Assembly (NCBI RefSeq): GCF_030818695.1
Contig: NZ_JAUTAR010000001.1
Span: forward strand, 3,342,501 to 3,406,500
Direction: 5' to 3'
Length of the DNA stretch: 64,000 nucleotides
Origin: Chryseobacterium sp. SORGH_AS_0447
GTDB lineage: Bacteria > Bacteroidota > Bacteroidia > Flavobacteriales > Weeksellaceae
Shown: positions 1 through 64,000 of the stretch, piece after piece
How positions within the stretch are numbered: position 1 is the first letter of the stretch
Layout: every line of letters begins with the position of its first letter
Translations under genes and position numbers: made by a program
Notes under the pieces: model-generated
What the model was told of the DNA's origin: nothing
The model's input: only the letters and a program-made list of their open reading frames with translations
Databases searched by the model: none

Positions 1-106
1 ATGGAATGAGGGGCATAAAAGATGATTGCTGGCAATTGGTTATAAATATTTAAACAAATTATTACTGAAGATAAATTAGCAAACTTCTCTAAAATTTAAT
101 TTCTCT

Positions 107-189
107 TTTGTCATTCCGTAGGAATCCAAGCTCTTTATTAAGAACCTAAAGGCCAAAATGTGCTGGGGATATTCATGCTGAATGACAAA
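107..189. repeat. Short palindrome-ended dispersed repeat
   Basis: An 83-bp stretch bounded by perfect 10-bp terminal inverted repeats, TTTGTCATTC at 107-116 and GAATGACAAA at 180-189. The left end continues as CCGTAGGAATCC. A very similar word, TGTCATTCCGCAGGAATC, occurs near 32453-32470, so this looks like a dispersed repeat. It fills the space downstream of the lipid-kinase-like gene. Nothing gene-like was seen in bases 1-203. Confidence 0.55.
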
Positions 190-203
190 TGCGAGAATAT
201 AAA

Positions 204-1055
204 TCAAATCAAAATATTCAGGCTTGCAGGCTGCACTTTCACATGAACAGGGGATTTTATTTTATTGAACTCTCCGTCTAAGTGCCAGTTTTTTGTATTT
301 ACTTTGAATTCAATTTCAGAAACAGGCAGATACGTAATGTAATCATCTTCCTTTAGCTTTTTGGTAAACATCCTGAAGGCAAAAAGCGGGGAATAGGTCA
401 ACGGAAATTTTTTCACCAGCACCATATCCACCAGGCCGTCACTTTTACTCGCGTGCGGTGCGATGTAAGCATTGTTGCCGAACTGTCGGGTATTAGCAAT
501 ATTCACCATCAGATACTTTCCGTTATACGGCTTGTATTCTTCAGCAAAAAATTTCAATTTGATCGGCTTATAGCTGAAAAAAGTCCTGAGTGAAACTTTA
601 ATATAATTTTTAAATCCTCTGGTCGTTTTCTCGAATTCCTTAACCACCTTGCCATCAAAACCGGTTCCGGACACATTGATGGAAAGCCTGCCGTTCACCG
701 TAAAAGTATCGATCTTCCTTGATTTTCTTGCATTGATTTTATTCAGCAGTTCGCCGAGGTTTTTACTGAACTGTGTTTCGTTGGAAAATCCGTTTCCTGA
801 GCCTGCCGGAAAAATAGCCAGGATCTTTTCGGTACCGATAAGGTTTGCTGCTACGGTTGATATGGTCCCGTCGCCGCCGATGGCTACAAAAATATCCACC
901 TCATCAAAATGGTTCCTGATAAATTCATTGGTTCCTGCAATGGAATCTGAAATAAAGTACAGAGGATCTTTCACCTTCGATTTCAGTTCATTAAGAAACG
1001 GCTGGTAATTTTTTTTCGCCGAAAAAGGATTGATGATGAAAGCTGCTTTTTCCAT
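204..1055 (-). CDS. Diacylglycerol kinase family lipid kinase (YegS/BmrU-like)
   Basis: A cytosolic lipid kinase of the DAGK catalytic family, about 283 residues, which would phosphorylate a lipid such as diacylglycerol. The family signature GGDGT is near residue 60, followed by the glycine-rich FPAGSGNGFSNE segment, both part of the nucleotide site. The C-terminal half has the usual beta-rich substrate-side domain, ending HLDGEF near the tail. I chose the ATG at 1055 (MEKAAFIINP) and not an in-frame ATG at 1094, because the longer start lies inside the terminator of the upstream gene. The true lipid substrate cannot be read from sequence. Confidence 0.85.
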   Translation of the reverse strand: MEKAAFIINPFSAKKNYQPFLNELKSKVKDPLYFISDSIAGTNEFIRNHFDEVDIFVAIGGDGTISTVAANLIGTEKILAIFPAGSGNGFSNETQFSKNLGELLNKINARKSRKIDTFTVNGRLSINVSGTGFDGKVVKEFEKTTRGFKNYIKVSLRTFFSYKPIKLKFFAEEYKPYNGKYLMVNIANTRQFGNNAYIAPHASKSDGLVDMVLVKKFPLTYSPLFAFRMFTKKLKEDDYITYLPVSEIEFKVNTKNWHLDGEFNKIKSPVHVKVQPASLNILI

Positions 1056-1061
1056 TGGTGC

Positions 1062-1095
1062 AAAAATAAAAAATGCTTCCACATCCGGAAGCATT
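1062..1095 (-). terminator. Rho-independent terminator of the RsiV-like lipoprotein gene
   Basis: Read on the minus strand: AATGCTTCC, a 6-nt loop, GGAAGCATT, then a T-rich run. It sits directly after the stop at 1100 and rules out the longer start of the following kinase gene. Confidence 0.8.
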
Positions 1096-1099
1096 AATA

Positions 1100-1927
1100 T
1101 TAGTTAATTTTCATTCTTTTAGCAAATTCAGGATTTAAAGTTCCTTTCAGATCGGCCCATGAAACGGGAATTGTAATATCCCCCGCTGCAAAAGCCGTAA
1201 TTTCGTATGGGCTGTAATGGAAATACAGGTTTTTATCGTCAAAATAAAAGTTTTCCGTCGCCGGAATCTTATCGACCAACAGCATTTCGGAATTGTTTAC
1301 CTGCCCTCTATTATCGGTCGTTCCACTGTTGATCTTATTGATATTTTTCATCAGAAGCGCTTCCAAATTACTGGCAGGCATGGACGTAATATCTTTAAGC
1401 TCTACTTTTTTGTTGTTATTTAGATCAAAAACTCTTTCTGAATATCCGTAATTATCATGGGCGCCTCCCTGGTATGATCCCCAGGTATATTCAATATGCA
1501 GGTAACCGTTCATGTTTGATTTCATATCCATTCCGGTATCAGAGTACCATTCCTGAGCAAAGGTAAGATCGGAACCCCATTCTTTAGAGTCTTTCCTGAT
1601 CTGGTTGAAATATTCGTTTTTGCTTTTCTGGAGGTAATTCCGCAGTCCGTTTTCAGAAAAATCAGTGATGCCTTTTCCGGTAAAATAGATGCTGTCCAGT
1701 AAAGTCTTATCCTTCAGCGTCGGGAACACCAGCATTTTTGATGAATATTTAACCGTGAGAGAATCGTTCAGTTTAAGGGAGTCGTTGATCTTCACAGAGT
1801 CGACGGAAAACCTTTCTGTTTCCGAAATTTCCGTACCGGCAGCTGAACCAGCGCTGTTTTCTGTTTTTTTACAGGCGGATACAGCGAATAAGGAAGAAAT
1901 AGCCAGAACGGCAATGGTATTTTTCAT
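1100..1927 (-). CDS. RsiV-like lipoprotein (DUF3298/DUF4163 type)
   Basis: A 275-residue predicted lipoprotein. The N-terminus MKNTIAVLAISSLFAVSAC is a type II signal peptide with a lipobox Cys at residue 19, followed by Lys-Lys. The body resembles the PdaC/RsiV extracytoplasmic fold: an N-terminal DUF4163-like part and a C-terminal DUF3298-like part, with the characteristic WGSYQGGAH segment near residue 150. Family members include the lysozyme-binding anti-sigma factor RsiV, but there is no transmembrane anchor or sigma-factor partner here, so an anti-sigma role is not supported. It is likely a periplasmic or outer-membrane lipoprotein of unknown role, and its gene ends in its own terminator. 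Confidence 0.75.
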   Translation of the reverse strand: MKNTIAVLAISSLFAVSACKKTENSAGSAAGTEISETERFSVDSVKINDSLKLNDSLTVKYSSKMLVFPTLKDKTLLDSIYFTGKGITDFSENGLRNYLQKSKNEYFNQIRKDSKEWGSDLTFAQEWYSDTGMDMKSNMNGYLHIEYTWGSYQGGAHDNYGYSERVFDLNNNKKVELKDITSMPASNLEALLMKNINKINSGTTDNRGQVNNSEMLLVDKIPATENFYFDDKNLYFHYSPYEITAFAAGDITIPVSWADLKGTLNPEFAKRMKIN

Positions 1928-2006
1928 AATTTTTATTTTTCCTTCTTATATGCAAAAACCATTCAAAACTGAATGGTCTTTATGCTTATTTTAAAATTTT
2001 ATATTC

Positions 2007-3941
2007 CTAGGATTTTTTCACCAAACTGATAACCTGGTTTTCCTGCTTCGATGCAACACCCCAGATCTGCTTAAATGCAGGATAGTATTCTTTAGGATAA
2101 TTCGGACTCAATATTTTTGTGGTGGAAATCACTTCAATTTTGTTTCCTTTCTGTTCTGCTACGTAGCTGTATTCAATCTCCTTATCATCCGTAACGATCT
2201 TTTTGCTTTTTGGCATTTCCTCAACCGCATAACCTTCAGGGATTTCAAACACGATCTTTTTTATTTTGGTAAAAGGAGAAATGAAATCGATCAGGTATTT
2301 TCGCTCGTCGGCCTGATCGAATTCGTTGGAGTTTTTATTTAAAAACAACATCGGGTTAATGATCATTTTCTTGCCGATCCTGTCAATTAAATTCTCTGAA
2401 GAAAACTTCATTGTGCTTTCAAAATCTCCGTTTTCTAACACTTTGGAATCGATATCGGTAAAATCAATGGCAAAATTTTCTTTGTACTGCTTTTTATATT
2501 TATCGGCATTATCGTCATAGTTTTCTTTGGCAAACATGGCATATGTACCGGTATCTTTATCCGAATAAGTTCCTGAAATGCTTCCGTCGACATTGATTTT
2601 GGCTTCTGCCGTAAGATACGTAAAGCTGGTCTTCGCATTCACCATAGAAAGCTGTTGTACCTTTTCTTTTGAAATCAGAATCCCATATTGATTCCAGTCT
2701 CTCGGCGGCAACTGATCCATTGAAGACTGTTTTGAAGTTGCATCATACAAATGAAACCCGTCTTTTGTCTGGATTGCTGCAATTACAAAATTCATGTTGT
2801 TTACATTGGGTGATGTAATATTGATGAGTCCGTGGCTTACCGTAGAAATCGTTAACGGATCTGCTTTAATTCCCGCCTCCCGAAGCAGCATCACCAGAAA
2901 AAGATTGATTTCCGCCGCGTTTCCGGTTTTGGTTTCAAGCATTTTTTTGATCCCGTCTTCCACATAGAGCCCTTGATCTTTATTCCAGGTAAAGGTATTT
3001 TTAACGTAATTAAAAATAGCATTTGCCTTTTCGGTTTCATTGGAAATGTTGGAGATCCCTGCCGGCATATTTTCCTTGGCCAATTTTGTTTTCTTCAATT
3101 CACCTCCGAAATCTTCATTCTCATACAGCCTTTCCTTGATCTGTTCCCATGACGAAGAATATAACTTAAGCTCTCTGAAGTTGGTGGAATGCAGCTCAGC
3201 ACTGATTTTCGTCCTGTAATTCCTGTCGTTACTTACAAATTTTTCAGTTTTAAATCCTTTTACATTTTCATATCCGAAGCGGTAGGTTCTATAGTTTGTT
3301 CCGTACATAGTCCTTTCTTCCACTTCGCGATACTTTGGATTCATAGAACCTGTGTAATTTACGCTGTAGGAAATATTGGAAGGGCTGTCCAGTACATATT
3401 CGGTGTATAAAGAGGGCGTATCCGTCTCGATCATAATCTCAGGAATGACGAATAAAAACGGAGAACTTACTTCATATTGATACTCGATAACCGAACCATT
3501 CTTAACATTCGGAAATGCAAATTTGGTGATCGCAACATATTTGCTCTCCTTACTTTTATATTTTGAGCTCTTATCTACTTTGGTGGCAACGGAAGCTCCG
3601 TTTTCAAGATTGTAGGTAAATGCTTTGATTTTAGAAAGGGTTTCCTGATCGCTTCCATTCTGGTACAAAGGGATTTCAAGATTCAGCCAGTCTTCCGCTT
3701 TGTCTTTATCATAGATTTTAATCCTGTAAAAAGCCTGCTTGATGAGATTTCCCGTATTGTTATCAATACTGAAGTGCAGGGATTTGTATAAAATTTCCGC
3801 AGGGGCATTTTCGTCCAGTGTGGACTTTTGCCGGGATAAATCGGCGTCATTAAACTTAGGATACTCAAGAAATGCATGTTTCTGTGCATCAATGAACATA
3901 AAATTCAAGGAGCAGGCAGCAATTAGAAATATTTTTCTCAT
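2007..3941 (-). CDS. DUF3857/transglutaminase-fold protein lacking the catalytic Cys and His
   Basis: A secreted 644-residue protein with signal peptide MRKIFLIAACSLNFMFIDAQ, a DUF3857-like N-terminal domain (about 50-230), a transglutaminase-like core (about 300-410) and a beta-rich C-terminal domain. The position that normally holds GDC reads KTGNAAEINLF, so the nucleophile is absent. The usual His segment reads NNMNFVIAA. The acidic residue of LYDATS is kept. It is therefore probably a non-catalytic paralogue of the next gene upstream. Its ATG lies one base after the stop of that gene (TAACATG), which implies translational coupling. Its substrate is unknown. Confidence 0.8.
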   Translation of the reverse strand: MRKIFLIAACSLNFMFIDAQKHAFLEYPKFNDADLSRQKSTLDENAPAEILYKSLHFSIDNNTGNLIKQAFYRIKIYDKDKAEDWLNLEIPLYQNGSDQETLSKIKAFTYNLENGASVATKVDKSSKYKSKESKYVAITKFAFPNVKNGSVIEYQYEVSSPFLFVIPEIMIETDTPSLYTEYVLDSPSNISYSVNYTGSMNPKYREVEERTMYGTNYRTYRFGYENVKGFKTEKFVSNDRNYRTKISAELHSTNFRELKLYSSSWEQIKERLYENEDFGGELKKTKLAKENMPAGISNISNETEKANAIFNYVKNTFTWNKDQGLYVEDGIKKMLETKTGNAAEINLFLVMLLREAGIKADPLTISTVSHGLINITSPNVNNMNFVIAAIQTKDGFHLYDATSKQSSMDQLPPRDWNQYGILISKEKVQQLSMVNAKTSFTYLTAEAKINVDGSISGTYSDKDTGTYAMFAKENYDDNADKYKKQYKENFAIDFTDIDSKVLENGDFESTMKFSSENLIDRIGKKMIINPMLFLNKNSNEFDQADERKYLIDFISPFTKIKKIVFEIPEGYAVEEMPKSKKIVTDDKEIEYSYVAEQKGNKIEVISTTKILSPNYPKEYYPAFKQIWGVASKQENQVISLVKKS

Positions 3942-3942
3942 G

Positions 3943-5835
3943 TTAAATTTTAGAAATTAAAATTTTTGAATTGTCAATGTTAATAGTTTTCTTTCTGAAA
4001 CTTACGTAATCGTTGTATTTTTCCTTTGGATACAATCCCTTATTAATTCGGATTGTACGGTTTACTTTCAGCTCTTCCCCATTCTTCACAAAGCTCAGTT
4101 TATAAGTTCCGAATTCTGAATTTAACGTAACATTTTCAGGAAGCTCCTCGACTTTATAATTTTTGGGAAGAACAAAACTGATTTCGTATTCGTCTTCAAA
4201 AGACTGTCTTAGTTCAAAAGGCAATACCCTGTTTTCATCTGCTTTATAAACATTATCAGAGTAAATCGGCACGGCTCTGAAAATCATGCTGCTGCCGGCA
4301 TTTTTAGAGTAATTGTTTGCTTTAAAATCAAGATCGAATTTGGCAACGGCGTTATCTTTATCGTTCAGGAAGTTCTTCAGTTCTATTTTTTCAAAATGCA
4401 AGACATCGAGAAGATTTTTTACCGCTTCGTTTCTTTCTTTGGGAGACATGGTTGCCAACACCAGGTTGTTGTCATACTGAATTCCCGTGTAGGCAAAACT
4501 TCCTTCCCCGGAAATGCTGTTGTCTTCATTCAGTTTTACTTTCAGAAGCTGCTTTTCTCTACTCTGCTCTGCGGTATAGACCGGAGTATCAATTAATTCA
4601 ATTCCGTTTTTACGGATGGAAAGCACATTCCGGCCTGTGGTAGAGTAGCTTAAATGATTGAATGCTATCTGCTGTGAAGTGTTTTCCAGCCAGATGTTCC
4701 CTTTTTCCGCAGGAACCATTAGAATAACGTGGTTTCCGCCCATTTTTGGGAAATCCTTATCGAAAGAAACCGGTGAAGAACTGGAATTGATTACCGAATA
4801 ATACGAGGGAATGCCTGCCTCATCCAGCAATGTTTTCATATAATTGGTGAGTCCTTTACAGTCACCATATCCTTTTTTCTGTACTTCATCCGGAAGCATA
4901 GGCTGCCAGCCGCCGATTCCCAGGGCCACAAAAATATATCTTGTTTTAGCCTGCATGTACTGGTACAGCTTTTTTACTTTTTCTTCGGTTGTTCCCTGAA
5001 GATTCAATGCTGCAACTTCCGCTTTGATGGCGGGTGTCGATAAAGAAACGGGCTGCAGGATGCTGTTGTAATACCATGAACCGAAATCGCTCCAGCTGTT
5101 GATGCTCCCCTGTTTGCCTTCCAGATTAAATTTCGTCAGTGCAAAGCTCACTTTCGGCAGAATCTTTACCGGCTGCGGCGATAGAAAAGCATCCTCAATG
5201 GCCGGGACATTTTTGTAAGTATATATTTTTTCTCCTGCATTTTCACTTTCACTCACCGAAGTAAAATTGTATGCGGAAGGATATGTTTTGGTTTTAAGCT
5301 CAATTCCGGATTTATTGATAATCTTCATCTGGGCTTCTTCCAGAGAAACATTAACGGCCCGGAACGGAATAAAATCAGGCATGAAGACCGTATTTCTGTC
5401 ACCCATCTGGTAGGTAAACTCTACGGTATACGGATACTGCGTCGGTGTATAGGATAAAGCCATTACCCGGTTATCCGAATAGAAAGTACCCTGATTGTTG
5501 TTGGCAAAATCCCCGAAATCCGATTTGGAAAACGATTTAATTTTCTTACCCGATTCGTCATAAATATTGACTTTCACATCCGAAATGCTGTTCCCTTTGT
5601 CATACGGAATAAAAATCTGTGCATCGGCATCCCCGTCTTTGGTAAGAACTGTTGTTACCGTGTAAAACTGATATTTTATATCGTCGATTTTATTGATCTG
5701 AACAGTGGTGAAATCTTTCCGGATTACCGCATCGGCATTTTTTTTAAGATTCTCGGGAATTGCAGAAATGGGAAAGCTCTGCGTATGGTAAAGAGAGACG
5801 ATCGAAAGGGCTCCAATACAAAGTATTTTCATCAT
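3943..5835 (-). CDS. DUF3857 and transglutaminase domain protein
   Basis: A secreted 630-residue protein of a large Bacteroidetes family. The signal peptide is MMKILCIGALSIVSLYHTQS, followed by DUF3857 (about 50-220), a transglutaminase-like core (about 270-400) and a C-terminal beta domain. The catalytic Cys is present in KGYGDCKGLTNYM, and a His in GGNHVILMVP. The third position reads IWLENTSQ, an acidic variant of the usual Asp. It is the first gene of a two-gene unit with the degenerate paralogue downstream. Family members are thought to act on proteins or peptides in the periplasm, but no substrate is known. Confidence 0.85.
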   Translation of the reverse strand: MMKILCIGALSIVSLYHTQSFPISAIPENLKKNADAVIRKDFTTVQINKIDDIKYQFYTVTTVLTKDGDADAQIFIPYDKGNSISDVKVNIYDESGKKIKSFSKSDFGDFANNNQGTFYSDNRVMALSYTPTQYPYTVEFTYQMGDRNTVFMPDFIPFRAVNVSLEEAQMKIINKSGIELKTKTYPSAYNFTSVSESENAGEKIYTYKNVPAIEDAFLSPQPVKILPKVSFALTKFNLEGKQGSINSWSDFGSWYYNSILQPVSLSTPAIKAEVAALNLQGTTEEKVKKLYQYMQAKTRYIFVALGIGGWQPMLPDEVQKKGYGDCKGLTNYMKTLLDEAGIPSYYSVINSSSSPVSFDKDFPKMGGNHVILMVPAEKGNIWLENTSQQIAFNHLSYSTTGRNVLSIRKNGIELIDTPVYTAEQSREKQLLKVKLNEDNSISGEGSFAYTGIQYDNNLVLATMSPKERNEAVKNLLDVLHFEKIELKNFLNDKDNAVAKFDLDFKANNYSKNAGSSMIFRAVPIYSDNVYKADENRVLPFELRQSFEDEYEISFVLPKNYKVEELPENVTLNSEFGTYKLSFVKNGEELKVNRTIRINKGLYPKEKYNDYVSFRKKTINIDNSKILISKI

Positions 5836-5921
5836 GGTTATTAAAATTTAGCAAAAATAATCAAATCTGATTATTAATAAAATAATTTTTTACGGTATTA
5901 CAGATAATTCACATTTTGCGA

Positions 5922-5956
5922 TAAAAAAAAAGACTTCATGGCTGAAGTCTTTTTTA
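5922..5956 (-). terminator. Rho-independent terminator of gyrB
   Basis: On the minus strand GACTTCA-GCCA-TGAAGTC is followed by nine T. It lies 20 bases after the gyrB stop, separating gyrB from the DUF3857 pair. Confidence 0.85.
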
Positions 5957-5975
5957 GTATTTGTATCAATTATGA

Positions 5976-7970
<1,995 letters not shown>

Positions 7971-8140
7971 TTATGAAAGTTAAAATGTGTCAAAAAACAG
8001 AGGATTTTTCAGCGAATACCAGAACTTATTCCGCTTAAAAAATATCAAAGTTAAAACCTATTCTTCAAACGGTTGCTGTTGTAAATCATATGGAACTCTT
8101 CTAATTTATACGTACCTTTAATTACTCAAAAATTGAATTC

Positions 8141-9484
8141 ATGGACGACTTTCTAGCAGCACGTGCTCAAATGGCAATGTCACTGGGTTTTCACATCATT
8201 TTTTCCTGTGTCGGCATGGTGATGCCTTTTCTGATGGCCTTTGCCCATTGGAAGTATCTGAAAACAAAAAATGAGGTATATAAAGGGCTTACCAAAGCCT
8301 GGAGCAAAGGGGTTGCCATTCTTTTTGCAACGGGAGCGGTTTCCGGGACGATGCTTTCTTTTGAACTGGGCCTCCTCTGGCCGCAATTCATGAAACACGC
8401 CGGACCGATTTTCGGAATGCCTTTTTCGCTCGAAGGGACCGCATTTTTTATTGAAGCCATTGCTATCGGATTTTTCCTTTACGGATGGGAACGCTTCAAC
8501 AAATGGTTCCACTGGTTCTGCGGGTTTCTCGTCGGGGTAAGCGGGCTGGCTTCGGGAATTCTTGTGGTTGCCGCCAATGCCTGGATGAATTCCCCTGCCG
8601 GATTCGACTATATCAACGGACAATACCTCAACATCGATCCCATTAAAGCCATGTTTAATGATGCCTGGTTTTCACAGGCTTTACATATGACCGTAGCTGC
8701 CTTCTGTGCAACCGGATTTGCCGTTGCAGGAGTACATGCTTTTCTGATCTTAAGAAAAAAGAATGTTGAATTTCATACCAAAGCATTTAAGATTGCTGCA
8801 GGTTTTGCGCTGATCGGAGCCTTCGGAGCACCTCTCACCGGTGATACGGCAGCTAAATCGGTGGCGGAAAGACAACCGATCAAACTCGCAGCGATGGAGG
8901 CGCATTTTGAAACGGAAAAAGGGGCAGCCTTCGTGATCGGCGGTATTCCTGATGAAAAAAAAGAAGAAATAAAATACGCCATCAAAATTCCGAAATTACT
9001 GAGCTTCCTGGTAAGCAGCGATTTTAATTCGGAAGTAAAAGGGCTTAAAGATTTTCCCAGAGATGAGTGGCCTCCAATAGCCGTCGTTCATTATGCCTTC
9101 CAGACCATGATTTTCTTTGGAGTGATCATGATTATTATTGGAGCCATCTACCTGTATGCTTCGTTTTTCAAAAAGGAATGGCTTACCAAAAGATGGCTGC
9201 TGAAAACATTTTTAATTGCTACCCCTTTCGGATATATCGCACTGGAAGCCGGCTGGACGGTAACGGAAGTCGGACGGCAACCGTGGATTATTTACGGAAT
9301 CATGCGTACCGCGGAGGCCGTAACGCCAATGCCGGGCATACAGTATTCGTTTTATTTCTTTACCGCAGTTTTTGCATCGCTTTCGATCCTGATGGCCTTT
9401 TTACTGAGCCGCCAGATCAAAATGGTACCGAAATTATATGATCCTACGGATCCTCAGTTTAATCCTAAAAGCAAAGAATCATGA
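8141..9484 (+). CDS. cydA: Cytochrome bd ubiquinol oxidase subunit I
   Basis: The heme-bearing subunit of cytochrome bd oxidase, a multi-helix inner-membrane protein that oxidises quinol and reduces O2 with high affinity. Visible motifs are the N-terminal His in SLGFHIIFSCVG (heme ligand region), FSLEGTAFFIEAI with the conserved glutamates near residues 100-110, and GRQPW near 385. At 447 residues it is shorter than the E. coli form (about 520), consistent with a short Q-loop (cyanide-insensitive-like) type. The stop overlaps the cydB start by 4 bases (ATGA), so the two are translationally coupled. Confidence 0.95.
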   Translation: MDDFLAARAQMAMSLGFHIIFSCVGMVMPFLMAFAHWKYLKTKNEVYKGLTKAWSKGVAILFATGAVSGTMLSFELGLLWPQFMKHAGPIFGMPFSLEGTAFFIEAIAIGFFLYGWERFNKWFHWFCGFLVGVSGLASGILVVAANAWMNSPAGFDYINGQYLNIDPIKAMFNDAWFSQALHMTVAAFCATGFAVAGVHAFLILRKKNVEFHTKAFKIAAGFALIGAFGAPLTGDTAAKSVAERQPIKLAAMEAHFETEKGAAFVIGGIPDEKKEEIKYAIKIPKLLSFLVSSDFNSEVKGLKDFPRDEWPPIAVVHYAFQTMIFFGVIMIIIGAIYLYASFFKKEWLTKRWLLKTFLIATPFGYIALEAGWTVTEVGRQPWIIYGIMRTAEAVTPMPGIQYSFYFFTAVFASLSILMAFLLSRQIKMVPKLYDPTDPQFNPKSKES

Positions 9485-10527
9485 TTTACGTCGTAATAGG
9501 TTTTCTCTGGCTGTCCATCTGCCTGTATGTTATTCTGGGAGGTGCCGATTTCGGTGCAGGGATTGTGGAGCTGGTTACCAAAAAGAAGAACAGGCCGAAA
9601 ACTCAGGTCATTATGTATGAATCGATTGCGCCGGTCTGGGAAGCCAATCATATGTGGCTGATTATCGCCATCGTTATTCTGTTTGTAGGATTCCCTGAAG
9701 TGTACACTACCCTTTCCACGTACCTTCATATTCCGCTGGTGCTTATGCTGATCGGGATTATTGCAAGGGGAACTTCCTTTACCTTCCGGCATTATGATGC
9801 CGTAAAAGACGAGTGGCAAAAAGTATACACGCAAATTTTCTATTTCTCGAGCCTGCTGACGCCATTCTTTTTGGGACTGATTGCTGCCGCTACGATCTCA
9901 CGTTCCATTCAGCCTAATGCCGATAATTTTCTGGATCTTTATATTTTCAGCTGGCTCAACTGGTTTGGAGTGGCTGTGGGATTGTTTACCATATCGATCT
10001 GTGCCTATCTGGCCTCTATTTTTGCGTTAAGGGAAACCTGCGACCGCATGGAACTGAAACTGATGATTAAAAAGTCCAAGCAGACAATGGTTTTTGTAGT
10101 TATTGCAGGAATTCTGGTCTTTCTGACAGCCTATATTTCCGGAATCCCGCTGGTAATGTGGGTATTTTCAAAACCTTTGGGTATTATGGCCACCACCTTT
10201 GCCACGATCTGCCTGGTTCTGATCCTCAGAGCTATGCATACCGGAAAACTGCTTTCCGTACGTGCACTGGCCGGCTTTCAGGTGATTATGATTCTTGTGG
10301 CGGCTACTTATCAGCACAACCCCAACATTATCCTGTTTGGCAACGGGCAGCATCTGTCGCTTCTGGAGCATGTCGCCGCCCCGAAAACGATTAATGCCTT
10401 AGCATGGGCCTTAATGCTGGGATCTGTCTTTATCCTTCCTTTTCTGTTTTACCTGATGGTTTCTTTCACTAAACAGCGTAGAAAACTGAAGGAAACGGCA
10501 AAACCTGAAACACCGATTAAGCCGTAA
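9481..10527 (+). CDS. cydB: Cytochrome bd ubiquinol oxidase subunit II
   Basis: Subunit II of cytochrome bd oxidase, 348 residues with eight or nine predicted membrane helices. It stabilises CydA and helps form the oxygen and proton paths. The N-terminus (LYVILGGADFGAGIVEL) and the EANHMWLI segment near residue 55 are typical. The ATGA overlap with cydA marks one operon. No CydX-like micro-ORF is visible after the stop; a terminator follows within 16 bases. Confidence 0.95.
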   Translation: MIYVVIGFLWLSICLYVILGGADFGAGIVELVTKKKNRPKTQVIMYESIAPVWEANHMWLIIAIVILFVGFPEVYTTLSTYLHIPLVLMLIGIIARGTSFTFRHYDAVKDEWQKVYTQIFYFSSLLTPFFLGLIAAATISRSIQPNADNFLDLYIFSWLNWFGVAVGLFTISICAYLASIFALRETCDRMELKLMIKKSKQTMVFVVIAGILVFLTAYISGIPLVMWVFSKPLGIMATTFATICLVLILRAMHTGKLLSVRALAGFQVIMILVAATYQHNPNIILFGNGQHLSLLEHVAAPKTINALAWALMLGSVFILPFLFYLMVSFTKQRRKLKETAKPETPIKP

Positions 10528-10542
10528 TAATCTTTTTAAACG

Positions 10543-10578
10543 AAAAACCTCTGTACCATTTTGTTACAGAGGTTTTTT
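10543..10578 (+). terminator. Terminator of cydAB
   Basis: AACCTCTGTA and TACAGAGGTT form a 10-bp stem, followed by a T-run, 16 bases after the cydB stop. Confidence 0.85.
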
Positions 10579-10658
10579 GTTTAGGTCTGATTTAAATTAG
10601 TTCGGTATCAATTTGAAAATTAATTTTAGCAAATCAGGTGTGTTGGAACTCAAATAAG

Positions 10659-10720
10659 TTTTGGCTAAAGCCAATTGAATGCACTAAAAGTGAAGACGGG
10701 CTAAAGCCCGTCCCTATTGA
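10659..10720. repeat. GGCTAAAGCC hairpin repeat, partial copy
   Basis: Contains TTGGCTAAAGCCAA and a hairpin GACGGGCTAAAGCCCGTC, then ends CCTATTGA. The same series (TTTTGGCTAAAGCC, then a GGGCTAAAGCCC hairpin, then CTATTGA) forms the right part of the complete copy at 45854-45988, so this looks like a half-element. It lies 10 bases from the stop of the OmpA-like gene. Confidence 0.65.
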
Positions 10721-10729
10721 AATTTGATT

Positions 10730-11548
10730 TTATTTTTTAAGCAGAACAATCTCAACTCTCCTGTTTTTGCTGAAATCTTCTTCCTTACGTTCGGGATAAA
10801 CAACAGGATTGAGATGTCCCTGCCCGGTTGCTTTTATCCGCGAAGGGCTGATTCCCTGCTGTTCCAGAAACTCCTTGATGGCATTTGCCCTTGTAAAAGA
10901 CAGGTTGAAGGTTTTCAGATCAAGATCCTCACCGTCGAAATTATCATAGTCACAGCAAATATGCCCCTGAAGCTCCACTTCTACGGACGGGTGGTCTTTC
11001 AGAATACCGGCGAGCTGAGCCAGTACTTTATTCCCTTTGGGAAGCCAGATGTGGCGGCCTCCGATAAAGTTGACATCCGGAAGGGAAAAGGTATCTTTCA
11101 CTTTCATTTCTGAAATTTTTTTGCTGAAGAAACTGGCAAATGCTTTTCCTGCTCTGATTTCTCCTGGAGCCATTACCCTGTCAATAAACACATCTACCCT
11201 TCTGTTTTTTCTTCGCAGCTCTTCCGTACTGTTGTCATTGATCTGCTTTTCTTTTCCCAGGCCGGTCACACTTTGCAATTCAATATTTCGGCCGATCTTT
11301 TTCTGCAGGTAAGCACTAACTGCGTGGGCCCGGTTTTCCGATAGTTTTTTATTGTAATCCGAAGTTCCGGAAACATCACAGTTTCCGAATATCCTAAATT
11401 TCAACATTGTATTCAAACGGCTTAGACTATCGAGTTTCTTTTCTGAGTCCCGGCTGAGTCTGGCGCTGTTATAATCAAAATAAACGGAGGTCAGCATCTG
11501 CGCTTTACTGTTCAGACCTAAGAAAATCAATATGATAAGAATTCTCAT
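10730..11548 (-). CDS. Protein with two tandem OmpA-like peptidoglycan-binding domains
   Basis: A 272-residue exported protein (signal MRILIILIFLGLNSKAQ) made of two OmpA C-terminal-like modules. The first (about 20-130) shows VYFDYNSARLSRDSEKKLD and ends RRKNRRVDVFI. The second (about 150-270) shows LPKGNKVLAQLAGIL, ATGQGHLNPVVYP and ends SKNRRVEIVLL. No beta-barrel or lipobox precedes them. Such modules bind diaminopimelate-type peptidoglycan, so it is probably a periplasmic cell-wall-binding protein. It is transcribed alone. The 300-bp spacer upstream (11549-11851) holds only the terminator of the neighbouring gene. Confidence 0.8.
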   Translation of the reverse strand: MRILIILIFLGLNSKAQMLTSVYFDYNSARLSRDSEKKLDSLSRLNTMLKFRIFGNCDVSGTSDYNKKLSENRAHAVSAYLQKKIGRNIELQSVTGLGKEKQINDNSTEELRRKNRRVDVFIDRVMAPGEIRAGKAFASFFSKKISEMKVKDTFSLPDVNFIGGRHIWLPKGNKVLAQLAGILKDHPSVEVELQGHICCDYDNFDGEDLDLKTFNLSFTRANAIKEFLEQQGISPSRIKATGQGHLNPVVYPERKEEDFSKNRRVEIVLLKK

Positions 11549-11802
11549 CTTATTTGTTTTTTACTAAACGGAAAATAATCGGAAATAGTTTATTATTAAA
11601 CTTTACAGCGTATATTTATTTTAATCCATTGTTGATTTAAGCTCCGGGCAAAATTGAATTTTTCAATATTCACCTGAAATCAGCAAAGCATCCTTGGAGA
11701 TTCTGATCCGGCTCCGAATTATATACTATTAATATGAACTGAAAAAGGTTGTCTACCAATTCGGCAAGAATGCCACTGTAACAAAGTAAATATTTCAGAA
11801 AT

Positions 11803-11828
11803 AAAAAACCCCGGATCTGATCCGGGGC
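11803..11828 (-). terminator. Terminator of the delta-60 repeat T9SS protein gene
   Basis: The palindrome CCCCGGATCTGATCCGGGG is followed on the minus strand by six T. It is 24 bases after the stop at 11852. Confidence 0.9.
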
Positions 11829-11851
11829 TTAACCTCTATTAAAATTAAATT

Positions 11852-13273
11852 TTACAGCTTCATTCCTTTTTTGGAAATGACTTTATCTTTCTGGGTTATA
11901 ATTTTAATAATATAAATATCTTTTTGAAGACCGGAAGTATTGATGTTTTTTGAGGATTTGCTTTCAAGGATCAACCGTCCGTTTCTGTCGAAAATTTCTA
12001 CAGACTTTATTTCTTCATGCGTGATCAAATTCAGTTCATCTTTAAATGGATTAGCGAACTGAACGTCTATCCCTGGATCATTTTCTTTTACTCCCAGCAC
12101 AGCATTTGAAATTACATACCTCTTAATAATTCTTGGGCTGATCATCAAATACAAATAATTATCCTTCACTGAAATGGAAATTTTGTCGTCAGGATTTATT
12201 ATCTGTGTTGTAATGCCTGTATCTAAAAGGGGTTGGCCGTTGATTGTGCTTAGATTATTGCTGTCAGCGCTCAGAAGAAAGAGCTTTTTGGGATAACTGT
12301 TGTCAAGGACCGGTATAACCACCTGATTGTTTACCACTGCAAAATCCTGGACATATAAAAGATTGGTTCCGTTGAGATTATCCGGAAGATCTATCCTCCC
12401 GTTAGAACCAAATGAAGTATCAAGCATACCGGAAGGTAAGGTTTTGGTAAGAAATTTTACAGATGGATCATTTTCCTCAAACAGATAATTAACCAAGGAG
12501 TTATCCGTCATCATACAAAACTTCATTATGGTGGATGAAGGTCCTGTATTATACTGCGCATTTCCGTTTACCCCAAAGCTGGTGTCGTAATTTCCCGTCG
12601 TGTAATTCATTTTGCGGAGCGATGAATTGTTTGATTCATATTCCATAATTGAATTGCCGGAATGCAAGGCTACAAATTTTTCATGATTGCTAAAGATTGT
12701 ATTGGTATAATTGGATAAAGTACTGTTGCAGGCCATCGTTCCGTTAGTCCCAAAAGTGGAATCAAGCTGTCCGGACGGGTTGAGCTGATAAATACTGTTG
12801 GTGGTTCTGATGAGCAGATTTCCGTTTGGCAGTACCTTCCGATACACTTCATTGGCGAGGATTTCCGTTTGCCCGGCTGTTCCGTAATTCTGATCCAAAG
12901 TTCCGTTGTAGTGGAATTTTTTCCCCGAAAACATCATCATATCGGCAGTACCGGAATTGTGAACAAAATCGTCGGTGCCTGCCGTTCCATAGGCCAGCGG
13001 ACAGCCAAATGAACCTGCTGTCCCAAAAGATGAATCAATGCTGCCGTCCGTACCGAGCATGGTAATTCTGGAATCTGTAAGGTTGGAGGTCGACATGTCA
13101 AAATTCTGAACGATAATTTTGTTATTGACAAAGTGGTAAGAGAGAAATCCGCTCAGGCCGGGATTAAGATTGACAATGCTGTTGTTCCCGAAATTAGAAT
13201 CTGATACAAGGTTAAGTTGAGCGTAGGACATTGAAGCCACTAACGCTAACGCGGTAATAAATGATTTTTTCAT
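11852..13273 (-). CDS. T9SS-secreted protein with delta-60 repeats
   Basis: A 473-residue secreted protein. I take the ATG at 13273 (MKKSFITALALVASMSYAQ), a clean signal peptide, and not one nine codons earlier. The body carries repeated delta-60 type units with the pattern LDxxFGxxG (for example DSSFGTAGSF, LDSTFGTNG, YDTSFGVNG, LDTSFGSNG), expected to form a beta-propeller. The last 80 residues match a type A T9SS sorting domain: NPFKDELNL, then VEIFDRNGRLI, then IYIIKI and a basic tail. It is likely released or attached at the cell surface; function unknown. Confidence 0.8.
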   Translation of the reverse strand: MKKSFITALALVASMSYAQLNLVSDSNFGNNSIVNLNPGLSGFLSYHFVNNKIIVQNFDMSTSNLTDSRITMLGTDGSIDSSFGTAGSFGCPLAYGTAGTDDFVHNSGTADMMMFSGKKFHYNGTLDQNYGTAGQTEILANEVYRKVLPNGNLLIRTTNSIYQLNPSGQLDSTFGTNGTMACNSTLSNYTNTIFSNHEKFVALHSGNSIMEYESNNSSLRKMNYTTGNYDTSFGVNGNAQYNTGPSSTIMKFCMMTDNSLVNYLFEENDPSVKFLTKTLPSGMLDTSFGSNGRIDLPDNLNGTNLLYVQDFAVVNNQVVIPVLDNSYPKKLFLLSADSNNLSTINGQPLLDTGITTQIINPDDKISISVKDNYLYLMISPRIIKRYVISNAVLGVKENDPGIDVQFANPFKDELNLITHEEIKSVEIFDRNGRLILESKSSKNINTSGLQKDIYIIKIITQKDKVISKKGMKL

Positions 13274-13324
13274 AATATTTTGTTTGTGAGTGTTTATCAA
13301 AATTACTAATTTTTTTCACACAAA

Positions 13325-13354
13325 AATGAAAAAGCAGGCAATAAATGCCTGCTT
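13325..13354 (-). terminator. Terminator of lysS
   Basis: On the minus strand AAGCAGGCATTTATTGCCTGCTT is followed by a T-rich stretch. It is 27 bases after the lysS stop. Confidence 0.75.
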
Positions 13355-13380
13355 CTATATCTCTGTGGTACTTACAGTTA

Positions 13381-15081
13381 CTAAACCAATCTCATCAAAA
13401 TACTATCGTCGGTCTTTTCTACTTTTACCAGGTTATTCTTCGTTAAAATTTTGGAAGCTTTATCCCATTTTTTACCGGACAGTTGGCTTCTTTCTTTTAC
13501 CTCGGCCAGTGAAAATACCTCTTCGCGGGAGTTGAGGATTTCGATAATTACTTTTTCATCTTCTCCAAGCTCGATCTGAGGAACAGCTTTCTCAGGTCTC
13601 ATCTGCGGGAAGAACAGTACCTCCTGGATGGAAGCATTATTGGTAAGGAACATAATCAATCGGTCCATACCGATTCCTAATCCTGAAGTTGGCGGCATTC
13701 CGTATTCCAGTGCTCTAAGGAAATCTTCATCGATAAACTGTCCTGCCTCATCATCTCCTTTCTCAGATAGTTTCAGCTGGTCTTCAAAACGCTCTCTCTG
13801 GTCGATTGGATCATTAAGTTCGGAATATGCGTTGGCAATTTCCTTTCCGCAAACCATTAATTCAAAACGCTCTGTAAGGCCTTCTTTACTTCTATGCTTT
13901 TTGGTCAGGGGTGACATTTCAATCGGGTAATCGGTGATAAAGGTCGGCTGAATGAAGTTTCCTTCACATTTCTCACCGAAAATTTCATCGATTAATTTTC
14001 CTTTACCCATAGTTTCGTTTACCTCAATACCAATTGATTTGGCAAAATCGAAAAGTTCCTGCTCCGTTTTACCTGTAATGTCGAAACCTGTAAATTTCAG
14101 GATCGCATCCGTCATTGAAATTCTTTGGTAAGGCGCTTTGAAATCAACCTCATGCTCTCCGAATGTCGCTTTGGTAGTCCCGTTTACCTGAATGGCGCAG
14201 AATTCCAATAATTTCTCCGTGAAATCCATCATCCAGTTGTAATCCTTATAGGCCACATAGATTTCCATAGCGGTAAATTCCGGGTTGTGCGTTCTATCCA
14301 TCCCTTCATTTCTGAAGTTTTTGGAGAATTCGTATACCCCATCGAATCCGCCTACGATCAGTCTTTTCAGATACAATTCGTTGGCAATTCTTAAATATAA
14401 AGGAATATCCAAAGCATTATGATGGGTAATGAACGGCCTTGCTGCCGCTCCACCCGGGATGGCCTGTAGAATCGGAGTTTCTACTTCAAAATATCCGGCA
14501 TCGTTGAAGAAAGTTCTCATGGCATTGAAGAGTTTTGTTCTCTTCACGAAAACCTCCTTTACCTGTGGGTTAACGGTTAAATCTACATAACGCTGTCTGT
14601 ATCTCATTTCCGGATCGTTGAAAGCATCGTACACTACTCCGTTTTCGTCGGTTCTCGGTTGCGGAAGAGGTCGGAGAGACTTGGTAAGAAGGATAAAATT
14701 CTTTACCAAAACGGTTTTTTCACCTACCTGCGTAGTGAACAGTTCCCCTTCTACCCCGATGATGTCACCTATGTCCAAAAGGTGCTTGTAGACTTCGTTA
14801 TATAATGTTTTGTCTTCCCCGGTACAGATTTCATCCCTGTTAAAATAAACCTGGATTCTGCCTGTAGAATCCTGCAATTCAGCAAAAGAAGCTTTCCCCT
14901 GAATTCTTCTGGACATCAGTCTTCCAGCAATCTTCACCTGTTTACTTTCTGCGAATTCCTGTTTTATAGATTCTGTAGTATCCGTAATGACATATTCATC
15001 CGCCGGGAATGCATTAATTCCCATTTCAACAAGCTTATTCAGCTTTTCTCTTCTAATGATTTCTTGTTCTGATAATTGCAT
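13381..15081 (-). CDS. lysS: Lysyl-tRNA synthetase, class II
   Basis: Charges tRNA-Lys with lysine. An N-terminal OB-fold anticodon-binding domain (about 50-150) precedes the class II core, with motif 2 in FRNEGMDRTHNPEFT and motif 3 in GLGIGMDRLIMFL. At 566 residues it is about 60 longer than the E. coli enzyme. The extra part is a C-terminal tail after residue about 505, rich in charged residues and ending KTDDSILMRLV, perhaps a small winged-helix-like add-on. On the minus strand a -7 box TAAATTTG lies at 15104-15111, 22 bases before the ATG. Confidence 0.95.
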   Translation of the reverse strand: MQLSEQEIIRREKLNKLVEMGINAFPADEYVITDTTESIKQEFAESKQVKIAGRLMSRRIQGKASFAELQDSTGRIQVYFNRDEICTGEDKTLYNEVYKHLLDIGDIIGVEGELFTTQVGEKTVLVKNFILLTKSLRPLPQPRTDENGVVYDAFNDPEMRYRQRYVDLTVNPQVKEVFVKRTKLFNAMRTFFNDAGYFEVETPILQAIPGGAAARPFITHHNALDIPLYLRIANELYLKRLIVGGFDGVYEFSKNFRNEGMDRTHNPEFTAMEIYVAYKDYNWMMDFTEKLLEFCAIQVNGTTKATFGEHEVDFKAPYQRISMTDAILKFTGFDITGKTEQELFDFAKSIGIEVNETMGKGKLIDEIFGEKCEGNFIQPTFITDYPIEMSPLTKKHRSKEGLTERFELMVCGKEIANAYSELNDPIDQRERFEDQLKLSEKGDDEAGQFIDEDFLRALEYGMPPTSGLGIGMDRLIMFLTNNASIQEVLFFPQMRPEKAVPQIELGEDEKVIIEILNSREEVFSLAEVKERSQLSGKKWDKASKILTKNNLVKVEKTDDSILMRLV

Positions 15082-15103
15082 TTCTTATTTTTCTAAAAGC
15101 GTA

Positions 15104-15111
15104 CAAATTTA
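15104..15111 (-). promoter_or_regulatory. Bacteroidetes -7 element of the lysS promoter
   Basis: TAAATTTG on the minus strand matches TAnnTTTG and is well placed for lysS. No clear TTG -33 partner was found. Confidence 0.5.
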
Positions 15112-15274
15112 GTGATTATTTATAAAATTAACTTTAAAACTTAGCGTAAATATTATATACATCACAATTCCAAATTTCAATGAAAATAATTCATCACATA
15201 CCACTTTTTAGTAAAAATTTTTAATTATATACAAATAATCACTTAATAATGAATTAAAATTGAATTTTATTTAT

Positions 15275-15498
15275 TATCTTTGGGTACATCACGGATTACA
15301 AAAATGTTTACCTCCGAAAATTTACGGTTCAGTTCTGTTGTATTTTCGGAGTATTCATGAGAGGGGATTTTCTCCAGAAAGGACATCAAATGTGCCGTTG
15401 ATACGGAATACCGCGATTCATAAATAATAGTCTTTATATATTTTAGTATGATTCTAGAAACACAATCCTCTGAGCGCCTTACTTTTTGTAAGGCGTTT
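15275..15498 (+). ncRNA. Candidate small RNA between lysS and rlmF
   Basis: This 415-bp gap has no convincing gene but has the parts of a transcription unit. There is a perfect -7 box TATCTTTG at 15275-15282, a stem CTCCGAAAAT/ATTTTCGGAG (15312-15321 with 15342-15351), a second small hairpin near 15361, and a terminator-like stem CGCCTTAC/GTAAGGCG (15475-15495) with a short T-run. The predicted RNA would be about 210 nt, starting near 15288. An 18-codon ORF at 15304 lies over the first stem. I cannot assign it to a known RNA family. Confidence 0.35.
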
Positions 15499-16435
15499 AC
15501 CTTATGTTATCGTGAAGCCATTGGCTTCGGTTGTGTTTCGGAACGAATGTCCATGCCAGCATCCTGCTGATCTTCTGCCCCTGGGCCATTTCAACCATCT
15601 TGAATTCTGTAGTTTTTACTTTCTTCAAAAGAGAAGTCAGCTTAAAAAGATGATCTTTTTTGGAGACCAGACTGGTAAACCAAAGAACCTGTGAAGAATA
15701 TAATGTGCTCTCCTGAATCATTTTCGTAATAAATGCCAGTTCACCGCCCTCACACCACAGCTCCGACTGTTGTCCGCCAAAATTCAGTAATGGATTACGG
15801 ACTTTCGACTTGCTGAGATTCTTTGTTTTTCTCAGATTTCCTTTTAAAGCAGTAGCTTCGGAATCATGAAACGGCGGGTTGCACATGGAAAAGGCAAACC
15901 GGTCTTCGGGTTCTATGATATTTTTAAAAATGTGATCCGCTTCCGGCTGTTTTTTCAGACAAATAGCCGGCAACAAATCTAGATTGTGGTCCAAGATCTG
16001 ACCTGCATTGCGTAAAGAGTCTTCATTAATATCGGTTCCGAGCATAGACCAGCCATATGAACGGTGCGCGATTAAAGGATATACCAGATTGGCTCCGGTT
16101 CCGATGTCCAGCCCCTGAATCTTTGAGCCTTCTGGTACCTCCCCGAAAGACTCTGCCAGCAAATCGGCAATATAATGGATGTAATCTGCCCTTCCGGGAA
16201 TCGGCGGACAGAGATTGGAATCGGGAATATCCCAATACTGAACCTTATAAAAGTGTAACAGTAAAGCCTTGTTCAGCAGCTTAACAGCTTTCGGAAGGCT
16301 GAAATTGATCGTTACACTTTGATAAGCGTTCACAAAAACATAATGTTTTAATTCCGGTACACAGGAAATCAGCTGATCGAAATCATACGGATCCTTATGT
16401 AAGTTTCTGGGATGCAGATTGGACTTTTCAGCCAT
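15497..16435 (-). CDS. rlmF: 23S rRNA (adenine(1618)-N6)-methyltransferase
   Basis: Methylates A1618 (E. coli numbering) of 23S rRNA. The 312-residue protein has the RlmF N-terminal signature (LHPRNLHKDPYDFDQLI), a SAM-binding segment GLDIGTGANLVYPLIA near residue 105, and the N6-methyltransferase motif CNPPFHDS near 185. Its start is 3 bases from the stop of the upstream cytochrome c gene, so both are probably on one message, though they have no obvious functional link. Confidence 0.92.
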   Translation of the reverse strand: MAEKSNLHPRNLHKDPYDFDQLISCVPELKHYVFVNAYQSVTINFSLPKAVKLLNKALLLHFYKVQYWDIPDSNLCPPIPGRADYIHYIADLLAESFGEVPEGSKIQGLDIGTGANLVYPLIAHRSYGWSMLGTDINEDSLRNAGQILDHNLDLLPAICLKKQPEADHIFKNIIEPEDRFAFSMCNPPFHDSEATALKGNLRKTKNLSKSKVRNPLLNFGGQQSELWCEGGELAFITKMIQESTLYSSQVLWFTSLVSKKDHLFKLTSLLKKVKTTEFKMVEMAQGQKISRMLAWTFVPKHNRSQWLHDNIR

Positions 16436-16438
16436 GCC

Positions 16439-16810
16439 TTACTTTTTCAGGCTTAAAATATACTGCACCATTTTTTTAGCATCTTCTTTAGAGACCTGCG
16501 GATGAGGGGACATGGGAACCCCGCCCCAGACTCCGCTTCCCCCTTCGATGATCTTGGAAGCAAGCAGTTCGGTATCCTTTTCAGAATATTTGCCTGCAAT
16601 TTCCTGATACGAAGGTCCGATCATCCGTTCGTTCACGGCATGACAACCGGAACAGTCCAGTGTCTGAATAAGCTGGTCTCCGGAAAGGCTGATTTTCCCG
16701 GGCTCTGAAGCCGATGTGGTTCCGGAACCGGGATCAGCGGAAGGGGTTTCTTTTTTAGAACAGGAAAACATCAGCATGGCCATACCTCCTGCTAAAAACA
16801 GATTTTTCAT
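16439..16810 (-). CDS. Lipoprotein c-type cytochrome
   Basis: A 123-residue single-heme cytochrome c tethered as a lipoprotein. The signal MKNLFLAGGMAMLMFSC ends in a lipobox Cys at residue 17, followed by a Ser/Thr/Gly-rich linker. The heme site CSGCH is near residue 54, and the distal Met is probably in GGVPMSPHP near 100. Likely a periplasmic electron carrier. It lies between a small lipoprotein gene and rlmF. Confidence 0.85.
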   Translation of the reverse strand: MKNLFLAGGMAMLMFSCSKKETPSADPGSGTTSASEPGKISLSGDQLIQTLDCSGCHAVNERMIGPSYQEIAGKYSEKDTELLASKIIEGGSGVWGGVPMSPHPQVSKEDAKKMVQYILSLKK

Positions 16811-16821
16811 TATTGCTGTAA

Positions 16822-17043
16822 TTATTTCTTTGTCGCAGTATCTGCTTTTACCTGATTGGCCGGTAAAGATTCTGCTGCATTTACCTGGGAGTTTTCTGTT
16901 TTTCTGGCAGTAGAATCCACTACGGTAGGGGCATCCGGTTCAGGCAACATCGTGTTGCTGTCCTGTAAGTCATGATTTGGCTTTTTTGAGCAGCTTGCCG
17001 CTACTAAACCTCCGATAAACGCGATTGCTAATACTTTTTTCAT
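16822..17043 (-). CDS. Small lipoprotein of unknown function
   Basis: A 73-residue predicted lipoprotein. MKKVLAIAFIGGLVAASC gives a lipobox with Cys at residue 18, followed by Ser-Lys-Lys. The mature part is a disordered, Asp/Thr/Ala/Pro-rich chain with no recognisable domain. It sits 11 bases upstream of the lipoprotein cytochrome c gene and is probably cotranscribed with it. Confidence 0.6.
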   Translation of the reverse strand: MKKVLAIAFIGGLVAASCSKKPNHDLQDSNTMLPEPDAPTVVDSTARKTENSQVNAAESLPANQVKADTATKK

Positions 17044-17146
17044 TATTTTTTCCTATAAAAATTTAGACAAAAATATAAAAAATAAACGTTCAAACTCATG
17101 ATCAATGTCCATTTTAGAGATATTTTACAGGATACTGAACTTCTAA

Positions 17147-17812
17147 ATGATTATATTTAGGATGGTTTTTAAATATCAAAGCATGGTTTTCCTTTCAAAA
17201 ATTCTCTTTTTCACAAGCCACCACGGTTTTCTTACGGTGATTGCTTTGTTCTTATTTTTCGGACTATTATCGGCTCTTACCAAAAAATGGGTACTGCTGA
17301 TCATTGCTTTCGTTTTATCCATTGGAAATGTAATCGGAGGACAGTTCCTGAACGCCTGGTTTCTGAATACGTACGGTACTGAAAGCACAGCCGTTATCAC
17401 TTCCGATGTCGAGACCAGCTCTACCCTCAATGAACAGCGCATTCATGATTATGAAGCTATTGTGAAGAAAACCGACGGAAGTTATATTACAACGTTCTTT
17501 TCGACCACAACGGCAGCGATTTATCCTATCGAAAATGCCATCCGGATCCCACAGAAAGAAAAAAGTTTTCCGGTAAAATTTATTCCCGGTTACGAAAAAA
17601 ACATCGTTATTCTCTACAATCAGTCTGATGAAGGAAGAATGCTGTTAAAATACCAGAAACGTGCACCCGTTGATAAAGCAAGAATACAGTATGAAGCAGA
17701 TCCGGAAAACCAGGAATTTATCCGTGAATACCGTTCAGCCCTACAAAACTACCTGAATGAATATGATGACCCTGAATATTCGGCAAAGCTCAGACAATTG
17801 GAAAGCAAATAA
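17147..17812 (+). CDS. Predicted membrane protein, unknown function
   Basis: A 221-residue protein with two N-terminal membrane segments (about 27-43 and 48-70) and a soluble C-terminal part of about 140 residues, rich in charged residues and ending in an acidic helical stretch. I do not recognise the family. The start is uncertain: ATG codons in frame at 17147, 17162 and 17183 are all possible, and a weak -7-like TATATTTA overlaps the first, which argues for a later one. It lies alone upstream of the trp leader. Confidence 0.6.
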   Translation: MIIFRMVFKYQSMVFLSKILFFTSHHGFLTVIALFLFFGLLSALTKKWVLLIIAFVLSIGNVIGGQFLNAWFLNTYGTESTAVITSDVETSSTLNEQRIHDYEAIVKKTDGSYITTFFSTTTAAIYPIENAIRIPQKEKSFPVKFIPGYEKNIVILYNQSDEGRMLLKYQKRAPVDKARIQYEADPENQEFIREYRSALQNYLNEYDDPEYSAKLRQLESK

Positions 17813-17875
17813 TTTTCAGATTAAAAATCGAAAAGGAACAGGATTTGTTATATGCTACACGATTTATTTTTACCA

Positions 17876-17910
17876 TTTTGTTTTTCATATCAAAAAAATA
17901 TATACATTTG
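17876..17910 (+). promoter_or_regulatory. trp operon promoter
   Basis: A full Bacteroidetes-type promoter: TTTTG at 17876-17880, a 22-base spacer, then TACATTTG at 17903-17910. Transcription should start about 4-7 bases downstream, at or next to the ATG of the leader peptide (17915). Confidence 0.7.
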
Positions 17911-17914
17911 TACC

Positions 17915-17992
17915 ATGTTTAGTAACAGCAATAATATTTGGTGGTGGCTTTCAAACTCTTCGTCGGGTCTGAGGCTGTTGTCGTGCTGTTAA
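17915..17992 (+). CDS. trpL: trp leader peptide
   Basis: A 25-codon ORF with three consecutive Trp codons (TGGTGGTGG at 17939-17947, residues 9-11), followed by a Ser-rich stretch and stop TAA at 17990. It lies between the trp promoter and an attenuator hairpin, the classic setting for control by ribosome stalling at Trp codons. It fits the Bacteroidetes leader arrangement described as the Bacteroid-trp RNA motif. The ATG is only 4 bases past the -7 box, so the message may be almost leaderless. Confidence 0.8.
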   Translation: MFSNSNNIWWWLSNSSSGLRLLSCC

Positions 17993-18032
17993 TTCATCTT
18001 AACGCATAAATAATAAAACAATATACAAAAGA

Positions 18033-18065
18033 GACTTTGACGGATACCGTTGAAGTCTTTTTTAT
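18033..18065 (+). terminator. trp attenuator terminator
   Basis: GACTTTGACGG (18033-18043) pairs with CCGTTGAAGTC (18047-18057), an 11-bp stem with two G-U pairs and a 3-nt loop, then seven T. It lies 40 bases after the leader stop and 28 bases before trpE. The 5' arm can alternatively pair with TCGTCGGGTC at 17960-17969 inside the leader ORF (one bulge, some G-U), a plausible antiterminator. Confidence 0.8.
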
Positions 18066-18092
18066 TTAACCCTATTTAAAAATAAACTGCAG

Positions 18093-19517
18093 ATGTTCAG
18101 TAAAAAAATAAAAGTAAAAACCGTTTCAAGAAAAACGCTGGGTGATCTCCGGACACCGATGAATATTTATCTTCAGGTCCGTGACAAATTCAGGGATACC
18201 ATCCTGCTGGAAAGCTCGGATTCCAAAAATATCGACAATAATTTTTCCTTTATCGCCATCAATGCCATTGCCGGAATCGAGATCAAAACCATGACGGAAT
18301 TTGAGGTAAAACTTCCCGGCCAGGAACCGGTAAAACAATCCATCGGAGGGCAAAAAATCACGGAAATCCTACAGGACTTCGCCCATGTATTCGAATGTGA
18401 AAACACCAACGATCCCATTGAAAAGACTGCACAGAGCCTCTTCGGATATACCAGTTTTGAAGCAGTACAGTTTTTTGAAAACCTGACCTTTAAGCCACAA
18501 AGCCCGGAAGTGGAAATCCCGATCCTCCGGTACCGCCTGTATCAGTATGTGATTGCCATCAACCACTACAATGATGAAATGCACATCATTGAAAACCAGA
18601 TCGCAGGGATCAAGCCGGAACTCTATGTGCTGGAAAGTCTTATTAAAAATCAGAATTCCGTGGTCTATCCTTTCGAGAAAGACGGCGAAGAAACTTCAAA
18701 CATCACCGATGAAGAATATATTGACCTGGCGAAAACCGCGCAGAAGCACTGCATGAGAGGTGATGTCTTCCAACTGGTATTAAGCAGAAGGTTTGAGCAG
18801 AAATTTAAAGGAGACGAATTCAACGTTTACCGCACATTGAGAAATATCAATCCCTCTCCTTACCTGTTTTTCTTTGATTACGGAAATTACAGGCTCTTCG
18901 GATCCAGCCCTGAAAGCCAGCTGATCATCAGAAACAACAAAGCGGTCATCCATCCTATCGCCGGTACCTTTAAAAGGACCGGACATCTCGAAACCGACCT
19001 GCAATCTATTGAAGCTTTAAAAAATGACGAAAAGGAAAATGCCGAACACACGATGCTGGTCGATCTTGCCAGAAACGATCTGGGTAAACTCGGGAAAAAC
19101 GTTACGGTAACCAAACTGAAGGAAATCCAGCTTTTTTCCCATGTTATCCATATGGTAAGCGAGGTAACGGCAGATGTACAGGAAAAAACAAATCCTTTTG
19201 AAATGGTGGCAGCCACCTTTCCTCAGGGTACCTTAAGCGGAGCGCCGAAGCATAAAGCCCTCCAGTTAATCGACAGATATGAAAAAGATTCCCGGGGCTA
19301 TTACGGCGGCTGTATCGGAATGATCGGGTTAGATGGCGAATGCAACCAGGCCATTATGATCCGTACTTTCTTAAGCAAAAACAATACGCTGTACTACCAG
19401 GCCGGAGCCGGACTCGTCGCCAAATCCAACCCGGAAAGCGAGCTCCAGGAAGTAAACAATAAGCTGAATGCTTTGAAAAAGGCAGTGGAAAAAGCAGAGA
19501 AGCTTGTTGATAGTTGA
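18093..19517 (+). CDS. trpE: Anthranilate synthase component I
   Basis: Converts chorismate to anthranilate using ammonia supplied by TrpG, the first step of tryptophan synthesis. The 474-residue protein has the chorismate-binding core: QLVLSRRFEQKFKGDEF, PSPYLFFFDYG, FGSSPE, PIAGTFKR, and the C-terminal GTLSGAPKHKA and GYYGGCIG. It is the first structural gene after the attenuator. PabB and isochorismate synthases are related, but the complete trp gene set that follows settles the assignment. Its 3' end runs into a GTTGATA repeat. Confidence 0.95.
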   Translation: MFSKKIKVKTVSRKTLGDLRTPMNIYLQVRDKFRDTILLESSDSKNIDNNFSFIAINAIAGIEIKTMTEFEVKLPGQEPVKQSIGGQKITEILQDFAHVFECENTNDPIEKTAQSLFGYTSFEAVQFFENLTFKPQSPEVEIPILRYRLYQYVIAINHYNDEMHIIENQIAGIKPELYVLESLIKNQNSVVYPFEKDGEETSNITDEEYIDLAKTAQKHCMRGDVFQLVLSRRFEQKFKGDEFNVYRTLRNINPSPYLFFFDYGNYRLFGSSPESQLIIRNNKAVIHPIAGTFKRTGHLETDLQSIEALKNDEKENAEHTMLVDLARNDLGKLGKNVTVTKLKEIQLFSHVIHMVSEVTADVQEKTNPFEMVAATFPQGTLSGAPKHKALQLIDRYEKDSRGYYGGCIGMIGLDGECNQAIMIRTFLSKNNTLYYQAGAGLVAKSNPESELQEVNNKLNALKKAVEKAEKLVDS

Positions 19518-19518
19518 T
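19502..19518. repeat. Left arm, TTGATAG short-unit repeat
   Basis: Two copies of a TTGATAG unit at the 3' end of trpE. The inverse word (ATCAACA/ATCAACC) is repeated at 19937-20008, so the pair flanks the four-helix-bundle gene as inverted arms. Confidence 0.5.
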
Positions 19519-19570
19519 AGAGGTTAGTTATTCGTTAAAAATATTTATTAAAAATTATAAAACACAAATT

Positions 19571-19923
19571 ATGGAGTACACAAATTTAGATGTATGGGTT
19601 GAATCAAGAAAACTTACTAACAGTATATATGATTCAACTAAAAATTATCCGAAAGAAGAAATATTCGGTTTAACCAATCAGATCAGAAGAGCAGCTGTAT
19701 CTGTTCCTTCAAATATAGCAGAAGGATGCGGAAGAAATACAGCGAAAGCAACAATCAAATTTCTGTTTATTGTCAGAGGTTCGTTGTATGAGTTGGAGAC
19801 CCAACTGTATTTATCTTATGATCAAAAATATATAAATGAAAAGCAATTTACAGAACTCTTACATCAGACAATTCTCTGCAAAAATTATTGAACGGATTTA
19901 TTAATTATTACAGAAAAAAATAA
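19571..19923 (+). pseudogene. Four-helix-bundle protein (23S rRNA intervening-sequence family), 3' frameshift
   Basis: A short helical protein of the four-helix-bundle/IVP family, with N-terminus MEYTNLDVWVESRKL and the family core SVPSNIAEGCGRN near residue 50. Reading from the ATG at 19571 stops at 19891 (CKNY). One added A in the A-run at 19880-19884 instead gives KKLLNGFINYYRKK, the usual family C-terminus, ending at TAA 19921-19923, one base before the trpG ATG. So the gene is intact except for one base. Family function is unclear; genes of this type often move between positions. Its place inside the trp operon is unusual. Confidence 0.7.
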
Positions 19924-19924
19924 A

Positions 19925-20578
19925 ATGAAACATACAGAACCATCAACAATCAACAATCAACAATCAACCATAACCCATCAACCATCAACCGCCACCCATC
20001 AACCATCGTCCAAAGTCCTGGTATTCGATAATTACGACAGTTTTACTTACAACCTCGTCCAGATTATTGAAAGGATTCTTGATGCCAGGGTGGATGTCGT
20101 GAAAAATGATCAAATTGCTTTAGCTGAGATTGATCAATATGACAAGATCGTGCTTTCTCCCGGCCCGGGAATTCCTGAAGAAGCGGGCATTCTGCTGGAA
20201 GTGATTAAAGAATATGCGCCTACCAAAAGCATTCTGGGCGTTTGTCTTGGTCAGCAGGCCATTGCAGAGGCTTTCGGCGGAAGCCTGATCAATCTTACGG
20301 AAATTTATCATGGCGTTTCCACACCTGCCGATTTTGTAAAGAATGATACGAAAATTTTTAAAGATCTTGCCAGCGGAATTGAAGTCGGACGATACCATAG
20401 CTGGGTGGTGAACCGTGAAGATTTACCTGAGGAACTGGAAATTACGGCCATCGATAAAGACGGCATGATCATGGCTTTGCAGCATAAAACCTATGATGTA
20501 CATGGGGTTCAGTTCCATCCGGAAAGTATCCTGACCCCGGAAGGAGAAACAATTATTAAAAATTTTCTGTTATCTTAA
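19925..20578 (+). CDS. trpG: Anthranilate synthase component II (glutamine amidotransferase)
   Basis: Releases ammonia from glutamine for TrpE. The 217-residue class I amidotransferase has LSPGPGIPEEAG, the nucleophile Cys in LGVCLGQQA, and His/Glu in VQFHPES. The conserved start of the family, KVLVFDNYDSFTYNLV, begins only at residue 30. The first 28 or so residues (Ser/Thr/Gln/Asn/His/Pro-rich) are encoded by tandem ATCAACA/ATCAACC words, a repeat that has become coding. No closer start codon is available. The protein may also serve in folate synthesis (PabA). Confidence 0.93.
   Translation: MKHTEPSTINNQQSTITHQPSTATHQPSSKVLVFDNYDSFTYNLVQIIERILDARVDVVKNDQIALAEIDQYDKIVLSPGPGIPEEAGILLEVIKEYAPTKSILGVCLGQQAIAEAFGGSLINLTEIYHGVSTPADFVKNDTKIFKDLASGIEVGRYHSWVVNREDLPEELEITAIDKDGMIMALQHKTYDVHGVQFHPESILTPEGETIIKNFLLS
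19937..20008. repeat. Right arm, ATCAAC(A/C) short-unit repeat within trpG
   Basis: About seven degenerate copies of a CAATCAA/CCATCAA unit, the inverse of the TTGATAG words at 19502-19518. It encodes the N-terminal extension of TrpG. Confidence 0.6.
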
Positions 20579-20587
20579 AAAACACGT

Positions 20588-21577
20588 ATGAAAGAAATCC
20601 TTCAATACCTTTTCAATCATCATACCTTATCCAAATCGCAGGCAAAGGCCATCATGATTGAAATTGCACAGAATAAATTCAATGCCACGGAAGTCACGGC
20701 TTTCGTAACCGTTTTCCTGATGCGGAATATTACCCTGCAAGAACTGGAAGGTTTCCGCGAAGCCCTCTTGCAGATGGCCGTTCCGGTGGACATTAATGCA
20801 GAAGATGCCATCGATATCGTAGGAACCGGCGGCGACGGAAAAAACACCATTAATATTTCCACCCTGGCGAGTTTTGTGGTGGCCGGAGCCGGACAGAAAA
20901 TAACGAAACACGGAAACTACGGGGCTTCCACCATTACCGGATCATCCAATGTGCTGGAAGCATTGGGGTATGAATTTAAAAACAATTCGGAACAACTTCA
21001 GGAAGAGCTCGACAAGGCCAACATCTGCTTTTTGCACGCTCCTTATTTTCATCCGGCACTACAATCCGTCGGAGCGCTTAGAAAATCATTGGGACTGCGA
21101 ACTTTTTTCAATCTCCTGGGCCCGCTGGTAAATCCTGCGAAGCCACAATTTTCAGTGATCGGTGTTTACAATCTCGAGATTGCACGGATTTACCAGTATC
21201 TTCTGCAAAAAGACCGTCGTAATTTTACACTGGTTCACGGAATGGATGGATATGATGAAATCAGCCTTACAGGTGACAGCAAGATCATCAGTAAAAAAGG
21301 CGAAGCCGTGTATACAACAGAAGATTTAGGTTTTCCGGCGGTGACACCCGAAAGCATCCAAGCTGCCGATACGCCGAAGGAAACGGCAAAGATTTTTAGG
21401 AATATTCTTGAAGGAAAAGGAACAGAAGAACAAAATTCGGTGGTGCTGGCCAATGCAGCCGTTGCCTTATATCATACCGGTAAATTCGGGAATTACGCAA
21501 ACTGCCTTACAATGGCAAAAGAAAGTCTTCACGGCGGAAAAGCTTTGCAAAGCCTGAAATTGTTATTAAATGAATAA
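20588..21577 (+). CDS. trpD: Anthranilate phosphoribosyltransferase
   Basis: Transfers the phosphoribosyl group of PRPP to anthranilate. The 329-residue protein has an N-terminal helical domain, then GTGGDGKNTINIST near residue 80 (PRPP-binding loop), KHGNYGASTITGS near 105, and LGPLVNPA near 175. It starts 9 bases after the trpG stop in the same operon and is a separate protein, not fused to TrpG. Confidence 0.96.
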   Translation: MKEILQYLFNHHTLSKSQAKAIMIEIAQNKFNATEVTAFVTVFLMRNITLQELEGFREALLQMAVPVDINAEDAIDIVGTGGDGKNTINISTLASFVVAGAGQKITKHGNYGASTITGSSNVLEALGYEFKNNSEQLQEELDKANICFLHAPYFHPALQSVGALRKSLGLRTFFNLLGPLVNPAKPQFSVIGVYNLEIARIYQYLLQKDRRNFTLVHGMDGYDEISLTGDSKIISKKGEAVYTTEDLGFPAVTPESIQAADTPKETAKIFRNILEGKGTEEQNSVVLANAAVALYHTGKFGNYANCLTMAKESLHGGKALQSLKLLLNE

Positions 21578-21587
21578 ATGACCGCTC

Positions 21588-22367
21588 ATGAATATTTTAG
21601 ATAAAATTATCAGCAGGAAAAAAGAAGAACTGGCCTTCTCGAAATCAGAAGTTCCCATTCAGCAGCTGAAAGATTCGGAATTTTTTGGGAGAAAAGGTCT
21701 TTCATTAAAAGAAACATTGAAAAGCAAAAGCGGGATTATTGCTGAATTTAAAAGACAGTCGCCGTCCAAAGGCATAATCAATGACAAGGTTTCACCGCTG
21801 GAAGTGATTGCTGCATACGAAAACTTTGGAGCCAGCGCAGTTTCCGTTCTGACGGACCTGGATTTTTTTGGCGGCCGTTTTGATGACATCCTGAGCATCA
21901 GAAATCATATTCATATTCCGGTTTTAAGAAAAGATTTCATGGTGGATGAATACCAGTTTTATGAAGCCAAATCCATCGGAGCGGATGTCATCTTACTGAT
22001 TGCAGCCTGCCTGTCTCCTCAGCAGGTTCAGGAATTCACGGCACTTGCTCATGAACTGGACCTGGAAGTATTGCTCGAAATCCATTCGGAGGAAGAATTA
22101 CAACACCTTAATCCCCATATCGATTTTGCGGGCATCAACAACAGGAATTTAAAGGATTTCAAAGTAGACCTGCAACATTCCGTTGATCTGAAAAACATGC
22201 TTCCCGAAGAAATTCTATCCGTTGCCGAAAGCGGTATTTATAGCGAAGAAGATTTTAAATATTTAAAAGAAAAAGGATTTGACGGGTTTTTGATGGGTGA
22301 ATATTTTATGAAAGACGAAAACCCGGGAAATAAATTCTCTGAATTTGTTTCCCATGTAACAATATAA
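21588..22367 (+). CDS. trpC: Indole-3-glycerol-phosphate synthase
   Basis: Closes the indole ring from 1-(2-carboxyphenylamino)-deoxyribulose 5-phosphate. The 259-residue TIM barrel has the catalytic-Lys segment EFKRQSPSKG near residue 55, LTDLDFFGG near 90, VLRKDFMVDEYQ near 110, GINNRNL near 185 and AESGI near 210. It is a stand-alone enzyme, with TrpF encoded separately by the next gene. Confidence 0.96.
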   Translation: MNILDKIISRKKEELAFSKSEVPIQQLKDSEFFGRKGLSLKETLKSKSGIIAEFKRQSPSKGIINDKVSPLEVIAAYENFGASAVSVLTDLDFFGGRFDDILSIRNHIHIPVLRKDFMVDEYQFYEAKSIGADVILLIAACLSPQQVQEFTALAHELDLEVLLEIHSEEELQHLNPHIDFAGINNRNLKDFKVDLQHSVDLKNMLPEEILSVAESGIYSEEDFKYLKEKGFDGFLMGEYFMKDENPGNKFSEFVSHVTI

Positions 22368-22385
22368 CAATTGATTGATATAACA

Positions 22386-23093
22386 ATGATAAAAAGCCAG
22401 CAGCCATTTGCCGGAAGCCATCAGCCGAAGCTTAAAGTCTGCGGATTGACTAAGATCGAACAGATTCAGGAACTGATTTTGCTGGACAACGATTTTCTTG
22501 GTTTTATCTTTTACGAAAAGTCGCCGAGGTATGTGCTGAATCATCTGACATTGCAAGAAATTTCGATGATCGGTCATCAAGGGAAAGTCGGGGTTTTTGT
22601 AAACGAAACCCTGGAAAAAATAGCAGAAACAGCAGAGCAGGGAAACCTGAATTTTATTCAGCTGCATGGTGATGAGGATGAATATTTTATTGCTGAACTG
22701 AGAAAAGCAATCCATCCTAAAACCGGAATTATCAAAGCCATCCGGGTAGGAGATCAGAGCCGGGACGAATTACAGGAAACCATCGACAGTATCCTGCCTA
22801 AGGTCAACTATCTGCTATTTGATACCGATTCCAAAGCATTCGGCGGAACCGGGAAAACATTTGACTGGAATCTATTGAACAAAATAGAAATCCCCCTTCC
22901 CTATTTTTTAAGCGGTGGAATTTCAGATGAAAATTTTGATAACATAAAGACATTGCATCAGCAACCTTTTGCTTTGGATATCAATTCAAAATTTGAAATT
23001 GAACCGGGCATTAAGGATCTGGAAAAAATAAAAAAATTAAAAAAAGAAATAGAAAAAAGTCCCAAAGGGACGGCTTACAACAGAATCGGATAG
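22386..23093 (+). CDS. trpF: Phosphoribosylanthranilate isomerase
   Basis: Isomerises phosphoribosylanthranilate. The 235-residue TIM barrel has the catalytic Cys in LKVCGLTK, QLHGDE near residue 95, the Asp region DTDSKAFGGTGKTFDW near 145, and LSGGI near 175. I use the ATG at 22386 over a TTG at 22371. The first 13 or so residues before KLKVCGLT derive from CCAGC/CATCAGCC repeat words. The last 11 or so residues (SPKGTAYNRIG) come from a palindromic repeat, which also holds the stop codon. Confidence 0.93.
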   Translation: MIKSQQPFAGSHQPKLKVCGLTKIEQIQELILLDNDFLGFIFYEKSPRYVLNHLTLQEISMIGHQGKVGVFVNETLEKIAETAEQGNLNFIQLHGDEDEYFIAELRKAIHPKTGIIKAIRVGDQSRDELQETIDSILPKVNYLLFDTDSKAFGGTGKTFDWNLLNKIEIPLPYFLSGGISDENFDNIKTLHQQPFALDINSKFEIEPGIKDLEKIKKLKKEIEKSPKGTAYNRIG

Positions 23094-23160
23094 AATCCGA
23101 TTATCCAATCATAGAAGAGACACAAAATATGTCCCTCTGGGACTCATGAGACCCTAGATT
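23059..23160. repeat. GTCCC-type multi-hairpin repeat at the trpF end
   Basis: Three hairpins in about 100 bases: GTCCCAAAGGGAC (23059-23071), AATCGGAT/ATCCGATT (23084-23102) and GTCCCTCTGGGAC (23131-23143). It overlaps the trpF stop codon and fills the trpF-trpB gap. It looks like a dispersed palindromic element and could alter message stability or termination inside the operon. Confidence 0.5.
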
Positions 23161-23188
23161 GCTTAAAATTAAATAAAAATAGACAAAA

Positions 23189-24394
23189 ATGAATTATAAA
23201 AACCCGGATGAAAACGGATATTACGGTGAATTTGGCGGGGCGTTCATCCCTGAAATGCTGTATCCGAATGTAGAAGAATTGCAGAAAAGCTATATTGATA
23301 TTATTGAGTCGGAAGATTTTCAGCAGGAATACCAGGAGCTTTTAAAAAATTATGTCGGCCGTGCGACACCTTTGTATTTCGCAAGAAACTTAAGCCAAAA
23401 GTACAACACCAATATTTACCTGAAGCGGGAAGACCTCAACCATACGGGAGCCCATAAGATCAACAATGCGTTGGGACAGGTTTTATTGGCCAAACGGCTT
23501 GGGAAAAACAGGATTATTGCAGAAACAGGAGCCGGCCAGCACGGCGTAGCCACCGCCACGGCCTGCGCATTGTTGGGACTGGAATGCATCGTTTATATGG
23601 GAGAAGTTGATATTCAGCGGCAGGCGCCGAATGTAGCGCGGATGAAGATGCTGGGTGCAAAAGTAGTTCCCGCCACTTCCGGTTCGAAGACTTTGAAAGA
23701 TGCGGTGAATGAAGCATTACGCGACTGGATCAACCATCCGGTAACGACACATTACGTTATTGGAAGTGTGGTCGGGCCACACCCCTTTCCGGATCTGGTA
23801 GCGCGGTTCCAAAGTATTATTTCAAAAGAAATTAAGGAGCAGCTGCTGGAGCAGGCCGGCCGGGAAAATCCGGATTACGTCATTGCCTGTGTCGGTGGCG
23901 GAAGCAATGCGGCAGGAACTTTTTACCATTTTGTCAATGAAAAAGACGTAAAAATCATCGCTGCTGAAGCCGGAGGTTTTGGCGTAAATTCCGGAAAGTC
24001 TGCCGCAACGACTTTTCTTGGAACATTGGGCGTCTTGCACGGAAGCAAAAGCCTGGTCATGCAGACGGAGGACGGACAGGTGATCGAACCGCATTCGATT
24101 TCCGCAGGCCTGGATTATCCCGGAATCGGGCCATTCCATGCCAATCTGTTCAGAGAGCAACGTGCCGAATTTTTCAGCGTGAATGATGATGAAGCCTTAC
24201 AGTCGGCTTTTGAACTGACAAAATTGGAAGGTATTATTCCTGCACTGGAAAGTGCCCATGCCCTATCCGTTTTAGATAAAAAAGAATTTGACGAAAACGA
24301 TATCGTGGTGATCTGCCTAAGCGGCCGCGGGGATAAAGACATGGAAACGTATTTGAAAAAGCTGGATGAAGAAAGCGAGAAGATGGAAGCCTAA
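23189..24394 (+). CDS. trpB: Tryptophan synthase beta chain
   Basis: Condenses indole with serine using PLP. The 401-residue protein has [11 protein letters not shown] near the start, the PLP lysine in [13 protein letters not shown] near residue 90, [14 protein letters not shown] near 115, the phosphate loop [10 protein letters not shown] near 235, and SGRGDKD near the C-terminus. It is the standard TrpB1 type, paired with trpA 42 bases downstream. Confidence 0.97.
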
Positions 24395-24436
24395 TGCACA
24401 GTAAAAATAAATCAATTTAAAATTTAACCTAACTTT

Positions 24437-25216
24437 ATGAACCATAATAACATCCAGCATCCAGCTTCCGGCTCCCAGCCTCAAAAAAAATTAAACCTCT
24501 ACTTCACCGCAGGAATTCCCGAATTGGAAAACACGGCTGAAATCATACAATTAATCCAGGATTCGGGAGCCGATATGATGGAAATCGGGATGCCGTATTC
24601 CGATCCGGTGGCAGACGGGCCGGTTATCCAGCAGGCACATGAACGGGCACTACAAAACGGAATGACCATTGAAAAACTGTTTACCCAATTGAAATCCGTT
24701 AAAGATGAAATCAAAATCCCTGTGATTCTGATGGGGTACGTCAATCCCGTTTTAAGTTTCGGCTTTGAAAATTTCTGCCGGGAATGTTTGGAAAGCGGGG
24801 TTTCCGGATTGATTATCCCTGATTTGCCGCCGATCGAATTTGAAAAAAACTACCGCAAAATTTTAGAACAGTACCAACTGAATTTCACTTTTCTGGTAAC
24901 TCCGGAAACTTCGGATGAAAGGATCTTATACCTCGATTCTTTAAGCTCGGGATTCTTGTATGCCGTAAGTTCTTCCTCAACGACAGGAAACGAAAATACC
25001 GTACTGAAAAACGAAGACTATCTTTCAAGACTGGCATCGCTTCCACTAAAAAATCCGGTGATGATCGGCTTCGGCATCAAATCCAGGGAAGATTTTGAAA
25101 ATGTCACCGAAAAAGCGGACGGCGGGATTATCGGAACCGCGTTTGTGAACATCCTTTTACAGCAAACAGACTGGAAGAAGCAAGCCCCTGATTTCATCCG
25201 TTCCATTAACGGGTAA
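24437..25216 (+). CDS. trpA: Tryptophan synthase alpha chain
   Basis: Cleaves indole-3-glycerol phosphate to indole, which passes to TrpB. The 259-residue TIM barrel has catalytic Glu and Asp in MEIGMPYSDPVADGP near residue 55, GLIIPDLPPIE near 130 and GFGIKS near 213. The family start KKLNLYFTAGIP begins only at residue 17. The preceding residues (MNHNNIQHPASGSQPQ) come from CATCCAGC/CTTCC repeat words like those found between genes elsewhere in the window. Confidence 0.95.
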   Translation: MNHNNIQHPASGSQPQKKLNLYFTAGIPELENTAEIIQLIQDSGADMMEIGMPYSDPVADGPVIQQAHERALQNGMTIEKLFTQLKSVKDEIKIPVILMGYVNPVLSFGFENFCRECLESGVSGLIIPDLPPIEFEKNYRKILEQYQLNFTFLVTPETSDERILYLDSLSSGFLYAVSSSSTTGNENTVLKNEDYLSRLASLPLKNPVMIGFGIKSREDFENVTEKADGGIIGTAFVNILLQQTDWKKQAPDFIRSING

Positions 25217-25223
25217 AATTCAC

Positions 25224-25231
25224 TAAATTTG
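25224..25231 (+). promoter_or_regulatory. -7 element of the lipB promoter
   Basis: TAAATTTG lies 17 bases before the lipB ATG. Its last base is the G of an in-frame GTG that would otherwise be a possible start, so the box decides for the ATG at 25249. Confidence 0.5.
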
Positions 25232-25248
25232 TGGATTCAAACAAGGAT

Positions 25249-25977
25249 ATGAATACCATTCAGAATAAAACCGTCGTCTTTGAAGATTTAGGAACCCGCG
25301 AATACCAGCCGGCCTGGGATTATCAGGAGTCCCTGATGAAAAACATCATCGATCTTAAAATAAAGAACCGTGATCTTCCCGCCGAACAACATATCGCAAC
25401 ACCCAACCATTTCCTATTGGTGGAACATCCGCATGTTTATACGCTGGGAAAAAGCGGACATGAAGAAAATATGCTTGCCGGAATCGACAAATTAAAGGAA
25501 ATCGATGCCACCTTTGTGAAAGTCAATCGTGGCGGTGACATTACCTACCATGGTTACGGGCAGATCGTAGGTTATCCGATCCTGGACCTGGAAAATTTCT
25601 TTACCGACATCCACAAATATATGCGGAACCTGGAAGAAGTCATCATCCGCACCATTGCCGAATACGGACTGAAAGGAGAACGTTCTCCCGGGGAAACCGG
25701 CGTATGGTTGGATGTTGGAAAACCCTATGCCCGCAAGATCTGTGCAATGGGGGTAAAAGCTTCTCGCTGGGTAACCCTGCATGGTTTTGCCTTAAATGTG
25801 AATACCGATATGCGGTATTTCGAATACATCATTCCGTGCGGGATCAAAGACAAACAGGTTACTTCGCTGAAAAGAGAACTGGAAAGAGAACTGACCCCTG
25901 AAGAAATGGAAGACATCAAAGCAAAGATCAGAAAACATTTTGAGGAGGTTTTTGAGGCGGAACTCATTTACAAATAG
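25249..25977 (+). CDS. lipB: Octanoyl-[ACP]:protein transferase
   Basis: Moves octanoyl groups from acyl carrier protein to lipoyl domains, the first step of lipoate synthesis. The roughly 242-residue protein has LVEHPHVYTLGKSG, the family signature RGGDITYHGYGQIVGYPI, the Lys of CAMGVKASRWVTLHG and the catalytic Cys in IIPCGIKDKQVTSL. A GTG 18 bases upstream is in frame but overlaps the -7 box. It follows the trp operon and is probably transcribed from its own promoter. Confidence 0.94.
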   Translation: MNTIQNKTVVFEDLGTREYQPAWDYQESLMKNIIDLKIKNRDLPAEQHIATPNHFLLVEHPHVYTLGKSGHEENMLAGIDKLKEIDATFVKVNRGGDITYHGYGQIVGYPILDLENFFTDIHKYMRNLEEVIIRTIAEYGLKGERSPGETGVWLDVGKPYARKICAMGVKASRWVTLHGFALNVNTDMRYFEYIIPCGIKDKQVTSLKRELERELTPEEMEDIKAKIRKHFEEVFEAELIYK

Positions 25978-25979
25978 AT

Positions 25980-26465
25980 GTGAATACTGTTGAAATTAAA
26001 AATAAAACCAATTGGTTTTTAATGATCATTTTAGGATTTGGAATGTTAATCACTGGTTCTATTATATTTTTAATTCTTCCCCTTTCTATTTCCCATGAAA
26101 ATTCATTTTGGATATCACTATTCAATTACTTTTGTAGTGTAGGTCCGTTTTTGACTTTTTTTCTGCTTTTTCTACATCTATGGCTTTGGAATACCATTGG
26201 AAGAACAGTTTTGAAATATGATGACGAGAAAATTATTGTCATTAAAAAATTTAATTTATTGGTAGCAACGAAAACATATTACAGAACAGAGATAATAATT
26301 GATATCAAAGATTTTAAATTAGAAAAGACGAGGTATTTTACCCGCTATCATCTCTTTTCAAAATCAACATTTTCGTTAGTGTTTATTCAAAACAACTTAA
26401 TTTTAAGAATTATTAATTGGCAATCTTATGAAAAGTCCAAAGAAATAGTAGACTTAATAAAGTAG
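25980..26465 (+). CDS. Small membrane protein of unknown function
   Basis: A 161-residue protein starting at GTG 25980 (or ATG 26022), 2 bases after the lipB stop. It has two membrane helices (about 14-35 and 45-70) followed by an 85-residue basic, beta-rich cytosolic part (VLKYDDEKIIVIKKFN), an arrangement like bacterial PH-domain membrane proteins. The base composition is clearly more AT-rich than lipB. I cannot name its function. The 240-bp spacer after it (26466-26740) is very AT-rich and shows no gene. Confidence 0.55.
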   Translation: MNTVEIKNKTNWFLMIILGFGMLITGSIIFLILPLSISHENSFWISLFNYFCSVGPFLTFFLLFLHLWLWNTIGRTVLKYDDEKIIVIKKFNLLVATKTYYRTEIIIDIKDFKLEKTRYFTRYHLFSKSTFSLVFIQNNLILRIINWQSYEKSKEIVDLIK

Positions 26466-26740
26466 TTTAATCTAAGAATTTCACTGTATGATTATAGTTA
26501 AATTTTATAGTTACACTTATTAAATTTTTAATAAAAAAAGAGACACCTTCAAAAATAATAAGTATCTAAATTGATATAAGTTATCTTTTAAAGAGGTATA
26601 AATTCTGGTGGAAATATAAACGTTTTGCAACTTTTAAATAAAAATCTTTTTCATATTCATTTTTTTATTACATTTAATATCACATAATAGTGAACTATTA
26701 AATCATGTTCACGGCAATAGTAACCAAACAAAATAAAACT

Positions 26741-27697
26741 ATGAAAAAACTTCTGTTATCCATGATGGCATTTGTAACCATTGCGTCTTTCAATGCCTGT
26801 GCAGATTCAAATGCCAATCAGGATCCTACGCTCACAGCAAAGGAATTCAGTGAAAATGTTCAAAACTTCGGAAGAACCGTTCCGGTAACGATGGAAAAAG
26901 AGAACGGCAAATACCGGGTGAACTTTATCATTACCGCCCAGAATTTTGAAATTCAGGACAGCAAAGAAAACGCAGCATACATCTCTATGATCAGAGAGGC
27001 TGTAGAAAATGAAACGCCGATCCATGTTTTCCTGAAAACCAATACCAACGAAATTGTAAAAGTAGACGAACCAACGGAAGAAGATATCCGTTATTTTAAA
27101 TCTCTGCTTACCAAAGAAACACGTTCGGAAACCCAGAAGGCCGTAAGCGTAATTCCGAACCAATCTACGCTCAACAGCCTTTTCGCCCAGATCAAAAGCC
27201 AGTCCTGCGGGACGTCCACTGCGTCTTCGCCTTGTATAACCTTCAGATACGCCGTGGACGGATGTTATGCCAGGGCTCACAAAATGAGACAGATTCTGCT
27301 CAATGCAGGATATGACTGCGAAAAACAATTCGTTTATGGAAACCTGAAAGCTTCTACCGGCAGCTGCTGCGTAGCCTGGGGGTATCATGTGGCGATATTG
27401 GTCAGTTTTAAAAATGCTTCAGGAACGGTAGAGAAAAGAATTATCGACCCTTCCCTATTCACCAGCGGACCGGTAACGGATACAGCCTGGAGAAATGCAT
27501 GTGTGAATACCAGCTGCGGATCTGCATCGGCTTCGTCTTACGCCAACACTGCAGGAAATGTATATTACAGAAGCCCGTCCGGATCTTTATTGTATGACAA
27601 CAATTATGTAAATACCAATTGTGTTTTGACCACTTTCGCATCTCTTTCAGGGTGCTCGCCCAGCCCTGCACCGAGTGTGTCAAACTGTGGATTCTAA
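26741..27697 (+). CDS. Protein-glutaminase precursor (prepro-enzyme)
   Basis: A secreted enzyme that deamidates glutamine side chains in proteins (EC 3.5.1.44 type), known from Chryseobacterium proteolyticum. The 318-residue precursor has a signal peptide (MKKLLLSMMAFVTIASFNACA), a pro-region to about residue 133, and a mature part of 185 residues starting AVSVIPN, the same length as the characterised enzyme. In mature numbering the catalytic Cys42 (VDGCYARAH), His83 (WGYHVAIL) and Asp103 (RIIDPSLF) all fall at the expected positions. Many other Cys suggest disulfides. The ATG at 26741 gives the clean signal peptide. A terminator follows the stop. Confidence 0.93.
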   Translation: MKKLLLSMMAFVTIASFNACADSNANQDPTLTAKEFSENVQNFGRTVPVTMEKENGKYRVNFIITAQNFEIQDSKENAAYISMIREAVENETPIHVFLKTNTNEIVKVDEPTEEDIRYFKSLLTKETRSETQKAVSVIPNQSTLNSLFAQIKSQSCGTSTASSPCITFRYAVDGCYARAHKMRQILLNAGYDCEKQFVYGNLKASTGSCCVAWGYHVAILVSFKNASGTVEKRIIDPSLFTSGPVTDTAWRNACVNTSCGSASASSYANTAGNVYYRSPSGSLLYDNNYVNTNCVLTTFASLSGCSPSPAPSVSNCGF

Positions 27698-27707
27698 CCA
27701 AATATAC

Positions 27708-27738
27708 TGGAACTCCTGTATTTACGGGAGTTTTAATT
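27708..27738 (+). terminator. Terminator of the protein-glutaminase gene
   Basis: AACTCC and GGAGTT pair around TGTATTTACG, followed by TTAATTTT, 10 bases after the stop. Confidence 0.7.
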
Positions 27739-27748
27739 TTCCATTACA

Positions 27749-28059
27749 ATGAAAATCCTGATGACTATACTTTGCCTGATGATACTGACCATTCGCTGTT
27801 CCGATAATTCCGGTTTTCACGATTTAACATGGTATGATCATTCTTCTGTTACAAACATCACTGAAGATCCGGATCGTCCTGAAGAATTCGTCAGGGTATC
27901 CATCGGAATAAGTGCACAGGTTTTTATATTTCAAAAAAATCCATGGATTATAAAAATCTGATCGAAAAGGCTACGGACAGCTTTAAGAAAAACAAACCTT
28001 ATCATATTGGTATTGAAAATAAGACCAATATCATCAGGAAAATCAGAGAAGTTAAATAG
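27749..28059 (+). pseudogene. Small lipoprotein gene with a mid-gene frameshift
   Basis: Starts MKILMTILCLMILTIRC, a lipoprotein-like signal, and continues to residue about 57 before leaving its frame near 27921-27938, where a T5 and an A7 run occur. As written it stops at 27961 (NPWIIKI). One added base in either run gives a continuous frame through SMDYKNLIEKATDSF and GIENKTNIIRKIREVK to TAG at 28057-28059. The product would be a roughly 102-residue lipoprotein of unknown function directly after the protein-glutaminase gene. Confidence 0.55.
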
Positions 28060-28088
28060 GTAATTAAAAATTCAGTCTTTTATATTAC

Positions 28089-28124
28089 ATCCAGCCTTAC
28101 ATGATTGTGATGGCTGGATTTTAA
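28089..28124 (+). terminator. Terminator after the frameshifted lipoprotein gene
   Basis: ATCCAGCC (28089-28096) pairs with GGCTGGAT (28112-28119), followed by TTTAATGTT. Confidence 0.65.
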
Positions 28125-28171
28125 TGTTAAATCATAGACAGAATTAATAATTCATTTAGACAAATTTAACA

Positions 28172-28210
28172 AAATTAAATTGCACACAATTTAATTTGGC
28201 AATATCTTTG
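28172..28210 (+). promoter_or_regulatory. Promoter and OhrR-type operator of the peroxide operon
   Basis: A perfect inverted repeat with 11-bp arms, AAATTAAATTG (28172-28182) and CAATTTAATTT (28187-28197), separated by CACA. It overlaps a good promoter: TTG at 28180-28182, a 20-base spacer, and TATCTTTG at 28203-28210. The core AATTGCACACAATT resembles MarR/OhrR sites, and an ohrR gene lies in the operon. A repressor bound here would cover the -33 element. Confidence 0.75.
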
Positions 28211-28241
28211 CAGTACAGAATTCGAACAAATAATTAACAAA

Positions 28242-28874
28242 ATGTCATTAATAGAAGATTTAAACTGGAGACATGCCGTAAAAGCTTATGATCCGGCAAA
28301 AAAAGTATCACAGGAAGATGTATATAAAATTTTAGAATCAGCGAGGCTGGCTCCTACTTCATCGGGACTGCAGCCGTTCCGTGTTATCGTAGTGGAAAAT
28401 CAGGAACTGAAAGAAGAAATGGTAAAAGGTGCTTTGAATCCGGAAGTGATGAGGGACTGTTCCCACGTACTGGTATTTGCCGCCTGGGACAGTTATTCGG
28501 ATGAGAAAATCGATAAAGTATATGATCATCATACCGATGTAAGGGATTTACCGAGAGGCCGTTTTTCCAGTTATACTGATAAAATCAAAGAAATCTACGG
28601 GGCCCAGACGCCAGAAGAACATTTTGCCCACACTGCCAGACAAACCTATATTGCATTAGGATTGGCCATGGCACAGGCAGCAGAACTGAAAATCGACAGT
28701 ACTCCGGCCGAAGGCTTCAGCAACGAGGTGGTGGATGACATCTTAAAATTAAGAGATCTGGGATTAAAAAGTGTGAGCCTTCTTTATCTGGGTTACCGTG
28801 ATGAAAAAAATGACTGGCTGTCGCACATGAAAAAAGTAAGAATTCCGATGGAGGAATTTGTTATCACAAAATAA
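28242..28874 (+). CDS. NAD(P)H-dependent nitroreductase-family oxidoreductase
   Basis: A 210-residue flavoprotein of the nitroreductase family (NfsB-like), expected to reduce quinones, nitro compounds or similar electrophiles with NAD(P)H and FMN. It shows the N-terminal RHAVKAYDPAKKV, the FMN-binding LAPTSSGLQPFRVIVV near residue 37, and the C-terminal LYLGYRDEKND. It is the first gene after the palindromic operator and is followed 24 bases later by ohrR, so it probably belongs to the organic-peroxide response. The natural substrate is unknown. Confidence 0.88.
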   Translation: MSLIEDLNWRHAVKAYDPAKKVSQEDVYKILESARLAPTSSGLQPFRVIVVENQELKEEMVKGALNPEVMRDCSHVLVFAAWDSYSDEKIDKVYDHHTDVRDLPRGRFSSYTDKIKEIYGAQTPEEHFAHTARQTYIALGLAMAQAAELKIDSTPAEGFSNEVVDDILKLRDLGLKSVSLLYLGYRDEKNDWLSHMKKVRIPMEEFVITK

Positions 28875-28898
28875 TCAGATCATTTCATTTTCAAAAAT

Positions 28899-29336
28899 AT
28901 GGAACAACAAGAACCTTTAAAACTGGAAAATCAGCTCTGCTTTCCGCTTTATGTGATTGCCAAGGAAATTACGGGAATTTACCGCCCTTTTCTCGACGAG
29001 CTTGATATAACATACCCGCAGTATCTCGTCATGATGGTGCTCTGGGAAAATGACGGGCTTCCTGTAAACCATATCGGAGAAAAGCTGTATCTGGACAGCG
29101 GCACCTTAACGCCGCTTCTGAAAAGGCTGGAAACGAAAGGATTCATCCGCAGGGAACGGAAAAAAAAGGACGAGCGGGTTGTTGAAGTCTACATCACGGA
29201 ATCCGGCAAGGCCTTACAGCAAAAAGCCTGTGAAATTCCCGAAAAAATTTTTAAAAAAGTAAACGCTTCATCCGAAGACTGGATGGCGCTAAAAGAAAAT
29301 GTACTAAAAATATTAAGCAAATTAGAAAATAAATGA
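28899..29336 (+). CDS. ohrR: Organic-peroxide-sensing repressor, MarR family
   Basis: A 145-residue winged-helix MarR protein. The N-terminal LENQLCFPLYV places a Cys at residue 14, matching the peroxide-sensing Cys of OhrR. ITYPQYLVMMVLWE, YLDSGTLTPLLKRLE (recognition helix region) and the wing RRERKKKDERVVEV are all OhrR-like. A second Cys at residue 111 would permit a two-Cys mechanism as in Xanthomonas OhrR. It likely represses its own operon at the palindrome at 28172-28197. Its last four bases (ATGA) overlap the ohr start. Confidence 0.92.
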   Translation: MEQQEPLKLENQLCFPLYVIAKEITGIYRPFLDELDITYPQYLVMMVLWENDGLPVNHIGEKLYLDSGTLTPLLKRLETKGFIRRERKKKDERVVEVYITESGKALQQKACEIPEKIFKKVNASSEDWMALKENVLKILSKLENK

Positions 29337-29755
29337 AAACGTTGTATACCACAAAAGCAACTGCCACAGGAGGCAGAAATGGAAAAGTAAAAAGTGAAAA
29401 CGGGGTCCTGGACCTTGAAGTAAAAATGCCGAAAGCTTTAGGAGGCGCGAACGATGAATTCACCAATCCTGAAATGTTGTTTGCCGCTGGATATGCTGCC
29501 TGTTTTGACAGTGCATTGAACAGGGTGATCTCTTTATCAAAAACAAAAACGGGAGAGACCACCGTAACTGCAGAAGTAAGCATCGGCCAGCTGGATAACG
29601 GCGCTTTTGGACTGGCAGTTCAGCTGGATGTTAATATTCCGGAAGTTTCTCAGGAAGAAGCCCAATCCCTGACGGAAAAGGCCCACGAAATCTGCCCCTA
29701 CTCCAATGCGACCCGAAACAATATCGAAGTGAAACTTTCGGTAACGAATAACTAA
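29333..29755 (+). CDS. ohr: Organic hydroperoxide resistance protein (Ohr)
   Basis: A 140-residue OsmC/Ohr thiol peroxidase that reduces organic hydroperoxides. The two reactive cysteines are seen in AAGYAACFDSAL and HEICPYSNATRNN. The LYTTKATATGGRNGKV start is typical. It is translationally coupled to ohrR through an ATGA overlap and ends in a strong terminator. Confidence 0.95.
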   Translation: MKTLYTTKATATGGRNGKVKSENGVLDLEVKMPKALGGANDEFTNPEMLFAAGYAACFDSALNRVISLSKTKTGETTVTAEVSIGQLDNGAFGLAVQLDVNIPEVSQEEAQSLTEKAHEICPYSNATRNNIEVKLSVTNN

Positions 29756-29776
29756 AGTAAACTGTATATAGTATTG

Positions 29777-29812
29777 AATCTGCTTCTTCCGAAGCAGATT
29801 TTTTTATTTTTA
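29777..29812 (+). terminator. Terminator of the ohr operon
   Basis: AATCTGCTTC-TTCC-GAAGCAGATT, a perfect 10-bp stem followed by a T-run. Confidence 0.9.
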
Positions 29813-29886
29813 ATTTTGAGATTGTTATTGCAGCTAATTTAGCTTTAGATAGATTTCGTAATTTTGATACATCATAAATTATATTC

Positions 29887-31005
29887 TTGAAAAACATTCT
29901 CTTCTTACTTTTTGCATTATCATTTCCTGAAATTCATGCCCAGCACACCTATGCCTTCTTTGGCTCCTTTAACCGGGATAAAGATACGGAAGGGCTTTAC
30001 GTGTATGAACTGGATACCCTCAGCGGGAAACTTTCAAAAATTACTTCATTCACAGGGATTTTAAATCCATCATTCCTGACCGTTTCGCCCAACGGAAAAT
30101 ACGTTTTTGCCTGTACGGAGAGCAAGACTAAAAATAGCGGAAGTGTCAGCAATTTTGAATTTAATCCTGAAAAAAAATCGCTTACTTTTATCAGCAAACA
30201 GAAAAGCGGCGGCGAAAATCCCGTTTATCTCACCATTCATCAAAACGGAAAATGGCTGGTGAACGGAAATTATACGGAAGGCAGCGTTTCGGTATATCCT
30301 GTTTCTGAGAACGGACAGATCCAGCCGTATGTCCAGAATTTCCAGTTTTCGGAAGGAAGTGTAAACCCAGACAGGCAACAGCAGGCGCACATTCACGCTA
30401 CCGTTTTTTCAAATGATTTTAAATATATGTTTCTTCCGGACCTGGGAGCAGACAAAATCCGGGCTTACCGGTTTGAAAGTGAAAATAGCCAGCCGTTACA
30501 GCCGGCAGACATTCCTTTTACCCCCACTGTTCCGGGGAGCGGACCGAGGCATCTCACCTTTCATCCCAACGGAAAATTTGCCTATTGCATTGAAGAGATG
30601 GGCGGAGCGGTAAGTGTCTACTCCTATGAAAACGGAAAATTAAACAACCTTCAGAGAATTCATACCCATTCCGAAAAATACAAAGATGATTCTGAAAGTT
30701 CGGATATCCACATTTCACCCGATGGCAGATTCCTGTATGCTTCCAACCGCGGAAACGAAAACAACATTGCTATTTTTTCCATTCTGGATGACGGCACTTT
30801 AAAAACCCTCGGTTACCAATCCACCAAAGGAAAACACCCAAGGGTTTTCAATCTGGACCCAGACGGTAAATTTTTAATGGCTACTAACGCCGGAACCGGT
30901 ACTGTTATTGTGTTCAGAAGAAACCCGGAAACGGGACTGCTTAAGAAAGTAGGCAGAAAGATTAAAATTAAAAGCGTTTCGTGTGTGGAGATTAGGAGAT
31001 ATTGA
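29887..31005 (+). CDS. Lactonase-family beta-propeller protein, exported
   Basis: A 372-residue protein with signal peptide (MKNILFLLFALSFPEIHAQ) and a seven-bladed propeller of the 6-phosphogluconolactonase (YbhE/Pgl) family. Repeated blades read NPSFLTVSPNGKYVFA, NPVYLTIHQNGKWL, GPRHLTFHPNGKFAY and IHISPDGRFLYASNRG. The start is a TTG at 29887, with a -7-like TAATTTTG at 29859. Because it is exported, a role in the cytosolic pentose phosphate pathway is unlikely. A sugar lactone or cell-envelope substrate is more likely, but unproven. Confidence 0.85.
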   Translation: MKNILFLLFALSFPEIHAQHTYAFFGSFNRDKDTEGLYVYELDTLSGKLSKITSFTGILNPSFLTVSPNGKYVFACTESKTKNSGSVSNFEFNPEKKSLTFISKQKSGGENPVYLTIHQNGKWLVNGNYTEGSVSVYPVSENGQIQPYVQNFQFSEGSVNPDRQQQAHIHATVFSNDFKYMFLPDLGADKIRAYRFESENSQPLQPADIPFTPTVPGSGPRHLTFHPNGKFAYCIEEMGGAVSVYSYENGKLNNLQRIHTHSEKYKDDSESSDIHISPDGRFLYASNRGNENNIAIFSILDDGTLKTLGYQSTKGKHPRVFNLDPDGKFLMATNAGTGTVIVFRRNPETGLLKKVGRKIKIKSVSCVEIRRY

Positions 31006-31039
31006 TTAAATATTATAATTTAGATTAAATCTTTTAACC

Positions 31040-31491
31040 ATGGAAACTACCGAAAACCTTTACGTCCAATATCATAATGCAGATAAACTTGGATACTTTC
31101 CAACAGAAAATACTAATTTTGATTCATTAGTTTCAGATCTTACACTTGATGACACTGAAAAAAAAGAAGAACCTTGGATCTACTATTAAAAGAGTATGTT
31201 GATTATAAATGTCAGTTCCCTGGTTGTAATTCTCAAATTCCGGATAAGAAGCGTGGCGTGAATTATGTTGAAGTCGCCCACATAAAAGCTGTTTCAGAAG
31301 GCGGAAAAAGCACCATTGGAAATTTAATCGTATTATGTCCTAATCACCATAAAGAATTTGATTTGGGAGAACGAAATATTTTTGAAATAAATAGCGACCA
31401 AATTTCAGGAAAACTGAACAACAAAAACTTTCAAATCAATTTATTCAATAATTACAGTTATAAGATAATTGATTCATCAACAGAAATATAA
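31040..31491 (+). pseudogene. HNH endonuclease-like gene with a frameshift at an A8 run
   Basis: The 5' half (ATG 31040, METTENLYVQYHNADKLGYF) runs to a TAA at 31187. The 3' half, in another frame, encodes an HNH domain: CQFPGC as the first metal pair, VEVAHIKAVSEGGKS, GNLIVLCPNHHKEFD. The switch falls at eight A (31158-31165). One added A gives a single 150-codon frame (DDTEKKRRTLDLLLKEYVDY). As written, only a TTG-started 105-residue HNH fragment could be made (31174-31491). A nuclease role, for example in defence or homing, is inferred from the motif only. Confidence 0.55.
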
Positions 31492-31634
31492 TTAACGTGA
31501 ATTCGATAGTATTCAATTCGTTTTAAGAATACTAAATAAAATAGGAATGATGAGAATTTTATAAAGTTTTCAGCCTAATGAAAAAAGTCATTTTAATATA
31601 CAAGACTCTTGGAAAGTATCATGACTTAAGATAC

Positions 31635-31680
31635 TTCCATCATCCAGCATCCTTCTTCCAGCCTTTAATCCGGTTTCTAC
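31635..31680. repeat. CATCCAGC/CTTCC short-unit repeat
   Basis: Words CATCATCCAGCATCC and TTCTTCCAGCC. Related words occur at 24455-24480 (inside trpA), 54175-54215 and 57250-57285. Nothing else was seen in the spacer 31492-31699. Confidence 0.4.
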
Positions 31681-31699
31681 CTCAGTTCATATTAATTTA

Positions 31700-32320
31700 T
31701 CACAGCATCACCTTCTTAAAAGCATCCACCTTCTGATAGTGATCATTGGATTCCTTTTTCTTTTTATCAATAATCAGAATTCCGGATAAATGATCGATTT
31801 CATGCTGGAAAATCACGGCCGTGAATCCCTCAACAATTTCAGAATATTGCTCTCCTTTCAGATCGACGTATTCCAATTGAATCACCTGGCTGCGGTAAAA
31901 CTGATCCCTGAATTCGGGAATGGAAAGGTCTCCTTCCGGACCGAGGTTCTGAATTTCCGATTTCCAGGTAATCACCGGATTGATAAAATATTCCAATGGT
32001 TCTCCCGGCTTATCAAAACGCTGTACCCAGATCACTTTTCGGTTAATCCCGACTTGCGGCGCTGCAATGCCTACTCCACCGTCCGTGGACAGTAAGGATT
32101 TCTTCATTCTCTTTACCAGAACTGCCGTATTCTTATCCAGCGGATCAATTTCCGAAGAAAGGCTCAGCAATGTTTTATGCTGATGCTCATCGGTAGTCTG
32201 ATAGATGGGCAAAGCCGTTTCGGGATCCCCCTGATTGATCAGGGAAACCTCATCAGCGGTAAGTTTCTGGGCATGGATGAAACCAACAAAGAAGATCAAT
32301 AAAAAAGAAAGTTTTTTCAT
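31700..32320 (-). CDS. Exported peptide-deformylase-like protein with altered metal motif
   Basis: A 206-residue protein of the polypeptide deformylase fold with signal peptide MKKLSFLLIFFVGFIHAQ (ATG at 32320; a longer ORF would add repeat-encoded residues). Motif 1 GVGIAAPQVG and motif 3 QHEIDHLSG are intact. Motif 2, normally EGCLS, reads EGDLS, so the metal-binding Cys is an Asp. Deformylases act on nascent cytosolic proteins, so an exported form with a changed ligand probably has another role, perhaps a periplasmic metallohydrolase. The housekeeping deformylase must be elsewhere. Confidence 0.8.
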   Translation of the reverse strand: MKKLSFLLIFFVGFIHAQKLTADEVSLINQGDPETALPIYQTTDEHQHKTLLSLSSEIDPLDKNTAVLVKRMKKSLLSTDGGVGIAAPQVGINRKVIWVQRFDKPGEPLEYFINPVITWKSEIQNLGPEGDLSIPEFRDQFYRSQVIQLEYVDLKGEQYSEIVEGFTAVIFQHEIDHLSGILIIDKKKKESNDHYQKVDAFKKVML

Positions 32321-32394
32321 AGCGGCAGAATATTGAACAAAGATAAATGATGTTTTTAATATTTTAACCATAGATTTTCGCAGGCCTACACTGA

Positions 32395-32475
32395 TTATAA
32401 TGTAGCTTCGGCTCCGCTCAGCCACCGGAATCTTAGAATTTAGAACTTCATCTGTCATTCCGCAGGAATCTCAAC
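32395..32475. repeat. Dispersed repeat words upstream of the deformylase-like gene
   Basis: GCTTCGGCTCCGCTCAGCCACCGG (about 32405-32428) is a word common between flavobacterial genes. It is followed by TGTCATTCCGCAGGAATC at 32453-32470, which matches the left end of the element at 107-189. These words lie in the 285-bp spacer before the ChaN-like gene and falsely lengthen the neighbouring ORF. Confidence 0.5.
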
Positions 32476-32604
32476 ATCGTATTAGAGAATAGCTAATAAA
32501 TTCGTTTCTGAATTAAAAGACAAGTTTCCGGCTTAAAACCGACTCTATGTATTCTAACTTTCACTCAGCTCTTTTCACTTTTTCTGGCTTTTTCCCTTGG
32601 CTCT

Positions 32605-33477
32605 TTAATACGTTTTCGTCATATCCGCCGGGATCAGCAGGTTAAAATCCGTTGGGATATAATCTTTTTCAGGAACTTTAAGCTCAAGATCTTCGGATTC
32701 GAATACGGAGATCACTGTCATCTTCAGGTTCGGATTTTTCTGTTTGAGGTACCAGTAGATACCGCCGAATTCCTTGCTGTGGTAATTGCCGTTGTAATGG
32801 ATGAACGTCTTTCCGGGCTGAAGGTTTTTCAGGATCGATTCTGCCATGGTGGCATCTTTAATGGCCTGGGCGGAAATAAAATTCATCACTTTCATTTCTT
32901 CCGCGTGGTCGCCCATCATTTTTTTCATTTCGGGATAGCCGGGTGTTTCCAGAGTTACCCTGATCGGCAGCTGGGCGATATAAGCTTTATCTTTTGATGG
33001 CAGACTCTTCAAAGATTCCAGCCCTTCTTTTGAAACCTGGGAAGCGTATCTTCTGGGAACATTAGTAGCGATGAACGGTAATTTTTTATCTTTCGCAAAA
33101 TCAACTAGCGGTTGGTAGTCGGTGGAAAAATTATTCCACAATCTTGCGGAATCCTTTAAGGTTTTGGCATCAAACATTCCGCTCAGATATTTGTTTAATT
33201 GGGGCTGATTGTCTCTTTCAAACATTTCCGCCCCTAAGATCAGCTGGCCGTTTTTCTTTTGGTACAAAGCTTCCGTTACTTTCAGCTGCAGCCAGTGGTT
33301 GATGGAATTGTTATGGTTTTCACCAAAGAATACGACATCATAGCCGGCCAGTTCATCCACCAGTTTTTCCGTTTTCACTTCCTTTCCTTTTCTGTCATAA
33401 AACTGATAGGATTTGAAATCCTGTGCATGAATTGAATAGAAAGCAACCAACAATATAGAGATAAAGATATTTTTCAT
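32605..33477 (-). CDS. ChaN-family (heme-binding/iron-regulated) exported protein
   Basis: A 290-residue protein with signal peptide MKNIFISILLVAFYSIHAQ and a ChaN/DUF399-like domain: VVFFGENHNNSINHWLQL near residue 50, LILGAEMFERDNQ near 80, PFIATNVPRRYAS near 130, and FIHYNGNYHSKEFGGIYWYL near 230. ChaN of Campylobacter binds heme and is linked to iron uptake. Here it lies next to the heme locus (hmuS at 33798) but is separated from it by a terminator. The ATG at 33477 is chosen for the signal peptide. Confidence 0.8.
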   Translation of the reverse strand: MKNIFISILLVAFYSIHAQDFKSYQFYDRKGKEVKTEKLVDELAGYDVVFFGENHNNSINHWLQLKVTEALYQKKNGQLILGAEMFERDNQPQLNKYLSGMFDAKTLKDSARLWNNFSTDYQPLVDFAKDKKLPFIATNVPRRYASQVSKEGLESLKSLPSKDKAYIAQLPIRVTLETPGYPEMKKMMGDHAEEMKVMNFISAQAIKDATMAESILKNLQPGKTFIHYNGNYHSKEFGGIYWYLKQKNPNLKMTVISVFESEDLELKVPEKDYIPTDFNLLIPADMTKTY

Positions 33478-33487
33478 AATGAATAAT

Positions 33488-33735
33488 TTGTTAACGCAAA
33501 TGACACGAATAAGAATCACAAAGATCACCATATAATTGTAAAGATAACTTCTGAACTTTAAACCTGTTTACATTTAACTTAATCTATATTTACAATTATC
33601 AGGCAAATACATCTGTGCAATGTGCCAGATCTGTGTGAGTATAAAAGACAATTAAGCAGGCAACAAGGCTCAGACATAATTTTAGACATGCATTAGCTAT
33701 GTAATTTGTGAAACTATCTGTGACATTTGTGTTTA
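33488..33735. repeat. Spacer with inverted ACACRAAT-like words
   Basis: A 320-bp gap without genes. CGCAAATGACACGAATAAG at about 33494-33512, with ATCACAAAGATC just after, faces a related inverse word, CTGTGACATTTGTGTTTA, at about 33718-33735. Similar in design to the other inverted short-unit repeats in this window. Confidence 0.35.
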
Positions 33736-33745
33736 AACTGAAGAA

Positions 33746-33781
33746 AAAGCCGCCCTGCAAAAAAAACAGAACGGCTTTAAA
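33746..33781 (-). terminator. Terminator of the hmu operon
   Basis: On the minus strand AAAGCCGTTCTG, a T-rich loop and CAGGGCGGCTTT form an imperfect stem followed by TTCTTC. It is 17 bases after the hmuS stop. Confidence 0.7.
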
Positions 33782-33797
33782 AAATGAATCTGACTAT

Positions 33798-34826
33798 TTA
33801 TTTTTCCAGCTCTGCCACAAGGTCTTTCCATTCCTGCAGCTCAGGGATTCCCGGCTTTCTTTTCCCAAAGAACTGAACGATGAAATCTCCTTCTTTATTG
33901 AAGACTTCAATCGCCGTTACTTCACCGTCTTCCGTTGGTTTTTTTACGATCCAGGCTTCTGCGATTTTGGTTACATCCAGATGCAGGTTGAAATCCGGAT
34001 CCATCACGTTGAACCACTGCTGGTGCCATAGGGTTTTCTTTACATTTCCGGTATGGATCTGGATAATTCCCCTGTTTCCTACGAAAATCATGATCGGAAG
34101 TTCTTTTTCCGATGCATCTTCCAGTACATTTACTACTTTGGAACTTTCAATTTTTTTGGTAAATCCTTCCGGAGCCAGTCTCAGAGCCTGTGTTCTGCTT
34201 ACCCCGAATTTCCGGGTCATCATGAAGAAATCGTGGGTATCTTTCAATGATTTCCATGCATGCTGAAAACCTTCCACATCAATTTCGGCATCCGGCTTCT
34301 CTTCCGCTTTCGGGGCTACCGCTTCAAATTCAAAAGCTGAATGCTGCTCATCAGCTTTAAATTTTTCCACTACTACATCAAAAGCCGCTTCATTACTGTC
34401 TTTGGTCAGATAAATCTTATGTAAAGCCAAACCGTCTTTTCCAAAAAACTGTAAGCTCTTTCTATCCCCTTCTGCTACAGCAAAAGCAAATTTCCAATGG
34501 TTCAGGAAAATTCTTAAATCAATATCTTCACCCACAAAAAGCTGGGCATGCGGGCTGCTGAAATCGCCGTTCAAATAAGTTCCTTTTCTTTCGTGAACGC
34601 ATTCTTCGTTACGGGTAAGTGCCATTACTTTTCCCAACTGCTTAACTTCCGTTAAAATATTCTGAAACTCCGGTTTCAGCACCGTTACGCCTTCTCCGAC
34701 GCTGGTTGCCAGCAATTCTGCTTCGCTTACGCCCAGTTCTGCCGCTGCATTTCTTATTCTTACGTGCGGATTTTCCGCTTTAAGAGCTTCCCATTTTTCT
34801 TTCAGATCGTTTACTAATGTGCTCAT
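33798..34826 (-). CDS. hmuS: Heme-handling/degrading protein HmuS (HemS/ChuS family)
   Basis: A 342-residue cytosolic protein with the duplicated HemS/ChuX fold. The first half (about 10-165) begins DLKEKWEALKAENPHVRIRNAAAELGVSE; the second half (about 185-340) repeats the pattern in FQHAWKSLKDTHDFFMMTRKFGVSRTQALRLAPEGF. Family members bind heme after import and store, traffic or degrade it. It is the last gene of the heme operon, 4 bases after the methyltransferase gene, which fits a role downstream of HmuTUV. Confidence 0.9.
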   Translation of the reverse strand: MSTLVNDLKEKWEALKAENPHVRIRNAAAELGVSEAELLATSVGEGVTVLKPEFQNILTEVKQLGKVMALTRNEECVHERKGTYLNGDFSSPHAQLFVGEDIDLRIFLNHWKFAFAVAEGDRKSLQFFGKDGLALHKIYLTKDSNEAAFDVVVEKFKADEQHSAFEFEAVAPKAEEKPDAEIDVEGFQHAWKSLKDTHDFFMMTRKFGVSRTQALRLAPEGFTKKIESSKVVNVLEDASEKELPIMIFVGNRGIIQIHTGNVKKTLWHQQWFNVMDPDFNLHLDVTKIAEAWIVKKPTEDGEVTAIEVFNKEGDFIVQFFGKRKPGIPELQEWKDLVAELEK

Positions 34827-34830
34827 TATT

Positions 34831-35481
34831 TTATTTTTTTATGGTTAAAATCGTGTAATTTCTTGTTATGGTTTCGTCTCCTGTTTTGCTTTTTACTTCT
34901 TCTCCCCTTTCGGAAACCGTCATTCTGCTGAAATAGCTTCCGGAAACGGTTTCCTCCATTTCATCGGTGTTATACAGGGTAAAATCGAATTGGGTAAACG
35001 GCAGTTTTTCCATGAAATCCTTTTGTGCAAATGTTAAGATGAAAATACCTGTCTTTTTTAGAACTCTATAAACTTCATTTAAATAGTCTACCGGCTGCTT
35101 CCAGAAATAAACCGTGTTCACGGTAAATATTTTATCAAATGTATTATCTTCAAAAGGCAGCTTTTCTCCGTCATACAATACAAAATCCGCCTGGTCCCTG
35201 AAGGCTTCGTTTAATCTTTTGGCTTCGTTGTGCATGGTCGCGGAAATATCAATTCCCGTATATTTTATATTTTGAGCCCTGTTTAAAATACTCTTCACAT
35301 GGCCTGCATTTCCGTGGCCGATCTCAAGAATATGTTCGCTGTCTTCGATCAGAAGTGCTTTAATGCTTTCCAGCGTCATCCCGATGTTGGTAGCATTCAT
35401 CATCTCGCCGATCTCAATCCCTTTTTCGCCTTCGGGATTGGCAAGATTCTGGGCTAATATTTTTAGTTTTTCCTGGTCCAT
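34831..35481 (-). CDS. Class I SAM-dependent methyltransferase in the heme operon
   Basis: A 216-residue methyltransferase of the UbiE/Methyltransf_11 type: motif I LEIGHGNAGHVKSIL near residue 53, an acidic residue in YTGIDIS near 77, DGEKLPFEDNTFDKIF near 105, and LNEVYRVLKKTGIFILT near 135. Its ATG overlaps the hmuV stop by one base (TAATG), so the two are coupled. Substrate unknown. The position between the heme ATPase and HmuS suggests a step in heme or tetrapyrrole handling, but this rests on position alone. Confidence 0.82.
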   Translation of the reverse strand: MDQEKLKILAQNLANPEGEKGIEIGEMMNATNIGMTLESIKALLIEDSEHILEIGHGNAGHVKSILNRAQNIKYTGIDISATMHNEAKRLNEAFRDQADFVLYDGEKLPFEDNTFDKIFTVNTVYFWKQPVDYLNEVYRVLKKTGIFILTFAQKDFMEKLPFTQFDFTLYNTDEMEETVSGSYFSRMTVSERGEEVKSKTGDETITRNYTILTIKK

Positions 35482-36251
35482 TATCCGAAAATGATCATAG
35501 GGTTATGGGTTACCGGGTGTTCGCAGATGGTACACGGAAAATTGTAGGCACTGCTGATGTTTTCAGCAGTAAAAACTTCTTCCGGTGTTCCGTAGGCAGC
35601 TACTCTTCCCGATTTCATTAATAATATTTTATCAGCGTACTGCGCTGCAAGATTCAGATCGTGAAGGACGACGACCGCAGAATTGGCTTTCCTCGTAAAC
35701 TTTTTAATGGTTTCCAAGGCTTTGTACTGATGTTTAACATCCAGGTTGTTCAGCGGCTCGTCTAGAAACAGCAGCTTATGGGCAATTTCATTCTGCAGCT
35801 GGGCCATCACTCTGGAAAGGTGCACCCGCTGCTTTTCTCCACCGGACAGCGTATTGTATTCCCTGTCCTTTAAATGGAATACATCGGTTTCATACATCAT
35901 GTTGTTCATGGCTTCGTGATCTTCCCGTTTCGGCTGGGCATCAAAATACGGATACCGTCCCATCATCACCACGTCTTTCACTTCCAGCGGAATATCGTTG
36001 CTGTTGTGCTGGGAAAATTTAGCCTTGTGTTTCGACAGTTCCGGTACCGCCCAGTCAGTGATCGGTTTGTCTTTAAAGAAAACCTGCTGCCTGGATTTTA
36101 CTTCATTGGCCAGCACACTGAGCAGGCTGGACTTTCCGGCTCCGTTCGGACCGACGATCGCCAGGAATTCACCATATTCCAGATGAACATCTACCGCATC
36201 CAGAATATGGAATTCTTTATGTTTGTAACTGATCTGATGCGCCCTGATCAT
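35481..36251 (-). CDS. hmuV: Heme ABC transporter ATP-binding protein
   Basis: A 256-residue ABC ATPase: Walker A GPNGAGKSS near residue 36, the Q-loop region, signature LSGGEKQRVHLSRV near 138, Walker B KLLFLDEPLNNLD near 165 and the switch His in VVVLHDLNLAAQ near 200. It powers heme transfer through HmuU. Its ATG overlaps the hmuU stop by 4 bases. Confidence 0.93.
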   Translation of the reverse strand: MIRAHQISYKHKEFHILDAVDVHLEYGEFLAIVGPNGAGKSSLLSVLANEVKSRQQVFFKDKPITDWAVPELSKHKAKFSQHNSNDIPLEVKDVVMMGRYPYFDAQPKREDHEAMNNMMYETDVFHLKDREYNTLSGGEKQRVHLSRVMAQLQNEIAHKLLFLDEPLNNLDVKHQYKALETIKKFTRKANSAVVVLHDLNLAAQYADKILLMKSGRVAAYGTPEEVFTAENISSAYNFPCTICEHPVTHNPMIIFG

Positions 36252-37291
36252 GACAGTGATTTTTTAAATTTAACTAAAATCGCGATAAAAATCGGACCTC
36301 CCATGAGAGCGGTCAGAATCCCTATCGGCAGTTCCGAAGGTTCGACAATACTTCTGCTGAACGTATCGGCAGTGAGCAAGAGAATGCTTCCGAAAATAGC
36401 CGATAACGGCAAAATGAAAGCATAATCGGATTTAAAGAGAAGCCTCAAAATATAAGGTACGATAAGGCCCACAAAACCGATCGTTCCTGAAAAGGCAACA
36501 CAGCTTCCGATCATCAGCGCGGTAATGAGGATGATCTGTTTCTTCAGCCGCTCTACATTAATTCCCAGATGCTCCGCATCTTTTTCACCCAGCATCATGG
36601 CATTTAACGCTTTGCCTTTTGGCAGCAGAATAAAGTAAGAGATCATTAAAACAACCACCAGGATACTGTTCTTGGTCCAGGTGGCGGCGGCAAGGCTTCC
36701 TAAATTCCAGAACGTGAGATCCCTCAGCTGGTCATCTTTTGAAATGTAGATCAGGAAACCGGTGATGGAAAAGCCGATGGCGGTAATGGCTACCCCGCTC
36801 AGCAGCATCATGACGACATTGGTTTTTCCCCCGCTTGTCGAAATCCTGTAGACCAGCAGCATGGATAAGAAAGAACCAATGAAAGCAGCGATCCCCACCA
36901 GTGAAAACTGTACCGCTTCAGGAAGATACTGCTTGAAGTGCCCTCCTAAAACGATGGTAACAGCGGCAAGTAATGTTGCTCCCGAGGTAAGCCCTATCAG
37001 ATCCCCTGTGGCCAGCGGATTTTTAAACAATCCCTGTAAACTTGTCCCCGAAACGGCCAGCATGCTTCCGATGAGAATGGCCATCACAATTCTGGCCGCC
37101 CTTACTTCCCAGACCACATACTGATCGCTTAAAGACAGCCCCGGATCTCCTTTCATCATTTTACCCAGCACTTCAAAGGCCGACTTTCCTCCGAAATCGT
37201 AAACTCCAGTATTTAAAGACCATACTGCTATTATGGCTAGCAGTATGGCACTTATACTAACGTAAACGTATAATTTACTTCGTGTTCTCAA
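36248..37291 (-). CDS. hmuU: Heme ABC transporter permease (FecCD family)
   Basis: A 347-residue inner-membrane permease with about ten helices. FecCD signatures are visible: VWEVRAARIVMAILIGSMLAVSG near residue 65, FKNPLATGDLIGLTSGA near 95, and GTIGFVGLIVPYILR near 270. The start appears to be TTG at 37291, giving a 17-base overlap with hmuT. It carries heme across the inner membrane with HmuV and HmuT. Confidence 0.92.
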   Translation of the reverse strand: MRTRSKLYVYVSISAILLAIIAVWSLNTGVYDFGGKSAFEVLGKMMKGDPGLSLSDQYVVWEVRAARIVMAILIGSMLAVSGTSLQGLFKNPLATGDLIGLTSGATLLAAVTIVLGGHFKQYLPEAVQFSLVGIAAFIGSFLSMLLVYRISTSGGKTNVVMMLLSGVAITAIGFSITGFLIYISKDDQLRDLTFWNLGSLAAATWTKNSILVVVLMISYFILLPKGKALNAMMLGEKDAEHLGINVERLKKQIILITALMIGSCVAFSGTIGFVGLIVPYILRLLFKSDYAFILPLSAIFGSILLLTADTFSRSIVEPSELPIGILTALMGGPIFIAILVKFKKSLS

Positions 37292-38154
37292 TTAACAGCT
37301 TGTTTAATCCTACAGCAGCTTCCCCCAACCTCGGTCCGAAGCCTGAAACCAGACCTCCGTCCATCGCAATGATCTTTTTGTTTTTCCCGGCATTGGTCTG
37401 GGCAACGCCCGGCATTTTTAAAGCCCCTTCGTTTCCTCCGGCACCCTGCAATCCGCTGGTAAAGAAGAAGAGCACATCAGGATTGGCTTTTACCACCGCT
37501 TCAGGAGTTAACGGTTTGAAGTCTTCGAAATCATTAACTGCATTTTCGCCGCCTGCAATTTCAATGAGAGAAGCCATCGGTGTATTTTTTCCGGAAACCA
37601 TCAGCATATTCCCTCTGGCATAGATGAACAGGACTTTTGGCTTTTTAGCAATCGGCTGGATTTGTTTCAGGTCGGCATCAATTTTATCATTCAGTTTCTG
37701 GTAATCGTCGCTTCCGATGGTTTTTGCCACGTCCGCGATGAGTTTTTTGGTTCCGTCTACGGTAAATTCCTGCTTGAAAATCTCTGTTTTAATTCCGGAA
37801 GACTTTATTTTCCCCATCAGTGCCGGGTTGATGTCTTTATCCGAAGCTAAAATCAGGGTCGGGGAAACAGCCATAATCGGCTCAATGGTCATTGACCGTA
37901 CATGTCCCAAATCAACAGCCGTAGCTTTAAGCGATTCCGGATACGTGCTGGTAACATCGGTTCCTACGATTTCTTTTTCATGGCCTAAAGCAGCTACGAT
38001 TTCCGTGATTCCACCATTCAAAAGTAACAATTTTGTTGTTGGATTTCGGGGCCTCCGAGCTTACTTCCGTGGCATTTCCTGTTTTGGTGCTTTCCTCTTT
38101 TTTACAAGAGTACACGGCAACCAGTACAGAAGCGGCAAGAATGAATTTTTTCAT
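37275..38154 (-). pseudogene. hmuT: Heme-binding periplasmic lipoprotein HmuT, single-base frameshift
   Basis: The substrate-binding protein of the heme ABC transporter. The 5' part (ATG 38154) encodes a lipoprotein signal, MKKFILAASVLVAVYSC, and a linker. Then at a run of four T on the coding strand (38020-38023) the frame breaks. Removing one T gives IVTLNGGITEIVAALG, the normal start of the domain, and joins the remaining 250 residues (DLGHVRSMTIEPIMAVSPTLIL, VSGKNTPMASLIEIAGGENA). The total length of 880 bases is one over a multiple of three. Everything else is intact, so either a recent mutation or a read error is likely. Confidence 0.8.
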
Positions 38155-38178
38155 AATCTACTTATTATTTGATTTATA

Positions 38179-39261
38179 TTATAAGGGTTTGTATTCGAAC
38201 TGGGGGAAGCCTCTTTCTCCTGAAGTATTGGTAAGCCTGGTGAATCTCAGTTTAAAATAATATCCGTTTGCATCTTTAATAATATAAAAACGGTTTCCGT
38301 ATACTTCTAATCCGTTAACTCCTACAGGATTTCTCCAGTTTGATCCAATAATCCTCTGATCATTGTAAACAAATTTAGATTGATCAATATCGGAAACTTT
38401 GAAATTGTTATATGCTTCAACCCCAGATCCGGAATTTATAAGTACCTCATAAGCTCCTACACCACCTACGTTATTATGGGTAACAAAATCCGCGTAAATA
38501 TAACTTCCCGCACCGCTAATAATATTTGTAAAGACCGTAAAGCTTAGATCCCACTTTTTCTTTTCAGGCTGAATAAGTACTTCTTTATCGTTTTTTAGGC
38601 TAACAAAATTATAATTGTATGCCGTATTTTTGACTATTGTAATTTCTTTATGTGTAGTTGTACCAAGCTCTGCATATTTTATTTTATAGTTTTCTCCGGA
38701 TCTTACGATTTGAATTTTCATCCATCCTCTGGCATCGCCGCCAGTAGCTACTGAACCCTGTGCTACCGCTCCAGTATACAATTCTTTGCCCATATTGAGC
38801 AGATAGACTGCGTTTTCAGAATCATCCGCTTTAATTTCTTCAATTGCTGTATATCCTGTTGGAAAATTCCCTTTCACATCATCAATATAAACTTCATTAG
38901 AGGGGTTGAAGTTGGCTACCTGTATCTGGTTCTTTAGTGTGGAAACACTGGATTCCGTAACAAGGTCTATATTAGATGCATTGGGGATTTTTCCTGCCGC
39001 CATCATGATGGATGAATTTAGAATAACTTTAAAGGAATTACCTGAGTACAATGCAAGATCCCAGTCAGTTCTTTTAGTTACAATTTGCTTATTTTCGCTC
39101 AGATCAAACCATACCTGATTGGGCTGCGTTGGTCCTCCTACCAGCGGATCTGCGACACTCCCTTCTATCTTAGAAACGGCAACCGGATCTTCATTATCAT
39201 TGATGCATGACTGGTTGATTAATGAAGTTGCCACCAAAAGGCCAAGTATTATTTTCTTCAT
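38179..39261 (-). CDS. hmuY: HmuY-family heme-binding lipoprotein
   Basis: A 360-residue outer-membrane lipoprotein (signal MKKIILGLLVATSLINQSC, Cys at residue 19) of the HmuY family, known from Porphyromonas gingivalis as a hemophore that hands heme to HmuR. Repeated WDL motifs are typical: VWFDLSENKQIV and DWDLALYSGN near residue 50-70, KKWDLSFTVFTN near 240, and YYFKLRFTRLTN near the end. It lies 10 bases after the receptor gene and 24 bases before hmuT. Confidence 0.88.
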   Translation of the reverse strand: MKKIILGLLVATSLINQSCINDNEDPVAVSKIEGSVADPLVGGPTQPNQVWFDLSENKQIVTKRTDWDLALYSGNSFKVILNSSIMMAAGKIPNASNIDLVTESSVSTLKNQIQVANFNPSNEVYIDDVKGNFPTGYTAIEEIKADDSENAVYLLNMGKELYTGAVAQGSVATGGDARGWMKIQIVRSGENYKIKYAELGTTTHKEITIVKNTAYNYNFVSLKNDKEVLIQPEKKKWDLSFTVFTNIISGAGSYIYADFVTHNNVGGVGAYEVLINSGSGVEAYNNFKVSDIDQSKFVYNDQRIIGSNWRNPVGVNGLEVYGNRFYIIKDANGYYFKLRFTRLTNTSGERGFPQFEYKPL

Positions 39262-39271
39262 GGTAAATATT

Positions 39272-41404
39272 TTAAAGATTATAATTTAAACGGATAAAAT
39301 AACTTCTGCCGTAAAAAAGATTCTGCTTATCTGCCGCCACATTATGTGTTCCACCAGCCTGTATAGAATTCCTCACACTGCTTACATCAAATATATTTTT
39401 CACACCTGCACCGAGTTCAAAATGGTTTTTGAAAAAAGGCTGGCTTATGGTGAAATTGAGCATATTAAAACTACCTACTTCTCCAAGAATAAAATTGGAA
39501 GGTGCAGAAAGATTTGTGGTGGTTTCCTGTACAAATTGTTTTCTTTTCCCGCTATATTTGTAATAAAGTGCAAATAAAGTTTTTGTCTGAGGAAGTGTAT
39601 AATTTACTGCCAGGTTAGCTTCTGCGTAAAAGTTGTAGTCATCAGGTGAAGTAGTATTTCCTGCAACGAGTTCCTGGGAAATCCCCATTACTGAAATTCC
39701 GGCATTTACGGAAAAATGATTACGTTTTGCAGAAAAACCGCCGCCAAAAAGAATTGAGTTATATTTGTTGATATTGAGATAAGTATATCTCAGCGGACTA
39801 TTGCTGATAATAACACTCTCAATTCTGTCTTTTACATCAAGGTATAAACCGGAAAGGCTAATATCGAATCTCCAAGTATTGGCAATATTCGTTTTATAAT
39901 CCCAAAATAATCCTGCAGAATAGCCTGTTTCCGGACTCAGATTCTCATTTCCGCGGATATCATGATTGGCATCCACTGTATAAGTATAAAGTTCTTCGTA
40001 AGTTGGAAAACGGTTTGAAGAACCAAATACTGCACGGAGATCTGACTTTTGCGAAGTACTGTATCTCGCCGTTAGTGAGTAATTGCTTTGGGAATCGAAC
40101 CTGTCGCTAAGTGATAATCTGTATCCTGGTCTCAATGAAAATTGATCCGAAACCTTCCATTCTGCTGAAATAAAATTAGCGTAGCTAAAAATAGCTCTGT
40201 TGACATTGTCTCTTTTTTCTATACTCTGAAACGTAGCAGAATTAGCAAAGCCGTTGGTCCTATCCAGCTCATATCCCAACTGAAAATTAATCTTTTCACT
40301 GTCCAGGAAATTACTGAACATTCCTCTGGAGTAAAAAACTTTGGAATCATAATAAGTACTCTTAGGATCACGGGATCTTTCCTGTCTGGCCGGGACATCA
40401 TATTGATAATCCTGGGTCTGCCGTTCCTGCGTCTGGTAGGAAAAATCTCCTAAATAATTAATTCTTCCCAGTTTTGTCTGAATATTGAACTGATGAATCC
40501 ATCGGTTAGTAAAATAATCCTTGTCATTACCGATGTAGGTCCTGTTTCCCCCGCCTAACGAAAGTTCGTCCACATTTTGGCTGTAGAAGTTAATTTCTTC
40601 ACGGAGATAATTCACTTTATAAAACAGGGAAGTATTGTTTTTGGCATATCTTATGGCGGCATTAGTAATAAGGAGATCTTTTGGAAGCCATTCATATCCC
40701 CGGCCTCCGTTATCCATTTCGCTGAAGTAGGTATAGCCATTATATTTCCCTTTGTACCCCTGAAAATCATTATGATTAATGTCTGCAGTTACCGTCCAGT
40801 GGTCACTTATTCTATATCCCAGATTCAAAGACTGTACATGTCTTCCGTTTCCTTTTTTGAACCAGTCATAATCCTTTCCTACGGTTTCTTCCTGTAATGA
40901 TAGATTGGCGTTAAACTTTTGGGAATATGTTTTTTTGGTGATGATATTAATAACTCCGGTTACCGCATTATTCCCATATTCCACGCCCATTGCACCTTTT
41001 ACCACCTCAATACGCTCTATATTATTCACATTTATTTTACTGAGATCGGTCTGGTTCCCGCTTCCACGGTCATTCACTACCGGGATATTATCAATAAGAA
41101 TTTTGGTGTAAGCACCGTTGAGACCTAAAATATTAGCACTGGAATCTCCATTTCCTGAATCGGGTACAATCTGGATATTAAGATTTTGATTGAGAACCTC
41201 TGCTGCCGTAGTCACTGCCATATTCTTGATCTGCTGCGCATCAATCACCTCAACCTTGTAAATCGACTTGTTGATCGACTGCTGCATATACTGTCCGGTA
41301 ATTACCACCTCCTCTATTTTCGTCTGGTTAACAGAGTCTTTTTCTTGTGCATGTCCATAGAGAACAGCAGATAATGATAGAATGGAAAGCAGTTTCTTCT
41401 TCAT
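39272..41404 (-). CDS. hmuR: TonB-dependent heme receptor (HmuR-like)
   Basis: A 710-residue outer-membrane receptor. The signal peptide is MKKKLLSILSLSAVLYGHAQ (ATG 41404). The plug domain (about 35-150) contains AEVLNQNLNIQIVPDSGNG and ILIDNIPVVNDRGSG, then a 22-strand barrel follows, ending FIRLNYNL with a terminal aromatic/Leu pattern. As first gene of the hmu operon it is inferred to import heme with HmuY. A -7 box TATATTTG (minus strand, 41424-41431) lies 19 bases before the ATG, and a Fur-like site lies just upstream. Confidence 0.9.
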   Translation of the reverse strand: MKKKLLSILSLSAVLYGHAQEKDSVNQTKIEEVVITGQYMQQSINKSIYKVEVIDAQQIKNMAVTTAAEVLNQNLNIQIVPDSGNGDSSANILGLNGAYTKILIDNIPVVNDRGSGNQTDLSKINVNNIERIEVVKGAMGVEYGNNAVTGVINIITKKTYSQKFNANLSLQEETVGKDYDWFKKGNGRHVQSLNLGYRISDHWTVTADINHNDFQGYKGKYNGYTYFSEMDNGGRGYEWLPKDLLITNAAIRYAKNNTSLFYKVNYLREEINFYSQNVDELSLGGGNRTYIGNDKDYFTNRWIHQFNIQTKLGRINYLGDFSYQTQERQTQDYQYDVPARQERSRDPKSTYYDSKVFYSRGMFSNFLDSEKINFQLGYELDRTNGFANSATFQSIEKRDNVNRAIFSYANFISAEWKVSDQFSLRPGYRLSLSDRFDSQSNYSLTARYSTSQKSDLRAVFGSSNRFPTYEELYTYTVDANHDIRGNENLSPETGYSAGLFWDYKTNIANTWRFDISLSGLYLDVKDRIESVIISNSPLRYTYLNINKYNSILFGGGFSAKRNHFSVNAGISVMGISQELVAGNTTSPDDYNFYAEANLAVNYTLPQTKTLFALYYKYSGKRKQFVQETTTNLSAPSNFILGEVGSFNMLNFTISQPFFKNHFELGAGVKNIFDVSSVRNSIQAGGTHNVAADKQNLFYGRSYFIRLNYNL

Positions 41405-41423
41405 GAGGTACAAAAATTTTCGA

Positions 41424-41492
41424 CAAATATAATGCTTTATTTAGAATAGTTAAAAATAAATATGTACTTTTGTTGAATAATTCTAAATAAAA
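41424..41492. promoter_or_regulatory. Divergent hmuR / T9SS-protein promoter with two Fur-like sites
   Basis: Minus strand: -7 TATATTTG at 41424-41431 for hmuR. Plus strand: -7 TACTTTTG at 41465-41472 for the gene at 41501. Two Fur-like half-palindromes, ATTTAGAAT (41439-41447) and ATTCTAAAT (41480-41488), are exact inverse copies. One covers the hmuR core promoter, the other the start point of the plus-strand gene. The stretch 41439-41488 matches 42534-42583 at 44 of 50 positions without gaps. Confidence 0.7.
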
Positions 41493-41500
41493 ATAATAAT

Positions 41501-42319
41501 ATGAAATTAGGACTACTTTTTGGAAGTTTGATGCTCGCAGCTGTCTCAGCGAATGCACAAGTAGCGACAATTAATGAGAATTTTAACAGTTTTACGGCAG
41601 GAAATACGACCTTTCCACAGGGTGGCTGGTCTGCTGTAGTAGCTTCGGCAACTTCTACTCCGCCGCCTGTCTCTCCCAGAATGATCGTAGCAGTTGATGC
41701 TAACGATTCGAACAATAAAATGGTGCAATCATATGCAGGAAATAACGGTACGGCTCCATCTTATCTGATCACTCCACAGATCGTAGCTCCTGCGGGAGAC
41801 AAGACCTTATCCTTTCAGACCATGCTGGTATCTCCCTCTCCCGGTCCCGGAACCATCCAGATCGGTATGGCTTCAAGTACAACGGATATGAGTACTTTTG
41901 TTGCTGTAGGAAACCCGATCACATTATCGGCAGTAGGCACTGTACAAAACATCAGCGTAAATATTCCGGCTTCAACTTTACAATATATTGTATTCAGATT
42001 TACCCCTTCCACAAGCCATGTAGCCGTACAGATCGACAATGTGGTGTACAATACCTCAACCAGCCTGGCGGTTTCCGATCAGGTAAAATCAAAGGAAGAA
42101 GTAAAGTTTGCCGTGAATTCAGAAAATACAGCGTTGGAATTTATCACCAAAAAAGATCTTAAGAACATCCAGGTATATTCCGCAGGAGGCCGGAAGGTTG
42201 CTGCCGGTAAATTATCCGGAAGGTCTTTCGATATCACCAGCCTACAGACCGGTGTATATTATATCCTAATCGAAACCGCAGAAAGTACAACAGTAAAATC
42301 AAAATTCATTAAGAAATAG
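41501..42319 (+). CDS. T9SS-secreted protein with jelly-roll-like domain
   Basis: A 272-residue secreted protein (signal MKLGLLFGSLMLAAVSANAQ). The middle (about 25-190) starts INENFNSFTAG and includes GGWSAVVAS, a jelly-roll layout like the cleaved-adhesin/choice-of-anchor domains; it may bind ligand or protein. The C-terminus (about 205-272: VKFAVNSENTALEF, IQVYSAGGRKVA, LQTGVYYILIE, basic tail) is a T9SS type A sorting domain. It is divergent from hmuR and shares its Fur-like control region, so a role in iron or heme acquisition is inferred. Confidence 0.75.
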   Translation: MKLGLLFGSLMLAAVSANAQVATINENFNSFTAGNTTFPQGGWSAVVASATSTPPPVSPRMIVAVDANDSNNKMVQSYAGNNGTAPSYLITPQIVAPAGDKTLSFQTMLVSPSPGPGTIQIGMASSTTDMSTFVAVGNPITLSAVGTVQNISVNIPASTLQYIVFRFTPSTSHVAVQIDNVVYNTSTSLAVSDQVKSKEEVKFAVNSENTALEFITKKDLKNIQVYSAGGRKVAAGKLSGRSFDITSLQTGVYYILIETAESTTVKSKFIKK

Positions 42320-42344
42320 ATTTATTAAACCGTTTTTACATGTA

Positions 42345-42378
42345 AACTGATTTATGATTTCATAGATCAGTTTTTTTT
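42345..42378 (+). terminator. Terminator after the first T9SS gene
   Basis: AACTGAT-T-TATGA with TCATA-G-ATCAGTT, followed by eight T. Confidence 0.85.
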
Positions 42379-42533
42379 ATTCTATTAAATGTGTAAACCC
42401 AACGATATTTAAATCCAGATAATAATTTAATACCAAAAAGGTCTAATGAACAAAATTTAATCCGCTTTAAAACAGCCTAATGAAAAGGATTCAGATCAAA
42501 TTAATTTAAAAACACGACAAAAATCATGTTTCT

Positions 42534-42585
42534 ATTTAGAATAATTAAAAATAATTATATAGTTTTGTGGAATCATTCTAAATAA
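42534..42585 (+). promoter_or_regulatory. Fur-like promoter of the HmuY-like T9SS gene
   Basis: ATTTAGAAT (42534-42542), -7 TAGTTTTG (42560-42567) and ATTCTAAAT (42575-42583) have the same order and exact spacing as at 41439-41488. Two promoters with a shared 50-base architecture point to one regulator, most likely Fur. Confidence 0.7.
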
Positions 42586-42605
42586 TAAATAGAGACCATT
42601 ATATT

Positions 42606-43913
42606 ATGAAAACAAAATTACTTTTTACAGCCATGCTGGCGTTGGGGGTACAGCAGACCGTATTTTCCCAGACCGATGCCAACGGATATACCACCGTTAA
42701 TATGTCGATGGGCGCAAGTTACCAGAACCGTGTATTTTTTGATCTGAGTACCAACAATATGGTTTCCCAGCCTGCCAATACCTGGGATATTGCTTTTTAC
42801 AGGAATTCAAGCATGAGTTTCGGAACCCGAATGAATGATGCGCAGAATATCGAAGTATACCAGGCTTCAAACAATCCGAATGACTGGAACAGTATTACCA
42901 CAAACAGTGTCGCTTCATACGGATCACCTTTGTACAACCTTGACAATACAACATCTATCCAGAAAGGTGCTTTCGAACAGGGAACAGCGACTTACGGCTG
43001 GGGAGAATACAACCCCGGAAATCACCATATTGAAGGAAAAGTAATTTTCATCCTAAAATATGTTTCCAACAATACATATTACAAGTTTATGATCGACGAT
43101 TATTTCGGCGGCTATACTTTTAAATATGCCAAATGGAATGCGGCCAATTCTTCCTGGGATGCCGCCACCTCCAAAACTATTGCCAACGGCAGCGATGATG
43201 CATATTTCAATTATTTTTCTTTCGCAACAGGAGATAAGGTGGCCAGCCTTGAGCCTTCAAGAACAGACTGGGATTTTATGTTTACCCGATACTGGACGGA
43301 TTATCCGTATACAAATCCCAGCACAGGACAGCCTGCAACCATGAAATATAGAATGTCCGGAGTGATCCAGAATACCAACATTACGGTAGCCAAAGTACAG
43401 CCTGAAACTCAGGCAACAGCTTCCTCTACCCTTCCGGCGTCTTCAGCATTCTCGAATAATATTACGGCAATTGGTCACAGCTGGAAACCTACGCAGGGAA
43501 TTTACACCAATGTGGTATATTACATCAAACAGGGTTCGGAATATTACAGGATGTATTTCACTTCCAATGAGGGATCCTCTACCGGAAATATGTATTTTAA
43601 ATACAAAAACATTACTTCCTCTTTAGGAACAACCGATATTGCCTCCAAAAAAGCATCGTTCGGTATTTACCCGAACCCGACGACCGCAGACAAGCAGGTT
43701 ACGGTTTTATTTGATGTTAAAGAAAAGGTAAACAGCAAAGGACAGGTAGAAGTTTATGACCTTTCCGGGAAAAAAGTTTATTCGGCGGAACTGACGAACC
43801 AAACCGGTTTCTACAAGCAGGATCTGAACCTTTCCCACCTTTCTTCAGGAAATTACCTGGTGAAAATCACCTTTGGCGGAAGCACGGAAACGAAAAAGCT
43901 GATCGTGAAATAA
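42606..43913 (+). CDS. HmuY-like protein with T9SS sorting domain
   Basis: A 435-residue secreted protein (signal MKTKLLFTAMLALGVQQTVFSQ). The body resembles HmuY: RVFFDLSTNNMVSQPANTWD and IAFYRNSSMSF align with VWFDLSENKQIV and DWDLALYSGN of the lipoprotein HmuY at 38179. Later RTDWDFMFTRYW and YYRMYFTSN repeat the pattern. The last 85 residues (FGIYPNPTTADKQVTVLF, VEVYDLSGKKVYSAEL, LSSGNYLVKITFGG) are a T9SS type A sorting domain. So it appears to be a HmuY-fold hemophore candidate delivered by type IX secretion. The promoter is Fur-like. Confidence 0.78.
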   Translation: MKTKLLFTAMLALGVQQTVFSQTDANGYTTVNMSMGASYQNRVFFDLSTNNMVSQPANTWDIAFYRNSSMSFGTRMNDAQNIEVYQASNNPNDWNSITTNSVASYGSPLYNLDNTTSIQKGAFEQGTATYGWGEYNPGNHHIEGKVIFILKYVSNNTYYKFMIDDYFGGYTFKYAKWNAANSSWDAATSKTIANGSDDAYFNYFSFATGDKVASLEPSRTDWDFMFTRYWTDYPYTNPSTGQPATMKYRMSGVIQNTNITVAKVQPETQATASSTLPASSAFSNNITAIGHSWKPTQGIYTNVVYYIKQGSEYYRMYFTSNEGSSTGNMYFKYKNITSSLGTTDIASKKASFGIYPNPTTADKQVTVLFDVKEKVNSKGQVEVYDLSGKKVYSAELTNQTGFYKQDLNLSHLSSGNYLVKITFGGSTETKKLIVK

Positions 43914-43925
43914 GTGAACGGGAAT

Positions 43926-44013
43926 GGTGAATAGTGAATAGTGAATAGTGAATAGTGAATAGTGAATAGTGAATATTGAATTTACTAATTACAATTTAAA
44001 ATAACTATTCACC
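43926..44013. repeat. Seven tandem GTGAATA units with inverse arm
   Basis: Seven perfect GTGAATA copies at 43927-43975, then a short AT-rich stretch and the inverse word TAACTATTCACC at 44002-44013. It could fold into a long hairpin. It lies directly after the HmuY-like gene. Confidence 0.7.
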
Positions 44014-44042
44014 TTTAAAATAATACTTTCTATTTTTTCTAA

Positions 44043-44080
44043 AAAGAGGCTGTCCAAATTTTGGGCAGCTTCTTTTATTT
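44043..44080 (+). terminator. Terminator-like stem after the GTGAATA repeat
   Basis: GAGGCTGTCC and GGGCAGCTTC pair (with G-U) around AAATTTT, followed by TTTTATTT. It probably ends the HmuY-like message. Confidence 0.6.
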
Positions 44081-44290
44081 GTATAAAGAAGATATCACCT
44101 AAAATGACGGAGCAGCAGAAACTGTGGAATTTATAGATTTTATTTTATCATCCCATTGGTTATCAATTAGAATAATTACCTTTGATCCGTTTCCGTAAAG
44201 TGAAAAAATTTAATTAAAGAATGATAAAACGGATACGCTTTGTGTCCATTTAAAAGTTACCTGCCTTTCCAAAAGGCATCAGAATTTAAA

Positions 44291-44860
44291 ATGTACAGCC
44301 AATTAGAAAAATATATCAAAACCAGAACAGAAATTGATGATAAAACGCTTTCTTCTATCTGCTCGTTTTTTCAATTAAGAAAAACCAAACGTAACGAATT
44401 TCTGCTGAAAGAAGGCGAAATCTGCAAGTATTATTATTTTGTAAATAAAGGCTGCCTAAGGCTTTTCAGCAATACTGATGAAGGCGAAGAAAGTACAAGA
44501 TATTTCCATTTTGAAGATGCTTTTGGAACTGCGCTATCCAGCTTCATCAATCAAAGACCTGCTTTCGAGTTTATGCAGACCATTGAACCTTCGGAATTGT
44601 TGGTGATCAGCCGCGACGACTACTTTCATTTGGTGGAAACGGTTCCACAGTTCGGTTTTATCTACCGGCAGATTTTAGAGCTGGCCTATATCAAATCACA
44701 GGAACGTATTTATTGTTTTCAAAAGTTAGAGGCCATCGAAAAAGTCCGTTGGGTGTTAACCAATCAAACGAAATTGCTGACAAGACTTTCTAACAAAATG
44801 GTTGCCTCTTATCTGGGTTTTACCCCGCAAACGTTAAGCAGATTAAAATCAAAGCTCTGA
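44291..44860 (+). CDS. Crp/Fnr-family transcriptional regulator
   Basis: A 189-residue regulator with an N-terminal cNMP-binding-like domain (FLLKEGEICKYYYFVNKGCLR near residue 35) and a C-terminal helix-turn-helix (NKMVASYLGFTPQTLSRLKSKL). The effector pocket lacks a clear cAMP signature, as is common in Bacteroidetes. I use the ATG at 44291; a -7 box TACCTTTG at 44177-44184 would give a 100-base leader. It precedes an NmrA-type reductase gene by 78 bases, which may be its target. Confidence 0.85.
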   Translation: MYSQLEKYIKTRTEIDDKTLSSICSFFQLRKTKRNEFLLKEGEICKYYYFVNKGCLRLFSNTDEGEESTRYFHFEDAFGTALSSFINQRPAFEFMQTIEPSELLVISRDDYFHLVETVPQFGFIYRQILELAYIKSQERIYCFQKLEAIEKVRWVLTNQTKLLTRLSNKMVASYLGFTPQTLSRLKSKL

Positions 44861-44938
44861 AACGTTAATCTAAGACAACGTTTATAAAAAATAGGCTCAT
44901 CATCTTTGTACTTCATTAAACAATAAAAAAGTTCAATT

Positions 44939-45817
44939 ATGATTTTAGTAACAACACCGACAGGCAACACGGGTTCGCTGATTCTTCAGCAGTTGGCAGA
45001 GCAAGGACATGAGGTTAAAATTTTTGTCAGAAATCCTGAAAAAATACCGGCCGCTGTTTTAGAAAAAGTGGAAGTTGCTACGGGCTCTTTGCTGGACGAA
45101 TATGAGTTTACAAAAGCCCTGCAAGGTTGTGACACGGTTTATTTCTGTGTACCGCAGAGCAACAGCCAGGAAGATGTAAATGCCTATTACGAAGAATTTG
45201 CAGAAGTAGCTTCTAGGGCCATTAAAAATGTCGGGACAAAAAGAGTAGTTTATCTGTCCGGCGGCGGCAAAGGAAGTCATCTGCAGGCAGGTCTGATAAC
45301 CGCACTCCACCGAAGCGAAGATATCATCAGTCAGTCAGGAGCATCCGTAAGAGCATTGCGTTGTCCGGTATTTTTTGAAACCCTTTTATATCAAAAGAAT
45401 TCTTTAAAAGAGCTGAGAACTTTCTCTCTGCCCATCGACGGAAATTACCCATTTCCACAAATCGCCATCAAAGACATTGCTGCTAAAGCCGTAGAATTTC
45501 TAACGGATCCAACCTGGACGGGCGTTGAAGGATTTGGCATTCATGGTCCGGAAGAACTCAGCTATAATGAGATTGCATTACAAATGAGCGAATTAACGGG
45601 AAAACCGATCCTTTTTCAGCAGGTTTCAGAACAGGATTATATAAAGACTCTTTTGGAAAAGCATCATACCAGCCAAGCATTTGCAATCTCCCTTACTGAA
45701 ATGTTAACGGCAATCGGCAACGGCTTACATGATACGGAAATAAGAACAGAAACATCCAAAACAGCGACCACCATTAAAGAATGGATGGCTGAAAATCTGG
45801 TTTCTAAAATAAAGTAA
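44939..45817 (+). CDS. NmrA-type NAD(P)-binding reductase-like protein
   Basis: A 292-residue atypical short-chain dehydrogenase with a Rossmann start (LVTTPTGNTGSLILQQLAEQ), NADP-type Arg in KIFVRNPEKI near residue 30, VYLSGGGKGSHL near 103 and a substrate domain ending in an alpha-helical C-terminus. Related proteins (QorB, NmrA) act as quinone reductases or redox sensors. It follows a Crp/Fnr regulator. The substrate is unknown. Confidence 0.82.
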   Translation: MILVTTPTGNTGSLILQQLAEQGHEVKIFVRNPEKIPAAVLEKVEVATGSLLDEYEFTKALQGCDTVYFCVPQSNSQEDVNAYYEEFAEVASRAIKNVGTKRVVYLSGGGKGSHLQAGLITALHRSEDIISQSGASVRALRCPVFFETLLYQKNSLKELRTFSLPIDGNYPFPQIAIKDIAAKAVEFLTDPTWTGVEGFGIHGPEELSYNEIALQMSELTGKPILFQQVSEQDYIKTLLEKHHTSQAFAISLTEMLTAIGNGLHDTEIRTETSKTATTIKEWMAENLVSKIK

Positions 45818-45853
45818 AGCCGGACCATGATATAGAATACTATAAATATACGG

Positions 45854-45988
45854 TCAATAGAAATGGGCTTCAGCCCATTTGCTTTATGAGATATGATGAT
45901 CCGGCTTTAGCCAAATTATAATATGTTTTGGCTAAAGCCGGATTTTATCATGCTATAATTACGTCGGGCTAAAGCCCGACGCTATTGA
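45854..45988. repeat. Complete GGCTAAAGCC three-hairpin element
   Basis: A 135-bp element ending in inverse words TCAATAG (45854-45860) and CTATTGA (45982-45988). It holds three hairpins: ATGGGCTTCAGCCCAT, a long stem ATCCGGCTTTAGCCAAA with TTTGGCTAAAGCCGGAT, and GTCGGGCTAAAGCCCGAC. A half copy is at 10659-10720. The rest of the 356-bp gap up to 46173 is AT-rich, with no supported gene. Confidence 0.7.
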
Positions 45989-46173
45989 TAAGGTTAGTGA
46001 TTAATTTAAAAAGAAGTACATTATATCTTACTGACGTTATTTTAATTAAGAAAATGAAATCCAGAAGTTTCTTATTTTTAAAAACTCCAAAATTTCAACA
46101 TACTCTTATCCAGGATATAATATCTGAACCAAAAAAAGTCATTTTTCCAATATATTGATTTCCCTTACCCGAA

Positions 46174-46464
46174 TTACAGCGTTTTAAATCCTTTGTGCAC
46201 CATCGTTGAGCTTTCCAGCATTTTGGAGACGTCTCTTCTGAAATCCAGCAGGTGATCCTGGCCATTGTGTCGGTTCAGGTGCTCCTCGCTTTCCCACAAT
46301 TCTACCATAAAAAAAGTTCCTTTATTGTCTTTGTCTTCAATAAGATCATACTGAAGGCAGCCTTCTTCTTTCCGGGTTTCCCGCACCAATGTCTGAAAAA
46401 GCTCCACCGCTTCCATCAGGTAATTTTCATTAAATTTAAAAAGCGCAACTACATGTATATTCAT
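46174..46464 (-). CDS. Putative quinol monooxygenase (ABM domain)
   Basis: A 96-residue dimeric alpha/beta-barrel protein of the antibiotic-biosynthesis-monooxygenase family (YgiN-like). It begins IHVVALFKFNENYL, has TRKEEGCLQYDLIEDK near residue 35 and FMVELWESEEHLNRH near 55, with the usual His. YgiN of E. coli oxidises quinols without cofactor; the substrate here is unknown. It is transcribed alone. Confidence 0.85.
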   Translation of the reverse strand: MNIHVVALFKFNENYLMEAVELFQTLVRETRKEEGCLQYDLIEDKDNKGTFFMVELWESEEHLNRHNGQDHLLDFRRDVSKMLESSTMVHKGFKTL

Positions 46465-46556
46465 TGTTAATTTTTTAGCGGTGTAAATGTAGAATATTTT
46501 TAAGCCTGAAAAGATATTTCGCTGATTTTATTTTTCAACATTCCCGGTATTTATCG

Positions 46557-47441
46557 CTAAAAAACTGATTTGTAAATGGTAATGGAGCTCATGATGATGA
46601 CCAGGGTACCGATGACCACAAACATGCTTTTTACCGGAAGTTTTGCCGTGAGCATGGCAGAAAAAGGAGCTGTGACGATGCCGCCGATCAGCAGACCCAA
46701 AATAATATTCCAGTGTTGAATTCCCAGAGTAAATATAAAGGTAATCGCTGCCGTAAGGGTGAGAACGAATTTTGCGACGGTAGAACTTCCAACGGCAAAT
46801 CTCGGCGTAAAAGAATTTCTGATCAGCGTTCCCGTTACCAAAGGCCCCCAGCCTCCGCCGGCAAAAGAATCGATAAATCCGCCAATCACCCCAAGCCTGG
46901 TTAAATTGGTTTTCCTTTTCAGCTTTTTATCCTGTTTTTCCTTAAAGGCATTCGATAAGATCTGAATTCCTAAATACAAAGTATAAAATGAGATAACCGT
47001 TTTTGTGATTTTAGAGTAATATTCTCCGAGATAAGTCAATGAAACCGCTCCGATTACGGCTCCGATAACCGCCGGAATAGCTAATTTCTTAACTAAATTT
47101 TTACTTACATTTTTCAGTCTGATATGGCTGATGCTGCCCGCTGCCGTGGTAAAACTTTCTGCCGAATGAATACTGGCACTTACCGCGTGCGGAGGAATGC
47201 CGATAAATAAGAGCGTGGTCGTACAGATGACACCATACCCCATTCCCATAGAACCGGCTACGATCTCTGCCAAAAAGCCGACAAGAAGCATCCAGTAGAA
47301 AATATAATTGTCTTTTTCCAGAACCGTCAGCAATTCATCGAGATATCCTATCTCATACATTGAAAAAACGGAGATCAGTACGACGGCCACCGTAGCAAAA
47401 AACACATTAAGCCTAATCTGAATTTTTCTTGAAATTACCAT
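46557..47441 (-). CDS. Sulfite exporter TauE/SafE-family permease
   Basis: A 294-residue membrane protein with eight or so helices and TauE/SafE repeats (AEIVAGSMGMGYG near residue 60, GFIDSFAGGGWGPLVTG near 190). It starts 11 bases after the cysN stop (ATG 47441), as last gene of the sulfate-assimilation cluster. A role in moving sulfate, sulfite or an organosulfur compound across the inner membrane is likely from family and position; the direction of transport is not known. Confidence 0.85.
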   Translation of the reverse strand: MVISRKIQIRLNVFFATVAVVLISVFSMYEIGYLDELLTVLEKDNYIFYWMLLVGFLAEIVAGSMGMGYGVICTTTLLFIGIPPHAVSASIHSAESFTTAAGSISHIRLKNVSKNLVKKLAIPAVIGAVIGAVSLTYLGEYYSKITKTVISFYTLYLGIQILSNAFKEKQDKKLKRKTNLTRLGVIGGFIDSFAGGGWGPLVTGTLIRNSFTPRFAVGSSTVAKFVLTLTAAITFIFTLGIQHWNIILGLLIGGIVTAPFSAMLTAKLPVKSMFVVIGTLVIIMSSITIYKSVF

Positions 47442-47451
47442 CCGATTCAAA

Positions 47452-48693
47452 TTATAAGATCATTAAAGCACCCACTGTTGAGTGGCTTGTTTCATCAATC
47501 AGAACAGCATTTCCGGTGGCATTGCTTTCTTCAAAACGGTCATATACCAGCGGTGAAGCTGTTTTTAAACGGACTTTTGCCACTTCATTTAAGGTGATGC
47601 TATCAGAAACCGGTATTTTTTCCAGGGTATTCACATCAATTTTATAATCGATTTCTTTCACAATTGCTTTTAAAACCTTGCTTTTGTGCTGAATGAAATA
47701 CTTGTTTCCTTCATTCAACACCTTTTTATCGAGCCAGCAGACTACTGCTTCAATTTCATTTTCCACTTTCGGCAGCTCATCAGTTTTTACGATAAAATCG
47801 CCGCGGCTGATGTCGATATCATCTTCCGTATGCAGGACGGCAGGCTGACGGGCGAAAACGGATTCCACCTCTTTTCCGCCGTTTTCAATCTTCGAAATCC
47901 TTGTCTGGATGTTTTGCGGCAGCACGGTAATCTCATCCCCTTTTTTATATGTTCCGGAAATTACTTCTCCGGCATAGCCTCTGTAATCATGAAGTTCATC
48001 CGTCTGCGGGCGGATCACATACTGCACCTGAAATCTGGGACTGCTGAAGCCCTGATCCGAATTAACCTCAACTGTTTCGAGAAAATCCAGCAATGCCGGG
48101 CCTTCATACCAGGGCATATTTTCAGATCTGCCGACAATATTATCTCCGTAAAACGCGGAAATCGGGAAATAACTTACGTTTTCCAGCCCTAGTTTTTTTG
48201 CTACCAGTTCGTACTGAGCTTTAATGTCGTAAAATACTTCTCCGGAATATTCCACAAGGTCCATTTTATTAATGGCCACTACGACATTTTTCATTTTCAG
48301 CAATGAAGCAATGATCGAATGTCTTCGCGTCTGCTCAATCACTCCCTGTCGGGCATCAATGAGAATAACAATCAGCTGGGAGTTTGATGCGCCCGTGATC
48401 ATATTTCTTGTATACTGAATGTGCCCCGGCGCATCGGCAATGATAAACTTCCTTTTCGGGGTCGAAAAGTAGCGGTAAGCAACATCAATCGTAATCCCCT
48501 GCTCTCTTTCAGCTCTTAAGCCGTCCGTCAAAATCGCAAGGTCGATCCCGTTTTCATTTTTATTCTTGGATTGCTTTTCCAGCGCCTCAAGCTGATCGAT
48601 CAGTATATTTTTGCTGTCATACAGAAGCCTTCCGATCAGGGTACTTTTCCCGTCGTCCACGCTTCCGGCCGTGATGAATCTTAGTATGTCCAT
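47452..48693 (-). CDS. cysN: Sulfate adenylyltransferase subunit 1 (GTPase)
   Basis: The GTPase subunit of ATP sulfurylase, coupling GTP hydrolysis to formation of adenylyl sulfate by CysD. The 413-residue EF-Tu-like protein has the P-loop GSVDDGKSTLIGRL near residue 10, DAPGH near 90, NKMD near 145, and two C-terminal beta domains. There is no APS-kinase fusion, and no cysC is in the window. It is separated from cysD by 154 bases of repeat. Confidence 0.95.
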   Translation of the reverse strand: MDILRFITAGSVDDGKSTLIGRLLYDSKNILIDQLEALEKQSKNKNENGIDLAILTDGLRAEREQGITIDVAYRYFSTPKRKFIIADAPGHIQYTRNMITGASNSQLIVILIDARQGVIEQTRRHSIIASLLKMKNVVVAINKMDLVEYSGEVFYDIKAQYELVAKKLGLENVSYFPISAFYGDNIVGRSENMPWYEGPALLDFLETVEVNSDQGFSSPRFQVQYVIRPQTDELHDYRGYAGEVISGTYKKGDEITVLPQNIQTRISKIENGGKEVESVFARQPAVLHTEDDIDISRGDFIVKTDELPKVENEIEAVVCWLDKKVLNEGNKYFIQHKSKVLKAIVKEIDYKIDVNTLEKIPVSDSITLNEVAKVRLKTASPLVYDRFEESNATGNAVLIDETSHSTVGALMIL

Positions 48694-48701
48694 GTTTTTA
48701 T

Positions 48702-48849
48702 ATGGGTAATAAGTAATGGGTAATGAGTAATTGATTCATTAGCCATGTTACCTATTTATTTTTAGTTTACATTTAATTGTTGTAAGTGAATTTTATCTGA
48801 TGTAAAAATGCATCTGATATTACCTATTACTAATTGCTCATTACTCATC
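48702..48849. repeat. Inverted GGGTAAT/AGTAAT short-unit repeat between cysD and cysN
   Basis: ATGGGTAATAAGTAATGGG, then TAATGAGTAATT (48702-48732) faces its near-inverse, ATTACCTATTACTAATTGC, then TCATTACTCATC (48819-48850), around about 85 bases. The second arm runs into the end of cysD. It interrupts an otherwise tight operon and holds no gene. Confidence 0.6.
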
Positions 48850-49756
48850 AAAAGTAGCCTCCTTTTTTCCGGTCTTCCATTGCGGCTTCGGTGACTTTAT
48901 CGTCAATCCGGGTTTCCCCGCGTTCGGAGATCCGTGATGCCGTAATTTCATTCACTACTTCATCCAGCGTTTCGGCTGAGCTTTCTACGGCAGCGGTACA
49001 GGTCATATCTCCGACGGTCCGGTAACGGACTTTCTTCGTAACCACCGTATCATTTTCATCAATCTGGATAAAATCCGAAACAGCGATAAGCTGCCCTTCA
49101 TGCTCAATCACATCGCGCTCGTGGGCAAAATAGATCGATGGCAGCTGAATATTTTCTTTTCTGATGTAGTTCCAGACATCCAGTTCCGTCCAGTTCGATA
49201 TGGGAAATACCCGCACATTTTCACCTTTGCTGATTCTGCCGTTGTAGATATTCCACAGTTCAGGCCGCTGCAGCTTAGGATCCCATTGGCCGAATTCGTC
49301 ACGGACAGAGAAAAAACGCTCTTTGGCCCTGGCTTTTTCTTCATCCCTCCTGGCACCGCCGATACACGCATCAAAGTGAAATTCTTCGATCGTATCCAGC
49401 AGCGTATGGGTTTGCAGCCAGTTTCGGGAGGCAAATTTACCTTTTGGCTCGGTTAAATTTTTAGCTTTTATGGTATCTTCCACCTTTCTCACGATCAGTT
49501 CGGCACCGATATTTTCCGCAAGATCATCCCTGAATTGAAGGGCTTCGGGAAAATTATGACCGGTATCGATATGCACCAGCGGAAACGGAATTTTCATCGG
49601 GGCAAATGCTTTTTTTGCCAAATGTACAAGGGTAATGGAATCTTTTCCGCCGCTGAAGAGCAAAGCAGGTTTTTCAAACTGTGCCGCCACTTCACGCATG
49701 ATGTAAATGCTTTCGGCTTCCAGCTGTTCCAGATAGTCTAGTCTATAGGTATTCAT
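48848..49756 (-). CDS. cysD: Sulfate adenylyltransferase subunit 2
   Basis: The catalytic subunit of ATP sulfurylase. The 302-residue PAPS-reductase-fold protein has the PP-loop LLFSGGKDSITLVHL near residue 33, HIDTGHNFPE near 65, GGARRDEEKARAKE near 133 and a C-terminal KKGGYF typical of CysD. It starts 21 bases after the cysH stop. Confidence 0.96.
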   Translation of the reverse strand: MNTYRLDYLEQLEAESIYIMREVAAQFEKPALLFSGGKDSITLVHLAKKAFAPMKIPFPLVHIDTGHNFPEALQFRDDLAENIGAELIVRKVEDTIKAKNLTEPKGKFASRNWLQTHTLLDTIEEFHFDACIGGARRDEEKARAKERFFSVRDEFGQWDPKLQRPELWNIYNGRISKGENVRVFPISNWTELDVWNYIRKENIQLPSIYFAHERDVIEHEGQLIAVSDFIQIDENDTVVTKKVRYRTVGDMTCTAAVESSAETLDEVVNEITASRISERGETRIDDKVTEAAMEDRKKGGYF

Positions 49757-49777
49757 TTCTAGTTTAAATTTTTTGAA

Positions 49778-50470
49778 TTAATGCGTGTGGAGTCCGCATT
49801 CTTTATGGGAGTTTTCCCACCACCATCTTCCGGCACGCGGGTCTTCACCTTCTGCGATTGCTCTGGTGCAGGGTTGGCAGCCAACGCTGATGAAACCTTT
49901 TTTGTGAAGGGATAATTCCTGAACTTTATTTTCTTGAAGGTAGTCTACGACCTGCGCGTAATTCCAGTGAATCAAAGGATTGTATTTATAAAGCTGCCTG
50001 TCTTCGTCCCATTCAACTACCGGCATATGTTCACGGTTTTCCGATTGTCCGGCCCGTAAGCCCGTAATCCAGACTTTTGCCTGTTCCAAAGCACGGTTTA
50101 AAGGTTTAACTTTTCTTATGAAACAGCATTCCTTCCGGTTTTCAACGGAGTGGTAAAAGGCATTGATCCCCTTTTCGTTAACGTATTGTTCTACATCGGT
50201 GGCTTCGGGAAAATAAACTTCCGTTTTTTTCCTGTATCTTGAATTGTTCTGGGCCAGCAGTTCGTAGTGCTCCGGAAAAAGCCTTCCGGTGTCCAACGTA
50301 AAAACTTTTATCGGTAATCCGTTCCTGAAAATAAGGTCGGTAATCACCTGGTCTTCCTGGCCAAGCGATGTGGAGAAAACGGCTCCCTCAGGGAATTTTG
50401 ATGAAACGAATTTCAACCCTTCCTCTGCCGTAAGCTGTTTCAGAATATCTGCATCTTCTTTTGAAATCAT
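49778..50470 (-). CDS. cysH: Phosphoadenylyl/adenylyl-sulfate reductase
   Basis: Reduces activated sulfate to sulfite. The 230-residue protein has the PP-loop-like AVFSTSLGQEDQ near residue 32, TLDTGRLFPEHYEL near 60, a CC pair in KECCFIRKVKPL near 115, the C-x2-C in GCQPCTRAI near 200 and the catalytic Cys in KECGLH at the end. The cysteine pairs bind a 4Fe-4S cluster, which in this family usually means adenylyl sulfate (APS) is the substrate, consistent with no cysC nearby. Confidence 0.95.
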   Translation of the reverse strand: MISKEDADILKQLTAEEGLKFVSSKFPEGAVFSTSLGQEDQVITDLIFRNGLPIKVFTLDTGRLFPEHYELLAQNNSRYRKKTEVYFPEATDVEQYVNEKGINAFYHSVENRKECCFIRKVKPLNRALEQAKVWITGLRAGQSENREHMPVVEWDEDRQLYKYNPLIHWNYAQVVDYLQENKVQELSLHKKGFISVGCQPCTRAIAEGEDPRAGRWWWENSHKECGLHTH

Positions 50471-50516
50471 AGTTTCTTCATTTGAAGTATTACAAATATC
50501 TGATAAAATAATTATC

Positions 50517-50531
50517 CTACCAAAAAAGTAG
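50517..50531 (-). promoter_or_regulatory. Possible operator upstream of cysH
   Basis: The short inverted repeat CTAC-CAAAAAA-GTAG lies 47 bases before cysH, in the gap after the Rrf2 regulator gene. It is a candidate binding site for that regulator. The match is short, so support is weak. Confidence 0.35.
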
Positions 50532-50558
50532 ACTAATTATTCAAAAAAAGGGATCGGG

Positions 50559-50966
50559 CTAATCCACCAAATCCATTAATGTTCTTTTCTCCAGAATATT
50601 CAATGAGGCATCGCGAACTTCGATGAGTACGTCGTGGAGGCCGCAGTGGTCTTCACTGCAGTCATCGCATTTTTCGTAAAAGTTCAGGCTTACACAGGGA
50701 AGAAGTGCAATAGGGCCGTTCACCAGACGGATGATCCTGGCAAGCTTTACGTTTTCAGGGTTTTCCTTAAAAAAATATCCGCCTCCTTTCCCTTTTTTAC
50801 TATCGAGGATATCCGCTTTTTTAAGCTCAAGCAGAATATTTTCCAAAAATTTCAAAGGAATTCTCTTTCGGTCCGCAATTTCGGAAATAAGAACAGGGCC
50901 GTCATTCCTTTTCTCGACCAGGTATGACAGTGCCTTAAAAGCATATTGAGATTTTTTAGACAGCAT
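50559..50966 (-). CDS. Rrf2-family transcriptional regulator
   Basis: A 135-residue winged-helix regulator: MLSKKSQYAFKALSYL, then IADRKRIPLKFLENILLEL (recognition region), GGYFFKENP (wing). Four cysteines at 91, 100, 103 and 108 (LPCVSLNFYEKC, DDCSEDHCGLHD) could ligate an iron-sulfur cluster, as in IscR. Position upstream of cysH-cysD-cysN suggests control of sulfur assimilation, comparable in role to CymR. Confidence 0.88.
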   Translation of the reverse strand: MLSKKSQYAFKALSYLVEKRNDGPVLISEIADRKRIPLKFLENILLELKKADILDSKKGKGGGYFFKENPENVKLARIIRLVNGPIALLPCVSLNFYEKCDDCSEDHCGLHDVLIEVRDASLNILEKRTLMDLVD

Positions 50967-51110
50967 TGTAGCAAAAATAAGAAAAAAAGTGAAATGTGAT
51001 TAAAAGAGCCCGGTAAAAAGTAAAAAGAGACAAATTTGAGGGTAAAACTACTCATAGACGCACTTCCAAACCCAATCCTTTTACCATTTATCCGGGTCTT
51101 TAATTTTCCT

Positions 51111-51118
51111 TACCTTTG
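51111..51118 (+). promoter_or_regulatory. -7 element directly before the DUF4268 gene
   Basis: TACCTTTG ends 5 bases before the ATG at 51124, so the message may be leaderless or nearly so. No clear -33 partner. Confidence 0.5.
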
Positions 51119-51123
51119 TCTTT

Positions 51124-51552
51124 ATGTTCAGCAAACAGGAAGCACAGCAGTTAAAGAAAGAGTTTTGGACGGCTTTTGGGAAATCTTTTCCGAGAAAGTG
51201 GATTTTTTACGATACCAAGATCAAGGATATGTCGTTCAAATTTTACGCGGACAATAAAAAGGCAGAAGTTTCTCTGGATATCGAGATGAAAGATGAAATT
51301 TTCCGGAATGCCTATTATGAAAAAATCTGGTCTCTGGAGGATATCCTGAAAGACTTTATCGGCGATTTTTACAAAGACGAATACCATACGCTGGAAAACG
51401 GAAAAGTGATAGCAAGAATCTGGGTCGAAAAACACCAGGTCTCCATCTTCAATAAAAATACCTGGCAGGAAATTTTTGAATTTTTTGTAGAAAAAATGGA
51501 TGGCTTTGAAAGATTCTACTACGAATATGAGGACTTTATAAAAGACGTCTGA
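51124..51552 (+). CDS. DUF4268 domain protein
   Basis: A 142-residue cytosolic protein that is almost wholly DUF4268. It begins EAQQLKKEFWTAFGKSFP and is rich in aromatic and acidic residues (YYEKIWSLEDILKDFIGDFY, RFYYEYEDFI). The family is sometimes attached to restriction-type or DNA-binding proteins, but the free-standing form has no known function. There are no membrane segments or signal peptide. Confidence 0.8.
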   Translation: MFSKQEAQQLKKEFWTAFGKSFPRKWIFYDTKIKDMSFKFYADNKKAEVSLDIEMKDEIFRNAYYEKIWSLEDILKDFIGDFYKDEYHTLENGKVIARIWVEKHQVSIFNKNTWQEIFEFFVEKMDGFERFYYEYEDFIKDV

Positions 51553-51579
51553 TCAAAATTTTTGACTGAACATTATCTG

Positions 51580-51687
51580 ATGAAAAAAGTCTTTCTTATT
51601 GGATGTATTCATCATTATCTACCCATTATAATCCTTTTCATTTTCTTTGTGACCACAATCATAAATCAGTATAAAGGGAATTATTAG
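51580..51687 (+). CDS. Possible 35-residue single-span membrane peptide
   Basis: An ATG-started ORF encoding a peptide beginning MKKVFLIGC, followed by one strongly hydrophobic segment (YLPIIILFIFFVTTII) and a short polar tail ending KGNY. It lies 28 bases after the DUF4268 gene. No homology was recognised; it may be chance. Confidence 0.3.
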   Translation: MKKVFLIGCIHHYLPIIILFIFFVTTIINQYKGNY

Positions 51688-51786
51688 TTTTGACAGAAAT
51701 CAAGTATTGCTCTGATTATTAGAATTAAAGCTTTGTTTTTAATTCCATGAGCAGACCTGAATATCTAAACGATCTAATTACTTTTT

Positions 51787-53280
51787 ATGATGAATTTTTA
51801 CACCGCCACTAGTTTCAGGACCTTTCTATCACTGGCTTTTTTACTCGTTTTTCTGACGGGTAAAGCCCAAGTGGGAATAGGTACAACAACACCTGACGCC
51901 AGCTCAGCCCTGGATATCAATTCCACTACACGGGGGATGCTTGCTCCGAGAATGACCACTACTCAGCGGAATGCCATTGTTGCTCCTGCCGACGGGCTTC
52001 TGGTCTACGATACAACAGCAAAACTCTTTTACTATTACACGAGCACGACAGCATCATGGTCACCGGTCGCCAGCAGTGTCTCCGGAAGATCGAATTTTAA
52101 GCGGATCAAATCAACCGATGTGCTGTCAACAGTATTGGCTGCTGAACGTACAGCCGGAAACGGCACCAAATACGTTCTGGATCCGAATACCCTGTATGAA
52201 ATTAACGGTCAGATCAATTTTGACCTGCCGATCGATATTAACAATGCGTATATTTCCGGAATGGACTCTGAAAATGATATCATCGTCAGGACTTCAGGAA
52301 CTATTTTCGACGGTGCTACAGGAGGCAGCATCAGAAGCTTAACAATGACGGCTCCCGGAGGTACTGTCTTTAATCTTAATGCCACCGCTACCCAGAATCT
52401 GGTTGTCCGGGACTGTATTATTGCGAATTCCAACAGCGTAGGTACCATTTCAGGATTCGGACTTGTATTCGCCAGCATTATCCAGTTTACAGGAAATACC
52501 AACGGGATCACCTATAGCAATATTTCTCAGCTGCTGCTCAGCAACATGGGCTGGTTTGGAAACAACAGCGGAACCTATGAAAGACTGACCGGCACTTTTA
52601 TGCTGGTGGAAAAACAGGGAGGCTTCAGCCAGGTAAACGGTACTGCCGTGGGCTTTGATGTTTCTGCCGCAGGACTTACCATCACCGGTGATGCCGTGCT
52701 GGAATCTGTTGTTTTTACAGGAACGACCACAGCAGGTTATGTAAGACCGTATACAACCGGAACGTATGCAGGATACAATTTTAATAACAGCTGGAATGTA
52801 AGAGCCGCCGGAATTCCTACAGAAACCGATGCCAATGCGGTGGGTGATTTTGCAGTAGATTATGCGGTGGGTACCGGGATTGGAGTTAGCTTCAATACGG
52901 CAAACCCAAGTAATATTGTAAAAATAGGAACCTCTACTTCGGTTTCCACCTCATCCAACTTATTCAGATTTTCTACGGATGGCGTACCGAACCGGCTGAA
53001 GTATATCGGGAAGAAAAAGAGGATTTTCCAGGTATCCGGCTCCGTTTCCTTCCAGGTACCGGCAGCGGGGACATATATCATTTATATTGCCAAAAACGGT
53101 ACGGCCCTTACCCAGTATAAAGTGTACGGCCGGGGATCTGCCGCCAATGATATTGTCGTATTGCCAATCAACGGAACCACCGAACTTAATACCAATGACT
53201 ATATAGAAATATTTGCCCAGCGGTATACAGGATCTACAGGTGATATTGTTGTTCCCAATATGAGCATTACAATTAAATAA
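51787..53280 (+). CDS. Secreted surface protein with beta-helix-like body
   Basis: A 497-residue exported protein. After the signal (ending LTGKAQ) comes the flavobacterial segment VGIGTTTPDASSALDINSTT and GMLAPRMTTTQRNAI, also seen at the start of many tail-fibre-like surface proteins. The middle (about 110-340) has short repeating strands of right-handed beta-helix type (YISGMDSEND, LVVRDCIIANS, QLLLSNMGWFG). The C-terminus (about 400-497: FRFSTDGVPNRLKYIGKKKR, FQVPAAGTYIIYIAKNG) resembles TNF/C1q-like trimer heads of tail-spike proteins. Function unknown. Confidence 0.7.
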   Translation: MMNFYTATSFRTFLSLAFLLVFLTGKAQVGIGTTTPDASSALDINSTTRGMLAPRMTTTQRNAIVAPADGLLVYDTTAKLFYYYTSTTASWSPVASSVSGRSNFKRIKSTDVLSTVLAAERTAGNGTKYVLDPNTLYEINGQINFDLPIDINNAYISGMDSENDIIVRTSGTIFDGATGGSIRSLTMTAPGGTVFNLNATATQNLVVRDCIIANSNSVGTISGFGLVFASIIQFTGNTNGITYSNISQLLLSNMGWFGNNSGTYERLTGTFMLVEKQGGFSQVNGTAVGFDVSAAGLTITGDAVLESVVFTGTTTAGYVRPYTTGTYAGYNFNNSWNVRAAGIPTETDANAVGDFAVDYAVGTGIGVSFNTANPSNIVKIGTSTSVSTSSNLFRFSTDGVPNRLKYIGKKKRIFQVSGSVSFQVPAAGTYIIYIAKNGTALTQYKVYGRGSAANDIVVLPINGTTELNTNDYIEIFAQRYTGSTGDIVVPNMSITIK

Positions 53281-53347
53281 AACATTACCTGCGCGGAATT
53301 TTCTTTCTCTCCGTCGGAAAAATATTAATTTTCAGGAATTAATTGAT

Positions 53348-53393
53348 ACCCGGTAAAGTCATCAGCTGATGGCCTTACCGGTTTTTATTTTTA
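53348..53393 (+). terminator. Terminator of the surface-protein gene
   Basis: CCGGTAAAGTCATCAG pairs with CTGATGGCCTTACCGG (few mismatches), followed by TTTTTATTTTT. Confidence 0.9.
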
Positions 53394-53418
53394 GGATCGA
53401 TCGATATGGAAAATAAAA

Positions 53419-53438
53419 ATTTGTCAAATGACAAATGC
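53419..53438 (+). promoter_or_regulatory. Candidate Crp/Fnr operator, autoregulatory copy
   Basis: ATTTGTC-AAAT-GACAAAT, with perfect 7-bp arms, followed by GC. The ATG is 31 bases downstream. A near-identical word precedes the SDR gene at 54226. Confidence 0.65.
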
Positions 53439-53468
53439 TGAACCTCAAACTTTCCCTAAATTGCCTGC

Positions 53469-54041
53469 ATGAAAGCATTATTTGATTTTATCCTGAGATT
53501 TGGAAACCTCAATCCGCAGCAGATGGATTTTATTCGTTCGAAAGCTAAAGAAATAGCGATTCCAAAAGAAGAATACTTCTCAGAAGCCGGAAAAATAGCG
53601 AAGCAGGTGGGGTTTTTAACGGATGGAATTCTCAGGGTCTGCTACTACAACAACAAAAGCGAGGAAATCACCAAATATTTTATCGATGAAAACAATCTGG
53701 TGGTGGATCTGGAAAGCTTTGATAACCAGATCTGCTCCAGCGCATATGTGCAGGCCGTTACCGACTGTAAAATGATTGTCTTTGAAAGGAAAGATTGGCT
53801 GGAACTTATACAGACGATCGTTGGCTTCGATGCTATTGTTCACAAAATTATTTCCAGGGCACTGATGCAGAAAGTCGAAAGAAGAAGTCCGCTTGTTTCT
53901 GAAGATGCCACTACCCGCTACCTGAAATTCCTGGAGATTTACCCTTCCGCCGTAAACCGGATTCCGCTTTCCTATGTCGCCTCTTATCTGGGAGTAACCC
54001 AATCTTCGTTGAGTAGGATCAGGAAGAATGTAAAGTTGTGA
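53469..54041 (+). CDS. Crp/Fnr-family transcriptional regulator
   Basis: A 190-residue regulator with an N-terminal cNMP-binding-like beta-roll (EYFSEAGKIAKQVGFLTDGI) and C-terminal helix-turn-helix (IPLSYVASYLGVTQSSLSRIRKNV). It is like the regulator at 44291 but clearly distinct. A palindrome TTTGTCAAATGACAAATGC precedes it and, with one change, precedes the SDR gene downstream, so it probably controls itself and that gene. Its signal is unknown. Confidence 0.87.
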   Translation: MKALFDFILRFGNLNPQQMDFIRSKAKEIAIPKEEYFSEAGKIAKQVGFLTDGILRVCYYNNKSEEITKYFIDENNLVVDLESFDNQICSSAYVQAVTDCKMIVFERKDWLELIQTIVGFDAIVHKIISRALMQKVERRSPLVSEDATTRYLKFLEIYPSAVNRIPLSYVASYLGVTQSSLSRIRKNVKL

Positions 54042-54225
54042 AAGTCTGGAAGTCTGAAGTCCGGTGAGGGCCGAAGTCTGATATCTGATTCTGGCATAAA
54101 AATATTTAGCAAAAAATAAATCAGGAGAAAGCAGATGATAAAGCCAGAAGATCAAACCCGCACTCCCCTAACTTTCATCTTCTATCACCCATCTTCCAGC
54201 ACCCATCCTCCATTGAGATTCTCTT

Positions 54226-54244
54226 TTTGTCAAATGGCAAATGC
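54226..54244 (+). promoter_or_regulatory. Candidate Crp/Fnr operator, SDR copy
   Basis: TTTGTCAAATGGCAAATGC, identical to 53420-53438 except for one base, 55 bases before the SDR ATG. The rest of the 258-bp spacer holds AAGTCTG and CATCTTCC-type repeat words (54045-54215). Confidence 0.65.
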
Positions 54245-54299
54245 CGGTCCGGGAAATTAGCGGAATTTTGCTTCAGTAATTAATTAAAAATAAAACAAA

Positions 54300-55037
54300 A
54301 TGCAAACCGTACTTATTACAGGAGCCAACAGAAGCATCGGGCTGGAAACCGCCAGACAACTTTCCGAAAAAGGGTTATTCATTTATTTGGGCAGCCGGAA
54401 CCTTACCAAAGGTGAAGAAGTAGTAAAAGAGCTGAATGAAAAGGGATTTCAGAATATCAAAGCTATTGAAATTGATGTTACCAACCCGGAATCTGTTTTA
54501 AAAGCGAAAGAACAGATTGAAAAGGAGCAGGGAAAACTCGATATCCTGATCAACAATGCCGGGATTCTGGGCGTTCAGCCGCAGACCGCAGAAGCAACAG
54601 CCGTTTCAGACATCAGGGAAGTTTTTGAAACCAATTTCTTTGGCGTTATAACAGTCACCCAAGCTTTTCTGGAATTGCTTAAAAAATCGGACAGCCCGAG
54701 AATCAGCAATATCACATCCGGCTTAGGATCCCTCACCCTGCACAGCGACCCGGAATGGAAATATTATCATGTAAAAAATGCAGCATACGGACCTTCCAAA
54801 TCTGCACTAAATGCCTATACCATCGTTCTTGCTTATGAATTGAGAGCACTTCCTTTTAAAGTAAATGTAATCGATCCCGGATATACCGCAACCGATTTCA
54901 ATCATCACAGCGGACCGGGTTCCATAGAAAGTGCGGCATCCTTTATCATCAAACATACATTGACCGATGAAGACGGCCCGACCGGCCAGTATTTCAGCAA
55001 TGACATTGAAGATGAAACAGGGATCAGCCCGTGGTAA
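54300..55037 (+). CDS. Short-chain dehydrogenase/reductase (SDR)
   Basis: A 245-residue classical SDR: cofactor loop TGANRSIGLETA near residue 7, GSRNL near 32 (Arg suggests NADP), NNAGILG near 83, catalytic Tyr-x3-Lys in AAYGPSKSALNAY near 160, and DPGYTATD near 197. It reduces an unknown carbonyl. It is likely a target of the Crp/Fnr regulator at 53469 through the shared palindrome. A terminator follows. Confidence 0.9.
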   Translation: MQTVLITGANRSIGLETARQLSEKGLFIYLGSRNLTKGEEVVKELNEKGFQNIKAIEIDVTNPESVLKAKEQIEKEQGKLDILINNAGILGVQPQTAEATAVSDIREVFETNFFGVITVTQAFLELLKKSDSPRISNITSGLGSLTLHSDPEWKYYHVKNAAYGPSKSALNAYTIVLAYELRALPFKVNVIDPGYTATDFNHHSGPGSIESAASFIIKHTLTDEDGPTGQYFSNDIEDETGISPW

Positions 55038-55061
55038 CTTTTTCGCTCAACCCTAATTCAG

Positions 55062-55088
55062 GAGAAACTTTCGGGTTTCTCTTTTTTA
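55062..55088 (+). terminator. Terminator of the SDR gene
   Basis: GAGAAAC-TTTCGG-GTTTCTC followed by TTTTTT. Confidence 0.85.
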
Positions 55089-55133
55089 TTTGGAGACAAT
55101 TCTGCATATTTGGTCTGGAATAAATCTGATGAT

Positions 55134-55631
55134 ATGAAAAAAATAGTCCCTTTGTTGATGAGCTCCGGTTTAGTTCTCATCATGTCTTCCTGCAAACAGG
55201 ATAAAAAAGCCGGGCAGCAAACTGCTATGACAAAAGATACGTTAAACATCCGGACTGAAAGGGTTTCTGTCTCCGCACTGAAAGGCGATTACTGTTTTAT
55301 GAAAGCAGAAAACAAGGATACGACTTCCGTACACCTTGCGGTTTCCGGTGACCAGGTTAAAGGCGAGATGACCTGGCAGCCGTGGGAAAAGGACGGTGCT
55401 GCCGGCACTCTTTTAGGAAAACTTATTTCAGACAATGAAATGGAAGTGTTGTATGATTATACCATTGAAGGCAGTAAACAGACGGAGACCAAGATCATGA
55501 AAATCGATCAGGATAAATTGTACCTCAAAGTCGGTGAGCTTACCGATCCTAAAAATAACGGCAACCTCGTTTACAAAGATCCTTCAAAAGCCGTATACAG
55601 CGAAGTCCTGAATTCGGTATCCTGCAAATAA
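55134..55631 (+). CDS. Lipoprotein of unknown function
   Basis: A 165-residue lipoprotein (signal MKKIVPLLMSSGLVLIMSSC, Cys at 20, ATG 55134). After a basic linker comes a beta-rich domain (GDYCFMKAENKDTTSVHLAV, GEMTWQPWEKDGAAGTLLG, MEVLYDYTIEGSKQTETKI), which reads like a small calycin-type barrel found in several Bacteroidetes lipoproteins. No function can be named. Confidence 0.7.
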   Translation: MKKIVPLLMSSGLVLIMSSCKQDKKAGQQTAMTKDTLNIRTERVSVSALKGDYCFMKAENKDTTSVHLAVSGDQVKGEMTWQPWEKDGAAGTLLGKLISDNEMEVLYDYTIEGSKQTETKIMKIDQDKLYLKVGELTDPKNNGNLVYKDPSKAVYSEVLNSVSCK

Positions 55632-55679
55632 TCCCCGACAGGCACAAATGTTGTGCAAAGTTTATTTATAATCCATTCT

Positions 55680-55985
55680 ATGAAAACAACACCTCACTTT
55701 ACTGCCCTGCTTACCTATACTTCTACGGAAAATGGAGGGCTTACTGCTCCTGTATCGTCAGACCACAGGCCCACTATCAAGTTTCCTTTCGATGAAAACC
55801 TGTTTATTGCCATTCAGAAATTCAGCGGTGAAGAAGACCTGGTGTTTCCTGGGGATACCGTTAATTCGGAAGTCACCCTGCTTCAGCCGGAAAAGCTGAC
55901 GGGAAGCCTGTACGAAGGAATGGACTTTGACTTTTTTGAAGGTGATAAACCAATAGGTCATGGAACGATTACCGGACTATTTTAA
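55680..55985 (+). CDS. Free-standing EF-Tu domain-3-like protein
   Basis: A 101-residue protein resembling the C-terminal (third) beta-barrel domain of elongation factor Tu. It has TYTSTENGGLTAPVSSDHRP near the start, FPGDTVNSEVTLLQPEKL (compare MPGDNVKMTVTLIHPI of EF-Tu) and a closing FEGDKPIGHGTITGLF (compare REGGRTVGAGVV). There is no GTPase part. Known proteins of this kind are unstudied. It lies 48 bases after the lipoprotein gene. Confidence 0.7.
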   Translation: MKTTPHFTALLTYTSTENGGLTAPVSSDHRPTIKFPFDENLFIAIQKFSGEEDLVFPGDTVNSEVTLLQPEKLTGSLYEGMDFDFFEGDKPIGHGTITGLF

Positions 55986-56158
55986 AAGAATCTTTAGGTG
56001 AATATGGCTCCGTTGAATACCTTATTCTATTTTTAAAAATTATTTTATCTGATAATTAAGACGCACTCACGATAAGGATACATTCTTCGCGGATCAGGCT
56101 ACTTTTTCCGTTCCCCATCTTCCCATCTTTGTACCATCATTAAACAAATAGTAAAAAA

Positions 56159-56998
56159 ATGGAAACAAAAAAAGTATGGTTCGTTACAGGAGCCTCAAAA
56201 GGATTGGGATTCGAATTGGTTAAAAAATTATTGTCAGAAGGATTCCGGGTGGCAGCCACCAGCCGTACCGTCGCTTCTTTAACCAATTCTTTTGGAGAAA
56301 CTTCAGAAAACTTTTTACCGCTGGCCATGAACATTACCGACAACGAAGACGTAAAATTGTCCCTTGCCAAAACCGTTGAACATTTTGGAAACGTTGATGT
56401 TATTGTCAACAATGCAGGTTATGGCCAGTTGGGAACGCTGGAGGAACTAACCGATAAGGAAGCAAAAGCCAATTTTGAGGTGAATGTTTTCGGAAGCCTG
56501 AATGTAATCCGGAATGCGATGCCGTATCTGCGCGAACAGCAATCAGGAAATATCTTCAATATTTCTTCGATTGGCGGATATGCCGGGAACTTTCCGGGCT
56601 GGGGAATTTACTGTTCTACCAAATTTGCCGTGGCCGGATTTACCGAAGCTTTGGCAGAAGAAGCCAGGCCATTCGGAATTCATGCTACGGTAGTTTATCC
56701 GGGATATTTCCGTACGGATTTCCTGACCCAGGATTCTGCAAAGATCCCTGCCCGATCTATTGAAGCATATGAATCGGCGAGAAATTCGGAACAGGCTCAC
56801 CTTAATGAAATCAACGGAAATCAGCCGAACGATCCGGTAAAAGCCGCAGATGCATTAATCGCATTAAGCAAAGAACAAAATCCGCCGGTTCATTTCCTGC
56901 TGGGGATTGAAACCCACGAGTTTCTGAATCATAAGATTAATGCCATCACCAACGATGCCAAGGCCTGGGAACATCTGACCAATTCTACAGCTATTTAA
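56159..56998 (+). CDS. Short-chain dehydrogenase/reductase (SDR)
   Basis: A 279-residue classical SDR: TGASKGLGFELVKKL near residue 11, ATSRT near 36 (NADP type), NNAGYGQLG near 84, Ser in NISSIGGYAG near 136, and Tyr-x3-Lys in IYCSTKFAVAGF near 152. The C-terminal segment (FLLGIETHEFLNHKI) is as in SDRs often labelled oxidoreductase/retinol-type. Substrate unknown. Confidence 0.9.
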   Translation: METKKVWFVTGASKGLGFELVKKLLSEGFRVAATSRTVASLTNSFGETSENFLPLAMNITDNEDVKLSLAKTVEHFGNVDVIVNNAGYGQLGTLEELTDKEAKANFEVNVFGSLNVIRNAMPYLREQQSGNIFNISSIGGYAGNFPGWGIYCSTKFAVAGFTEALAEEARPFGIHATVVYPGYFRTDFLTQDSAKIPARSIEAYESARNSEQAHLNEINGNQPNDPVKAADALIALSKEQNPPVHFLLGIETHEFLNHKINAITNDAKAWEHLTNSTAI

Positions 56999-57035
56999 TA
57001 TTCTTTTAGCTTAAATCAATATTTAGGACCTGTTA

Positions 57036-57099
57036 AAGCTGTTTGAATTATTTTTGAATATAGAAAGTAATACTCTGTTTAAATTAATTCAAACAGCTT
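57036..57099. repeat. Hairpin with 15-bp perfect arms
   Basis: AAGCTGTTTGAATTA (57036-57050) and its exact inverse TAATTCAAACAGCTT (57085-57099) around a 34-base AT-rich loop. It lies 38 bases after the SDR stop without a T-run. The rest of the 450-bp gap to 57447 holds CATCCAGC/CTTCC words (57250-57285) and a TetR-like palindrome. Confidence 0.5.
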
Positions 57100-57384
57100 C
57101 TAACATAACTTGATTTCAGCTGTATTTAATTTAATTCTAGTCGTTTATTAAAGTAAAATATTTGGATTCGTTGTGGTGAGTCAGGATTTTTTACATAGAA
57201 TTTCTACTGATCGGTAAAAAACGATTTGACTGATACTTTTGCTCGTAAGAACTTCCGGCATCCAGCTTCCTTCTTTCAGACTGCTAATGCGATTGCTACT
57301 CTGACTTCAGGTTAATTATTTATATTTTCTACGGTTATCGGCACAAATTATGAAGTTTAACCGAAATAATTTCCGGCAGAAAAA

Positions 57385-57403
57385 TTTGACCAATCGGTCA
57401 TTT
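57385..57403 (+). promoter_or_regulatory. TetR-like palindrome
   Basis: TTTGACCAATCGGTCATTT contains TGACC-AATC-GGTCA, the general form of many TetR-family operators, 45 bases before the MDR-type reductase gene. No tetR gene is in the window. Confidence 0.4.
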
Positions 57404-57447
57404 ACCAACTGACCTGGGAAAAGTTTAAAATGAAACTTCGTACAAAA

Positions 57448-58416
57448 ATGGAAGCAATAGTAATTACAAAATCCGGGGGACCGGAGGTGTTAGCATTAAA
57501 AGAATATCCAACGCCCGAAATATCAGGAGATCAGGTATTGATAGAAGTAAAAGCAGCAGGACTTAACCGTCTGGATGTTTTTCAGCGTGAAGGAAATTAT
57601 CCGGCCCCTGCTGGTGTTCCTGACGATATTTTAGGGTTGGAAATCGCCGGAACAGTAGTTCAATGCGGACCGGATGTAACCGATTTTAAAACCGGTGATC
57701 AAGTCTGCGCTCTTTTGGAAGGCGGCGGTTATGCGGAATTTGTCAGCGTTCGTGAAGGTCAGTGCCTTCCGGTTCCTGAAGGGCTGGGTTTTGCAGAAGC
57801 GGCAAGTTTACCTGAAACCGTATTTACCGTCTGGTCGAATATTTTTCAGAGGGGAAATCTTCAGCCCGGAGAAACACTTCTGCTTCACGGAGGAAACAGC
57901 GGCATCGGCATTACCGGAATTCAGATTGCTCATGCTTTAGGCTCGAAAGTAATTGTCACCGTCGGCTCCGAAGAAAAAGGTAAAACCTGTCTCGATCTGG
58001 GAGCGGATTTATACATCAATTATAAAACTCAGAATTTTGAAGAGGAACTGCAAAATGAAGGAGTGGATGTAATTCTGGATATGATTGGCGGCGAATATTT
58101 AGCCAAAAATATCAATATCTTAAAACCTGACGGAAGACTTGTTCACATCAATGCAATAGATAGAAGCGAGACCAGCCTCGACATCAAGAAAGTAATGACA
58201 AAACGTTTAACGATTACCGGAAGCACACTCCGCAGCAGAGGATACGAATTCAAAAAACAACTCGCAAAAGAAGTTAAGAAGTATGTCTGGCCGTTGATCG
58301 AATCGAAACAATTCAAGCCTGTGATATTTCGGACTTTTTCTTTTTCAGAAGCTTCCGAAGCACACCGATTACTGGAAAACGGGACGCATACCGGTAAAAT
58401 CATTCTGGTAAGATAA
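57448..58416 (+). CDS. Zinc-free quinone-oxidoreductase-type alcohol dehydrogenase
   Basis: A roughly 322-residue MDR-superfamily protein of the quinone oxidoreductase (Qor/TP53I3-like) group. It has GLEIAGTVVQCGPDV near residue 65, a Rossmann motif HGGNSGIGITGIQIA near 145, DVILDMIGGEYLAKNI near 205, and the C-terminal SEASEAHRLLENGTHTGKIIL. No zinc-ligand cysteines are present. It likely reduces quinones or enones with NADPH. ATG 57448 (MEAIVITK) is the family-like start; one 18 bases earlier is possible. Confidence 0.88.
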   Translation: MEAIVITKSGGPEVLALKEYPTPEISGDQVLIEVKAAGLNRLDVFQREGNYPAPAGVPDDILGLEIAGTVVQCGPDVTDFKTGDQVCALLEGGGYAEFVSVREGQCLPVPEGLGFAEAASLPETVFTVWSNIFQRGNLQPGETLLLHGGNSGIGITGIQIAHALGSKVIVTVGSEEKGKTCLDLGADLYINYKTQNFEEELQNEGVDVILDMIGGEYLAKNINILKPDGRLVHINAIDRSETSLDIKKVMTKRLTITGSTLRSRGYEFKKQLAKEVKKYVWPLIESKQFKPVIFRTFSFSEASEAHRLLENGTHTGKIILVR

Positions 58417-58523
58417 CCTAAACCAGAATTAGATGCTAAATAAGAAGCTGGAAGAGGGATACTGGAAGTACGTATAGTTAATACACTTCTAATATTATTT
58501 ATTATTTTAATCTAAGAAACAAA

Positions 58524-58595
58524 ATCAACTCATTGATGTTGAAATCATTTGTTAATTGTAAAATAATACCTTTAATTGAAAGCACATGAGTTGAT
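58524..58595. repeat. Inverted repeat in the spacer before the zinc alcohol dehydrogenase
   Basis: ATCAACTCAT (58524-58533) and ATGAGTTGAT (58586-58595). The 316-bp gap (58417-58732) also has GAAGCTGGAAG-type words and TAGACC-CCTGGC-GGTCTC at 58673-58690, a TetR-like near-palindrome. No gene was seen. Confidence 0.35.
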
Positions 58596-58732
58596 GTGAA
58601 CTGAGAAAACCAATATCAAGCTCTACATATATTATTAGAAATCAGCTCCTTTTAAAAAATATATACTAAAATTAGACCCCTGGCGGTCTCGCTTTTGATG
58701 CATATATTTCATCACCAACAAAATAGAAATAT

Positions 58733-59884
58733 ATGTTAGCAATGAATTTTCGCGGATCTTTTCGCGTGCGTGCAGACCGCAATATGCCGGAACCGCAGAT
58801 AGAACATCCGGAAGACGCCATCGTGCGGGTTTTAAGATCCTGCATCTGCGGCTCGGATCTGCATCTTTATCATGGCCTTGTTCCCGATACCCGTGTCGGT
58901 ACTACTTTCGGCCATGAATTTATTGGGGAAGTTGTTGAAATCGGTTCCTCTGTACAAAAACTGAAAGTAGGCGATAAGGTCATGGTGCCTTTTAATATTG
59001 CCTGTGGAAAATGTGCATTTTGTAAACAGGAACTTTACGGCAATTGCCATGAGTCTAATCCAATGGCAACTGCTGTCGGAGGTATTTTTGGATACTCCCA
59101 CACGGCCGGGGGTTATCAGGGCGGACAGGCAGAATATGCCCGGGTGCCTTATGCAGATGTTGGTCCAACCGTAATTCCCGAGTGGATGGATCCCGACGAT
59201 GCGGTATTGCTTACCGATGTAGTACCAACGGGCTATCAGGCCGCAGAAATGGCGGGCATTCAGACAGGCGATACGGTAGTGATTTTCGGCGCCGGACCCA
59301 TTGGTATTATGGCAGCCAAGTCGGCATGGCTTTTTGGCGCAGGACGAGTGATCGTGATCGATGAGCTGGAATACAGACTCGACTTTGTCGCCAAGTATGC
59401 ACAATGTGAGGCTTATAATTTTAACAGCATCGGTGATCCGGTGGTCTTTATTAAAACACAAACCGATTCTCTGGGAGCAGATGTCTGCATTGATGCCGTA
59501 GGCTGCGAGGCAAAAGGAAATCTCACAAATACGATTCTGGGGACAAAGCTCCTTTTGCAGGGTGGATCTACCACCGCGCTTCACTGGGCCATCAATTCCG
59601 TGAAGAAGGGCGGGATTGTTTCTGTTGTAGGCGTCTACGGACCTACAGACGCTTTGGTACCGATCGGAAATGTAGTGAATAAAGGAATTACGATCCGTGC
59701 CAACCAGGCATCCGTGAAACGCCATTTACCCAAGCTGATTGAGCACGTAAAAAACGGCATTCTGGATCCGAAACAGATCATCACTCACCGGGTTCCGCTA
59801 GAAGAGGTAGCCGATGCCTATCATATATTTTCACGCAAGCTGGACGGCTGTATCAAAACTGTGCTTATTCCGCCAACTGCATAA
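58733..59884 (+). CDS. Zinc-dependent alcohol dehydrogenase (formaldehyde-dehydrogenase-like)
   Basis: A 383-residue MDR enzyme. The catalytic zinc site is visible in SCICGSDLHLYHG near residue 37 and TTFGHEFIGEV near 60. The structural zinc site is the four-Cys CGKCAFCKQELYGNC near 92. The Rossmann motif is VIFGAGPIGIMAAKSA near 183. GYSHTAGGYQGGQAEYARVP is typical of the glutathione-independent formaldehyde-dehydrogenase-like subgroup. It starts ATG 58733 or 58742. It is probably cotranscribed with the small protein gene 28 bases downstream. Confidence 0.9.
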   Translation: MLAMNFRGSFRVRADRNMPEPQIEHPEDAIVRVLRSCICGSDLHLYHGLVPDTRVGTTFGHEFIGEVVEIGSSVQKLKVGDKVMVPFNIACGKCAFCKQELYGNCHESNPMATAVGGIFGYSHTAGGYQGGQAEYARVPYADVGPTVIPEWMDPDDAVLLTDVVPTGYQAAEMAGIQTGDTVVIFGAGPIGIMAAKSAWLFGAGRVIVIDELEYRLDFVAKYAQCEAYNFNSIGDPVVFIKTQTDSLGADVCIDAVGCEAKGNLTNTILGTKLLLQGGSTTALHWAINSVKKGGIVSVVGVYGPTDALVPIGNVVNKGITIRANQASVKRHLPKLIEHVKNGILDPKQIITHRVPLEEVADAYHIFSRKLDGCIKTVLIPPTA

Positions 59885-59912
59885 CAAGTTTTTAACTAAA
59901 AAAAATTACAAC

Positions 59913-60440
59913 ATGCTTACAGATGAAACAAAGCCGTCCGACTTTAAAAAAAGCGAACAGGCAGATTATACGCAGATAAAAGGTTGGGGAATCGATGCAG
60001 ATCCTGAAAATGATCCTGTCTACCCTATGAAGAAACGGACCAATGAGGAACATAAAGGTTATACATGGGAACGGCCGGAACAGCAGCCTGAAAAGGTTGA
60101 AATTCTAAAATCCGTAGAGCGGCCTAATCTAACCGCTGCTTTTGGGACTGCCTCACCGCCCGAAGGTGTAAACGGAGCCATCAGAAAATTTGCCTTCCGT
60201 TACAGTGAATCCAGCTATGGCCGATGGTTGCCGCTGGTACTCGCAGACCGCGTAGGCGCAGTGGAAGGAATTATTGATGACTTAAAAAACGGTCATCTGC
60301 CCAATATCTTTGCCGAACGTGGCTGGGGAGCCGAATGGAAGTACAATAAAAAGAACTTCCTGTTGAAAATAGCTGCAGCCGCTGCAGTAACGGCTATTGC
60401 GATAAGCGTAATATCTTCAAAAAAGGACAACGAGGACTAA
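59913..60440 (+). CDS. Protein with C-terminal membrane anchor, unknown function
   Basis: A 175-residue protein starting at ATG 59913 (MLTDETKPSDFKKSEQ). The N-terminal 75 residues are polar and Pro/Glu-rich (GWGIDADPENDPVYPMKKRT, YTWERPEQQPEKVEIL). The middle has GTASPPEGVNGAIRKFAFRY and WLPLVLADRVGAVEGIIDDL, and the C-terminus is one membrane helix (FLLKIAAAAAVTAIAISVIS) with a basic end. I do not recognise a named function. It appears linked to the dehydrogenase upstream and ends in a terminator. Confidence 0.65.
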   Translation: MLTDETKPSDFKKSEQADYTQIKGWGIDADPENDPVYPMKKRTNEEHKGYTWERPEQQPEKVEILKSVERPNLTAAFGTASPPEGVNGAIRKFAFRYSESSYGRWLPLVLADRVGAVEGIIDDLKNGHLPNIFAERGWGAEWKYNKKNFLLKIAAAAAVTAIAISVISSKKDNED

Positions 60441-60447
60441 TACTTAG

Positions 60448-60473
60448 GGCCGGAAGAAATTCCGGTCTTTTTT
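60448..60473 (+). terminator. Terminator after the dehydrogenase-membrane protein pair
   Basis: GGCCGGAA-GAAA-TTCCGGTC followed by TTTTTT. Confidence 0.9.
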
Positions 60474-60593
60474 ATATTATGTTTAGAGTTGTTTACGTTC
60501 TTCAAACAATAAAAATTCGACAAGCTATGTTTTCATTTTCTTAATTCTTCAACTTCGTACATCGAATTTATTTAATTTAATAACTTAGCTTTT

Positions 60594-61508
60594 ATGAAAG
60601 AAACTTTCCGTTTTAATTCCATATCCGATTTTCATGCTTTCTGTGGTCTGCCTAAGCCGGAACATCCGTTGATCAGCCTGATCGATTACAGCAAAGTGCA
60701 GTATCCTGTAAATGATGATGAAATGAAGTGGATCCAGGACTATTATTCGATTGGCTTGAAGAGAAATGTAAATGCACGGTTCAATTATGGTCAGCAGCAG
60801 TATGATTTCGATTCCGGCGTGCTGTGTTTTGTTTCTCCGCTCCAGTTTCTGCGGATTGAAATGAAACCCGATGTTGAAGTGGAACCGACCGGATATTTGC
60901 TTTTAATCCATCCCGATTTTCTCTGGGGATCTCCCCTGATCAAAAAGATGAAATCCTATGAATTTTTCAGCTACCGGATCAACGAAGCGCTTTTCCTGTC
61001 GGAGAAAGAAGAGAAAATCATTGTCGACCTGTTTAAAAACATCGAAAAAGAATACCAGAACAACATTGATAAATTTACACAAGAGTTGATCATTGCTCAG
61101 CTGGACCTGTTCCTGATTTATTCCGAACGTTTTTATGAACGCCAGTTCCTGACCCGGAAAAAATCAAGCCACGAGCTGCTTGATAAGTTTGAGGAAGTCC
61201 TTTCCAGTTATTTTGAAAGCGGAAACCTTTTGGAAAAAGGGATTCCTTCCGTAACCACCATCGCCGACCAGCTGAATATTTCGCCCAATTACCTCGGAAG
61301 TCTGCTGCGTATCCATACCCAACAAAATACCCAGCAGCATATCCAGAACAAGCTCATCGATTATGCCAAGGAACGCCTGAGCACCACTACTCTATCCGTT
61401 AGCGAAATTGCTTATGAACTGGGTTTTGAGCATCCACAGTCTTTCAGTAAGTTGTTCAAGCAGAAGGTGAAGCAGTCGCCGGGGGAATTTAGGCGGTTGT
61501 TTAATTGA
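60594..61508 (+). CDS. AraC-family transcriptional regulator
   Basis: A 304-residue regulator with a cupin-like N-terminal sensing domain (about 1-180) and a C-terminal AraC double helix-turn-helix: TIADQLNISPNYLGSLLRIH near residue 220 and SVSEIAYELGFEHPQSFSKL near 268, ending QSPGEFRRLFN. Targets are not evident. It may act on the dehydrogenase genes upstream, which run in the same direction. Confidence 0.92.
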   Translation: MKETFRFNSISDFHAFCGLPKPEHPLISLIDYSKVQYPVNDDEMKWIQDYYSIGLKRNVNARFNYGQQQYDFDSGVLCFVSPLQFLRIEMKPDVEVEPTGYLLLIHPDFLWGSPLIKKMKSYEFFSYRINEALFLSEKEEKIIVDLFKNIEKEYQNNIDKFTQELIIAQLDLFLIYSERFYERQFLTRKKSSHELLDKFEEVLSSYFESGNLLEKGIPSVTTIADQLNISPNYLGSLLRIHTQQNTQQHIQNKLIDYAKERLSTTTLSVSEIAYELGFEHPQSFSKLFKQKVKQSPGEFRRLFN

Positions 61509-61566
61509 AAACAACTGCTTACATTATTTAAAATTTAATTTTAATTTTGATTTAAATACATCAGTT

Positions 61567-61787
61567 ATGGATCTTCAAACTCGAAAATTAAACTTAATCA
61601 CTTATCTTGCTCAGTTACAGGATGAGCATTTCTTCGATAAAATTAAAGACTATATTTTATCAAAATTGGAAAAAGATCGTTTCGACTTGACTCCTTTTTG
61701 TGTAGAGACTTTAATAACCCGCATTGAACAATCTGCGGAAGATTTAAAACCCAGGAAGATTTGGAAAGTCAATCTTTTAATTGGTAG
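61567..61787 (+). pseudogene. Type II antitoxin remnant, frameshifted near the 3' end
   Basis: A short helical antitoxin-like protein (MDLQTRKLNLITYLAQLQDE). As written it runs to 61794 with an odd end (KIWKVNLLIGRI). One added base in the stretch TTTAAAACCC (61743-61752) gives KTQEDLESQSFNW and a stop at 61785-61787, the usual C-terminus of antitoxins paired with RelE-type toxins. The toxin gene would start 3 bases later. Confidence 0.6.
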
Positions 61788-61790
61788 AAT

Positions 61791-61891
61791 ATGAAATTAG
61801 TCTGGACTGAATTCGCTATTGAAAATTTAAAAATCATTTTCGTAGACAAAATCCGATGAAAATAATCGATGAGAAACGGAATATAAAATAA
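61791..61891 (+). pseudogene. RelE/ParE-type toxin remnant with internal deletion
   Basis: Begins MKLVWTEFAIENLK, the typical start of RelE-like toxins (usual length about 95 residues), then breaks after 22 codons. In a different frame, RRQNPMKIIDEKRNIK up to TAA 61889-61891 matches the usual toxin end. So most of the middle was lost in an out-of-frame deletion. No active toxin can be made. Confidence 0.6.
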
Positions 61892-61922
61892 AAAGAGAAG
61901 CTTTTTGGCTTCTCTTTTTATT
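61891..61922. terminator. Bidirectional terminator between the toxin remnant and gldG
   Basis: AAAGAGAAGC and GCTTCTCTTT form a stem around a short T-rich loop, with A-run and T-run on the two sides, so it can end messages from both directions. Confidence 0.85.
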
Positions 61923-61931
61923 TTATATCAT

Positions 61932-63602
61932 TTATTCAAACTTTCTCTTCCTCAACCAGAAGAACAACCCTCCCAGGATTCCGATGATGACTAACGGCAG
62001 CAGCAGGTTAAACCATTGCCAGTTGGTTTTCTCTTCGGTGATTCTCTGGCGGTCCAGGAGCCTTTCTTCGATGTTTCGGTTTCTCAGTTCCATCAGGTTG
62101 CTGTCGTCCAGAAGATAGTCTAAGGCATTTCGCAGGAACTGCTCGTTTCCGAACTGTTCGTTGGTCAGCAGATCGACGCCCAACGGAAGCGGTTCGCCTT
62201 TCAGGACTTTATTTCGGCCTACGTCTCCGTCGGCGATGATGATCATTTTGTTTTCAGGGCTTGTGCTTTTGAAACCCGGATATGATTTTCTTTCGATTCT
62301 CGAAGCATAGGCCGAGTTGAACTTTCCTTCCAGAGACACCGCATAGATTTTTGGAGTGCTTGGTTTCTCCATCTGCCCAAGACTGTCGACGCTTGAAATT
62401 TCTTTCAGGTCTACATAATTCGGAACCTGTTTCAGCAAGGTACGTTCGCTGGATTCAAAAAGGACGCGGGTTTTAATATTCTTTCTTCCGCCCAAGGTAT
62501 CGATGGAAGTTGGAAATTCAAACTTTACCGGGTTAATGTTTTTGGTGATTGGATTATCTTTTTCTGCGATTCCCAATGGGAAATACGGCCACGGAAGGCT
62601 TGTGTACTGCGGATTTCCGCTTACTTCTCCGGTAACCAGCCTCAACAAAGCAAATTTCTTTACATCCTTTACCAGAGCCGGATTGATTCTTACTCCGTAA
62701 TTGAAGAAAAAATCGGTCATGTTGATGTCTACCGGGAAAGGCATTACTTTCTGGGATCTCATCAGCGTATCCATCTCGGCATTCACAGCATCGATCATCC
62801 AAAGGGTTTTTCCGCCATTCATAATGTATTGATCAAGGATTACCTTTTCACCATCGGTAAAAGCTTTTCTCGGTTTTGCAATGACCAGGGCATTCATTTG
62901 CTTTAAGGTAGGAATGTCTGCCAGTGTAAGCTCGGTCTGGTTTTTAGGAATAATCGGGCCGGCATCGTAACTTTCGGTAGCCAGCTGCATAAAGCCCTGG
63001 AATTCCATCGGATTCAGTTCGTCCTGGTTCACGAGAATCCCGATTTTCTTTCTTTTGTTGGCGGCAATGTTTTTAATATTGGAAACGAGGTTGTATTCCA
63101 AATTTTCAATGGATTTCGTCAGCTGCTGATCGGCATCAATTCCTGTCTGCTGAACCACCAATGGAATGGAAACCCCTTTTTTATCATATTTTACCACCGC
63201 ATATGGGAAAAGCATGATCTGGGAAACCTTTCCATCCTTGATATCCGGAAGCATGGAAGGCTGCATGCCCATTGCCATCAGGGTATCTTTCGACATCTTG
63301 GTTTTGATAGGATCAATGAATTTAAAATCGATCTTCGGATTTATTTTCCTGAATTCTTCCAGCATAAACTTCGTTTCGCCCTGCAGCTGCTTGAAGCTTG
63401 CCGGGAAATCCCCTTCCAGGTAAACATCTACCACCAATGGCTTGTTTACCGATTCCAGCATCTTAATAGTATTATCGGAAAGCGTATATCTTTTTTCTTT
63501 GGTTAAATCCAGCCTGATGCCTGAAACTGCAAGAATAATGGCCAGAGGCAGGACAACAAAAAGTAAAATTCCTAACGGAGACTTAAATGATATCTTCTTC
63601 AT
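61932..63602 (-). CDS. gldG: Gliding motility ABC transporter auxiliary protein GldG
   Basis: A 556-residue membrane-anchored protein of the GldA-GldF-GldG ABC transporter, needed for gliding in Flavobacterium johnsoniae. The N-terminal helix (ILLFVVLPLAIILAVSGI, about 12-30) is followed by the GldG/ABC_transp_aux domain (KRYTLSDNTIKMLESVNKPL, VDVYLEGDFPASFKQL near 60) and a C-terminal helix (WFNLLLPLVIIGILGGLFFW) with a basic end. Its ATG is 4 bases after the gldF stop. Confidence 0.93.
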   Translation of the reverse strand: MKKISFKSPLGILLFVVLPLAIILAVSGIRLDLTKEKRYTLSDNTIKMLESVNKPLVVDVYLEGDFPASFKQLQGETKFMLEEFRKINPKIDFKFIDPIKTKMSKDTLMAMGMQPSMLPDIKDGKVSQIMLFPYAVVKYDKKGVSIPLVVQQTGIDADQQLTKSIENLEYNLVSNIKNIAANKRKKIGILVNQDELNPMEFQGFMQLATESYDAGPIIPKNQTELTLADIPTLKQMNALVIAKPRKAFTDGEKVILDQYIMNGGKTLWMIDAVNAEMDTLMRSQKVMPFPVDINMTDFFFNYGVRINPALVKDVKKFALLRLVTGEVSGNPQYTSLPWPYFPLGIAEKDNPITKNINPVKFEFPTSIDTLGGRKNIKTRVLFESSERTLLKQVPNYVDLKEISSVDSLGQMEKPSTPKIYAVSLEGKFNSAYASRIERKSYPGFKSTSPENKMIIIADGDVGRNKVLKGEPLPLGVDLLTNEQFGNEQFLRNALDYLLDDSNLMELRNRNIEERLLDRQRITEEKTNWQWFNLLLPLVIIGILGGLFFWLRKRKFE

Positions 63603-63606
63603 AATT

Positions 63607-64000
63607 CTACTTTTTTTTATTGATAAAATGATTGGACAATACTAAAGCAACCCCAATGATGAAAACGAAATAGGCAACATCTTTAAAATCGATAAGCCCT
63701 CTGGTAAATCCTAAGAAATGCTGATAAAAACCTATGTTCTGCAAAATGAAATCTGCCCCTCCTAATAATTTGTAACTGGCCAGCTGTTCAATTCCGAAAT
63801 ACAGGATAAAGCACATGAAAACCCCAAGCAGATAAGCCATGATCTGGTTTTGGGAAAGCGAAGACGCCAGAATTCCCACTCCGGAAAAAGCAGCAATGAG
63901 AATAATTAATCCTACGTAGCTTCCGAACGTCATTCCAAGATCGATGTTTCCTTCCGGAACCCCCAGAACATACACGGTATACAGGTAGATCAGTGATGGA
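63607..64000 (-). CDS. gldF: Gliding motility ABC transporter permease GldF (partial)
   Basis: The C-terminal 131 or so codons of the permease. The frame stays open to the window edge (64000), so the start lies outside. Visible are IYLYTVYVLGVPEGNIDLG, several membrane helices (GLIILIAAFSGVGILASSL, YLLGVFMCFILYFGI, AYFVFIIGVALVLSN) and the end FINKKK. It forms one unit with gldG. Confidence 0.9.
   Translation of the reverse strand, partial: PSLIYLYTVYVLGVPEGNIDLGMTFGSYVGLIILIAAFSGVGILASSLSQNQIMAYLLGVFMCFILYFGIEQLASYKLLGGADFILQNIGFYQHFLGFTRGLIDFKDVAYFVFIIGVALVLSNHFINKKK

Follow-up and report, generated by a model that had tools for sequence, protein, structure and literature searches.

The stretch of DNA analysed here (the window, 64 kb in full) contains a haem-uptake locus with genes in both directions. 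On the minus strand are an hmuR-type TonB-dependent receptor gene (39272..41404, start codon at 41402-41404; PF07715 and PF00593) and, behind it, an hmuY-type gene (38179..39261; PF14064, 1.1e-24). Divergent from hmuR, on the plus strand, are two genes for secreted proteins, called A (41501..42319) and B (42606..43913) below. Gene A has a signal peptide-like start (judged by eye), a choice-of-anchor J or cleaved-adhesin-like domain (NF038128, 56.5 bits, cut-off 30) and a type IX secretion system (T9SS) type A tail. The TIGR04183 sorting domain is found in both proteins (A 33.2 bits, B 61.4 bits, cut-off 23), so both are of T9SS type A; with PF18962, B (57.8) is above that model's cut-off, while A (23.9) is below its cut-off of 27. 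A terminator-like hairpin, with a 13-pair stem followed by a T run, lies between A and the B promoter on the plus strand (42344..42373), in a pattern scan that found five such sites against 2.3 in shuffled sequence. B therefore plausibly relies on a promoter of its own, block 2 as described below.

Gingipains are exported by the T9SS. The predicted fold of the A domain resembles the K1-K3 cleaved-adhesin domains of Lys-gingipain (PDB 4itc, 3km5, 3m1h), but A is a small stand-alone protein, unlike the gingipain domains, and carbohydrate-binding modules fit its fold about equally well: the Foldseek results for the model of A list CBM4 first, then Kgp K3 and K1. The predicted structure of B has a HmuY-like fold, with HmuY listed by VIA-align in a second look and absent from the best 50 rows of plain Foldseek. 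PF14064 did not match the window B protein at 0.001, but it matched 7 of 37 members of the B alignment (window B was scanned and is not among the seven), at best with 5.7e-12, and two of five B relatives scanned singly exceed its cut-off. A profile of B matched the window HmuY (96.4%). B is a likely haem catcher. A T9SS-secreted HmuY of Flavobacterium columnare likewise combines a HmuY domain with a Por_Secre_tail; deleting this hmuY did not impair growth in the iron-limited medium chosen, and a promoter is not described in the sections available (PMC9618737).

The two plus-strand genes are each preceded by a similar 50-nt block. Block 1 (41439-41488) and block 2 (42534-42583) agree at 44 of 50 positions without gaps, exactly as the original prediction had it. 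Among same-strand, ungapped pairs of 50-mers in the window, none at any other distance reaches even 40 of 50. In the 4,374,394-base genome, the exact outer half-sites in the arrangement ATTTAGAAT-N28-36-ATTCTAAAT occur only at blocks 1 and 2, and a reversed-pattern control gave no match. When up to three mismatches were allowed at fixed spacing, there were 15 genome matches against 16 in the control, which is background beyond the two blocks; these are the sole exact pairs, and the next best have two mismatches, so only these two stand out. The architecture was predicted to be linked to iron genes rather than scattered, and in this genome it is confined to the hmuR-A-B locus. An Rfam search of 41300-42800 gave no match.

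Each outer half-site proved to be half of a 19-bp palindrome. A block consists of two imperfect 9-1-9 palindromes that follow ATTTAGAATNATTCTAAAT, their starts 31 bp apart, on either side of a TAnnTTTG −7 element. The consensus used for comparison was the Fur box of Riemerella anatipestifer, ATTTAGAATTATTCTAAAT, and bit scores were taken from a matrix of ten published R. anatipestifer boxes, with a null of 13.1 bits at 99% and 10.6 bits at 95% (per 253 bp). All four sites differ from the consensus at just two or three of 18 positions. In block 1, site 1L (41439..41457, ATTTAGAATAGTTAAAAAT, three mismatches) scores 13.4 bits, over the 99% null, and covers the −33 regions of hmuR and gene A alike; site 1R (41470..41488, TTGTTGAATAATTCTAAAT, three mismatches) overlaps the −7 element and expected start of gene A and scores 10.4 bits alone, slightly below the 95% null. 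In block 2, site 2L (42534..42552, ATTTAGAATAATTAAAAAT, two mismatches) is the top-scoring site of the 64 kb at 18.1 bits, while 2R (42565..42583, TTGTGGAATCATTCTAAAT, three mismatches) scores 8.0 bits alone, within the null. The window has three sites of 13 bits or more, where simulation gives 0.3 per window. The four boxes start 31, 41, 62 and 72 bp before an ATG, with TAnnTTTG within each block.

The positions of these elements are read against the −33/−7 promoter geometry and start-site distance of Bacteroidota. The −7 elements of genes A (TACTTTTG, 41465..41472) and B (TAGTTTTG, 42560..42567) are on the plus strand. That of hmuR (TATATTTG, 41424..41431) is on the minus strand, and is the mirror of the gene A element about the middle of box 1L: both elements have their last base 24 bp from that point, which would make 1L one operator common to hmuR and A. 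Elements at −33 and −7 are also mentioned in the accessible text of a study of R. anatipestifer (PMC5609570). In gene-anchored regions of relatives with the element, an hmuR-facing CAAAnnTA within 26 bp upstream is present at 28 of 29 A-type elements and none of 27 B-type. Among the 89 distinct A-type elements selected by the pattern, 64 have CAAAnnTA at precisely the offset seen in the window, and a looser test (CAAAnnTA 4-16 bp upstream) gives 67 of 89 A-type against 8 of 76 B-type. Eight B-type elements among the matches listed directly adjoin hmuR; these and the eight with CAAAnnTA are two sets that were not matched individually. Block 1 is thus a divergent promoter common to hmuR and A. 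The shared promoter architecture of the original prediction stands, but that prediction overlooked the two boxes in each promoter, the mirrored hmuR promoter that uses the same left box, and the likelihood that block 2 is a copy.

A block close to ACACGAYAAAAATCATGTTTTT lies directly upstream of the B element (window 42508-42533) and is kept at the same place before B in relatives. Within it, ATCATG occurs in 19 of the 27 B-type elements and in none of the 29 A-type. The block looks like a mutated hmuR-facing −7 element.

The architecture is well conserved in relatives. Protein searches with A and B covered 59 genomes, and strong matches were found in 35 (A) and 29 (B) of the 36 same-genus genomes searched. 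Upstream regions were taken for 60 genes (30 A and 30 B, among the matches listed), and the two-box pair is present in 56, at a spacing of 31 in 52 and 32 in four; it is missing before A in G011 and before B in G018, G035 and the distant G048. Simulated regions had it in 0 of 3000 cases, and TAnnTTTG is found in 55 of the 56 paired elements. Since loci selected by the pattern would be circular evidence for fixed letters, conservation was measured on the gene-anchored data. Before B (29 sequences, not counting G048), the boxes match the window with identities of 0.92 and 0.93 and the −7 element with 0.91, compared to 0.52 upstream and 0.43 in the leader. Before A (30 sequences) the values are 0.92 and 0.92, 0.90, 0.72 and 0.73; the contrast is small because the upstream part of A includes hmuR coding DNA.

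The full architecture (spacing 31, at most three mismatches) was found in 67 of 197 genomes of the family, with no control matches: 48 of 50 of the same genus, where the two misses (G009 and G147) have a spacing of 32, and 19 from two further genera. When named genomes were scanned for the pattern, at least 119 stretches were found, of which the 80 listed are from Chryseobacterium, Epilithonimonas and Weeksellaceae MAGs. Among the matches listed for these 119 stretches, all 168 occurrences are within 200 bp before A (91) or B (77), and hmuR is divergent at 80 of the 91 A-type occurrences. In the stretches examined from relatives, therefore, the expected link to iron genes holds as it does here, with the architecture confined to the hmuR-A-B locus.

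We consider it likely, with good though not full confidence, that blocks 1 and 2 are Fur-repressed promoters of this locus, and that A and B are induced together with haem uptake when iron is scarce. Each block would bind two Fur dimers, one at the −33 region and the other at the −7 and start region, and at 31 bp, or about three helical turns, the two would lie on the same side of the helix. When loaded with iron, Fur would keep RNA polymerase away; when iron runs short, the promoter would be freed. The left box of block 1, being also at −33 of the divergent hmuR-hmuY pair, could serve as a single operator for both directions.

One could instead suppose that each promoter has a single Fur operator among its two boxes and that the other half-site is part of the promoter or binds something else. 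The left boxes do retain a non-palindromic half (TTAAAAAT), the right boxes stay below the 95% null when scored alone, and in R. anatipestifer a single box is described (PMC11967795, in the sections available). Before B, however, both boxes are conserved equally. Other TonB receptor promoters in the genome point in both directions here. There are 37 Plug matches, and 30 receptor upstream regions were examined; five exceed the 99% null (hmuR, L125, L131, L141 and L142). L141 and L142 have one left-type box each, before the −7 element, and the box of L131 is 242 bp upstream, but L125 (in the region of genome C1:1233667), the promoter of a second TonB receptor, has Fur-like boxes on both sides of the −7 element, 39 bp apart. 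As far as these sequences go, then, the two-box form occurs elsewhere and the 31-bp form is confined to this locus in this genome. We regard the single-operator reading as rather unlikely.

In the hmuR-upstream regions of other genera, pairs of boxes at 22, 41-42 and 54 bp, near whole helical turns (no statistics applied), were seen in L272, L274, L275 and L278-L283; wider pairs in L273 and L285; one box in L268-L271 and L277; and none in L266 and L267.

Support for Fur itself comes by analogy with R. anatipestifer, another member of the Weeksellaceae. In the accessible text of PMC5609570, Fur bound the hmuR and sprT promoters and two others in electrophoretic mobility shift assays (EMSA), although the box of sprT is far from the consensus; the rhuB promoter has a near-identical box, at which binding is described only with Mn2+ (PMC10986502, in part). 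The match of the 19-bp sequence to a box bound there by Fur is consistent with the proposal, made from the window alone, that these are Fur-like promoters. In strain CH-1, the gene of the haemophore RhuH and rhuR-rhuA have a common bidirectional promoter of 122 bp, whose Fur box is 25 bp from one start and 78 bp from the other; rhuH is derepressed when fur is deleted, when the Fur box is mutated and when iron is low (PMC11967795, 2025, as far as its text is available). Identical distances of 25 and 78 bp are given for RAYM_06185 and hmuR of strain YM (PMC5609570), so these were taken to be the rhuH-rhuR locus. As here, a haem receptor and the gene for a haem-binding outer membrane protein are opposite a secreted haem protein (PMC11967795), and the locus is iron- and Fur-controlled, with a 19-bp Fur box of the kind seen in the window (PMC11967795; PMC5609570). 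It differs in that the divergent gene is RhuH (PDB 8XJC) and that one box and no second promoter copy are described in the sections available (PMC11967795), while here A and then B fill that place. By this parallel, derepression of the divergent gene in R. anatipestifer lends support to placing both secreted proteins in the haem and iron regulon, as first suggested.

The same species also supplies the main reason for caution. Low/high iron ratios in strain YM are 6.71 for RAYM_06175 (HmuY), 7.89 for 06180 (HmuR) and 7.25 for 06185; deletion of fur in iron changes the same genes by 2.56, 2.64 and 2.25; and within the fur deletion the low/high iron ratios are 7.69, 8.44 and 8.37 (PMC5609570, in the part available). 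They are as large without fur as with it, so Fur accounts for only part of the response in YM, and our confidence was lowered slightly because of this persistence (Table 4, PMC5609570). A different iron- or metal-sensing regulator, whether another FUR-family protein or something else, might read the boxes alone or beside Fur. The genome has three FUR-family genes: one clear Fur-type gene (PF01475, 77.7 bits), whose NCBIfam Fur match is below that model's cut-off, and two weaker ones, for which the best NCBIfam model is Zur, again below cut-off. Against this, the box equals one bound by Fur in vitro (PMC5609570, PMC10986502) and in CH-1 the corresponding gene is derepressed by loss of fur as well as by mutation of the box (PMC11967795, each as far as accessible); another regulator seems highly unlikely.

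Further observations count against Fur control of the blocks: every box departs from the consensus at two or three positions, the left ones have their non-palindromic half, the right ones score weakly alone, a 13.8-bit site lies within hmuY coding DNA (39016), and in a single-box search of the genome (at most two mismatches), which gave eight sites against one control match, at least five of the eight are, by eye, near genes not concerned with uptake. These eight sites were not taken as a regulon list. The last alternative, that the blocks are alike through a recent functionless duplication, deserves almost no credence: their flanks are also somewhat alike, but both blocks persist in species whose HmuR in many cases shares no more than about 56% identity with the window HmuR, and the leader of B, from box to ATG, has diverged while the blocks were kept, a conservation that disfavours it.

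A Fur-box-like site also lies between two genes that, by eye, resemble FumC-type and iron-sulphur class I fumarase genes (L005 1501-1519, genome C1:625769-625787), an arrangement that would fit iron-sparing control. Near-consensus sites at L004, L006, L008 and L009 are by genes that, by eye, resemble those for respiration or haem synthesis (cytochrome c, cbb3 oxidase, hemN-like).

The place opposite hmuR is filled differently in different lineages. In 123 loci with an hmuR start, which were chosen by the element or fetched separately and so do not form a random sample, the nearest of A, B and RhuH divergent from hmuR is A in 97, B in 18 and RhuH in one (1.5 kb away), with none of the three in seven. 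One of the B loci (L283) contains unread bases, and B is split there into two matches. In several other genera B is directly beside hmuR, and in G099 (L274), outside the 123-locus tally, the gene adjoining hmuR divergently is a RhuH relative (8XJC, 2.4e-89; DUF6607). B itself was considered as RhuH and rejected, since its profile had no match to 8XJC at 0.01; nor did the A profile at the same threshold, and a search of the window's genome with the RhuH relative of G099 gave none at 0.001 (a search run without a positive control). A 259-aa protein divergent from hmuR in G067 (L268 442-1221) looks A-like by eye, with no A match at 1e-8.

Repeated and missing copies of A are also found. In L169, two A genes and B are each preceded by an element of their own, and other genomes have fused A units. 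In L218 (C. sp. c4a), where B but not A is found beside hmuR, hmuR is followed by a decayed A-side element, a gap and an intact B element, a layout as if A had been lost. In C. pennae (L190) B is present without A beside hmuR and nests among A-plus-B rows in the B tree, so that a loss of A is probable there. In the B-protein tree (64 rows), A-plus-B versus B-only needs five changes, and their order is not fixed by the tree. The flanks just upstream of blocks 1 and 2 are alike in only 9 of 23 genomes taken singly at p<0.05, with a mean of 8.8 against 1.2 for shuffles. Together, the contents of the slot, the repeated A units, the decay in L218 and the flank likeness favour the view that the divergent promoter was copied as A and B came to be stacked. 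Most likely, block 2 is such a copy, which would have lost its hmuR-facing half and now drives B; we infer both the duplication and its order from these comparisons.

More tentatively, the hmuR promoter may be a portable, self-copying iron-control cassette, an idea that we find possible but would not yet favour. It would hold a two-operator Fur clamp of strict 31-bp spacing, and its outward slot would swap or stack unrelated secreted haem scavengers: RhuH in some genera, the HmuY-T9SS protein B in several, and A plus B in Chryseobacterium, sometimes with repeated A. Added genes would receive a copy of the promoter, and the twin copies would offer a recombination route for gain and loss of A.

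HmuY/HmuR of Porphyromonas gingivalis and hfpR-hfpY of F. psychrophilum also pair a receptor with a HmuY-type haemophore, and the hfp operon is induced by iron shortage; unlike here, these genes are co-transcribed in one direction, and a twin divergent promoter is not described in the sections of PMC9331221 available. Nor was a description of a duplicated two-operator promoter pair found in the literature accessible to the search. The locus is ordinary in kind, a haem locus controlled by iron, most likely via Fur; the new part is the conserved, duplicated two-operator promoter, a variant of the known divergent arrangement. If the reading is right, two uncharacterised secreted proteins, A and B, would be assigned to haem and iron uptake, and T9SS cargo would be made together with the receptor when iron is short. 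With its constant two-box geometry and its copied promoter, the locus would provide a clean test of Fur repression at the −33/−7 promoters of Bacteroidota, and the copy may also inform how secreted haemophores are swapped at one regulated site.
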